Shown here in pieces: positions 1 to 33,757 of a stretch of DNA of 33,757 nt. Both the position numbers and the translations under genes were made by a program. Source of the stretch: Alphaproteobacteria bacterium (lineage in GTDB: Bacteria; Pseudomonadota; Alphaproteobacteria; UBA2966); contig JASLXG010000025.1 of the NCBI GenBank assembly GCA_030740435.1, positions 1 through 33,757 of the forward strand, read 5' to 3'. The number at the start of each line of letters is the position of its first letter. Within the stretch, counting starts at the first letter, position 1. The notes beneath the pieces were generated by a model. That model searched no databases, had not been told where the DNA came from, and saw only the letters and a list, made by a program, of their open reading frames with translations.

Positions 1-34
1 TCAACGAAACGTCCAATCCGGCATAGTACTTCAT
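1..34 (-). CDS. IS110-family transposase, N-terminal fragment
   Basis: The ATG is the complement of bases 32-34, preceded by AAGGAGAG at good Shine-Dalgarno distance. The eleven visible residues read MKYYAGLDVSL, closely matching the N-terminus of IS110-family (DEDD) transposases. The Asp in GLDVS is the first acidic residue of their RuvC-like catalytic domain. The gene continues beyond the left edge, so completeness cannot be judged. Confidence 0.72.
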   Translation of the reverse strand, partial: MKYYAGLDVSL

Positions 35-190
35 GGCTGCTCTCCTTAACGCTTCTTGTGGCTGGAACATCCAGACCACGTTCCAAAAGCTCGGAGAGTA
101 GCCACCCTCAGCGCCGATTACCCCATCTCTGTGGTTGAATCCTTCGGTGGGGACGAACTCGTTCGCTAGCGGCTTGGGTAAGTCTTGGCG
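1..190 (-). mobile_element. IS110-family insertion sequence, truncated by the window edge
   Basis: The reverse strand carries the first codons of an IS110-like transposase reading out of the left edge, so bases 35 to somewhere before 190 should be the non-coding end of the element upstream of its transposase. In the IS110 group this end is known to encode the bridge RNA. I see no other gene between 35 and the HxlR stop at 192. The exact element boundary cannot be fixed: IS110 elements lack clear terminal inverted repeats and the other end is outside the window. The end coordinate is therefore an upper limit. Confidence 0.6.
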
Positions 191-191
191 C

Positions 192-644
192 TCAGACCTC
201 CTCGAACCCCGGTCCCGGCACGCCCTTGATGTCACGGGGCTTGAGCGCCCGGCCGTCGGCACTGCGCGCACTCATCTCGGCGATGGGCTGGCCGCTGGCG
301 CGCTCGACGAAGATCATGCGCCGGCCCTTTGGGTTGGGCTTGTAGCGGTCGCCCCAATGCGTCATCGAGAGCAGCACCGGCTGCAGATCGAGACCCTGGG
401 GCGTTAGCAGGTATTCGTGCCGGCCGGTATCCAGCGGGCTTTTTTCCAAGATGCCCTCGTCCACCAGGCGCCCCAGCCGGGCCGTCAGGATGTTGCGGGC
501 GATGCCCAGGTTCCGCTGGAACTCGTCGAAGCGCCGGGTGCCGAAAAAGGCATCGCGCAGGATCAGCAGCGTCCAGCGCTCGCCGATGATGTCGAGCGTC
601 TGGGCCAGGGCGCAGTTCATGTCGTCGAAGGGCTTGAGTTTCAC
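192..644 (-). CDS. HxlR-family winged-helix transcriptional regulator
   Basis: About 150 residues, the usual size of HxlR regulators, which are small dimeric winged-helix DNA-binding proteins that often control a divergent redox or detoxification gene. Family hallmarks are visible: an N-terminal MNCALAQTLDIIGERWTLLI segment with the single Cys, then FDEFQRNLGIARNILTARL (recognition region), then the wing with LVDEGILEK and the EYLLTPQG motif. The C-terminus has an extra 40 or so polar residues. I chose the GTG at 644 (MKLKPFDDMNC), preceded by GGGGAAAGG. The longer frame starts with TTG at 677, inside the predicted operator and promoter. The gene is divergent from the SDR/nitronate monooxygenase pair and probably regulates both it and itself. 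Confidence 0.9.
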   Translation of the reverse strand: MKLKPFDDMNCALAQTLDIIGERWTLLILRDAFFGTRRFDEFQRNLGIARNILTARLGRLVDEGILEKSPLDTGRHEYLLTPQGLDLQPVLLSMTHWGDRYKPNPKGRRMIFVERASGQPIAEMSARSADGRALKPRDIKGVPGPGFEEV

Positions 645-662
645 GGCCTTTCCCCGCGCTTG

Positions 663-716
663 AGTTGCTTCACGCAACTGGAATTGTTATAGTCGATTTA
701 GTTTCATGACGCAACT
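663..716. promoter_or_regulatory. Bidirectional promoter with two HxlR-type operator copies
   Basis: Rightward promoter: TTGCTT (665-670), 17 bp spacer, TATAGT (688-693). Leftward promoter: TTGCGT (complement of 709-714), 17 bp spacer, TATAAC (complement of 686-691). The two -10 boxes overlap. Two 17-bp related sequences sit over the two -35 boxes: AGTTGCTTCACGCAACT (663-679, a perfect inverted repeat AGTTGC-N5-GCAACT) and AGTTTCATGACGCAACT (700-716), identical at 13 of 17 positions with starts 37 bp apart. A repressor bound to both would shut both promoters. That the HxlR product is this repressor is inferred from its position. Confidence 0.6.
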
Positions 717-731
717 TAAGGGTTTCGCGAC

Positions 732-1490
732 ATGACACGGAACACACCCGGACCCAAGCCCGTGGCGCTGGTGGTGGGAGCCGGCGACTACATCGGCGCC
801 GCCATTGCCAGGCGCTTTGCCGCCGGCGGATTCCAAGTTTGCTTGGGGCGGCGCAACGGCGACAAGCTGGCGCCGCTGGTCGACGAGATCGAGGCGGCCG
901 GCGGCACGGCCCATCCCTTCGGCTTCGATGCCCGCCAGGAGGACCAGACCGAGGCTCTGTTCGCCCGCATCGAGGCCGATATCGGCCCCCTCGAGGTGGT
1001 CATCTTCAATGTCGGCGGCAACGTCTATTTCCCCATCCGCGAGACCACTTCGCGAGTTTTCCGCAAGGTTTGGGAGATGGCCACCTTCGCCGGCTTCCTC
1101 TCGGGGCGCGAGGCCGCCAAATACATGGTGCCGCGCGGCCGGGGCGCCATCTTCTTCACCGGCGCCACCGCCAGCCTGCGCGGCGGCATAGGTTTCTCCG
1201 CCTTCGCCGCCGGCAAGTTCGGTCTGCGCGCCCTGGCCCAGTCGATGGCCCGCGAATTGGGGCCCGAGAACATACACGTGGCGCATCTGGTGATCGATGC
1301 CGGCGTCGATACCCAATGGGTGCGTGAACGCATCAAGGACCGCGATGGCGAGGACGCCCTGGAAAATCTCCAACCCGACCAGCTCATCGACCCCGCCTCT
1401 ATCGGCGAGGCTTATTGGCAGCTCTACCAGCAGCCACGTGACTGCTGGACCCACGAGCTCGACGTCCGCCCCTACATCGAGAATTGGTAG
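732..1490 (+). CDS. SDR-family protein lacking the canonical catalytic Tyr
   Basis: 252 residues with a Rossmann fold. The N-terminal nucleotide-binding motif is VVGAGDYIG (variant GxxxGxG), and NVGGNV replaces the usual NNAG. In the catalytic region (around residues 135-160) the sequence reads GATASLRGG...FSAFAAGKFGLRAL. The Lys is present, but Phe stands where the YxxxK Tyr should be and no well-placed Ser is evident. From memory, a group of SDRs annotated as oxidoreductases shares this Phe, so it need not be a damaged copy. Reaction and substrate are unknown. It is followed after 31 bp by the nitronate monooxygenase and is probably co-transcribed from the promoter at 665-693. Confidence 0.85.
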   Translation: MTRNTPGPKPVALVVGAGDYIGAAIARRFAAGGFQVCLGRRNGDKLAPLVDEIEAAGGTAHPFGFDARQEDQTEALFARIEADIGPLEVVIFNVGGNVYFPIRETTSRVFRKVWEMATFAGFLSGREAAKYMVPRGRGAIFFTGATASLRGGIGFSAFAAGKFGLRALAQSMARELGPENIHVAHLVIDAGVDTQWVRERIKDRDGEDALENLQPDQLIDPASIGEAYWQLYQQPRDCWTHELDVRPYIENW

Positions 1491-1521
1491 TTTTCCCTCA
1501 GGTTAGCAAAGGATCCCCTAA

Positions 1522-2487
1522 ATGAGTCTCCCCCCCGTATTTGCTCCGCTCCGCCTTCCCGTGGTGGCCGCGCCGCTTTTTATCATTTCCAATCCCGACC
1601 TGGTGATCGCCCAGTGCCAGGCCGGTATCGTCGGCTCCTTTCCCGCCCTCAACGCCCGGCCCATCGAGAAGCTCGACGAATGGCTGGGCCGGATCGGCGA
1701 GGAGCTGGGGCGCTACAACCAGGAACACCCCGACGCTCCCGCCGCGCCCTATGCCGTCAACCAGATCGTGCACAAATCCAACGACCGCCTGATGCAGGAC
1801 CTGGACCTTTGCGTCAAACACGAGGTGCCGATCGTTATCACCTCGCTGGGTGCCCGGCCCGAGCTCAACGACGCCGTCCATTCCTACGGCGGCATCGTGC
1901 TGCACGACGTCATCAACGACCGCTTCGCCCACAAAGCGGTCGAGAAAGGTGCCGACGGCCTGATCACCGTGGCAGCCGGGGCCGGCGGCCACGGCGGCAC
2001 GCTATCGCCTTTCGCCCTGGTGCAGGAGATCCGCGAATGGTTCGATGGGCCGTTGCTGTTGGCCGGCTCCATCGCCACCGGCTCGGCCATTCTGGCGGCC
2101 CAGGCCATGGGCGCCGATCTGGCCTACATCGGCTCACCCTTCGTGGCCACCGCCGAGGCCCGGGCCTCCCAGGTCTACAAGCAGATGATCGTCGACAGCA
2201 CCATGGACGACATCGTCTATACCAACCTCTTCAGCGGCGTCCACGGCAACTACCTCAAGCCCTCGATCAAGGCGGCCGGCCTCGATCCCGACGATCTGCC
2301 GGAAAGCGATCCCTCGAAGATGAGCTTCGGCTCCGGCGGCAACGCCGCGGCCAAGGCCTGGAAGGACATCTGGAGCTGCGGCCAGGGCATTGGCGCCGTC
2401 AAGGACATCCCCCCGGCCGGCCAGCGGGTGGCCGAATTGGCGCAGCAGTACGACGAGGCCAAGGCCCGAATCGAAGCGCTCGGCTGA
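1522..2487 (+). CDS. Nitronate monooxygenase (2-nitropropane dioxygenase family)
   Basis: 321 residues, a TIM-barrel FMN enzyme that oxidises alkyl nitronates to carbonyl compounds and nitrite using O2. Visible features: the N-terminal barrel start with VVAAPLFIISNPDLVIAQCQAGIVGSFP, a central IVLHDVINDRFA strand-helix unit, GADGLITVAAGAGGHGG containing the catalytic-position His of the GGHGG motif, then LLLAGSIATGSAILAAQAMGADLAYIGSPF for FMN phosphate binding. The C-terminal lid carries SGVHGNYLKPSI. Second gene after the SDR, likely the same transcript and the same HxlR control. It ends 3 bp before the stop of the convergent EAL gene. The true substrate may not be a nitroalkane. Confidence 0.9.
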   Translation: MSLPPVFAPLRLPVVAAPLFIISNPDLVIAQCQAGIVGSFPALNARPIEKLDEWLGRIGEELGRYNQEHPDAPAAPYAVNQIVHKSNDRLMQDLDLCVKHEVPIVITSLGARPELNDAVHSYGGIVLHDVINDRFAHKAVEKGADGLITVAAGAGGHGGTLSPFALVQEIREWFDGPLLLAGSIATGSAILAAQAMGADLAYIGSPFVATAEARASQVYKQMIVDSTMDDIVYTNLFSGVHGNYLKPSIKAAGLDPDDLPESDPSKMSFGSGGNAAAKAWKDIWSCGQGIGAVKDIPPAGQRVAELAQQYDEAKARIEALG

Positions 2488-2490
2488 GCC

Positions 2491-4128
2491 TTATTCGTCC
2501 GGCAGATCGAAGGAATGGATATCGCCGTCGGGCTTGCCGAAGTACCAGCCCTGGCCGAGATCCACGCCGCATTCGGAGAGAAACTTGGCCAGCGGCTCGT
2601 CCTCGACCATCTCGGCGATGGTCTCGATACCGGTCTGCTTGCAGAGCGTCGCCATCGAGGCCAGGAAGGCCTTGCCCTTGTCCGTGGCGTAGGCCCGCTT
2701 GACCACGGGGCCGTCGAATTTCACGGTGTCGATGTCGAAGCTGTTGAGATAATCGAAGCTGGCGGCGCCGGCGCCGAAATCGTCGAGCGAGACCTTGTAG
2801 CCCTTGGTGCGCAAGCCCTGGATGGTGATGTTGGTGCCCTCGAGATCCTCGATGCCGGCCGATTCGGTGATCTCGAACATCAGTCTGTCGCTGATGTCGC
2901 CGACCCTGTCGAGGAGGTCATGGAGCTTGGCGATGAAATCCGGATCGACGATGGAGTTGCCCGAGACGTTGACCGCGATGGAGGGGATCTTGCGCGGCTG
3001 CTCCTTGATGAACTGGATGGCCTTCTTGGCCACGGCATAGTCGAAGTCGGGGATGATGCCGACCTCTTCGGCCATGGTGATGAGCTCGTAAGGGGATGCC
3101 GTGCCGTCGCCGCCGCGAAAGCGCGTCAGTGCTTCGAAGTGGTGGATGACGCCGGTCTTGAGGTCGCATATGGGCATGTAGACCAGATCGAAGTGCCCGG
3201 TGCTGCAGACCCGCTTGAAGGAGGCCACCATTTTTGCCGTCTCGTGGACGCGCCGTTGCAGCATGCCGTCGAGGCTGTTGCCGCCGCCGACGTTGGCCGG
3301 ATCCTTGCTGAACTCGCGCATGGTGTAAACCAGCGCCCGGGTCATCTCGGCCTCGCTGAGCGCCGAGACGTCGGCATCCACTGTCGTCGACTGGGTAGTG
3401 AGGCCGACGCCGTCGGGATCGAGGTCGGCGGTTGAGGCGGCGATTTCCTGGCTGATCATTTCCGGCGTCACGTCCTCGCCGTGGACCAGGCTGAAGTTTT
3501 CGTCGTCGATGCGGCCGGCGGTGTCCTTGCCCAGCGAGTGTTCTTTGATGATGGTGCCGATGGTGGCCATCATGGTTTCCTGGTTTTCGCTGGTTAGCTT
3601 GCCTTTCAGCTCCTCCATGTTGTCGATCTTGATCATCGAGACCTTGGGCTTGCCACCGGCCGCCTGGTAGGACTTGATGCGGTCGGCGGCGACGCTGGCG
3701 AAGGATCCCTCGCTCAACACGTCGGCGGCCTCGTCGCGGTCTTCGGCCCGGCGCTGCTGTATCGGTACACGCCTGGGCGCCACTTTCACGGCCAGGAAGA
3801 AATGGTCGTCGAAATCGGGGGTGCGATAGCCCGAGAGGGAAACCTCGGTAACCGTTTCGTTGGCGAGGGCCATGCGGGCCGAAGGCTCGTCGATGCGGCC
3901 GCTGGAGACGGTGACGTTGAGAAGCTCGGCGATGAGGTCGCGGTCACGTTCGTCGATGAAGGGCAGGAAGGGCTGGCCCATCAGATCCGCCGGGCCGACG
4001 CCCAGCAGCCTGTCGGTGGCGCCGACCGAGAAGACGATCTTGTGTTCGCGGTCGAGCTCGAACAGCATGTCGGCCCAGCAAAACGCCATGCCGGCAAAGC
4101 GCATGGTCATCATGGCCTTGTCGTTCAT
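2491..4128 (-). CDS. PAS - degenerate GGDEF - EAL protein, probable c-di-GMP phosphodiesterase
   Basis: 545 residues, no transmembrane segment, so a cytoplasmic signalling protein. Residues about 15-120 look PAS-like. Residues about 160-270 resemble a GGDEF fold, but the signature is RIDDENFSLVH, so cyclase activity is not expected. The C-terminal EAL domain (about 290-540) keeps the expected catalytic set: FEALTRFR, NVSGNS, FEITES, LDDFGAG, KFDG, IAEMVED and GQGWYFGKP. It should therefore hydrolyse c-di-GMP. The gene stands alone, convergent with the nitronate monooxygenase gene and divergent from the NTF2-like/acyl-CoA synthetase operon across 145 bp. Confidence 0.9.
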   Translation of the reverse strand: MNDKAMMTMRFAGMAFCWADMLFELDREHKIVFSVGATDRLLGVGPADLMGQPFLPFIDERDRDLIAELLNVTVSSGRIDEPSARMALANETVTEVSLSGYRTPDFDDHFFLAVKVAPRRVPIQQRRAEDRDEAADVLSEGSFASVAADRIKSYQAAGGKPKVSMIKIDNMEELKGKLTSENQETMMATIGTIIKEHSLGKDTAGRIDDENFSLVHGEDVTPEMISQEIAASTADLDPDGVGLTTQSTTVDADVSALSEAEMTRALVYTMREFSKDPANVGGGNSLDGMLQRRVHETAKMVASFKRVCSTGHFDLVYMPICDLKTGVIHHFEALTRFRGGDGTASPYELITMAEEVGIIPDFDYAVAKKAIQFIKEQPRKIPSIAVNVSGNSIVDPDFIAKLHDLLDRVGDISDRLMFEITESAGIEDLEGTNITIQGLRTKGYKVSLDDFGAGAASFDYLNSFDIDTVKFDGPVVKRAYATDKGKAFLASMATLCKQTGIETIAEMVEDEPLAKFLSECGVDLGQGWYFGKPDGDIHSFDLPDE

Positions 4129-4216
4129 TGCCGCCGCCGGGGAAACGCTATGGACATCGTGGTGCGATTTGCCTCCTGCCGGCGATGTTAGAGCAAGAAC
4201 TCTCCGCGTGCATGGC

Positions 4217-4244
4217 TTGAGTCGGGGGTGGGACCGCCTATGCT
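4217..4244 (+). promoter_or_regulatory. Candidate sigma70 promoter for the acyl-CoA synthetase operon
   Basis: TTGAGT (4217-4222), 16 bp spacer, TATGCT (4239-4244), about 30 bp upstream of the ATG at 4274. It lies in the divergent gap between the EAL gene and the NTF2-like gene. Assigned by motif match only. Confidence 0.4.
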
Positions 4245-4273
4245 AGGAAAATATCCGCAACCGGAGCAGGGCC

Positions 4274-4648
4274 ATGACCGAACACGAGGAAATTGCCGCC
4301 GCATTGCAGCTCTATTTCGATGGGCTATACGAGGGCGATCTGGAGGAATTCGGGCGTATCTTCCACGAGAACTCCCATCTCTACTTCCATGCCGACGGCG
4401 TCGTCAACGACTGGCCGCGCCAGGACTACTTCGAGCGCATCGCCCGGCGGGACTCTCCAGCCAGCCAGAATCTGGCACGGCGCGACCGCATCGTCTTCAT
4501 CGACGTCTCCGATGACGGCACGGCCTATGCCAAGGTCGAATGCCAGATGCCGCCGCGCTATTTCACCGATTATCTGACGCTGCTGCGCGACGGCGGTCAG
4601 TGGCGCATCATTTCCAAGACCTTCAGCGCCGTGGTGCGCGAGGACTAA
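4274..4648 (+). CDS. NTF2-like (SnoaL / lumazine-binding-like) protein
   Basis: 124 residues with the cone-shaped NTF2 fold pattern: an N-terminal helix IAAALQLYFDGLYEGDLEEFGRIFHENSHLYF, a central DWPRQDYFERIARRDSPAS segment, then strands RIVFIDVSDDGTAYAKVECQ and YFTDYLTLLRDGGQWRIISKTFSAVV. The family includes polyketide cyclases, isomerases and binding proteins with no common reaction. The acyl-CoA synthetase start is only 2 bp after its stop, so the two are probably translationally coupled. It may help process the acid or CoA ester handled by the neighbours, but this is inferred only from context. Confidence 0.82.
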   Translation: MTEHEEIAAALQLYFDGLYEGDLEEFGRIFHENSHLYFHADGVVNDWPRQDYFERIARRDSPASQNLARRDRIVFIDVSDDGTAYAKVECQMPPRYFTDYLTLLRDGGQWRIISKTFSAVVRED

Positions 4649-4650
4649 CC

Positions 4651-6528
4651 ATGACCTTCGCCTGCGCGACACCGGTCGAGAGCGAGGCCGATCTCGAGGC
4701 GCTGGAGCGCCAATCTTTCGCCGAGGCGGCCGCTGTGCGCAGTACCTACGAGATCCTGGAACGCAGCGCCCGGGCCCACCCCGACGGCGTGGCCATCAGC
4801 TTCCTGCCCACGGGCGAGGTCGAGGCCGAGGCGGTGCGCATTACCTACAGACAGCTTTTTGCCCGCGTCACCCAGGCGGCCAACATGTTCCATGCCCTGG
4901 GCGTCGGCCCCAAGGACGCCGTCTCGTTCCTGCTGCCGCTGCTGCCGCAAGGCCATTTCACCTTCTGGGGAGCCTGCACGGCCGGCATCGTCAATCCCAT
5001 CAATTTCCTCCTCTCAGCGGAGAACGTGGCCGATCTGATGAACGCCGCCGGGGCCAAAGTGGTGGTGGCGCTGGGGCCCCATCCGGCACTCGACATCTGG
5101 CAGAAGATCGAAGCCATCCGCGATCAGGTGCCCAGCCTCGAGGCCGTACTCACCGTCGGCCAGCCGGTCGAGGGCGAGGGCATATTCGATTTCGACACCC
5201 TGTTAGCCGAACAGCCCGCCGACCACTTGGTCAGCGGCCGCGATATCCAGTCCGAAGACGTCGCCGCCTATTTCCACACCGGCGGCACCACCGGGGCGCC
5301 CAAGCTGGCCCAACACCTGCAACGCAACCACGTCTACACCGCCTGGGCCAGCCCGCGGATGTACGGCCTCAACGAGGAGACCCGGGTGATCAACGGCCTG
5401 CCGCTGTTTCACGTCGCCGGGCCGCTGAATTTCGGTATCGCGGTGCTGGGCGCCGGCGGCGAGATCATCCTGCCCAGTCCGGCCGGTATGCGTAACCCGG
5501 ACATCGTGGCCAACCACTGGAAACTGGTGGAAAAGTACCGCCCCAACTTCATCGGCGGCATTCCCACTTCGCTGGCCGCCATCCTCAACGTGCCGGTGGG
5601 CGAGAGCGATATCAGCTCGGTCAGCTGCTGCATGACCGGCGGCGCGCCGCTGCCGCGCGAGATGGCGCGCAGCTTCGAGGAACGCTTCGGCGTGCCCATC
5701 CACGAGGTCTACGGCATGACCGAGTGTTCCGGCGTCATCGCCATCACGCCCACCAGCCGGCCGCGCAAGCCGGGCTATTCGGGTCTGCGGCTGCCGCACG
5801 AGCGGATCGAGGTGCGCGCCATGAACAGCGACGGCAGCGTGGGCCATGCCCTGGCGGCCGGGGAGAGCGGTGTGGTCGTGATCAGCGGGCCGCACGTCTT
5901 CGCCGGCTACCGCAGCACCGAGCACAACGCCGGCGTCTTCACCGACGACGGCTGGCTGATCAGCGGCGATCTCGGCCACCTCGACGACGAGGGATTCCTG
6001 GCCATTACCGGCCGGGCCAAGGATCTGATCATACGCGGCGGCCACAACATCGACCCCTCGATCATCGAACAGGCGCTGGACGGTCATCCGGCGGTCGAAA
6101 TGTGCGCCGCCGTGGGCATGCCGGACGCCTACGCCGGCGAGTTGCCGGTGGCCTACGTGACCCTCAATCCCGGCGCCGCGGCGACGGCCGAAGAGCTCGA
6201 CGACTACCTGGCCGAACGCATCTCCGAACGCCCGGCCAAGCCCAAGGCCATCTTCATCGTCGACCAGTTGCCGCTGACCGCGATCGCCAAGATCTTCAAG
6301 CCCGAGCTGCGCCAGGACGCCGCCCGGCGGGTTTTTTCCGCGCTTCTGCAGCCCTTGTCTGGCGACGGCTTCGAGGTCGAAGTCGAGGTCGGCCATGAGA
6401 AGAAACGCGGGATGGTGGCGACTATCAAGCTGGCCGGTGGCGAGGAGGCCGGCCGTCCTGCCGCCGAGGCCCAGGTAGCAGAGGTCTTCGTCGACTTCGC
6501 GGTGCCTCACGACGTCATTTGGAAGTAG
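4651..6528 (+). CDS. Acyl-CoA synthetase (AMP-forming, ANL superfamily)
   Basis: 625 residues. Activates a carboxylic acid to its adenylate and then to a CoA thioester. Core motifs in order: the ATP/AMP P-loop YFHTGGTTGAPKLAQ (about residues 208-222), EVYGMTECSG (adenylate motif), DGWLISGDLGHLDDEGFLAITGR (hinge region) and RGGHNIDPSIIE. The C-terminal catalytic Lys is plausibly in AIAKIFKPELR. About 60 residues follow that Lys (VFSALLQPLSGDGFEVEVEV...), an extension beyond many family members. The ATG at 4651 was chosen because it lies 2 bp after the NTF2-like stop; longer in-frame starts would run inside that gene. Substrate is unknown; neighbours suggest an alicyclic, aromatic or branched acid. 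Confidence 0.92.
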   Translation: MTFACATPVESEADLEALERQSFAEAAAVRSTYEILERSARAHPDGVAISFLPTGEVEAEAVRITYRQLFARVTQAANMFHALGVGPKDAVSFLLPLLPQGHFTFWGACTAGIVNPINFLLSAENVADLMNAAGAKVVVALGPHPALDIWQKIEAIRDQVPSLEAVLTVGQPVEGEGIFDFDTLLAEQPADHLVSGRDIQSEDVAAYFHTGGTTGAPKLAQHLQRNHVYTAWASPRMYGLNEETRVINGLPLFHVAGPLNFGIAVLGAGGEIILPSPAGMRNPDIVANHWKLVEKYRPNFIGGIPTSLAAILNVPVGESDISSVSCCMTGGAPLPREMARSFEERFGVPIHEVYGMTECSGVIAITPTSRPRKPGYSGLRLPHERIEVRAMNSDGSVGHALAAGESGVVVISGPHVFAGYRSTEHNAGVFTDDGWLISGDLGHLDDEGFLAITGRAKDLIIRGGHNIDPSIIEQALDGHPAVEMCAAVGMPDAYAGELPVAYVTLNPGAAATAEELDDYLAERISERPAKPKAIFIVDQLPLTAIAKIFKPELRQDAARRVFSALLQPLSGDGFEVEVEVGHEKKRGMVATIKLAGGEEAGRPAAEAQVAEVFVDFAVPHDVIWK

Positions 6529-6532
6529 CGCC

Positions 6533-7288
6533 GTGGCCGCCAACCTCATCGACATGAGCGGCCGTGTGGTGCTGATCACCGGCGGCAGCCGTGGCCTGGG
6601 GCGGGCCATGGCGCTGGGATTCGCCGAGGCCGGGGCCGACCTCGCCATCGCCAGCCGCAAGCTCGAGTCTTGCCAGGCCACGGCCGCCGAAATCGAGGCG
6701 CTGGGCCGCCAGGCTTTTGTCCAGGCCTGCCACGTGGGTTACTGGGACCAGATCGATGCCTTGGTCGAGGCCGTCTACGGCCACTACGGCAAGGTCGACG
6801 TGCTGATCAACAACGCCGGCATGTCGCCCCATTACGACCGCCCCGTGGACATCAGCGAGGCGCTCTACGACAAGGTGCTGGAAGTCAACCTCAAGGGGGC
6901 CTTCCGGGCCTGCGCCAACGTCGGCCAGCGCATGTTGGAAGCCGGTGGCGGTGCCATCATCAACATCTCCAGCGCCGCCGCCATCCGGCCGCGCAAGGAC
7001 ATCATCACCTATGCCGCCGCCAAGGCCGGCCTCAATGCCATGACCGAAGCCTTCGCCGACGCCTACGGGCCCAGCGTGCGGGTCAACGCCATCATGCCTG
7101 GGCCGTTCCTGACCGACATCTCCAAGGCCTGGGACATGGCGGCCTTCGCCGAACGTGCCCGCACCTCGATCGCGCTGGGCCGCGGCGGCCAGGCCGAGGA
7201 GATCGTCGGCGCGGCGCTTTATCTGGCTTCCGACCAGGCCAGCTACACCACCGCGGCGATCCTCAAGATCGACGGCGGATCGCTTTAG
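6533..7288 (+). CDS. SDR-family oxidoreductase (classical, FabG-like)
   Basis: 251 residues with a GTG start 4 bp after the acyl-CoA synthetase stop. All classical SDR elements are visible: TGGSRGLG cofactor motif near the N-terminus, NNAG, Ser in NISSAAA, and YAAAK 13 residues later, then PGPF after the active site. It ends in the typical SYTTAAILKIDGG. It should be an NAD(P)-dependent alcohol/ketone oxidoreductase. ASRK after the second strand replaces an acidic NAD-selecting residue, which leans to NADP but is not decisive. It is the last gene of the NTF2-like/synthetase operon and may oxidise a hydroxyacyl intermediate. Confidence 0.92.
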   Translation: MAANLIDMSGRVVLITGGSRGLGRAMALGFAEAGADLAIASRKLESCQATAAEIEALGRQAFVQACHVGYWDQIDALVEAVYGHYGKVDVLINNAGMSPHYDRPVDISEALYDKVLEVNLKGAFRACANVGQRMLEAGGGAIINISSAAAIRPRKDIITYAAAKAGLNAMTEAFADAYGPSVRVNAIMPGPFLTDISKAWDMAAFAERARTSIALGRGGQAEEIVGAALYLASDQASYTTAAILKIDGGSL

Positions 7289-7371
7289 GGGCCCTAAACC
7301 AAAGGTCTAAAAGCCCCAAATACCCTCGTGGTTGATTGTTTTCAGGCGCCTGCAGGCCGATCTTCCGGCTC

Positions 7372-8496
7372 ATGCACGGGCCAATTCACATTTTCGCAAC
7401 ATTGCGCCAATCCCTGGTCTGGGACCTGCCGACCAGGCTCTTTCATTGGGGCCTGGTGGCTTGCGTCGCCATCGCCGCCGGAAGCGGTTTCCTGGCCCCC
7501 GAATGGTGGCTGGACTGGCATGCCGTGGCCGGCTACGGCGTCGGGATATTGCTTGCCTTCCGCCTGGCCTGGGGGTTCGTCGGCGGTCGCTACAGCCGGT
7601 TCGCCGCGCTGATCCTGGCGCCCGGCCGTCTCGTTCGCCACCTGCGTCAGGTTGCGGCGAGGCGGCCGCAACACAGCGTCGGCCACGATCCCGCCGGCAG
7701 CTGGATGATTCTAGCGCTGTTGGCGCTGTTGGGCGCGATCGTCGTCAGCGGATTGATCGCCCTGGGCGGGCAGGAGGGCCAAGGCCCGCTGGCGTTTCTG
7801 CTTTCGTTCGCGGCCGGCCGGGTGGCCATGACCTGGCACGAGGTTCTGGCCTTTTTGCTGCTGGCGGCCGTCGGGCTGCATGTCTCGGGGGTATTGTTCG
7901 AGAGCCGCCTGTCCAAGGTTCCGCTGGTGGCCGCCATGATCCACGGTCGCAAACGGGTGGCGGCGGAAGACGCCGACCCGGGCGGCCCGCGTGCCCGGCG
8001 CGGGGCGCTGGTTTTCGCCACCGCGGCCGGTTTGCTACTGGCCGGCGGCGGCCTGCTTGCCGGGCTGCCGGCCAGCGGCTGGCAACCGCTGGCCACGCCC
8101 GAGCGCTACGCCGGCGAATGCGGCGATTGCCACCACGCCCACCATCCCAGCCTGAGGACGGCAGCCGACTGGCGGCAACTGATGGCCGGCCTGGAGGACC
8201 ATTTCGGCGAGGACGCCAGCCTCGATCCGGCCGATGTGGCCGGGATCGGCGGCTTCCTCGTGGCCAACGCCGCCGAGCGCTTCGATACCGAGGCTGCCAA
8301 CCTGATGGGAGGCGCCCGCGCAGACAGCATCACCAGCGGCGCGGCCTGGAAGGCACGCCATGAAGGCCTGACTGATGCGCTGTTCAAATCCAAACCCGTG
8401 GGCTCGCCGGCCAACTGCGACGCCTGCCACCGCGATGCCGCCGGCGGCCGTTTCGCCGACAGCGCCATCGAACTTCCCAAGGAGAATGTGAAATGA
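7372..8496 (+). CDS. Cytochrome b561-type membrane protein fused to a dihaem cytochrome c (DHC) domain
   Basis: 374 residues from the ATG at 7372; a TTG at 7336 would add 12, and neither has a strong ribosome site. Residues 1-200 form a four-helix cytochrome b with His in RLFHWGL, DWHAVAGY, TWHEVL and GLHVSGV, enough to ligate two b haems. A fifth hydrophobic segment (RRGALVFATAAGLLLAGGG, about 207-230) carries the chain back to the periplasm. The C-terminal domain has two c-type sites, CGDCH (250-254) and CDACH (349-353), and resembles the separate DHC at 8918. It likely passes quinol-derived electrons to SHP or DHC. Its stop overlaps the SHP start (ATGA). Confidence 0.88.
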   Translation: MHGPIHIFATLRQSLVWDLPTRLFHWGLVACVAIAAGSGFLAPEWWLDWHAVAGYGVGILLAFRLAWGFVGGRYSRFAALILAPGRLVRHLRQVAARRPQHSVGHDPAGSWMILALLALLGAIVVSGLIALGGQEGQGPLAFLLSFAAGRVAMTWHEVLAFLLLAAVGLHVSGVLFESRLSKVPLVAAMIHGRKRVAAEDADPGGPRARRGALVFATAAGLLLAGGGLLAGLPASGWQPLATPERYAGECGDCHHAHHPSLRTAADWRQLMAGLEDHFGEDASLDPADVAGIGGFLVANAAERFDTEAANLMGGARADSITSGAAWKARHEGLTDALFKSKPVGSPANCDACHRDAAGGRFADSAIELPKENVK

Positions 8497-8906
8497 TCAG
8501 GAAATCCGCGGTCCGGATTGTGGCCGGGGCCGTTCTGGCCCTGGTTCCGAGTGGCTCTGCCGTGCTGGCTGGCGCTGCCCTGGACAGCGCCTTGACCCAG
8601 TACCGCGAGCAGAGCGGCCAGGACTTCTCGGCCGATCGGGGCCGCGCCTTCTTTCTCGCCCGCCCCGGCAGCGGCAAGGCCGAGACGCCATCGTGCACCT
8701 CGTGCCACGGCTCCTCGCCGCTGGCGGGCGGCCAGACCCGGGCCGGCAAGCCCATCGAGCCGATGGCGCTGTCGCAGACCCCGGAGCGCTACGCCGAGGC
8801 CAAAAAACGGGAAAAGTGGTTCCGGCGCAACTGCAAGAGCGTGCTGGGCCGGGCCTGCAGTGCCCAGGAGAAGGGCGATTTCCTCACCTTCATGCGTAGC
8901 CAATAG
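8493..8906 (+). CDS. SHP-type (DUF1924) monohaem cytochrome c
   Basis: 137 residues with an N-terminal signal peptide (about 1-28) and one haem site, CTSCH at 68-72. It resembles Sphaeroides haem protein, a high-spin cytochrome c whose haem has an Asn ligand that leaves on reduction so O2 or NO can bind; SHP is known to be encoded with a DHC and a cytochrome b. The candidate Asn is N113 in WFRRNC. The Cys pair C114 and C122 (NCKSVLGRAC) fits the disulfide described near that ligand. Preceded by AAGGAG and overlapping the upstream stop by 4 bp. Periplasmic. Physiological role of the family is unsettled. Confidence 0.85.
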   Translation: MIRKSAVRIVAGAVLALVPSGSAVLAGAALDSALTQYREQSGQDFSADRGRAFFLARPGSGKAETPSCTSCHGSSPLAGGQTRAGKPIEPMALSQTPERYAEAKKREKWFRRNCKSVLGRACSAQEKGDFLTFMRSQ

Positions 8907-8917
8907 GGAGATATGAA

Positions 8918-9388
8918 ATGACTGCCAAGACGTATATTCTTGCCGCCGCCGCGCTGGTCCTGTGGTCCGCCAGTGCAGGGGCGGACGAGCGCTATCGGCC
9001 GGTCAGCGACGAACGGGTGCGCCGGCTCTGTGGCGAATGCCACATGGTTTTCCAGCCCCAAATGCTGCCCAAACGCTCGTGGCACAAACTGATGGACGGC
9101 CTGGCCGATCACTTCGGCGAGGATGCCAGTCTGGAACCCGGCGAAAGCGCCCATATCCGCGGCTATCTAGTGGCCCACGCCGCCGATGCCCGCTGGCTGG
9201 ACGGGCGTTTTATGCGCGGCATCGCGGACAACGTCACGCCGCTGCGTATCAGCGAGACGCCGCACTGGCTGCACGAACACGACAAGGAGCTTTCGCCCAG
9301 CGCCTACGACGACCCCAAGGTCAAGTCCAAGGCCAACTGCCCGGCCTGCCACCGGCGCGCCGCGGAGGGCGATTACGATGACGACTAG
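8918..9388 (+). CDS. Dihaem cytochrome c (DHC family)
   Basis: 156 residues with a signal peptide (cleavage near ASAGA-D, residue 22) and two haem sites, CGECH (38-42) and CPACH (141-145). Between them lies WHKLMDGLADHFGEDASLEPGE..IRGYLVAHAAD, nearly superimposable on the C-terminal domain of the b561 fusion at 7372. The two are paralogues. In characterised SHP systems DHC is the electron donor to SHP. Starts 11 bp after the SHP stop with AGGGAGA as ribosome site. The acidic tail DYDDD is odd but short. Confidence 0.88.
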   Translation: MTAKTYILAAAALVLWSASAGADERYRPVSDERVRRLCGECHMVFQPQMLPKRSWHKLMDGLADHFGEDASLEPGESAHIRGYLVAHAADARWLDGRFMRGIADNVTPLRISETPHWLHEHDKELSPSAYDDPKVKSKANCPACHRRAAEGDYDDD

Positions 9389-9389
9389 G

Positions 9390-9433
9390 AATTCCCGATA
9401 GCGCCAAGAATCGCCGGGCATCGGTCGGGAATT
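9390..9433. repeat. Inverted repeat downstream of the cytochrome genes
   Basis: AATTCCCGA (9390-9398) and TCGGGAATT (9425-9433) are perfect 9-bp complements separated by 26 bp. No T-tract follows, so it is not a convincing intrinsic terminator. It could be an mRNA-stabilising hairpin or an operator in front of the LuxR-type gene. Confidence 0.4.
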
Positions 9434-9452
9434 TGTGCTCAGCTAGCGCCTG

Positions 9453-9992
9453 ATGGCAGGCTACGGGCAGGGCAGGCGGGGTAACTGGCGGGCAACGGTG
9501 TTGCTGCTGGCGCTGCTGGTCGTGGCATTTTGCGAGGTCTTCCTGGTCATCGACGTGATGGCCGACATCTTCTACATCGACATCGCCACGCCTTGGCTCG
9601 ATCACGACATCATCGAATTGGTGGCGGTCGTCGCGCTGGGGGCCTCGCTCATCGTCTTGAGCCTCGAGTTGCGCCGCCTGCTGCGCGAACGCCGCCGCTT
9701 CGAAGCCACGTTGAAGGCAGCCTCGGGCGAGCTTTTCCAGGTCATCACGGCCAAGTTCGACGACTGGGGCCTGACGGCATCGGAACGCGACATCGCGCTT
9801 TTGCTCATCAAGGGCCTGGCGCTGCAGGAAATCGCCGACCTGCGGGCCACCCGGCCGGGCACCGTCAAGAGCCAGTCGAACGCCGTCTATCGCAAGGCCG
9901 GCGTCAGCGGTCGCCACGAGCTGGTGGCTTATTTCGTCGAGGATCTGCTGGCCGGCGAGCAGTTGATCGTGGAGCCGGCGCAGGATGCTTGA
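9453..9992 (+). CDS. Membrane-anchored LuxR-type HTH protein
   Basis: 179 residues. Two hydrophobic segments at the N-terminus (about 14-36 and 52-72) are followed by a basic helix LRRLLRERRRFEATLKAASGEL, possibly coiled coil. A LuxR/GerE-type HTH then follows: LTASERDIALLLIKGLALQEIADLRATRPGTVKSQSNAVYRKAGVSGRHELVAYF. There is no receiver domain, so it is not a standard response regulator; activity may be controlled through the membrane part. It lies 64 bp after the DHC gene on the same strand and may regulate the cytochrome operon or belong to it. Target and signal unknown. Confidence 0.85.
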   Translation: MAGYGQGRRGNWRATVLLLALLVVAFCEVFLVIDVMADIFYIDIATPWLDHDIIELVAVVALGASLIVLSLELRRLLRERRRFEATLKAASGELFQVITAKFDDWGLTASERDIALLLIKGLALQEIADLRATRPGTVKSQSNAVYRKAGVSGRHELVAYFVEDLLAGEQLIVEPAQDA

Positions 9993-10061
9993 CGCCGTGG
10001 GCACGGCCGGACCAAGCTCCGGGATTCGCTCCGCCTCCCGCCCCACCCCGAAAATTCGCGT

Positions 10062-12167
10062 ATGAACCCTGCCGCAAATCTCCCCGTGCCAGAACCGCCC
10101 CGGCCGCCCTGGCGCATCGGCGTCGACGTCGGCGGCACCTTCACCGACATGGTATTGCGCGACGCCGGCGGGCGTTTGTTTGTCTTCAAGGTGCCGTCCG
10201 TGCCCGAGGATCCGGGCCAGGGCGTGCTCGACGACCTCAAGCTGGCGGCCGAGGCCTTCGATTTGGGGCTGGGCAAGCTGTTGGGCGGTTGCGAGCTGTT
10301 CGTGCACGGCTCGACCATGGCCACCAACACCATCATCGAGCGGCAGGGCGCCCGGGTCGGGCTGTTGACCAGCCAGGGGTTTCGCGATTCGCTGGAAATC
10401 CGGCGCGGCATGCGCGAGGACCAGTGGGACCACCGAAGGCCCTTTCCCGAGGTGCTGGTGCCCAGATATTTGCGCTTGCCCATAGGCGGCCGGCTGGACC
10501 GCGACGGCGCCGAAGTGGCGCCGCTGGTGGAAGCGGACGTGGCAAAGGCGCTGGCGGTCTTCGCCGAGGAGGGGGTCGAGGCGATCGCCGTCTGCCTCAT
10601 CAATAGCTGCCTCGAAACGGGCCATGAGAGGCGCTGCGGCGAGCTGCTGGCCGAGGCCTGGGCCGGCGACTGGGTGTCGCTCTCGCACCAGATCGTGCCC
10701 CTGATGGGCGAATACGAGCGCACCTCGACGACCGTGATGAATGCCTACCTGGCGCCACGTGTGGTGGGTTACCTGCGCCGCCTCAACGACAAGCTCTTGG
10801 ACTTGGGGCTCGGTCACCCCATCCTGCTGGTGCAGTCGAACGGCGGTGCCGTGTCGGTCGACCAGGTGGCGGCCCGGCCGGTCAACCTGGTGCTGTCGGG
10901 CCCGGCCGCCGGGGTGGGGGCGCTGAACCACTACCGGCGCACGGTGGGGTCCAGGAACCTGATCTGCATGGAAATCGGTGGCACCAGTTGCGATGTCACG
11001 CTGATGGGCGAGGGCGCCATCGCCCTCACCGACCAGTTGCGCATCGAGGGCTACGACCTGGCGACGCCGGCCATCGACATCCAGACGGCGGGAGCGGGCG
11101 GCGGCACCATTGCCGGCGTCGACGGCGCCGGCATGCTGACGCTGGGGCCCCAGGGCGCCGGTGCCCGGCCGGGACCGGCGTGCTATGGCTTTGGCGGCCG
11201 GCAAGCCACCGTTACCGATGCCCAATTGCTGCTGGGCCGCCTGCGCTCGGGCAGCTATGCCGGCGGCGCCATCAGCCTGGACGAGGATCTCGCCCGCCAG
11301 GCCATGGAGGCGGTAGCCCAGCCCCTGGGTATCGGCGTCGAGGAAACCGCCATCGGGGTGATCCGGCTGTTGGAACAGAATCTGCTGCACGTGGTCGAGA
11401 AGATCTCCATCGAGCGCGGCCACGACCCGGCCCGCTTCGTGCTGGTGGCGGCCGGCGGGGCGGGGCCCATGCACGGCGCCGCGGTGGCCCGGGCGCTGGG
11501 CTGTGGGCAGGTCTACGTGCCGCGCCAGGCCGGCGCCTTCTGCGCTTTCGGCATGCTGCATTCCGACGTGCGCCACGACTATTTGCAGGTGCTGGTGGAT
11601 GACCTCGATGCCGTGGCGGGCGAACGCTTGGAAGCGGTGTTTGGCGATCTCGAATCCCGGGCCGAGCCGGTTCTCGAATCCGAGGGTTTCGGGCCCCAGT
11701 CCCGCCACCTGCAACGGCAACTCGATCTCCGCTACCGCAGCCAGCAATGGTCGATCCGGGTCGATGTGGAGATGCCAGGGGGGGAATCGGGCTTCGATGC
11801 GGCGGCCGTGCGCCGCGCTTTCGAGGTCGAGCACGAACGCCAGTACGGCCACATCCAGCCAGAGGGCGGTATCGACGTCACGGCGCTGAGGTTGGTGGCG
11901 CGGGGATTGATCGAGCTCTCGGAGCCCGAACCCCTGGCCCAGGCCGGCGCGCTGCCCGAGCCCGAGAGCCGCATGGTCTACCAGGACGGCGAGACCGGCT
12001 GGCTCGAGACGCCGGTCTATGCCGGAGCCGGCCTTGGCCCCGGCCATCGGCTGCAGGGGCCGTTGTTGATCGAGGAACCGACCACGACCGTGGTGGTGGG
12101 CCCCGACGACAGCCTCGAGGTGGACGATTTCGGCAACTTCGCGATTACGCTGGGGGCCCGGCCATGA
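10062..12167 (+). CDS. Hydantoinase/oxoprolinase subunit A (HyuA family)
   Basis: 701 residues. Actin-like ATPase fold of the HyuA family, which with HyuB catalyses ATP-dependent opening of cyclic amides (5-oxoproline, N-methylhydantoin) or related carboxylations. The N-terminus has the phosphate-binding motif GVDVGGTFTDMVL; further on are HGSTMATNTIIERQGARVGLLTSQGF, VQSNGGAVS, and EIGGTSCDV as the second phosphate loop. The C-terminal third has the AAGGAGPMHGAAVARALG and RQAGAFCAFGML segments. Length is normal and all blocks are intact. The hyuB start overlaps its stop (ATGA), so they are translationally coupled. Substrate cannot be told from sequence. Confidence 0.92.
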   Translation: MNPAANLPVPEPPRPPWRIGVDVGGTFTDMVLRDAGGRLFVFKVPSVPEDPGQGVLDDLKLAAEAFDLGLGKLLGGCELFVHGSTMATNTIIERQGARVGLLTSQGFRDSLEIRRGMREDQWDHRRPFPEVLVPRYLRLPIGGRLDRDGAEVAPLVEADVAKALAVFAEEGVEAIAVCLINSCLETGHERRCGELLAEAWAGDWVSLSHQIVPLMGEYERTSTTVMNAYLAPRVVGYLRRLNDKLLDLGLGHPILLVQSNGGAVSVDQVAARPVNLVLSGPAAGVGALNHYRRTVGSRNLICMEIGGTSCDVTLMGEGAIALTDQLRIEGYDLATPAIDIQTAGAGGGTIAGVDGAGMLTLGPQGAGARPGPACYGFGGRQATVTDAQLLLGRLRSGSYAGGAISLDEDLARQAMEAVAQPLGIGVEETAIGVIRLLEQNLLHVVEKISIERGHDPARFVLVAAGGAGPMHGAAVARALGCGQVYVPRQAGAFCAFGMLHSDVRHDYLQVLVDDLDAVAGERLEAVFGDLESRAEPVLESEGFGPQSRHLQRQLDLRYRSQQWSIRVDVEMPGGESGFDAAAVRRAFEVEHERQYGHIQPEGGIDVTALRLVARGLIELSEPEPLAQAGALPEPESRMVYQDGETGWLETPVYAGAGLGPGHRLQGPLLIEEPTTTVVVGPDDSLEVDDFGNFAITLGARP

Positions 12168-13912
12168 GCCTCGATCCCATCCAGCTGGCCCTGGTGCAGA
12201 ACCGCCTCGACCACGTCTCGCGGCAGATGGGCTGGGTCATGACGCGCACGGCGCGCAGCCCCATCTTCAACCAGAGCCACGACTTTTCCTGCTTCATCAC
12301 CGACCCCGCCGGCACCCTGGTCAGCCAGGCCGACGGAATTCCTATTCATACGGGCGGCGGCGGCTTTGCCGTGCGGGCGCTGTTGGCGGCGTTCGAGGAT
12401 GATATTGGCGAGGGCGACGTCTTTTTGCTCAATGATCCCTACGTGGCCGGCGGCAACCATTTGCCGGACTGGGTTATCGCCCGGCCCATCTTCGTCGACC
12501 GGACGCTGGTGGGGTTCTGCTGCAACCGGGCGCACCAGTCCGACATCGGCGGCGGTGCCGCCGGCACCTATAACGCCGAGGCCACCGAGATCTTCCATGA
12601 AGGCGTCCGCCTGCCGCCGCTCAAGCTGATCGAGGCCGGGCGCATCCGCCAGGACCTGTGGAACCTGTTGCTCCTCAACAGCCGCACGCCCGACCTGCAG
12701 GATGGCGACCTGCGCGCCATGGTGGGCTCGACGCGCATCGGTGGCGAACGCGTGGCGGATCTGATCGCCGAGCTCGGCGTCGAAGCCGGGTTGGCCTACT
12801 TCGAGGGCATTCTCGACCATGCCGACCGGCGCTTCCGGGCCGCGCTTGCGGAACTCCCCGACGGCCGCTACCAGGCCACCGAGGTCATCGACAACGATTG
12901 TTTCGAGTTTCGCGACATAACCATATGCCTGGCCCTGACGGTTGCCAATGACACGGTGCACGTCGACTTCACGGGCAGCGACGGTCAGATCCTGGGCTTC
13001 AAGAATTCCTCGCTGGCCAACACCTATTCGGCCGTCTACATGGCGCTGGCGTCCTATTTCGAGCCCGATCTTCCGCGCAACGAGGGTACCTTTCGCGGCG
13101 TCGAGATCACCGCGCCCGAGGGCTCGATCGTCAATCCCCGGCCGCCGGCACCGGTCACCATGTGCACCGTCTTCGTGGCCCACGAAATCGTGCATGCGGT
13201 GTGGAAGGCCTTGGCCGAGGCCGATCCGGTCCGCAGTTGCGCCGGCTGAGCCAAGTCGATCCACAGCGTCACGGCCGGCGGCATCGGCACGGCGCGGCCC
13301 TTCGTGCTCTACCACTGGCACGCCATGCCGGGCGGCGGGGCGACGGGGAACCGCGACGGCTTCAATACCATCGGCCACCTGATCGCCCTGGGCGGTTTGC
13401 ATCTGCCCAATGCCGAGACCTACGAGCAGGTCTACCCCATCCGGATCGAGCGACAGGAATTCCGCTGCGACGGCGGCGGGCCGGGCGAGTTCCGCGGCGG
13501 CAGCGGCATCGACTACCAGGCCCGGGTACTGGCGGCCGGCGAACACACGTTTCGCGGCGAGGGCGTCGGTGCGCCTTCGGGCTTCGGCATTGCCGGCGGC
13601 CAGGCCGGCCTGGGCGGCTCGATCACCGTTTACCCCGAAGGCCAGGCCGATTTCGAGGCCCCCAAGTACGGCAAACGCAACCTGCCGCCGGTCCAGATTG
13701 CCGCCGTCTCGCCCGGTGGCGGCGGCTGGGGTGATCCCTTGCGCCGCGATCCCGAGCACGTTCTACGCGATGTTCGCGACGGTCTGGTCAGCGCCGCGGC
13801 GGCGCGCCAGGTCTACGGCGTCGTGCTCGACGTGGCCGGCCGCCAGGTCGACAATGACGCCACCATCGACCTCAGAATCCGCCTGTCCCAAGAACGAGGT
13901 GAGACGCCATGA
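12164..13912 (+). pseudogene. Hydantoinase/oxoprolinase subunit B (HyuB family), interrupted by an in-frame TGA
   Basis: The reading frame runs from the ATG at 12164 to 13912 (about 582 residues, normal for HyuB) with one stop, TGA at 13247-13249 (codon 362). Upstream are family blocks FNQSHDFSCFI, HTGGGGFAVR, DVFLLNDPYVAGGNHLPDWV, NRAHQSDIGG and DFTGSDGQ. Downstream, without change of frame, come AKSIHSVTAGG, YHWHAMPGGGATGNRDGFN, GPGEFRGGSG and SPGGGGWGDP. The stop sits after CAG and one G-to-A change from TGG would restore CAGWAK. Either the gene is inactivated, it is made as two parts (a start at 13304 is possible), or the base is wrong. It overlaps hyuA and the enoyl-CoA hydratase gene by 4 bp each. 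Confidence 0.85.
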
Positions 13913-14706
13913 GCACTACCGTGACCAGCGAATTCGCCGACGCCATCGCCACCATCACCCTGAACGGGCCCGACGAGATGAACGTGCTGTCGATCGAGCG
14001 CGCCCGCGACTTGGCCCGGGCCGTGACGCTTGCGGCCCTTGACCCGGAGGTGCGCTGCGTCGTGCTGCAGGGTGCCGGCGGCAATTTCTGCGCCGGAGCC
14101 GACGTCAAGTGGATGCTCTCCAAATTCGAGCTCTCGGATGCCGAGCGGCGTTTCGGTGCCAAACAAATCCTCAACGACCTGCACCAGACGACCCGCACGC
14201 TGCGCACCATGGCCAAGCCCGTAATCGCCAGCGTCGAGGGTGCGGCGGCCGGCGGCGGGTTCAGCATCGTGATGGGCTGCGATATGATCGTGGCCGCGGA
14301 AAACGCAGTATTTACAATGGCGTACAGTAACCTTGGCCTTTGTCCCGATGCCTCCGGCAGCTATTCGCTGCCGCGCCTGGTGGGGGTGCGCAAGGCCATC
14401 GAGCTGGCCTTCCTGGGCGAACCCATCGGCGCCCGCGAGGCCCTCGAGTTGGGCATCGTCAATCGCCTCGTGGCGGATGCCGAACTGGCCACCGAGACCG
14501 CCGCCCTGGCCGGCCGGCTGGCCGCCGGCGCCACTTACGCCTACGGCAAGACCAAGATGCTCTACTACCGTTCGTTGGCGTCGTCCTATGAGGAACAGCT
14601 CGAAGCCGAGGGCGATGCCGTCACCGACTGCATGATCTCGGAGGATTTTCGCGAGGCCGTGCAGGCCTTCGTGGAAAAGCGCCCGCGCATGTTTGTCGGA
14701 CGCTGA
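13909..14706 (+). CDS. Enoyl-CoA hydratase/isomerase family protein
   Basis: 265 residues, crotonase fold. Oxyanion-hole segments are GAGGNFCAGADVKWML (about residues 51-66) and EGAAAGGGFSIVMGCDMIVAAENAVFTMAYSNLGLCPDASGSYSLPRLVG. An acidic residue follows in the GEPIGAREALELGIVNRLV block, while the classical first Glu region reads AAAGGGFS, so the exact reaction (hydratase, isomerase or hydrolase) is open. Starts with ATGA overlap on the hyuB stop, making it the third gene of the hyuAB operon. The pairing suggests degradation of a ring-containing or CoA-activated acid. Confidence 0.92.
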   Translation: MSTTVTSEFADAIATITLNGPDEMNVLSIERARDLARAVTLAALDPEVRCVVLQGAGGNFCAGADVKWMLSKFELSDAERRFGAKQILNDLHQTTRTLRTMAKPVIASVEGAAAGGGFSIVMGCDMIVAAENAVFTMAYSNLGLCPDASGSYSLPRLVGVRKAIELAFLGEPIGAREALELGIVNRLVADAELATETAALAGRLAAGATYAYGKTKMLYYRSLASSYEEQLEAEGDAVTDCMISEDFREAVQAFVEKRPRMFVGR

Positions 14707-14768
14707 GGGCCGTGACCGGCTGAGAAATGCGGGCTAAAGTGCCCCCGGAAAATCCAGCGAGGCGAAAG

Positions 14769-15749
14769 ATGTCCGAATCCCTGGCCCAGGCCGCACAGTC
14801 CCCTGGCGGCCCAAGCGACAAGATCGCTTCCGTCGAGGCCATCGTCGATGGCCTGGGCAGCGTCGGCTACATCGCCTCGCAGCAGATCGCCACGGCGCTT
14901 TTCGTCGCCGAGCACCTGCAGAAGCCGATCCTGGTCGAAGGCTCGGCCGGGGTGGGCAAGACAGAACTGGCGCTCTCGGCGGCGGCCTGGCTGGAGCTGC
15001 CACTGATCCGCATGCAGTGCTACGAAGGCCTCGACGAATCCAAGGCGCTATACGAATGGAAGTACGGCAAGCAGTTGCTGTACACCCAAATCCTCAAGGA
15101 CAAGGTGGGTGGCACCCTGGCCGATGCCCCCGACCTCGATGCCGCCATGGCCCGGCTGCACGGCTTTGGCGATCTGTTTTTCTCGGAGCAGTTTCTCGAG
15201 CCCCGGCCGCTCTTGAAGGCGTTGCGCCAAGAGGGCGGCGCGGTGCTGTTGATCGACGAGGTCGACAAGTCCGACGAGGAGTTCGAGGCCTTTTTGCTGG
15301 AAGTGCTGTCGGCCTTCCAGGTCTCGATCCCCGAGATCGGCACCGTCGTCGCCACCGTGCCGCCGCTGGTCTTTCTCACCTCCAACAACGTGCGCGAAAT
15401 GGGCGATGCCCTGAAGCGGCGCTGTCTGCACCTGCACATTCCGCTACCCGATGCCCGCCTCGAACAACGCATCGTGGCCTCGCGGGTGCCCGACATCGAG
15501 GCGCGGCTCAACCGCCAGCTGGTCGAGTTCGTACAGTTGCTCAGGGCCGAGGAACTCAAGAAACTGCCCTCGATCTCCGAGACCATCGACTGGGCCCGGG
15601 TGCTGCTGCTGCTGCATGCCGAGGCCCTGGAGATCGGCCTGGTGCGCGACACCATGAACGTGCTGCTGAAATTCGAACAAGACATCGCCGCCATGGCGCC
15701 CCGTGTTCCGGAGATGGTGCGCAAGACGGCGGAGCACTTGCCGGGCTGA
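14769..15749 (+). CDS. MoxR/CoxD-type AAA+ ATPase
   Basis: About 326 residues from the ATG at 14769 (GGCGAAAG just upstream); an ATG at 14727 would add 14. Walker A is EGSAGVGKTEL, Walker B is VLLIDEVDKSDEEFEAFLLEVL, sensor 1 is FLTSNNVREM, and the MoxR block MQCYEGLDESKALYEWKYGKQLL is close to CoxD. MoxR ATPases act with VWA partners as chaperones that insert metal cofactors or remodel complexes; CoxD works on the Mo-Cu site of CO dehydrogenase. The VWA partner follows after 12 bp. No CO dehydrogenase structural genes are present, so the client protein is unknown. Confidence 0.92.
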   Translation: MSESLAQAAQSPGGPSDKIASVEAIVDGLGSVGYIASQQIATALFVAEHLQKPILVEGSAGVGKTELALSAAAWLELPLIRMQCYEGLDESKALYEWKYGKQLLYTQILKDKVGGTLADAPDLDAAMARLHGFGDLFFSEQFLEPRPLLKALRQEGGAVLLIDEVDKSDEEFEAFLLEVLSAFQVSIPEIGTVVATVPPLVFLTSNNVREMGDALKRRCLHLHIPLPDARLEQRIVASRVPDIEARLNRQLVEFVQLLRAEELKKLPSISETIDWARVLLLLHAEALEIGLVRDTMNVLLKFEQDIAAMAPRVPEMVRKTAEHLPG

Positions 15750-15761
15750 GCCGGGGCGCTC

Positions 15762-17126
15762 GTGCAGCAGACCATCGAAAACTTCCTGCGTGCGCTGAGG
15801 GCGGCCGACATCCGGGTTTCGCCGGCCGAGGCCATCGATGCCCACCGCACCATCGACGTGGTCGGATATGGCCAGCGCCAGCTGCTCAAGGACGCGCTCT
15901 GCGTCACCCTGGCCAAGACGGCGGACGAGGTCGGGCGCTATGAGGAATGCTTCGATCTTTTCTTCAGCCGCGACGAGTTTCGCGCCGACGCTGACGGTGA
16001 AGCCGGGGCCGGAACCGAGGGCGAGGGGCTAAGCGAAGCCGAAGCGGAAATGCTGGCCGACCAGGCCCTGGCGCAGATGGTCATGGGGGGCGACGGCGAG
16101 GGCCTGGCGCGGGAGATGGACCGGGCTGCCAACCAGGTCGGTGTGAGCAATATCCAGTCTTTCATCCAGCGCGGCAACTTTGCCCGGCGCATCCTCGACC
16201 AGATGGGATTGCGCGATCTGGAGCGGCTGATCGCCGAGCTCAACCGCCGGGGCGACGAGGCCGCGGCGGAACTGGTCGAGCGCCTGGAGGCCGGACGGCG
16301 CATGCTGCTCGACGAGGCGCGCGAGTTCGTCGAACGCCAGTTCGAGCTCTATGCCCGCAATGCCGGCCAGAACCTGCGCCAGGAATTTCTCGCCGAGACC
16401 CGGCTCTCGGCCGTCGAACAACGCGATTTCGAGGTCATGCACCGCCTGGTGCGCAGGCTGGCCAAGCGCCTGGCCACGCGCTACAGCCGGCGCCGCCACC
16501 GGGCCCGGCGCGGCCGCCTCGACGTACGCCGTACGCTGCGCCGCTCCATGGCGCATGACGGCATTCCCTTCGAGACGGTGTGGAAGCAGATCAAGATCGA
16601 ACGCCCCCGCATCGTCGTCTTGTGCGACGTCTCGCGCTCGGTGGCGGCGGCGGCGCGGTTCCTGCTCTTGTTCCTCTACAGCCTCAACGAGGTCATCGCC
16701 GAGCTCCATGCCTTCGCCTTCTCCGACCGCTTGATCGACGTGAGCGAGATCATGGAAACGGAAAACGTCGAGACCGCCATTCCGGCGGTGCTTGAAGAGA
16801 TCGGCTATCGTTCAACGGATTACGGCCAGGCCCTGGTCGATTTCTGCGACCTCCACCTCGAGCGGCTGGACCGGCGAACGACCGTGATCGTATTGGGCGA
16901 CGGGCGCTCCAACTTCACCGATCCCCGCCTCGACCTGATGCGCACGTTGCATGACCGGAGTAAAGCCGTGATCTGGCTTAACCCCGAGCCCGAGGGTTTC
17001 TGGGGGCTGGGCGATTCCGAGATGCACCGCTATCGCCGCTTCTGCCACGTCGCCCGCACCTGCAACACCGTGCAGCACCTGGAAGACGTCATCGACGGCG
17101 TGCTCAAGAGCTACATGCGGGGCTAG
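15762..17126 (+). CDS. CoxE-type VWA domain protein
   Basis: 454 residues, GTG start at 15762. The N-terminal half is helical (FLRALRAADIRVSPAEAIDA.. typical of CoxE), followed by an acidic linker (about 85-105) and a basic stretch RYSRRRHRARRGRLDVRRTLR preceding the VWA domain. The MIDAS motif is CDVSRS (DxSxS), with a later Thr/Asp region DYGQALVDFCDL and VIVLGDGRSNFTDPR. It ends in the WLNPEPEGFWGLGDSEM block. It is the expected partner of the MoxR ATPase upstream, binding the client protein through the metal site. Last gene of the run beginning with hyuA; convergent with the DUF6765-like gene 25 bp away. Confidence 0.9.
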   Translation: MQQTIENFLRALRAADIRVSPAEAIDAHRTIDVVGYGQRQLLKDALCVTLAKTADEVGRYEECFDLFFSRDEFRADADGEAGAGTEGEGLSEAEAEMLADQALAQMVMGGDGEGLAREMDRAANQVGVSNIQSFIQRGNFARRILDQMGLRDLERLIAELNRRGDEAAAELVERLEAGRRMLLDEAREFVERQFELYARNAGQNLRQEFLAETRLSAVEQRDFEVMHRLVRRLAKRLATRYSRRRHRARRGRLDVRRTLRRSMAHDGIPFETVWKQIKIERPRIVVLCDVSRSVAAAARFLLLFLYSLNEVIAELHAFAFSDRLIDVSEIMETENVETAIPAVLEEIGYRSTDYGQALVDFCDLHLERLDRRTTVIVLGDGRSNFTDPRLDLMRTLHDRSKAVIWLNPEPEGFWGLGDSEMHRYRRFCHVARTCNTVQHLEDVIDGVLKSYMRG

Positions 17127-17151
17127 CGCGGATCTCTTTGTCCCCCCCCCC

Positions 17152-18234
17152 TCAGGCGGCGCAAATGCCGTATTTGGGCAGGATATCGTCGATCACCGTG
17201 AGGCGGTGTTCCTTGGCCGCATCGTGAAACATCTTCCAGTTGCTGGTGAGAAAATCCTCGTCGTAGGGGTACACTTTGTCCTCGCTATCCACGGCAGCAA
17301 CCTCGCCAATAGCCTGATGTTTCCAAGAGCCATGGCCCTTTGGAACATAGGAAAGATCTTGGGCGGGGAAGCCCAGCCGGCCCTCCGCAATGTCGTCCAG
17401 CCAGAGCTCGTGCCGCACATCTCCATCGGGATCGGCGAATCTTACGAACCTGTCGCGCAGATGCTTTTTCTGTTCGTCTTGCAGCCCGTCCGATGGGCCA
17501 TCCCAGTTGCCGGCGAGGTAGCGTTGGAAGAGCTTGCAGAGCTCGTCCGCGGCCTCCACGAACAACTCGGTGTTGTTCCTTTCAACGGTGACGGGCCTAT
17601 CGAGCCCGTTCTGATAACTCCAACTGGCGTAGGGTCGATCGGGGTAGGAAAGTGCCGGGCCATGGCCCAGCGGCGGGATGGCGTGGCTTGCAAGATTGCC
17701 GAAGAGGCTGGTGATTTTTCTCTCGAAAATGTTGTCGGCGTTGCCGTTTTCGTCCTTCAGCCCCGACACCATGTTGATCTTGTGATTGACGCCCGCGAAG
17801 CCCTGATGCGCCCAGGTATCGGCAAAGACATGGGCCGTAACCCCGAGCCGGTGCAGGGCATAGTCTTTGTCTTGATCCTCCACACAGGCTCGGCACATGT
17901 CCTGAGCGATAGGACTGTTGGGTTTGCAAACCAGCTTGTGGATAAGCGATTCGTCGGGATTCTCGCCCGCGGCAAGGCCGTCGTTGCCTGGCAGGAAGTG
18001 GAAGGGGAGCCAAACAAGGTGGTTCTTGAGGCCTTGAAAATTGCGATAGTCGAGCATCTTATGGGCGCTTGAGAGGCGGCGATACAAGATGTCACCATCG
18101 AAAGTGACAGTCCCATCGTTGGTGGCATCATCAATGTACTGGGCGCAATGGGCGACCAGCGCGGCGTCGTCGTGACTGAAATCCGCATAGCGGGCCACGA
18201 CGTAAGTCACGGCGTGATGAAAGTCGATCTGCAT
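17152..18234 (-). CDS. DUF6765-like protein of unknown function
   Basis: About 360 residues from the ATG at 18234, with AGGGA 8 bp upstream; a TTG at 18240 adds two residues. The N-terminus MQIDFHHAVTYVVARYA and AQYIDDAT recall proteins annotated DUF6765; that assignment is from memory. The motif HVFADTWAHQGFAGVNHKIN (H-x3-D..H) resembles the metal-binding histidines of the zinc-dependent phospholipase C/S1-P1 nuclease fold, but function is not established. Many His, Asp and Cys residues; no signal peptide or membrane helix. Base composition is clearly lower in GC than the flanks, with many AT-ending codons, which suggests recent acquisition. It stands alone. Confidence 0.72.
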   Translation of the reverse strand: MQIDFHHAVTYVVARYADFSHDDAALVAHCAQYIDDATNDGTVTFDGDILYRRLSSAHKMLDYRNFQGLKNHLVWLPFHFLPGNDGLAAGENPDESLIHKLVCKPNSPIAQDMCRACVEDQDKDYALHRLGVTAHVFADTWAHQGFAGVNHKINMVSGLKDENGNADNIFERKITSLFGNLASHAIPPLGHGPALSYPDRPYASWSYQNGLDRPVTVERNNTELFVEAADELCKLFQRYLAGNWDGPSDGLQDEQKKHLRDRFVRFADPDGDVRHELWLDDIAEGRLGFPAQDLSYVPKGHGSWKHQAIGEVAAVDSEDKVYPYDEDFLTSNWKMFHDAAKEHRLTVIDDILPKYGICAA

Positions 18235-18265
18235 CGTCAAAATCCCTATGTATCAGCGGTAGAAA

Positions 18266-18295
18266 ATATTACGCTTGTGGGATTTCTCTGTCTAA
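18266..18295 (-). promoter_or_regulatory. Candidate promoter for the DUF6765-like gene
   Basis: On the reverse strand TTAGAC (complement of 18290-18295), 18 bp spacer, TAATAT (complement of 18266-18271), about 30 bp upstream of the ATG at 18234. The surrounding 18241-18379 gap is strikingly AT-rich for this window and holds no gene. Confidence 0.4.
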
Positions 18296-18379
18296 TGATT
18301 TATCGGAAAAGTAGATTGCTAAATATTGACAGGTGCTTTTGCGGGTAAAATTCTTGCTCCTATTTCCCTTGTTCTGCGC

Positions 18380-21300
18380 TCAGATTCCGACGATGGCGGC
18401 GGGAAAGAGCGCCTCGGGGTAGCCCACCTGGGCGGCCTCCTGCCTCAGTTCGGCCAACTGGGCCTCGCTGTCGGCATCGCCTTGGCCGCGACCCATGGCG
18501 GCCAGCAGGCGGCCGCGGGCAACGTGGAAGCGGGACCAGGGCAGGGGCTCGTCGCTATAGGCCTCAAGGGCGTCGGCCTGGGCCCCTCGGCGCCGGGCCA
18601 GTCGCCGGCCCTGAGCTGCGCATCCATGGCCAGCTGGTGGAAATGGAGGTGGTTGTGGCTGATCGCGCCCGCGGCCAGCAGGCGCTGGCCGCGGGCGATG
18701 GCGGCCTGGCGCCGCTCGGCATCGCGGGTGACAAACGCGATGGCGCCCTGCAACCAGGCGCCGGAGAACTGCGGGCCGGCCTTCTCGATCATGGCCCAGG
18801 CGCGCTGCAGCTGCTCCTCGGTGTTCTCGCCGCGGCCCAGCAATTGGGCCACGGCGGCGCCCATCCAGATGGCGTCGGCGGCGAACAGCGTCGAGCCCAG
18901 GGCCTCGGCCGTTTGGCGGCAACGCCGGGCATGGTCGAGCGCTTCCTCGCCGCGGCCGAGGTAGGGCAGGATGGTCACCAGCACGTTGCGCCCCACCATC
19001 TCCGAACGCCGGTCGCCGATGCGCTGCGCCACCTCGACCGCGCGCTGGCAGTCGGCCACGGCGGCGGCATCGTGGAGGTAAAAACTGGTGATGCCGCGCA
19101 TGCAGAGGTTGGCCACCTCGATGCGGGTCTCGGCGTGGTCGCGGGCGATGCGGACGCAGTGGTCGAAATGCCCCTGGGCGGTGATCATGCGGCCGCGCTG
19201 GTAGTAGGCATCGCCAAGGCCCGAGAGCGCCCGTGCCTCGAGCCCCGGCAGGCCGGCCCGGCGCGCCTCCACGCAGGCCGTTTCGTGGTCGGCCAGGCAC
19301 TCGGCCTCGTGGCCCAGGCTGAAGCGGATGGAGCCGCGCAGGATGTGAAACTCGGCCAGCAGTTTTGCCTGACCCAGCGCCGTCGCCACCGGCTCGGCTC
19401 GGGCCAGCACCTCGAGGGCCTCGTCGTGGCGCTCGGCCAGGCGTTGCCCCGCCACCATGCCGAGCCAGGCGCGGCAGCGCTGTTCGTCATCGGCGGCGGC
19501 GTCCAGGGCTACCTCGAAGGCGGCGATGGAGGCGTCGATGCGGGCCAGGTCACGCAACAGCTCGCCCACCAGGCAGGCCAAGCCATAGTGTTCGGCCGGC
19601 TGGACCGCCAGGGCTCGGCCGCGCTCGGCCAGTTCGAGGGCGCGCTCGAAGCGGAAGTCCTGGGCCAAGGCCCGGGCCGCCTCGAGATAGGCCGAGGCCG
19701 CGCCCTCGCCGGCGCGCTCCAGGTGCTCGGCGTGCAGCAGCGGGTCGCGGCCCTGGTACCAGGCGGCGGCGTCGCGGTGCAGCGCCTGGCGCCGCGAGCG
19801 CGTCAGCGAGGCATAGACGCTGTGCTGCACCAGGTTGTGGGCGAACAGGTAGTCCTCGCCATCGGGCCGGATCAGGGCGCAGTCGAGCAGTGCCTCGGGC
19901 TGCCAGGCCTCATCGCCGAGCAACCGGTGCAGCGGCTCAAGGGCAAAGCGGCCGCCCAGGCCCGAAGCCAGTTGGGCGGCCAGGCGGTCGGGCTCGGCCA
20001 GGCGGTCGGGCTCGGCCAGCCGGTCGAGCCGGGCCTGGACGATGGCCTCGACGGAAGCCGGCACGGCATCGGCCGCCGCCTCGGGCTGGTCGGCGGCCAG
20101 CAGCAACTGGTCGAGAAAAAGCGGGTTGCCCTCGGCCCGGGCGATGCAGGCGGCGATGGCGGCTTCGTCTTCAACCTCGCTGTGGCCCGCCAGCTCGAGC
20201 CCCTCGGCCTGGCTGAGGGGACCCAGATCAATGGTCGTCAAGGCCGCACCCTGGGCCGCCTGGCGCCAGCGCTGGTCGAGCGGATCGGCATCGCTGCGCG
20301 AAGTCAGAACCAAGAGCGCCGCCACCTGACGCACCGCCGCCGCGGCCAGGGCGAAGTGGGCCAGGGTGCGGCCATCGGCCCAGTGCAGGTTCTCGACCAC
20401 TATCAAGAGCGGCCGGTTGGCGGCCAGCGCCGCCACCAGGGTGCGCACGGTGGCCACGCCCTGCCGGTTGCGCGTGGTGAAGTCCATGGCCGCCAGCAGG
20501 GCGGCCAGGTCGGGCGGCTGGGGCAGGCGCAGCAGATCGTTGAGGTGGAGGCGTTGGGCCGGTTCGCAAAAGCCCGCGGCCATGGCCCGCTCGGCGGCCC
20601 GGCGGCGCTCCTCGAGGTCGGCGTCGTCGGCCAGGCCGAGCAGTGACTGCGCCAACAGCCGCGTCGGACCGGGCCCCAGGCCCGAGCCGAACTCGCGGAT
20701 GCGCATGAGGTGGGCATCGAAACCCCGGCCGCGGGCCTGGCTCATGGCCTGCTCCACCAGGCGGGTCTTGCCGATGCCGGGATCGCCGCGAAGATGGACC
20801 GTAAATCCCTGCTCGCCGGCTGCCGCGACCTGGGCCAGCGCCGCCAGTTGCTGCAGCTCGGCGGCCCGGCCGACGAAGGGGCGGCTGTCACCGGCGGCCA
20901 GGCCGTGGGCCCGCCACAGCCGTTGCGGCGTGGCAAAGCCCTTGAGCTCGGCGCCGGCGATCTCGCCGGCTTCGAGGCGTCCGGCCAGGGCGCGGCGCAG
21001 GCTGTCTGCCACCACCGTCTGGCCTGGCCCGGCCAGGCCGGTGAGGCGGGCGGCCAGGTTGACGCATTCGCCGGTGACGGAACCGTCGGCCAAGACCCGG
21101 CCCGAGGCGATGCCGATGTGGGCGGTCAGCGGCGCTCCATCGTCCAGCGCCTCGAGGCCGGCATGAATGGAAAACGCCGCCTTCAGCGCCCGTTCGGCCT
21201 CGTCGCCGTGGGCCTTGGGCACGCCGAAAAGCGCCATGGTGCTGTCGCCGATGTGCTTGTCGATGTGGCCGCCGTGGCGCACCAGGGCCTCGTCGGCCAG

Positions 21301-22308
21301 CCCGAGAAAGCGTTGCAGCAGGGCCCGCAGATCCTCGGGATCCAGTCGCGCGCTGAGCTCGGTAAAGCCCGAGAGATCGGCGAACAGTACCGTCACGTAG
21401 CGCAACTCAGGGCTGGCCGGGGCCGTCTCCGGGGCGCTGAAGTCAAGCTCCTCGACCACCCAGGCCGTGGGTTGCTCGTGGTCCATGGTGAAGCCGAAGT
21501 TGATCTCGGGCACCGGGGGTGTTGATTGGTTTGGCGGCTCCGGCCCTTCTTCGGCGCTCTCGGTGTTTTCGCTGTCTGCTTCGCTGCTGCGGCGGCGCTC
21601 GCTGATCTGGCGATAAAGAGCCTCGGTCTCGGGCTCGGGCGCAACCGCGAGTTCGCGGCGCAAAAGCTCGCGGCAGGTGCGGTACTGCTTCAGCGCCGCC
21701 GCCGGCCGGCCCTGGCGGACGTAAAGCTGCATCAGCCGGCGGTGTACGTCCTCGCGCAGCGGATCGAGCGAGATTAGCCGGGTGGCCAGGCGCACGGCGC
21801 TTTCCTGGTTGCCGGCCTCGGCGTGGTGGTCCAGGAGCCGCGTCATGGCGGTGCCGGCCTGCTGACGCAGGCGCTGGCGCTCGATGCCGAGCCAGTCCTC
21901 GAAGGCGTGGCCGTCGATGTGGAAGCCGTCCAGCAGATCGCCGCGATAGAGCGCCACGGCGTCTTCCAGCGCAGCCGGCGTGTCCTCGGCCAGCAGCGCC
22001 TCGAAGCGGCCGACGTCGGTCACCACGCCGGCATCCAGCGCCAGATTTTCGCCGGCCGCCGCCAGGGCGCCGTGACCCACTTTGCGCACCGCCGCCAGGG
22101 CCTGGCGCAGGCTTGAGCGGGCCTGGCTCTCGGCGCTGTCGTCCCAGAGCAAGGCCGCCAGCTTGTCGCGCGACTGGGGCCGGCCGGCCACGGCGAGATA
22201 GGCCAGCAGGCCGCGCGCCTTCTTGGCCGTCAAGGCCACGACGACATCTTGCGGGCCGGCCCGGCGCAGCTCGAAGCCACCAAAAAGATCAAGATTGAGT
22301 GCGACCAA
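18380..22308 (-). pseudogene. Large BTAD / adenylate cyclase / AAA / TPR regulator, frameshifted near its 3' end
   Basis: About 1,300 residues. Order: OmpR-like winged helix (LNLDLFGGFELR...), BTAD, class III cyclase (VTVLFADLSGFTEL; HIGDSTMALFG; CVNLAARL keep both metal Asp and the Asn/Arg pair), AAA-type ATPase with Walker A RGDPGIGKTRL and LLIVVENLHWADG, then TPR-like helical repeats. At 18581-18585 the frame breaks: the C-terminus ..GDWPGAE continues in another frame as QADALEAYSDEPLPWSRF.. to the stop at 18380, whereas the unshifted frame runs to 18445 with unrelated sequence. Start taken as TTG at 22308 with GGGGGAA upstream; TTG at 22335 is the alternative. The lesion may be a sequence error or only remove the last ~65 residues. 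Confidence 0.85.
19981..20028. repeat. 18-bp in-frame tandem repeat in the regulator gene
   Basis: Two exact copies of an 18-bp unit (19981-19998, 19999-20016) and a partial diverged third (20017-20028). On the coding strand they give repeated RLAEPD units. It likely arose by slippage and expands a linker after the ATPase domain. Confidence 0.75.
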
Positions 22309-22465
22309 CGATTCCCCCGCCAACGCGTCCCTCAATAGGCGTTGTTTCCCCTTTATAGCGCGCTGGAGCGCTTTTTCACGCCGTTTTCACGCTCCACCCC
22401 GCGGCACTTTCACGCCGGCCGGCCAATATCCAGCCCCAACGCAAAGCCAAATACGGAACCGGACC

Positions 22466-23548
22466 ATGACCATGACCGCCATTGCCACAGATACCGACCG
22501 GCAGCAGGAAAAAGCCGCCGAATTCGCCGAACGCATGCTGGGCGTCATCAACGACGGCGCCCTCGCCCTGATGACTTCGGTCGGCCACCGCACCGGGCTC
22601 TTCGACACCATGGCCGAGTTGCCGCCGGCCGACAGTCGGCGCATCGCCGAGGCGGCCGGCCTGGATGAGCGCTACGTGCGCGAATGGCTGGGTGCCATGA
22701 CCACCGGCGGCATCGTCGAATGCGACCGGGCCGGACGCCTCTTCCGCCTGCCCGGCGAACACGCCGCCGTGCTGACCCGCGCCGCCAACCCCGACAACAT
22801 GGCCGTGACGACCCAGTACATCGCCGTGCTGGGCGGTGTCGAAGACCAGATCGTCGAATGTTTCCGCCACGGTGGCGGCGTGCCCTACGAAGACTTCCCG
22901 CGCTTCCACGAGGTGATAGCCGAGGAAAGCGCCTAGAGTGTGGTGGCGGCCCTGATCGACGACATCGTGCCGCTGGTGCCGGGCCTGAGCGAGAAGCTGG
23001 AGGCGGGCATTAGCGTGGTCGACGTGGGCTGCGGCAGCGGCCGGGCCATGAACCTGCTGGCGCGGCACTTTCCCAACAGCCGTTTTCAGGGCTACGACTT
23101 CTCGGACGAGGCCGTGACCAGGGCCCGGGCCGAGGCCGCCCGTTTTGGTACCACCAACGCGAGCTTTGAGAGACGCGACGCCGGCGACCTGGGGGTCGAG
23201 GAATTCGATCTGGTCACCGCCTTCGATGCCATCCACGATCAGGCCGCGCCGGCCGCCGTGCTGGAAGCCATCCGCCAGGCGCTCAAGCCCGGCGGCATCT
23301 TCCTGATGCAGGACATCGGCGCCTCCAGCCACGTCCACGGCAATCTCGACCACCCCTTGGGGCCGATCCTCTACACCACGTCGTGCATGCACTGCATGAC
23401 GGTGTCGTTGGCCCAGGGCGGCGCCGGCCTGGGCGCCATGTGGGGCGAGCAGACGGCGCGGCGGATGCTGGCCGAGGCCGGTTTCGCCAGCGTCACCGTG
23501 CAGGCCCTGGAGCACGATCCGCAGAACTATTACTACGTCGCGGCCTAG
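22466..23548 (+). pseudogene. Class I SAM-dependent methyltransferase with N-terminal winged helix, interrupted by TAG
   Basis: One frame from the ATG at 22466 to 23548 (about 360 residues) with a single stop, TAG at 22934-22936 (codon 157). Upstream: ERMLGVINDGALALMTSVGHRTGLFDTMAELPPADSRRIAEAAGLDERYVREWLGAM, the dimerisation/winged-helix part. Downstream in the same frame: [23 protein letters not shown], then the SAM-binding [25 protein letters not shown] and the DAIHDQAAP and [12 protein letters not shown] motifs. A C-to-T change from CAG (Gln) would explain the stop. A GTG at 22940 or 22943 could start the catalytic half alone. Methyl acceptor unknown. Confidence 0.85.
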
Positions 23549-23578
23549 CCGCCGGCGCCAACGCTGAGGAGAAAAACC

Positions 23579-24217
23579 ATGACCCGCGATACCTTCTACC
23601 GCCACGCCCGGCAGGACGACAGCCGCTGCATCGCCGAGCTTTTCCAGTATTCCTCGGACGGCGTTGCCGATTACGTGTGGAATACCATGGCCGGGCGGGA
23701 GTCGCTGCTCGACGTGGGCACGGCGCGCTACAGACGCGAGAACACCGAGTTCTCCTACCAGAAATGCGTTGTCGCCGAGCGCCGCGGCCGGGTCGTCGGC
23801 ATGGTGCACGCCTACCCGGTAATCGAGGCCGGCGGTGCCGTCGACGATCCCGTTCTCAGACCCTATGCCGAACTGGAGGCGCCGGGCAGCCTTTATCTCT
23901 CGGGCATGGCGCTCAAGCCGGCTTTTCGCAATGGCGGCCTGGGGGCGGGGTTCTTCGCCCTCGCCCGCGAGCGTGCCCGGCGCCAGGGGCTCGAGCGTCT
24001 CAGCGCGCTGGTGTTCGAGAGCAACGCCGGATCATTGAGGCTTTGTCGGCGCCAGGGTTTCGTGGTGGTCGATGCCCGGCCCGTGGTGCCCCACCCGCTG
24101 ATCCGCCGGCAGGGCCAGATATTGCTGTTGACCGCGGCCGTCTCCGCGGTCGAGGACGGAGCGGCGCCCGTGTTGCGCCCGGCCCATGAAGAAATCCATA
24201 CCAGGAGGGCGGCATGA
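23579..24217 (+). CDS. GNAT-family N-acetyltransferase
   Basis: 212 residues. The acetyl-CoA-binding motif A is LYLSGMALKPAFRNGGLGAGFFALARERARRQGLERL, with RNGGLG matching the R/QxxGxG/A pyrophosphate loop (about residue 119). Motif B follows as LVFESNAGSLRLCRRQGFVVVDARPVV. The central GRVVGMVHAYPV strand is typical. Starts 31 bp after the methyltransferase gene and is preceded by GAGGAG. Its last bases overlap the ATG of a 39-codon gene, so it heads a three-gene coupled set. Acceptor unknown (small molecule or protein). Confidence 0.9.
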   Translation: MTRDTFYRHARQDDSRCIAELFQYSSDGVADYVWNTMAGRESLLDVGTARYRRENTEFSYQKCVVAERRGRVVGMVHAYPVIEAGGAVDDPVLRPYAELEAPGSLYLSGMALKPAFRNGGLGAGFFALARERARRQGLERLSALVFESNAGSLRLCRRQGFVVVDARPVVPHPLIRRQGQILLLTAAVSAVEDGAAPVLRPAHEEIHTRRAA

Positions 24218-24333
24218 ATATCATCGTGAAGCTGATGGCCGCTGTCGTGCTGGTGTTGGTGCAGGTGATGGCGTCGGTTCACATCTGGCGCCTTCGCGGC
24301 GTGCGGCAGGTCCCGGCAAGGAGGACGGCATGA
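24214..24333 (+). CDS. 39-residue single-span membrane peptide
   Basis: ATG at 24214 overlaps the acetyltransferase stop (ATGA) and is preceded by AGGAGG at 24203-24208, a near-perfect ribosome site. The peptide begins MNIIVKLMAAVVLVLVQVMA, one hydrophobic helix, then a short basic tail HIWRLRGVRQVPARRTA. Its own stop overlaps the next ATG. The ribosome site and the overlaps at both ends argue that it is translated. It resembles no family I can name; it could be a small membrane adaptor or a leader peptide coupling translation of the DUF1127 gene. Confidence 0.6.
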   Translation: MNIIVKLMAAVVLVLVQVMASVHIWRLRGVRQVPARRTA

Positions 24334-24542
24334 ACACCATCCTGGGCCTCCTGATGGCGGCCGTATCGCTGCCGGCGGAACTCATCGCGGTCTTGCACAG
24401 GCGCTACCGACTGGCCTTGGCGGGTTGGCAGATGGTGGCTGTCTCCGACCACCTGCTCGACGACATGGGGCTGAGCCGGCCGGCCATCGTTTCCGGGTTT
24501 CCCCGGGTTCAGGCCACCGAGCGGGGCTCGCCGTCGCGGTAG
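24330..24542 (+). CDS. DUF1127-like small protein
   Basis: 70 residues, ATG at 24330 with AAGGAGG upstream and a 4-bp overlap with the preceding stop. A hydrophobic N-terminus MNTILGLLMAAVSLPAELIAVL is followed by RRYRLALAGWQMVAVSDHLLDDMGLSRPAI, which matches the DUF1127 pattern (basic stretch, W..L..LSD..L.DIGLSR). Some DUF1127 proteins in alphaproteobacteria are small arginine-rich RNA-linked or stress proteins, but this one has an added hydrophobic segment. Its 3' end overlaps the convergent ubiV gene by 34 bp. Confidence 0.75.
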   Translation: MNTILGLLMAAVSLPAELIAVLHRRYRLALAGWQMVAVSDHLLDDMGLSRPAIVSGFPRVQATERGSPSR

Positions 24543-25417
24543 CGCCAGCCTTCGTCGCCGTAATAGAAGCCGTTGGAGAGCGGGGTGTCGAGCAGCGCCT
24601 CGAGCTCGTGCTGGGCCCCCTCGGCCTCGCGCTGGCCGTTGAGCACGGCGCGGAAAAGGTTGGCCACGGCCACCATGTCGGTCATGTGGGGCGAGAGCCG
24701 GAAGTGCTCGACGCCGGCGTGGCGCAACTCCGAGAGCTCGCCGAGCAGCAAGCCGTAGCGGTAACTCAGGGTTTGGGTGCCGTTAACGGCCAAAAAAGCC
24801 TCGCCGTCGAGGGTCTCGACGGTCATGCCGTCGGGATCGTCCTCGCAGACGTACTGGCAGCCGTCCTTGTGCAGGCCGTGGACCCGGGCGTGGTAGCAGC
24901 GCGCCGAGATGGCCAGCGGCAGGCGGCCGAAGACGGCCACCTCGAGGGCCACGCCGCGGCCCGCCAGCGCCGCTATCGAGGCGCCGGGCAATTCATGGGG
25001 CAGGCAGATGCGCTCGGCGCCTTGGCGGGCCAGGTAGTCCACCGTGCCTTCGTTGTAGACGTTGACGAAGGGGCCGATGCAGTGCCGCCGGCCGGCCAGC
25101 AGTGCCGTGCCCCAGAGGTCGTTGGCCTCGATCAGGCGCTCCTCGTCGGCGGCCAGGGCCCTCAGGCTCTCCATCTCGCGCGGGCTCATGATCAGCGCCA
25201 GGGTCGAGATCACCACCTGCTTGCCGGCCGCCTCCAGGCGTTCGATGACGGCGCCCAGCAAGGGTTCGAAAAAGCTCTCGCGCTTGGAGCACACGACCTC
25301 GCCCAGATAGACCGTGTCAAGCGCCGCCTCGTCGGCCATTCGGTAATAGAAATCACGTTTTTGCTCGGCCGGCCAGTTGAAGAGAATGGGCCCGAGGTTA
25401 AGCGCCGGCGCGCTCAT
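24509..25417 (-). CDS. ubiV: UbiV, U32-type iron-sulfur protein for O2-independent ubiquinone synthesis
   Basis: 302 residues. UbiU and UbiV form a 4Fe-4S heterodimer that hydroxylates the ubiquinone ring without O2, using prephenate as oxygen source. The four cluster cysteines are visible: C43 in VVCSKRE, C174 in SARCYHAR, and C187 and C191 in DGCQYVCEDD. The 13- and 4-residue spacings equal those of the E. coli protein (C180, C193, C197 there). Its start overlaps the ubiU stop by 4 bp. Last gene of the ubiT-ubiU-ubiV run. Cytoplasmic. Confidence 0.93.
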   Translation of the reverse strand: MSAPALNLGPILFNWPAEQKRDFYYRMADEAALDTVYLGEVVCSKRESFFEPLLGAVIERLEAAGKQVVISTLALIMSPREMESLRALAADEERLIEANDLWGTALLAGRRHCIGPFVNVYNEGTVDYLARQGAERICLPHELPGASIAALAGRGVALEVAVFGRLPLAISARCYHARVHGLHKDGCQYVCEDDPDGMTVETLDGEAFLAVNGTQTLSYRYGLLLGELSELRHAGVEHFRLSPHMTDMVAVANLFRAVLNGQREAEGAQHELEALLDTPLSNGFYYGDEGWRYRDGEPRSVA

Positions 25418-26403
25418 CGCCAGGCCTTCTCATAGACGCCGGTGGTGCCCTGCTGGCCCTCGCTCAGGTCCTCGAGATCAAGCGCCGGGATGTCCTGCTC
25501 GGCGGCAACGGCGTCGACGGCCTTGCGGAAGGCGGCGACGACGCGGGCGACGTAGGCCTTGCCGCGCTGGCGGCCTTCGATCTTGAGGCCGGTGACGCCG
25601 GCCGCCTGCACCTCGGGCAGCATGGCCTGGACGCTCAGGCTGGTGGGCTCCTCGAAAAGGTAGGAAGCCTCGCCCCGGGCTTTGAAACGGCCCTTGCAGA
25701 GCGTCGGATAGCCCCTGTCCTCGTGCTCGGTGAAGACGTTGACGGTGAATTCGCCGAGTCGGGAGACCAGGCCCTCGGGCCGTTCCTCGTAGTGGGCGTG
25801 GCTGGCTGGCGAGCAGACGCCGCAATTGTTGGGCGACTTGCCGGTGACGTAGGAGGAAAGGGTGCAGCGGCCCTCGGCCATGACGCAGAGGCCGCCGAAG
25901 GCGAAGATCTCGGTCTCGACCTCGATGGCCTGGTTGAGCTCACTGATCTCGGCCAGCGTGAGTACGCGCGGCAGCACCACCCGGCGGACGCCGAACTCGC
26001 GGGCATAGAAGCCGATGGCCTCGGGGTTGGAGGCCGAGGCCTGGACCGAAAGATGGCGCCGCAGCTCGGGCTGGTTTTGGCAGCAGTAATCCAACAGCCC
26101 GATGTCGGCCAGGATCAAGGCATCGGCCCGCAGCGCCGCGGCGTCGTCGACGGCGCGCTGCCAGGGTCCGGGATTGCCGGCCTCGGGATAGGTGTTGACG
26201 GCGACGAAGACGCGGCAGTTGCCGGCGTGGGCGTAAGCAATGCCGGCCCGCAGCTCGTCGCGGCTGAAGTTGAGGCCGGGGAAATTGCGGGCATTGGTCT
26301 CGTCGCGAAACCCCAGATAGACGGTGTCGGCCCCGGCGTCGACGGCGGCCCTCAGTGCCGCCGGGGTGCCGGCCGGGCAGACCAGCTCGAGGGCGGTGCT
26401 CAC
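25414..26403 (-). CDS. ubiU: UbiU, U32-type iron-sulfur protein for O2-independent ubiquinone synthesis
   Basis: 329 residues. N-terminus ELVCPAGTPAALRAAVDAGADTVYLGF is the U32 barrel start. Cysteines at 173 and 180 (GGLCVMAEGRC), 197 (CGVCSP) and 236 (TLCKGRF) fall at a constant +4 offset from the four cluster ligands of E. coli UbiU (169, 176, 193, 232). An extra Cys lies at 194. It is the partner of UbiV in the anaerobic hydroxylation steps. Overlaps ubiT and ubiV by 4 bp on each side, so all three are translationally coupled. The protease annotation common for U32 proteins is misleading here. Confidence 0.94.
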   Translation of the reverse strand: MSTALELVCPAGTPAALRAAVDAGADTVYLGFRDETNARNFPGLNFSRDELRAGIAYAHAGNCRVFVAVNTYPEAGNPGPWQRAVDDAAALRADALILADIGLLDYCCQNQPELRRHLSVQASASNPEAIGFYAREFGVRRVVLPRVLTLAEISELNQAIEVETEIFAFGGLCVMAEGRCTLSSYVTGKSPNNCGVCSPASHAHYEERPEGLVSRLGEFTVNVFTEHEDRGYPTLCKGRFKARGEASYLFEEPTSLSVQAMLPEVQAAGVTGLKIEGRQRGKAYVARVVAAFRKAVDAVAAEQDIPALDLEDLSEGQQGTTGVYEKAWR

Positions 26404-27080
26404 GGCGCCGGCCGCTTGCGCTGCGGCCCTTTGCGCTCTAGATGTTCCAGCCTTTGGCCGAGCCTGGATAACTCGGCGGCCTGGCCGCGGTTTTGTTTCT
26501 CGACGTCTGCCAACAGCGCCCCGCGCAGCGCCGCCAGGTCGGCCGCCGCCCGGCCCAGCAGGGCCTCGGCCCGGGCCGCCAGCAGCCGGGCCAGCGGATT
26601 GAAGGGGCCGAAAAGCGACAGGATGTCGTCGAGCAGATCGATCTCCTCGCCATCGAGCGCGTTGCGCAACGCCACCACGGCCTCGGTATCGCCGTCGATG
26701 ACCAGGGCGCGGGAGAAAAACACGGCATCGCCGTCGAGCCGCCCTTCCATCAAATCTATCAGCGTCAGCAGCGGGCCGCGCACGCTGGCCGTCGCCACCT
26801 CGTCGTCGCCCGGGCGCGCCAGGCGGAGCGAGGGCCGGGCCGCGTCGGGACAGAGCGCCAGGCGGAAGGGCAGGTCGGAGGGATCGATCAGCATCAGCGG
26901 GCAGTCCAGCCCCTCGAGCCGGTCGAACATGGCGGGATGGCGCGCCACCACGGTATCGAGGGCCAGCCGCAACAGGGGATTGAGCACGAAGCCGGGCAGC
27001 GGCCGGGCCAGCATGCCGCCGATCAGGACCGGTGACAGCGGCGCGGCAGTGGCGCTTTGGTGCGGGGCCGATGGGCTCAT
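26400..27080 (-). CDS. ubiT: UbiT, SCP2-domain lipid-binding accessory factor
   Basis: 226 residues. The central part (about 30-140: PLLRLALDTVVARHPAMFDRLEGLDCPLMLIDPSDLPFRLAL... ATASVRGPLLTLIDLMEGRLDGDAVFFSRALVIDGDTEAVVALRNALD) is an SCP2 sterol-carrier-like fold. UbiT binds the hydrophobic ubiquinone intermediates, the anaerobic counterpart of UbiJ. The C-terminal helical tail (LAALRGALLADVEKQNRGQAAELSRLGQRLEHLE) is probably coiled coil. First ubi gene of the set; only 24 bp separate it from the upstream regulator gene on the same strand. No FNR box was recognised in that gap. Confidence 0.9.
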   Translation of the reverse strand: MSPSAPHQSATAAPLSPVLIGGMLARPLPGFVLNPLLRLALDTVVARHPAMFDRLEGLDCPLMLIDPSDLPFRLALCPDAARPSLRLARPGDDEVATASVRGPLLTLIDLMEGRLDGDAVFFSRALVIDGDTEAVVALRNALDGEEIDLLDDILSLFGPFNPLARLLAARAEALLGRAAADLAALRGALLADVEKQNRGQAAELSRLGQRLEHLERKGPQRKRPAP

Positions 27081-27104
27081 GCGGGGTACTCTGTGGCTAC
27101 TCGC

Positions 27105-28007
27105 TCAGGCACTGTTGTAGACCACTTGAGCGCTGTTGGATACGTCGTAGCCGCCCAGTGCCGCCGCCCGTTGGGCAAAGGCCGGGCCCTTCATGAAGGT
27201 CACCAGGGCGCCCAGCGGTGCCTCGAAATAGGCCCGGCGGCGCAGCACCAGATCGCAGCGTTCGGTGTGCAGCGCCACGAAATCGAGGCCCAACTGACGC
27301 GCCACGGCCTCGATGGCGAGGCCGGCGTCGGCATTACCCTCACGCACAGCCAACGCCAGATCGAGCTCGCTACGGCAAGGATCCGCGGCAATGCTCAAAT
27401 CCGCCAGCGCCAGGCCTTTCCGGCCCAGCAGGTATTCCAACAAAACGTGGCTGCCGGCCTGGCGCTGGCGCAGTGCCAGGCGCCGCCCCGGCAGGTCGGC
27501 CAGGCCCTCGATAGCCAGGGGATTGCCGGGCGCCAGCACCAGGCCCTGGCGGCGCCGGGCCCAGGTCAGGGCGACGATGTCGTAGCCGCCCAGGCGCTGG
27601 CGTACCGCCGAAAGCTCGTAACTGCCGGTGTCGGCCTCGACCAGATGCACCAGCGCCGCCGCGGCCTCGCCCGCGGCCAGGCGTTCGATGCCGTCGAGGC
27701 TGCCGCCGGGCAGCATGGCCAGGCCGCAGCCCGAGGCCGCCAGAGACCATTCCAGCAGCGGATCGTGGCTGCCGGCGATGACAGCCGGCGGCGGCGCGGT
27801 GGGCAGGGCCGGGTGGCTCAGCTCGACCCCGGCCAGCACCCAGGCCTCGACCAGGTGGCGGGGAAAGAGCCACTTGCCGGCCACCCGCGAGCAGGGAATG
27901 CGGCGGCGCTGGACGAGATCGTAGACCTTGCGCTGCTTGATGCGCAGGTACTCGGCGACCTCGCCGGTGGACATCATCTCGGGCACGGACGGGCTTGTCG
28001 GCGGCAT
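27105..28007 (-). CDS. HTH regulator with periplasmic-binding-protein-like sensor domain (tungstate/molybdate-type)
   Basis: 300 residues. Residues about 12-60 are an excisionase/MerR-like HTH: STGEVAEYLRIKQRKVYDLVQRRRIPCSRVAGKWLFPRHLVEAW. Residues about 75-285 form a PBP-like domain without signal peptide (AGSHDPLLEW, GSYELSAVRQRLGGYDIVALTW, RRLALRQRQAGSH, AVREGNADAGLAIEAVARQLGLDFV). This architecture occurs next to molybdate/tungstate transport genes. It is divergent from tupBCA, so a tungstate- or molybdate-sensing regulator is likely, and 24 bp upstream of ubiT, so it may be co-transcribed with ubiTUV. Start at 28007 is uncertain: Met11 or Met12 are alternatives. Confidence 0.82.
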   Translation of the reverse strand: MPPTSPSVPEMMSTGEVAEYLRIKQRKVYDLVQRRRIPCSRVAGKWLFPRHLVEAWVLAGVELSHPALPTAPPPAVIAGSHDPLLEWSLAASGCGLAMLPGGSLDGIERLAAGEAAAALVHLVEADTGSYELSAVRQRLGGYDIVALTWARRRQGLVLAPGNPLAIEGLADLPGRRLALRQRQAGSHVLLEYLLGRKGLALADLSIAADPCRSELDLALAVREGNADAGLAIEAVARQLGLDFVALHTERCDLVLRRRAYFEAPLGALVTFMKGPAFAQRAAALGGYDVSNSAQVVYNSA

Positions 28008-28074
28008 GGATCGTCCTACATCAACATGCTACATTCCCTATGATAGACAGATTTGCGAAACATAGCCAGAAATT

Positions 28075-28088
28075 TGCATAAATATGCA
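28075..28088. promoter_or_regulatory. Palindromic candidate operator between the regulator and tupB
   Basis: TGCATAAATATGCA is a perfect inverted repeat (6-bp arms, 2-bp spacer) in the AT-rich part of the divergent region, 67 bp upstream of the regulator start. A related ATTTGC half occurs at 28051-28056 and again at 28072-28077. It could be the binding site of the HTH/PBP regulator. The 28008-28121 interval holds no gene. Confidence 0.45.
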
Positions 28089-28121
28089 CAATACCTTCCC
28101 CCCAGCCCCACGCCGCCCCAA

Positions 28122-28256
28122 AGTTTCGGGGACAGGGACGCTTTTTCACGCGGACAAGAGTTTCGGGGACAGGGACCTAATTAGTTTCGTTCAAGAGTTT
28201 CGGGGACAAGAGTTTCGGGGACAGGGACCTATTTCAGGAGTTTCGGGGACAGGGAC
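28122..28256. repeat. Five-copy array of an 18-bp repeat (AGTTTCGGGGACAGGGAC)
   Basis: Full copies start at 28122, 28159, 28211 and 28239; a 12-bp truncated copy lies at 28196-28207. Copies one and five are followed by GCTTTT, copies two and four by CTAATT or CTATTT, so two alternating variants exist. Spacing is irregular (37, 37, 15 and 28 bp between starts). Sequences of this kind (GGGGACAGGGAC) recur in many bacterial genomes and I associate them with REP/RAYT-type elements, but no transposase is here. The array lies in the 5' leader region of tupB, ending 36 bp before its GTG. Confidence 0.85.
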
Positions 28257-28292
28257 GCTTTTATTCCTATTTTTTCGCCAGGGGCCGGGGCG

Positions 28293-28994
28293 GTGAGTTC
28301 GGGCGACAACGCGCTGGCCACGGCGTTTTCGCTGATCGCCGGGCTGGACGCGGACTTGGTGGCCATCGTCGGGCTGTCGCTGCGGGTCAGCCTGACGGCG
28401 GTGGCGCTGGGCGCCTTGGTCGGCCTGCCGCTGGGCGCCGCCGTGGCGCTCTTTCGCTTTCCCGGCCGGGCCTCCGTGGCGGCGCTGCTCAGCGCCATGA
28501 TGGGTCTGCCGCCGGTGGTGCTGGGCCTGATGGTCTACCTGGCGCTGTCGCGCTCGGGGCCGCTGGGCGTCTTCGGGCTGCTGTTCACGCCCGGTGCCAT
28601 GATCATCGCCCAGTTTTTTCTCGTCATCCCCATCATCGCTTCGCTCAGCCGCCAGGTCGTCGAGGATCTTTGGGCCGATTACGAGGAGCCGCTGCGCTCG
28701 CTCGGCGCCGGCCCCGGCCGGGCCCTGCCGACCTTGCTGTGGGACGGCCGCTTCAGCCTGCTGACCGCCGTTCTGGCCGGCTTCGGCCGGGCCAGCGCCG
28801 AGGTCGGCGCGGTGATGATCGTCGGCGGCAACATCGACCAGGTAACGCGGGTCATGACCACGGCCATCGCGCTGGAGACCTCCAAGGGCAATCTCGAATT
28901 GGCTCTGGGGCTGGGCATCGTGCTGCTCGGCCTCAGCCTGGGCGTCAATCTGCTGGCCTTTGCCGGCAGTGCTGCGGCCCGGCGGCTGGGCTGA
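28293..28994 (+). CDS. tupB: Tungstate ABC transporter permease (TupB-like)
   Basis: 233 residues, GTG start. Multiple hydrophobic segments (about 22-50, 60-80, 85-120, 165-185, 200-228) form the inner-membrane channel. The cytoplasmic EAA loop is visible as YEEPLRSLGAGPGRALPTLLW, which docks on the ATPase. Typical TupB text includes GLPPVVLGLMVYLALSRSGPLG and EVGAVMIVGGNIDQVTRVMTTAI. Followed after 3 bp by the ATPase and then by the binding protein. Molybdate cannot be excluded as substrate, but the TupA match favours tungstate. Confidence 0.9.
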   Translation: MSSGDNALATAFSLIAGLDADLVAIVGLSLRVSLTAVALGALVGLPLGAAVALFRFPGRASVAALLSAMMGLPPVVLGLMVYLALSRSGPLGVFGLLFTPGAMIIAQFFLVIPIIASLSRQVVEDLWADYEEPLRSLGAGPGRALPTLLWDGRFSLLTAVLAGFGRASAEVGAVMIVGGNIDQVTRVMTTAIALETSKGNLELALGLGIVLLGLSLGVNLLAFAGSAAARRLG

Positions 28995-28997
28995 GCC

Positions 28998-29711
28998 ATG
29001 GTGGCCTCGATCCTGCCGCTGGAGGTAGCGCAACTGGGCTTCTCGGCCGGTGGCGCGCAACTGCTCGAGGGCGTCGGATTTGTTCTCAATGCGGGCAGCC
29101 GCTCGATCATCCTGGGGGCCAACGGGGCCGGCAAGAGCCTGACGCTGAGGCTCTGCCACGGTTTGCTGGCGCCCAGCCAGGGCCAGGTGCGCTGGCAACG
29201 TCCGGCGGCCGAGGCGGCCCGGCACCAGGCCATGGTCTTTCAGCGCCCGGTGCTGCTGCGCCGCTCCGCGGCGGCCAACGTAAGCTATGGTTTGGCGCTC
29301 AGGGGCGTGCCTCGCGGCCGACGCCGGCGCCTGGTGGCGGAAGCCCTGGAGGTGGCCGGCCTGGGCGCCCTGGCCGGCCGGCCGGCAGGCTCGCTTTCGG
29401 GCGGCGAACAACAACGCCTGGCCCTGGCCCGGGCCTGGGCGCTGGGGCCCGAGGTGCTGTTCCTCGACGAGCCCACGGCCAGCCTCGACCCGGCCGGCAC
29501 CCGCGCCGTCGAGGCGCTGATCGATGCTTTCCACCGGGGCGGTGCCAAGATCGTCATGACCACCCACGACCTGGCCCAGGCCCGCAGACTGGCCGACGAG
29601 GTGCTGTTCTTCCACCAGGGCCGGTTGTTGGAGCAATCGCCGGCGGCACGCTTCTTCGCTGGGCCCAGCAGCCTGGTGGCGCGGCGCTTCCTGGCAGGTG
29701 AAGTGGTATGA
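28998..29711 (+). CDS. tupC: Tungstate ABC transporter ATPase (TupC-like)
   Basis: 237 residues. Walker A is GANGAGKS, the signature is LSGGEQQRLALARAWALG, Walker B is VLFLDEPTASLD, and the switch His is in TTHDLAQARRLADEV. It powers import through TupB. No C-terminal regulatory (TOBE/Mop) domain is present, in line with TupC and unlike ModC. The tupA ATG overlaps its stop (ATGA). Confidence 0.9.
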   Translation: MVASILPLEVAQLGFSAGGAQLLEGVGFVLNAGSRSIILGANGAGKSLTLRLCHGLLAPSQGQVRWQRPAAEAARHQAMVFQRPVLLRRSAAANVSYGLALRGVPRGRRRRLVAEALEVAGLGALAGRPAGSLSGGEQQRLALARAWALGPEVLFLDEPTASLDPAGTRAVEALIDAFHRGGAKIVMTTHDLAQARRLADEVLFFHQGRLLEQSPAARFFAGPSSLVARRFLAGEVV

Positions 29712-30550
29712 AGCGGGCACTTTTCCTGGTTGCCCTGTTGCTCGCCTGGCCTGCCGGGGCGGCTCTGGCGGCCGATCGCTTCATCGTCCTGGCCTCGACC
29801 ACGTCGACCGAAAACTCAGGCTTGCTGGCCGACCTCCTGCCCCGCTTCCGGGCCCACAGCGGCATATCCGTGCGCGTCGTCGCCGTCGGCACGGGGGGGG
29901 CGCTACGTCTCGGCGCGCGCGGCGATGCCGACGTCGTGCTGGTGCACAGCCGCCGGGCCGAGCTCGATTTCGTGGCCGCCGGCCACGGCGTCGAGCGCCG
30001 CGAAGTGATGACCAACGACTTCGTCATCGTGGGACCGGTAGGGGATCCGGCCCGGGCCGCCGGCGCGGACGTGCTGCGGGCCTTGCGCCGCATTGTCGGC
30101 CGGCCCTTTGTTTCGCGCGGCGACGACAGCGGCACCCACAAAAAAGAACTTGGCCTCTGGCGTGCCGCCGGCCTCGACCCCACAGGGGGCGCTACAGGCG
30201 CAGCTTCGGCCGCCGGCGTTTGGTATCTCGAATCCGGTTCCGGCATGGGAGCGACGCTCAATCTGGCCGCCGCCAAGGACGCCTATGCGCTGGCCGACCG
30301 CGCCACCTGGCTGGCGTTTGGCAACCGGCGCGGCCTCGGCCTGCTGGTGGCCGGCGACAAGCGCTTGCTGAACGTTTACGGCGTCATGCTGGTCAACCCG
30401 GCCCGCCACCCGGTCAAGGCCGCCGAGGGCCGGGCTTTCATGGCCTGGCTGATGAGCGAAGGCCAGGCCGCAATCGGGGCTTTCCGGATCAAGGGCCAGC
30501 AGGCATTCTGGCCACAGGAAGCAAAAACTGGAGCGGATCTCGACAAATGA
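29708..30550 (+). CDS. tupA: Tungstate-binding periplasmic protein (TupA-like)
   Basis: 280 residues with signal peptide MKRALFLVALLLAWPAGAALA cleaved before ADRF. The mature start has VLASTTSTENSGLLADLLPRF, the TupA oxyanion-binding Thr/Ser cluster, followed by VVAVGTGGALRLGARGDADVVLVHSR and FVSRGDDSGTHKKEL, the second binding region. It ends with IKGQQAFWPQ. TupA proteins bind tungstate far more tightly than molybdate. Last gene of the tup operon; the methyltransferase follows after 22 bp. Confidence 0.92.
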   Translation: MKRALFLVALLLAWPAGAALAADRFIVLASTTSTENSGLLADLLPRFRAHSGISVRVVAVGTGGALRLGARGDADVVLVHSRRAELDFVAAGHGVERREVMTNDFVIVGPVGDPARAAGADVLRALRRIVGRPFVSRGDDSGTHKKELGLWRAAGLDPTGGATGAASAAGVWYLESGSGMGATLNLAAAKDAYALADRATWLAFGNRRGLGLLVAGDKRLLNVYGVMLVNPARHPVKAAEGRAFMAWLMSEGQAAIGAFRIKGQQAFWPQEAKTGADLDK

Positions 30551-30572
30551 GTTTCGCTCCGGGAGGTAGACA

Positions 30573-31322
30573 ATGAGCCTGGCCGACGAAAGCTTGAGAC
30601 AGGACGCCTGGCGCCCGTTCGACGCCATGCTCGAGAAAATCCCGCTGAGCGATGGCCAGCGCGTGCTCGATTTGGGTTGCGCTGCCGGCACGGTGGCGGC
30701 CCGCCTGGCGGTGCGCGGCGCCGAGGTGCTGGGCGTGGATCGCGACAACCTGGCGCTCAAGGAAGCGCGCCAGAGGGTCCCCGGGGCCCGGTTCTTGAAT
30801 GCCGACCTGGCCACGCTGGAGCTCATTGAGCCACCTTTCGACGGCCTTTGGTCGAGCTTCGCGGCGGCCTATTTTCCCGACTTTGGGCCGGTATTGCAGC
30901 GCTGGCTCAGTCATCTCGCACCCGGTGCCTGGCTCGCCCTGGTGGAAATCGAAGCCATGTTCGAGCACCGCCCGCTGGACGAAAACGCCCGGGCCGCGCT
31001 GGCCGAATTCGCCACCGAGATGCAGGCCCAGGGGCGTTACGATTTCGACATGGGATCGAAGCTCGCGGGCTTTTGCACCGCCGCCGGCCTCGAGGCGGTG
31101 GAGAGCTCGAACTGGGCCGACGCCGAGCTTGCTTTCCAGGGCCGGGCGGCACCCGACGTGCTGGAAGCCTGGCGGCGGCGCTTCGCCCGCCTCACGGCCA
31201 TGCGCGAATTCCTCGGCCAGGCCCGCTTCGTGGCCAGCCGTGAGGCCCTGCTGCACAGCCTGGCCGCCCCCGACCACGAAGCCGGGGCCGGCGTCACCAT
31301 GGTCCTGGCCCGCAAACCCTAA
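30573..31322 (+). CDS. Class I SAM-dependent methyltransferase
   Basis: 249 residues. Motif I is VLDLGCAAGTVAARLAVRGAEVLGVDRDN (about residues 31-59), with the acidic post-I residue Asp in GVDRD, then FLNADLATLEL (motif II region) and the PPFDGLWSSFAAAYFPDFGPVLQRWLSHLAPGAWLALVEIE block. GGAGG precedes the ATG by 7 bp. It may be read through from tupA, but its role is not obvious from that context; the acceptor is unknown. Confidence 0.88.
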   Translation: MSLADESLRQDAWRPFDAMLEKIPLSDGQRVLDLGCAAGTVAARLAVRGAEVLGVDRDNLALKEARQRVPGARFLNADLATLELIEPPFDGLWSSFAAAYFPDFGPVLQRWLSHLAPGAWLALVEIEAMFEHRPLDENARAALAEFATEMQAQGRYDFDMGSKLAGFCTAAGLEAVESSNWADAELAFQGRAAPDVLEAWRRRFARLTAMREFLGQARFVASREALLHSLAAPDHEAGAGVTMVLARKP

Positions 31323-31390
31323 CGCCAGCCCAGTCACCCTTTGGATATCGTCAGTTCGCTAAGATATTGTTTTTAGTGGTTTAAATTCCT

Positions 31391-31414
31391 AGTTCAGCGC
31401 TGAACTCGTTTTTT
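31391..31414 (+). terminator. Possible intrinsic terminator after the methyltransferase gene
   Basis: AGTTCAGCGCTGAACT (31391-31406) is a perfect 16-bp palindrome, giving a 6-bp stem with a GCGC loop, followed by CG and six T (31409-31414). The stem is short for a strong terminator. It lies in the AT-rich 134-bp gap 31323-31456 between convergent genes, which holds no other recognised feature. Confidence 0.45.
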
Positions 31415-31456
31415 CGAACGAACCGTATCGGGAACGACAATGCGTCTGTGACGCCC

Positions 31457-32467
31457 CTAATCTTCTAGCTTTTCGCTGACCGCGGCTTCGGCGAAGGTTG
31501 CCATGCCGGTGTGGGTGGCGACGGCGGCCTTGATCAGGTTGGCGGCAAGTGCCGCGCCCGAGGCCTCGCCCAGCCGCATGCCGAGATCCAAAAGCGGTGT
31601 TTTGCCCAAGGCCTGGACCAGGCGGGCGTGGGCTGTTTCGGCCGAACGGTGGGCCACCTGGCAATGATCGAGCGTGGTGGGTTCGAGGGCATGCAGGGGC
31701 GCCGCCGCGGCGCAGCTGACGAAGCCGTCGAGCAGCACCGGGACGCGATGCGCCCGCGCCGCCAATATGGCCCCGGCCATGGCCGCGATCTCGCGCCCGC
31801 CGAGACGGCGCAGGATATCGAAGCCGTCGCCCATCTCGGGCCGGTGCAGCGCCAGCGCCGCCTCCAGCACCTCGGCCTTGTGGCGCACGCCGGCGTCGTC
31901 GAGGCCGGTGCCGGGCCCGGCCCAGTCGGCAGCAGAGCCGCCGAACACGGCTTGGCTGAGCGCCGCCGCCGAGGTGGTGTTGCCGATGCCCATCTCGCCC
32001 AGGCACAGGAGATCGGCCCCGATGTCGACCTTGGCCGCCCCCAGCGCCAGCGCCTCGGCGCACTCCGCCTCGCTCATGGCCGGGCCCTGGCTGAAGTCGG
32101 CGGTCGGGCGTTCGAGCTCCAGGGCATGGACGCCGAGCGTCGCCCCGGCGATTTGGCAGAGCTGGTTGATGGCGGCGCCGCCGCCCTCGAAGTTGGCCAC
32201 CATCTGCACCGTCACCTCGGCGGGAAAGGCCGAGATGCCCTGGGCGGTGATGCCGTGGTTGCCGGCGAAAACCAGGGCCTGGATGCGCTCGGCCCGGGGC
32301 GAGGCGCGGCCCTGCCAGGCGGCGGCCCAGATGGCCAGGTCCTCGAGGCGGCCCAGCGCACCCGGCGGTTTGGTCAACTCGGCGTTGCGCTGGCTCGCGG
32401 CCTCGGCGCTGGGCTCATGGGCGCCGGGCTGGTCGGCGATCATCCGGCGGAAGGGCTGGAAGGGCAT
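31457..32467 (-). CDS. cobT: Nicotinate-nucleotide-dimethylbenzimidazole phosphoribosyltransferase
   Basis: 336 residues from the ATG at 32467, with AAGGAG 9 bp upstream; an upstream TTG at 32494 lacks this. Makes alpha-ribazole phosphate from nicotinate mononucleotide and dimethylbenzimidazole for the lower ligand of cobalamin. Visible signatures: PPGALGRLEDLAIWAAAWQG, FAGNHGITAQGISAFPAEVT, GEMGIGNTTSAAAL, GTGLDDAGVRHKAEV, LLDGFVSCAAAAPLHAL and RLGEASGAALAANLIKAAV. The catalytic Glu lies in the last block (GEASG or the AEAAVSEK end). Divergent from cobS; no cobalamin riboswitch is seen in the 109-bp gap. Confidence 0.95.
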   Translation of the reverse strand: MPFQPFRRMIADQPGAHEPSAEAASQRNAELTKPPGALGRLEDLAIWAAAWQGRASPRAERIQALVFAGNHGITAQGISAFPAEVTVQMVANFEGGGAAINQLCQIAGATLGVHALELERPTADFSQGPAMSEAECAEALALGAAKVDIGADLLCLGEMGIGNTTSAAALSQAVFGGSAADWAGPGTGLDDAGVRHKAEVLEAALALHRPEMGDGFDILRRLGGREIAAMAGAILAARAHRVPVLLDGFVSCAAAAPLHALEPTTLDHCQVAHRSAETAHARLVQALGKTPLLDLGMRLGEASGAALAANLIKAAVATHTGMATFAEAAVSEKLED

Positions 32468-32576
32468 GGGGTATCGCTCCTTGCGTACGCACAAGCTCGA
32501 GCCCCCCCGGACGAGGTGCTCTTATAAACCGAATCGGGCGGTGATATACCAGTCGAATGTGGCCCGGAAGACGAAA

Positions 32577-33362
32577 ATGAACGAGCCTAAACGGATTGCG
32601 GTGCGGGACTGGCGCTGGGACTTGCGGGTGGCCGCGGCCTTCCTCACGCGGCTCCCCATCCGCCTGCCGGAGGGCTACCGGCCCAGCGACCTGGGCGGCG
32701 CCGCCCGCATGTTCCCGGTGGTCGGGCTCGGCATCGGGCTGGCGGCCGGGCTGATCTTCGCCGCCGGGCTGCACTACGGCCTGGGCCCGTTGCTGGCCGC
32801 CATCGCCGCCGTGGCGGCTCAGGTGGCGATAACGGGGGCGCTGCACGAGGATGGCCTGGGCGACCTGGCCGACGGCTTCGGCGGCGGCGCCACGCCGGAG
32901 AAAAAACTCGAAATCATGCGCGACAGCCGCATCGGTACCTACGCCTTGGTGACCGTGGTGCTGATGCTGGCCGGCCGCATCGCGGCGCTGGAGCAGCTCG
33001 ACGACACCTTCGAGGCACTGGGCGCCCTGCTGGCCGCCGGCGCCGCCTCACGCGCCGCCATGGTCTGGCTGATGCACAGCCTCGAGCCGGTCCGGCCCGA
33101 TGGCCTCGGCGCCGGCGCCGGCCGGCCCGAACTCAATAACGTTTTCATCGCCGCCGCCATCGCCGCCGCCGTGGCGCTCTTGGCGCTCGAGCCCCGCCTG
33201 GCCATAGCGGCTCTCGTGGGCAGCGCCATTGGCGCTTTCTTTGTTGCCACCATCGCCAAGCGCCAGATCGGCGGCCAGACCGGCGACGTGCTGGGGGCGT
33301 CGCAACAGGCGGCGGAGCTTTGTTGCTTGATTGCCGTGGTGCTGGCAAGTGCTTGGGGGTGA
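32577..33362 (+). CDS. cobS: Adenosylcobinamide-GDP ribazoletransferase (cobalamin synthase)
   Basis: 261 residues, ATG at 32577 with GGAAG upstream. Integral inner-membrane enzyme joining adenosylcobinamide-GDP and alpha-ribazole, the last assembly step of cobalamin. Visible: FLTRLPIRLP, AARMFPVVGLGIGLAAGLIF, GALHEDGLGDLADGFGGGATPEKKLEIMRDSRIGTYA (acidic, Mg-binding signature), and QIGGQTGDVLGASQQAAELCCLIAVVL. Five or six hydrophobic segments. The product of cobT, after dephosphorylation, is its substrate. Divergent cobT/cobS is common in alphaproteobacteria. Confidence 0.95.
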   Translation: MNEPKRIAVRDWRWDLRVAAAFLTRLPIRLPEGYRPSDLGGAARMFPVVGLGIGLAAGLIFAAGLHYGLGPLLAAIAAVAAQVAITGALHEDGLGDLADGFGGGATPEKKLEIMRDSRIGTYALVTVVLMLAGRIAALEQLDDTFEALGALLAAGAASRAAMVWLMHSLEPVRPDGLGAGAGRPELNNVFIAAAIAAAVALLALEPRLAIAALVGSAIGAFFVATIAKRQIGGQTGDVLGASQQAAELCCLIAVVLASAWG

Positions 33363-33366
33363 GGGG

Positions 33367-33386
33367 AAAAAAAGGGACTTCGCCCC
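33367..33386 (-). terminator. Possible reverse-strand intrinsic terminator
   Basis: On the reverse strand GGGGC-GAA-GTCCC (complement of 33374-33386, 5-bp stem including one G-T pair) is followed by seven T (33373-33367). It could end transcripts arriving from the intron side. The stem is short, so the call is tentative. Confidence 0.35.
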
Positions 33387-33413
33387 TGAGCAAAGGACAC
33401 TCGCCGTTAGGCA

Positions 33414-33436
33414 GACCGGAAGCGGGGCTTCCGGTC
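33414..33436. repeat. Perfect hairpin GACCGGAAGC-GGG-GCTTCCGGTC
   Basis: A 10-bp perfect inverted repeat with a 3-bp loop, 51 bp after cobS. No T-tract follows. It may act as a transcript-end hairpin for cobS or be part of a dispersed palindromic element. Confidence 0.6.
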
Positions 33437-33511
33437 GCATGAAAAGCGTGGGGAGCCGCCGCCGAGTCTTATGGGACCCTCACCGGGCGGGCGCCTCCGC
33501 GCCCTTGGCCT

Positions 33512-33532
33512 CCGCCCCCCATAGGGGGGCGG
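33512..33532. repeat. Perfect hairpin CCGCCCCCC-ATA-GGGGGGCGG
   Basis: A 9-bp perfect inverted repeat with a 3-bp loop, in the 260-bp non-coding stretch between cobS and the intron. The rest of 33387-33622 shows no credible gene; a run of eight T at 33564-33571 is not next to this stem. Confidence 0.6.
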
Positions 33533-33661
33533 CTTAGAGCCGATATCGCCGATACCATGTGTGTTTTTTTTGCTGCTTGGTCTTGGTGCAACGGGAGCGC
33601 CCGCGACCCGCCGCCCCTGCGGATCGGGTAGGAGGGGGCCTTGCGGCACCCCTCCTCCCAC

Positions 33662-33695
33662 ACCACCGTACGTACGGATCCGTATACGGCGGTTC
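33662..33695 (-). ncRNA. Group IIC intron domain V
   Basis: 34 nt on the reverse strand, GAACCGCCGT.. to ..CGGTGGT. It folds as a 9-bp lower stem (A3-U34 to A11-U26), a two-nucleotide bulge (C24 G25), a 4-bp upper stem and a terminal loop. The catalytic triad is C5-G6-C7 paired with G30-U31-G32: CGC rather than AGC marks class IIC. Confidence 0.85.
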
Positions 33696-33757
33696 ATGAA
33701 GTGCGCTGCGGGTGGTGGAGTTGCTCGATGAAAGATGGCACACCGAGACCCCGGAAG
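33694..33757 (-). CDS. Group II intron reverse transcriptase/maturase, C-terminal fragment
   Basis: The last residues read FRGLGVPSFIEQLHHPQRTS followed by TGA, which overlaps the start of domain V, as expected for an intron-encoded protein ending in domain IV. The HHPQRTS ending resembles known group IIC maturases (from memory). Everything upstream is beyond the window edge. Confidence 0.65.
   Translation of the reverse strand, partial: FRGLGVPSFIEQLHHPQRTS

Follow-up and report, generated by a model that had tools for sequence, protein, structure and literature searches.

A known sphaeroides haem protein operon in an alphaproteobacterium, with a probable membrane-bound LuxR-type regulator of its own

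Meyer, Kyndt and Cusanovich (2010; PMC2909971) single out the sphaeroides haem protein (SHP) as the sole haem protein of the c type with known O2 binding. A cluster encoding SHP and companion cytochromes, followed by a LuxR-type gene, lies in a 33,757-nucleotide stretch of alphaproteobacterial DNA (the whole of which is referred to here as the window) and raises two questions: whether its cytochromes depart from the SHP operons already described, and what the fourth gene might do for them. The features of the locus are as follows.

7297..7338, plus strand: bipartite element AACCAAAGGTCTA-N20-GGTTGATTG, a putative operator or promoter for the genes that follow, common to five LuxR-bearing SHP operons.
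7372..8496, plus strand: CytB/mDHC fusion P0001, 374 aa; Pfam Ni_hydr_CYTB and DHC, five hydrophobic helices, two CXXCH; aligned with 13 other fusions.
8107..8454, plus strand: DHC domain of the fusion P0001; PF09626, 98.5 bits in a whole-genome profile search; Foldseek top match 2fw5.
8493..8906, plus strand: SHP (DUF1924) P0002, 137 aa; one CXXCH; PF09086; phmmer alignment with 1dw0.
8918..9388, plus strand: soluble diheme cytochrome c (sDHC) P0003, 156 aa; PF09626; phmmer alignment with 2fw5.
9390..9433, plus strand: inverted repeat AATTCCCGA-N26-TCGGGAATT between the sDHC and LuxR genes; possible RNA hairpin.
9453..9992, plus strand: predicted membrane-anchored LuxR/GerE-type regulator P0004, 179 aa; GerE, hydropathy, HTH model, clade of five.

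The four open reading frames at 7372-9992 encode, all on the plus strand, a fusion of cytochrome b561 and DHC, SHP, a free DHC and a LuxR-type protein, with the fusion and SHP frames overlapping by 4 bases. Its neighbours code for an SDR, for an AMP-binding enzyme and for a hydantoinase A. Neither a kinase gene nor a receiver gene is among them, whereas the two-component type of SHP operon is marked by adjoining kinase and response regulator genes. Elsewhere in the window (14727-17123), an AAA ATPase gene is followed by one for a VWA CoxE-like protein, a pair of the kind that accompanies CO dehydrogenase genes.

Profile searches for DHC, DUF1924 and cytochrome b561, the check that the initial annotation had proposed, matched all three families and identified the second domain of the fusion as DHC. 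Within P0001, Ni_hydr_CYTB covers residues 16-192 (E 1e-24) and DHC residues 246-361 (E 7e-27), and a sequence search matched the C-terminus to the DHC of solved structure 3u99 (3e-19). In an alignment of 14 fusions, three histidines of the b561 domain (50, 156 and 170) never vary and a fourth, His 25, hardly does; these four conserved histidines, judged from the alignment, fit two b haems. Both DHC haem sites are invariant across the same 14 sequences, as are His 277 and 330, the likely sixth ligands of the DHC. Hydropathy analysis places four helices in the b561 domain and a fifth (212-230) ahead of the DHC, an arrangement that would put the DHC on the periplasmic side, where c-haem is attached. 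In a Foldseek search, the AlphaFold model of the fusion gave matches with weak E-values (3e-3) to the formate dehydrogenase N b subunit and to the DHC of R. sphaeroides, the DHC part of the model having a pLDDT below 70.

The second protein, P0002, matches Pfam DUF1924 (PF09086; E 6e-33) and, in a sequence search of solved structures, the R. sphaeroides SHP structure 1dw0 (6e-29). It combines one c-haem site (CXXCH at 68) with the conserved distal residues of an SHP: Trp109, Asn113, Cys114 and Cys122 are invariant in an alignment of nine SHPs, with Asn113 as the haem ligand and both Trp109 and the Cys114-Cys122 pair conserved. The Trp, Asn and Cys pair are the residues discussed for O2-binding SHPs, and ligand release on reduction and O2 binding are known for the SHPs of R. 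sphaeroides and A. vinosum (PMC2909971). The free DHC, P0003, matches Pfam DHC (E 6e-35) and the R. sphaeroides DHC structure 2fw5 (8e-30); in sequence searches the DHC sequences of the window also match the solved structures 2fwt and 3u99. Across the three cytochrome genes there are five CXXCH sites for c-haem, two in the fusion (250 and 349), one in SHP (68) and two in sDHC (38 and 141). The Pfam matches, these five motifs and the four b561 histidines bear out the gene identities and haem counts first assigned to the locus.

The companion cytochrome b and DHC genes expected of an SHP operon are present in the window, and their arrangement has a precedent. The order CytB/mDHC-SHP-sDHC has been described for R. 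sphaeroides and other Rhodobacteraceae, and the CytB-DHC fusion is also named in Rhodoferax, Campylobacter, Arcobacter, Sulfurospirillum and Wolinella (PMC2909971). The window fusion is a chimera of this Rhodobacteraceae type, with b561 and DHC in one chain encoded by the first gene and with SHP and sDHC following it. A set of 91 SHP loci was selected for resemblance to the query, and proportions within it cannot be read as population frequencies. The fusion is present in 23 of these loci, 12 of them alphaproteobacterial; CytB is separate in 58, is absent from the stretch in 9 and is joined to SHP in a single chimera. The alphaproteobacterial fusions split from the beta- and gammaproteobacterial ones in a tree (support 100/100). 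The CytB/SHP chimera is encoded at positions 4572-5669 of locus L153, as published for Rhodospirillum rubrum.

The cluster in the window is an SHP operon of the known kind, in the form typical of alphaproteobacteria, the chain being assigned to the R. sphaeroides type by sequence, not spectra. The fusion and the second free DHC had initially been read as a departure from known SHP systems; that claim falls, both with the published R. sphaeroides arrangement and with the 23 of 91 loci, and the fusion is common among alphaproteobacterial SHP loci (12 found), a finding that the initial annotation had itself named as refuting. The electron path from quinol to the periplasm that was proposed alongside it coincides with the published model, in which electrons pass from quinol to CytB, the DHCs and finally SHP, the last step having been demonstrated in R. 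sphaeroides (PMC2909971).

Relative to that account, what looks new is the fourth gene, with a regulator class and a DNA signature of its own. The GerE profile matches residues 107-160 of P0004 at 20.9 bits, just under the cut-off of 23.5, and the orthologue in genome G002 at 25.1 bits, over it; the NCBIfam LIC13292-family model scores 66.7 bits over the C-terminal 96 residues, below its curated cut-off of 200 bits. Hydropathy analysis gives two helices (15-33 and 53-71), and no receiver domain is present. A structural model of P0004, built from two sequences only, has a moderate mean pLDDT of 68.5, and its predicted HTH (approximately residues 107-165) matches NarL/LuxR domains such as those of DosR, VraR and LiaR (E about 6e-3). 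The domain scores of P0004 and its G002 orthologue, together with this fold match, identify the protein as bearing a GerE-type HTH.

Orthologues of P0004 (55-57% identity) follow sDHC in four other alphaproteobacterial genomes: G002, of the same family as the window genome; G370 and G208, of other families; and L020 (JAJRRU010000035.1), from the named collection. Across 385 genomes of the class, every match of at least 55% identity, found in G002, G370 and G208, lies directly 3' of an SHP-sDHC pair, and P0004 and its four orthologues form one clade (99/97). Of the SHP loci in the named collection, the remaining 79 lack the LuxR gene, and no further members of the clade were found in the orders of G370 and G208, the cassette being patchy there (1 of 15 genomes in the first order, 1 of 22 in the second). 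One genome of the same genus as the window has no SHP, and in the five genomes that carry the LuxR-bearing cassette it is flanked by unrelated genes. In locus L020, an extra CytB-sDHC pair (6942-8176) separates the SHP operon from the LuxR gene, and this extra sDHC is far closer to the window sDHC (5e-54) than is the first sDHC of L020 (1e-23).

The regulation described at SHP operons consists of kinase/response-regulator pairs (SK1 with Orf1; SK2; SK3) or of nothing (PMC2909971). Relatives of the window operon that lack the LuxR gene carry other regulators, namely a PepSY protein, an OmpR-type regulator and a kinase in L103 and an NtrC-type regulator with a kinase in L021, so that one type of regulator looks to have been swapped for another at the same kind of operon. 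P0004 is probably a dedicated, membrane-bound and autoregulatory one-component regulator that stands in place of such pairs. In L103, from the same-order genome G011, the PepSY, OmpR-type response regulator and kinase genes are divergent from the SHP operon that they adjoin (1264-3640, minus strand), and by position they could correspond to Orf1, the response regulator and SK1 of the published SK1 operons.

A second feature shared by the LuxR-bearing operons is a bipartite element, AACCAWAGTTCTA-N20/21-GGTTGATTG, located just before the fusion gene in all five. Genome-wide searches allowing up to 3 mismatches returned exactly one such element in each of the five genomes, each at the SHP operon, and a reversed-pattern control gave 0 sites in the same genomes. 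Among 90 longer SHP loci, the best matches have 0-3 mismatches in the four with the LuxR gene and 4-9 in the LuxR-less loci, the latter being the range of shuffled DNA. Because the consensus was built post hoc, by inspection, from the same five loci, perfect scores there mean little, and it is the uniqueness of the element and the LuxR-less controls that carry weight. A further contrast comes from the L020 fusion, which groups with that of L021 (99/97): L020 has both the LuxR gene and the element and L021 has neither, indicating that the element goes with the regulator more closely than with the cytochrome lineage. A single 4-mismatch match in the LuxR-less locus L095 lies 5 kb off and on the opposite strand, and was treated as chance.

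This distribution suggests, for a pairing seen in five genomes only, that the element is the single predicted target site of P0004 and that the operon may thereby form a dedicated switch. The initial proposal that the LuxR protein might be a membrane-bound regulator of the chain gains support from the conserved linkage and from this private upstream site. Between the sDHC and LuxR genes, the inverted repeat at 9390-9433 has perfect 9-base arms and a 26-base loop (fold z -2.2). G002 has a different hairpin in a similar place and G370 a weaker one; a conserved hairpin was dropped as a candidate, as the z-score of -1.9 in G002 falls to -0.2 in G370 and +0.5 in G208.

We consider it likely, on balance, that the locus is a known SHP operon equipped with a dedicated membrane-bound one-component regulator. 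In such a cassette, quinol would reduce both b haems in CytB, and electrons would move across to the periplasmic mDHC of the fusion, from there to the soluble sDHC and on to SHP, whose haem would drop its Asn ligand when reduced and then bind O2 (or NO), leading to chemistry of an oxygenase or NO-dioxygenase type. In the R. sphaeroides literature, SHP is reduced by DHC and binds O2, and NO dioxygenase activity has been reported. P0004, with two predicted membrane helices and a putative cytoplasmic NarL/LuxR-type DNA-binding domain, would most likely read the redox or occupancy state of the membrane chain and act on the single bipartite site before the operon, so controlling its own expression. 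The second helix is predicted to run toward the HTH, so a change in the membrane would be able to reach the DNA-binding part. Binding of P0004 to the element is inferred, as are the sign of the regulation, which may be activation or repression, and the signal, for which quinone state, CytB, O2 and NO are candidates; with one gene, one site and no kinase, one-component regulation of its own operon is the simplest account of P0004.

Distant relatives of P0004 extend the association with cytochrome b561 beyond SHP. In a sample of the class, 21 SHP-free places hold distant two-helix GerE proteins, and 9 of these places have a b561 gene alongside, as against 0 of 9 for ordinary GerE hits; on plasmids of Thioclava (NZ_CP135444.1) and Sulfitobacter (NZ_CP025811.1) the gene order is PepSY, cytochrome b, LuxR. 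A phylum-wide sample, searched for more members of the clade, yielded only a group of twelve genomes of one family (L165-L176) with a two-helix LuxR protein, 38-45% identical, and no b561 or SHP nearby; since such relatives exist, the link between regulator and cytochrome is recurrent, not universal. In both loci read of that group, L165 and L171, a small secreted protein precedes the LuxR gene. Loci with b561 genes beside two-helix LuxR-type genes, and with no SHP or DHC, are L138, L139, L140, L141, L144, L145, L146, L148, L149, L160 and L163, a PepSY gene coming first on two plasmids. A literature search for LuxR with b561 or PepSY, or for LIC13292, found no paper in the library covered, and the pair is possibly undescribed so far. 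A tentative extension, which we think has the odds against it, is that the two-helix LuxR protein could be a direct redox reporter of its partner b561, with the electron or quinol state sensed in the membrane and passed to one private promoter without a kinase; if so, the SHP cassette would exemplify a broader partnership between b561 and membrane LuxR proteins.

Other explanations account for parts of these observations. The element might be a core promoter, or might serve another regulator or a sigma factor, with the LuxR gene as a passenger on a mobile cassette; the five operons do have unrelated neighbours and a patchy distribution, down to their absence from a same-genus genome, as for a transferred block. 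A general promoter would, however, recur elsewhere, and each of the five genomes has the element only once; as a sigma-70 promoter it was rejected, a scan finding none and the spacing of 20-21 being unlike that of ordinary sigma-70 promoters. L020, moreover, combines element and LuxR gene with a fusion that belongs to the lineage of L021, in which both are missing. We regard the passenger explanation as unlikely, if still a serious competitor.

It is more improbable that the whole cassette is a sensory device, in which SHP would act as an O2 or NO sensor or scavenger and its ligand state would be relayed back to the LuxR protein by way of the DHCs and CytB, with no oxygenase route. The regulator lies within the cassette, has one private site and has membrane LuxR relatives beside b561 genes, all of which such a device would explain; yet most SHP operons use other regulators, that of R. 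sphaeroides uses none, and contact between CytB and P0004 is without support. That a new SHP arrangement arose here by fusing cytochrome b to DHC is scarcely credible: the fusion is real, but both it and the gene order are published for R. sphaeroides and other Rhodobacteraceae, and the census found it repeatedly (23 of 91 loci).

The proposed pairing of a known SHP operon with a dedicated one-component regulator matters in part because the published survey took regulators as clues to SHP function (PMC2909971), and P0004 belongs to a class absent from its list. Since each genome has just one predicted target site, the inducer of the operon, and hence the purpose of SHP, becomes testable, and the repeated occurrence of two-helix LuxR proteins next to b561 genes offers a lead for kinase-free sensing of membrane electron flow.

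Set against known systems, the window operon and that of R. sphaeroides share three genes, their order, the fusion, the sixth ligand Asn and, close to the haem of SHP, a Trp and a Cys-Cys pair; the R. sphaeroides operon has no regulatory gene, whereas that of the window has a membrane LuxR gene at its 3' end and a specific upstream DNA element. Operon-linked regulation of SHP, as predicted for the window, is shared with the SK1, SK2 and SK3 operons (PMC2909971), but where the latter use a kinase and a response regulator, the window has the membrane part and the DNA-binding part in one protein. P0004 resembles NarL/LuxR (GerE) proteins such as DosR, VraR and LiaR in its predicted HTH fold and differs from them in having two membrane helices in place of a receiver or autoinducer domain. 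The Rhodobacterales plasmid sets of Thioclava and Sulfitobacter likewise place a two-helix LuxR-type protein directly 3' of a cytochrome b gene, although they have no SHP or DHC and their LuxR proteins are less than 50% identical to P0004.

Follow-up and report, generated by a model that had tools for sequence, protein, structure and literature searches.

The genes ubiT, ubiU and ubiV, which serve the oxygen-independent synthesis of ubiquinone, are generally thought to be switched on by FNR as oxygen falls. FNR control of ubiTUV has been proven in E. coli (PMC10470549), and FNR sites are reported for 87% of ubiTUV triplets, making them common but not universal (PMC11707229). A second group of related systems concerns oxyanions and their uptake; TunR is a tungstate regulator of Desulfovibrio. 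In Methylorubrum extorquens, tupBCA is tied genomically to tungsten use within a moeA1-mobB-tupBCA cluster (PMC13197769), and for ModE the operator consensus is ATCGCTATATA-N6-TATATAACGAT (PMC2700814). Our literature searches returned no link between tungstate or molybdate and ubiTUV, nothing on the regulator considered here, and no published binding site for its family, the HTH_17-PBP_like regulators.

The window analysed here is a stretch of 33,757 nucleotides, contig C25 of a metagenome-assembled genome (G000; 4.5 Mb, 236 contigs, 98.6% complete). Its minus strand carries a regulator gene, a short gap and then ubiT, ubiU and ubiV, the latter joined by two overlaps; tupBCA lies divergently on the plus strand (Table 1). 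The products of all three colocalised ubi genes exceed their NCBIfam equivalog cut-offs in a profile search. The arrangement described in the original prediction, a regulator with an excisionase-like HTH and a PBP-like domain, located 24 bp upstream of ubiT on the same strand and divergent from tupBCA, is confirmed by the coordinates as well as by the Pfam matches. A methyltransferase gene (window 30573-31322) follows 22 bp after tupA, an order shared with a second species of the genus (G001), and possibly belongs to the tup operon.

Table 1. Features of the regulator-ubiTUV/tupBCA locus (coordinates refer to the window).
Feature	Position	Strand	Description and evidence
ubiV	24509..25417	-	O2-independent ubiquinone hydroxylation protein; NCBIfam NF047965, 357.6 bits (cut-off 275)
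ubiU	25414..26403	-	UbiV partner; 4-bp overlap with ubiV; NCBIfam NF047963, 505.9 bits (cut-off 440)
ubiT	26400..27080	-	SCP2-domain accessory factor; 4-bp overlap with ubiU; NCBIfam NF047962, 61.5 bits (cut-off 46.9); Pfam SCP2
Regulator-ubiT gap (stop to start codon)	27081..27104	-	24 bp; equally long in G001
Regulator	27105..27986	-	Excisionase-type HTH and PBP_like sensor; Pfam PF12728 (HTH_17), PF12727 (PBP_like); longest ORF from 28007
Probable operator TGCATAAATATGCA (TGCA-N6-TGCA)	28075..28088	undefined	Sole copy in the genome; motif enriched in relatives
Five imperfect AGTTTCGGGGACAGGGAC copies	28112..28262	+	Between operator and tupB; outside the conserved core
tupB-like ABC permease	28293..28994	+	NF038017 ABC_perm1, 247.7 bits (cut-off 100); TupB equivalog 162.6 (cut-off 320)
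tupC-like ABC ATPase	28998..29711	+	Pfam ABC_tran
tupA-like periplasmic oxyanion-binding protein	29708..30550	+	STTS and SRGDDSGT motifs; phmmer to 3lr1 (E 9e-57) and 5my5 (E 8e-54)

Besides HTH_17 and PBP_like, the regulator has only a weak Pfam match to Phosphonate-bd; its AlphaFold2 model reaches a pLDDT of 93.5, and a sequence search of the PDB gave no match for the family. Because G001 reads ACG where ATG 28007 stands, while GTG 27986 is present in both aligned genomes, the latter is the more likely start codon. The protein is 87% identical between the two species. Synonymous changes abound in the middle of the gene and towards its 3' end, where this comparison of synonymous sites shows no conserved signal, and they are lowest in the HTH codons. 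We note that window positions 27760-27911 (regulator codons 26-75) show very few synonymous differences, unlike the middle of the gene.

The original prediction spoke of a tungstate-type regulator and of tupBCA, and this naming holds in part. The solved structures nearest to TupA are tungstate-binding TupA proteins, and of the binding residues described for TupABC (TTTS motif, R118, T124) the arginine and the threonine are kept, with STTS in place of TTTS. Yet TupA (185.4 bits, cut-off 400) and TupB both miss the tungstate equivalog cut-offs. Tungstate is therefore the likely substrate.

A survey of the class covered 385 genomes, 10 of which have a UbiU as well as the regulator; in the nine others of these 10 the two sit on different contigs (in one of the nine, G240, the contig with the ubi genes stops short of ubiT). 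Linkage of the regulator to ubiTUV was found only in the genus of G000, namely in G000 itself and in its congener G001, where both the order and the length of the gap are kept and the gap sequence has diverged. G001 carries the locus on two contigs that differ at 69 of 3201 positions and probably represent two strains; locus L013 was taken as the same record as one of them (contig C142). G002 and G003, two genomes of the same family, have ubiTUV and lack the regulator. Outside the genus, none of 79 regulator loci contains ubi genes, and neither the regulator nor tup genes stand beside ubiT in any of 37 other ubiTUV loci. Genes of the tup transporter, in contrast, fall within the examined stretch at 39 of the 79 regulator loci, many of these stretches ending at contig ends. 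The pairing of regulator and tup thus appears to be old and widespread, and that of regulator and ubiTUV confined to this genus. The order is hence not conserved across alphaproteobacteria, a result close to the single-genome occurrence that the original prediction would have held against itself, although G001, the only congener available, keeps it too.

The regulator is linked to other genes of oxyanion metabolism in other species, where it is found near fdsGBA, fdhD, moaA and the gene of a MOT1-type transporter. At such loci fdhD can follow it on the same strand, as can a gene for a MOT1-type molybdate transporter or for a flavoprotein subunit of formate dehydrogenase; the regulator therefore does carry oxyanion-related cargo elsewhere. 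In many other loci, however, its downstream gene is unrelated (GGDEF/EAL, PP-loop or lipoyl-ligase-like), so adjacency alone means little.

A candidate binding site lies between the regulator gene and tupB. The palindrome TGCATAAATATGCA is identical in G001, while the surrounding repeats differ, and is the only match with at most one mismatch in each of the two genomes. Among regulator-carrying loci, TGCA-N6-TGCA precedes tupB in 13 of 36 (0.08 expected) and the regulator in 9 of 80 (0.27 expected); it precedes tupA in 0 of 39, and is found before 0 of 37 other ubiT genes. Searching the 80 loci for the full palindrome with up to two mismatches gave 13 hits near or upstream of regulator starts, compared to a mean of 0.5 and a maximum of 3 for shuffled arms, and the pattern occurs exactly upstream of tupB in L054. 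Some loci contain three TGCA elements at 10-bp steps; since excisionase-type HTH binding suits sites one helical turn apart (PMC7498355), such a spacing would suit this regulator. We consider TGCATAAATATGCA probably to be its operator. Two further observations concern repeats and distant sites. The AGTTTCGGGGACAGGGAC repeat set is shorter and different in G001, and GGGGACAGGGAC is found nowhere else in the window. In three Methylotuvimicrobium/Methylomicrobium loci (L046, L055, L058) fdsG is preceded at a distance of about 117 bp by AACATATTTATGCA, which deviates from the operator at two positions; this suggests that the regulator also controls formate dehydrogenase there.

With respect to the usual control of ubiTUV, FNR boxes were scored out of 10 against the strict consensus, and scores of at least 9 were counted as a box. 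No box was found within 450 bp upstream of ubiT, the best scores (7/10 in G000, 6/10 in G001) being at chance level, while G002 and G003 have perfect 10/10 boxes at -64 and -66 from ubiT. Because only 16 of the 37 other loci reach at least 9/10 upstream of ubiT, the missing box is weak evidence when taken alone. The gap between the regulator and ubiT is too short to hold a separate ubiT promoter. Such a promoter or a terminator would have spoken against the predicted co-transcription, and the gap length and the lack of a terminator-like site in our scan argue against either. A sigma-70 and terminator scan of 26950-28400 found nothing anywhere; it lends weak support, as it is blind to GC-rich alphaproteobacterial promoters and also finds none for the regulator itself.

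Taken together, the most economical account is a lineage-specific promoter replacement, in which the regulator's own unit, with its operator at the head, would stand in place of the FNR promoter of ubiTUV. The regulator and ubiTUV would form one four-gene transcription unit in this genus, divergent from tupBCA; the gap length kept in the congener despite sequence divergence supports a single unit, and the restriction of the order to two metagenome-assembled genomes of one genus speaks against it. The regulator would bind TGCA-N6-TGCA through its excisionase-type HTH, with the PBP-like domain as its sensor for tungstate or molybdate. Acting from this single site, it would control, by activation or repression, both the divergent tup transporter and its own operon, in which ubiTUV is carried as cargo. 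Relatives have an FNR promoter before ubiT, a position held here by the regulator gene, and oxygen-independent ubiquinone synthesis would then follow oxyanion status or the level of the autoregulated regulator, either replacing direct FNR control or adding to it. We regard the four-gene unit under an oxyanion regulator as about evenly balanced between true and false. The stronger version is more tentative: here ubiTUV would have lost the FNR promoter and become tungstate- or molybdate-responsive, such that anaerobic ubiquinone is made only when metal for Mo/W enzymes is available. The coupling of oxyanion availability to anaerobic ubiquinone synthesis, as put forward in the original prediction, is thus plausible but local: the lack of promoter room, the absent FNR box and the candidate operator argue for it, its occurrence in this genus only against it.

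The main rival is chance adjacency, according to which the ancestor of the genus acquired the regulator/tup pair beside ubiT by a move of that pair and the ubiTUV promoter lies inside the regulator gene, leaving at most read-through and no functional coupling. The limitation of the linkage to one genus and the varying downstream neighbours of the regulator among relatives fit this explanation, as does the inability of promoter scans to recognise GC-rich alphaproteobacterial promoters. It accounts poorly for a gap that stayed at 24 bp in the two species while its sequence changed and for the lack of an FNR box up to 450 bp upstream of ubiT, and the frequent synonymous changes across the middle of the regulator gene and towards its 3' end leave no conserved internal signal visible there; we consider it rather unlikely. 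Less probable still is that FNR or another redox regulator acts at the promoter of the regulator, with anaerobiosis driving both ubiTUV and the oxyanion regulator. As a rule ubiTUV is under FNR control (PMC10470549, PMC11707229), and G001 has an FNR-like site upstream of the regulator (TTGATCTAGAACAA, 9/10, a score reached by 5 of 1000 shuffles). G000 reads TTGATGTAGGACGA at the aligned position, however, and its best match in that region is 7/10, no better than chance; the G001 site is moreover too near the start codon for the standard activating position. Such an FNR site at the regulator promoter is not conserved between the two species, and control through it is considered improbable.

A further alternative concerns the signal: the PBP-like domain might sense molybdate, sulfite-like anions or a pterin instead of tungstate, and the transporter might move more than one oxyanion. 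According to Foldseek, the sensor domain resembles LysR effector domains, among which are anion sensors such as the sulfite-sensing YeiE, without specific closeness to TupA or ModA. Its best NCBIfam match is a MoeA fusion protein, and the sub-threshold TupA and TupB scores point the same way. That the regulator stands with tupBCA at 39 of the 79 loci outside the genus, and elsewhere with genes of W/Mo formate dehydrogenases, argues for tungstate, as do the arginine and threonine retained in the tungstate site of TupA. A ligand other than tungstate is therefore possible, and we would not favour it.

The genomic setting agrees with the expectation that such a link makes sense in a cell with Mo- or W-enzymes. 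Mo/W-bisPGD enzymes are numerous in G000 as judged by its 19 matches to PF00384, of which a part may represent NuoG or fragments. Among them are the alpha subunit of a formate dehydrogenase, which passes its cut-off, a reductase of the TMAO/DMSO type and a protein resembling arsenite oxidase. A search of G000 found neither a TIGR01988-type flavin ubiquinone hydroxylase nor COQ7. In G001 the search gave a single TIGR01988 protein and neither COQ7 nor a UbiA that passes its cut-off. These absences may be gaps in the assembled genomes, or may reflect reliance on the oxygen-independent route.

A metal-oxyanion sensor gene located where relatives have an FNR site suggests that, in one genus of uncultured marine bacteria, ubiTUV may have been rewired to tungstate/molybdate supply. 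If true, the genus would offer a natural example in which the supply of quinone is coupled to that of a metal cofactor, an oxyanion regulator having replaced an FNR box. The TGCA-N6-TGCA motif also gives a predicted operator for a regulator family that is widespread and associated with the uptake of tungstate and with W/Mo formate dehydrogenases.

Compared to described systems, the locus combines familiar parts in a different arrangement. It shares the T-U-V order on one strand with the 37 other alphaproteobacterial ubiTUV loci; it differs from the known FNR-controlled ones, which have an FNR promoter before ubiT, by the regulator gene at this position. In M. extorquens tup is tied to cofactor assembly, whereas its neighbour here is quinone biosynthesis. 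The regulator resembles ModE in a presumed oxyanion-responsive control of oxyanion uptake; the HTH and sensor domains differ, ModE-type HTH and TOBE/Mop domains were not found in it, and the ModE operator is distinct from TGCA-N6-TGCA. The closest counterparts are the HTH_17-PBP_like regulators beside tupABC in Alpha-, Beta- and Gammaproteobacteria, with which our locus shares both domains, the tup neighbour and TGCA-N6-TGCA before tupB; those regulators lead into fdhD, MOT1, a formate dehydrogenase subunit gene or unrelated genes, whereas the one described here continues into ubiTUV.
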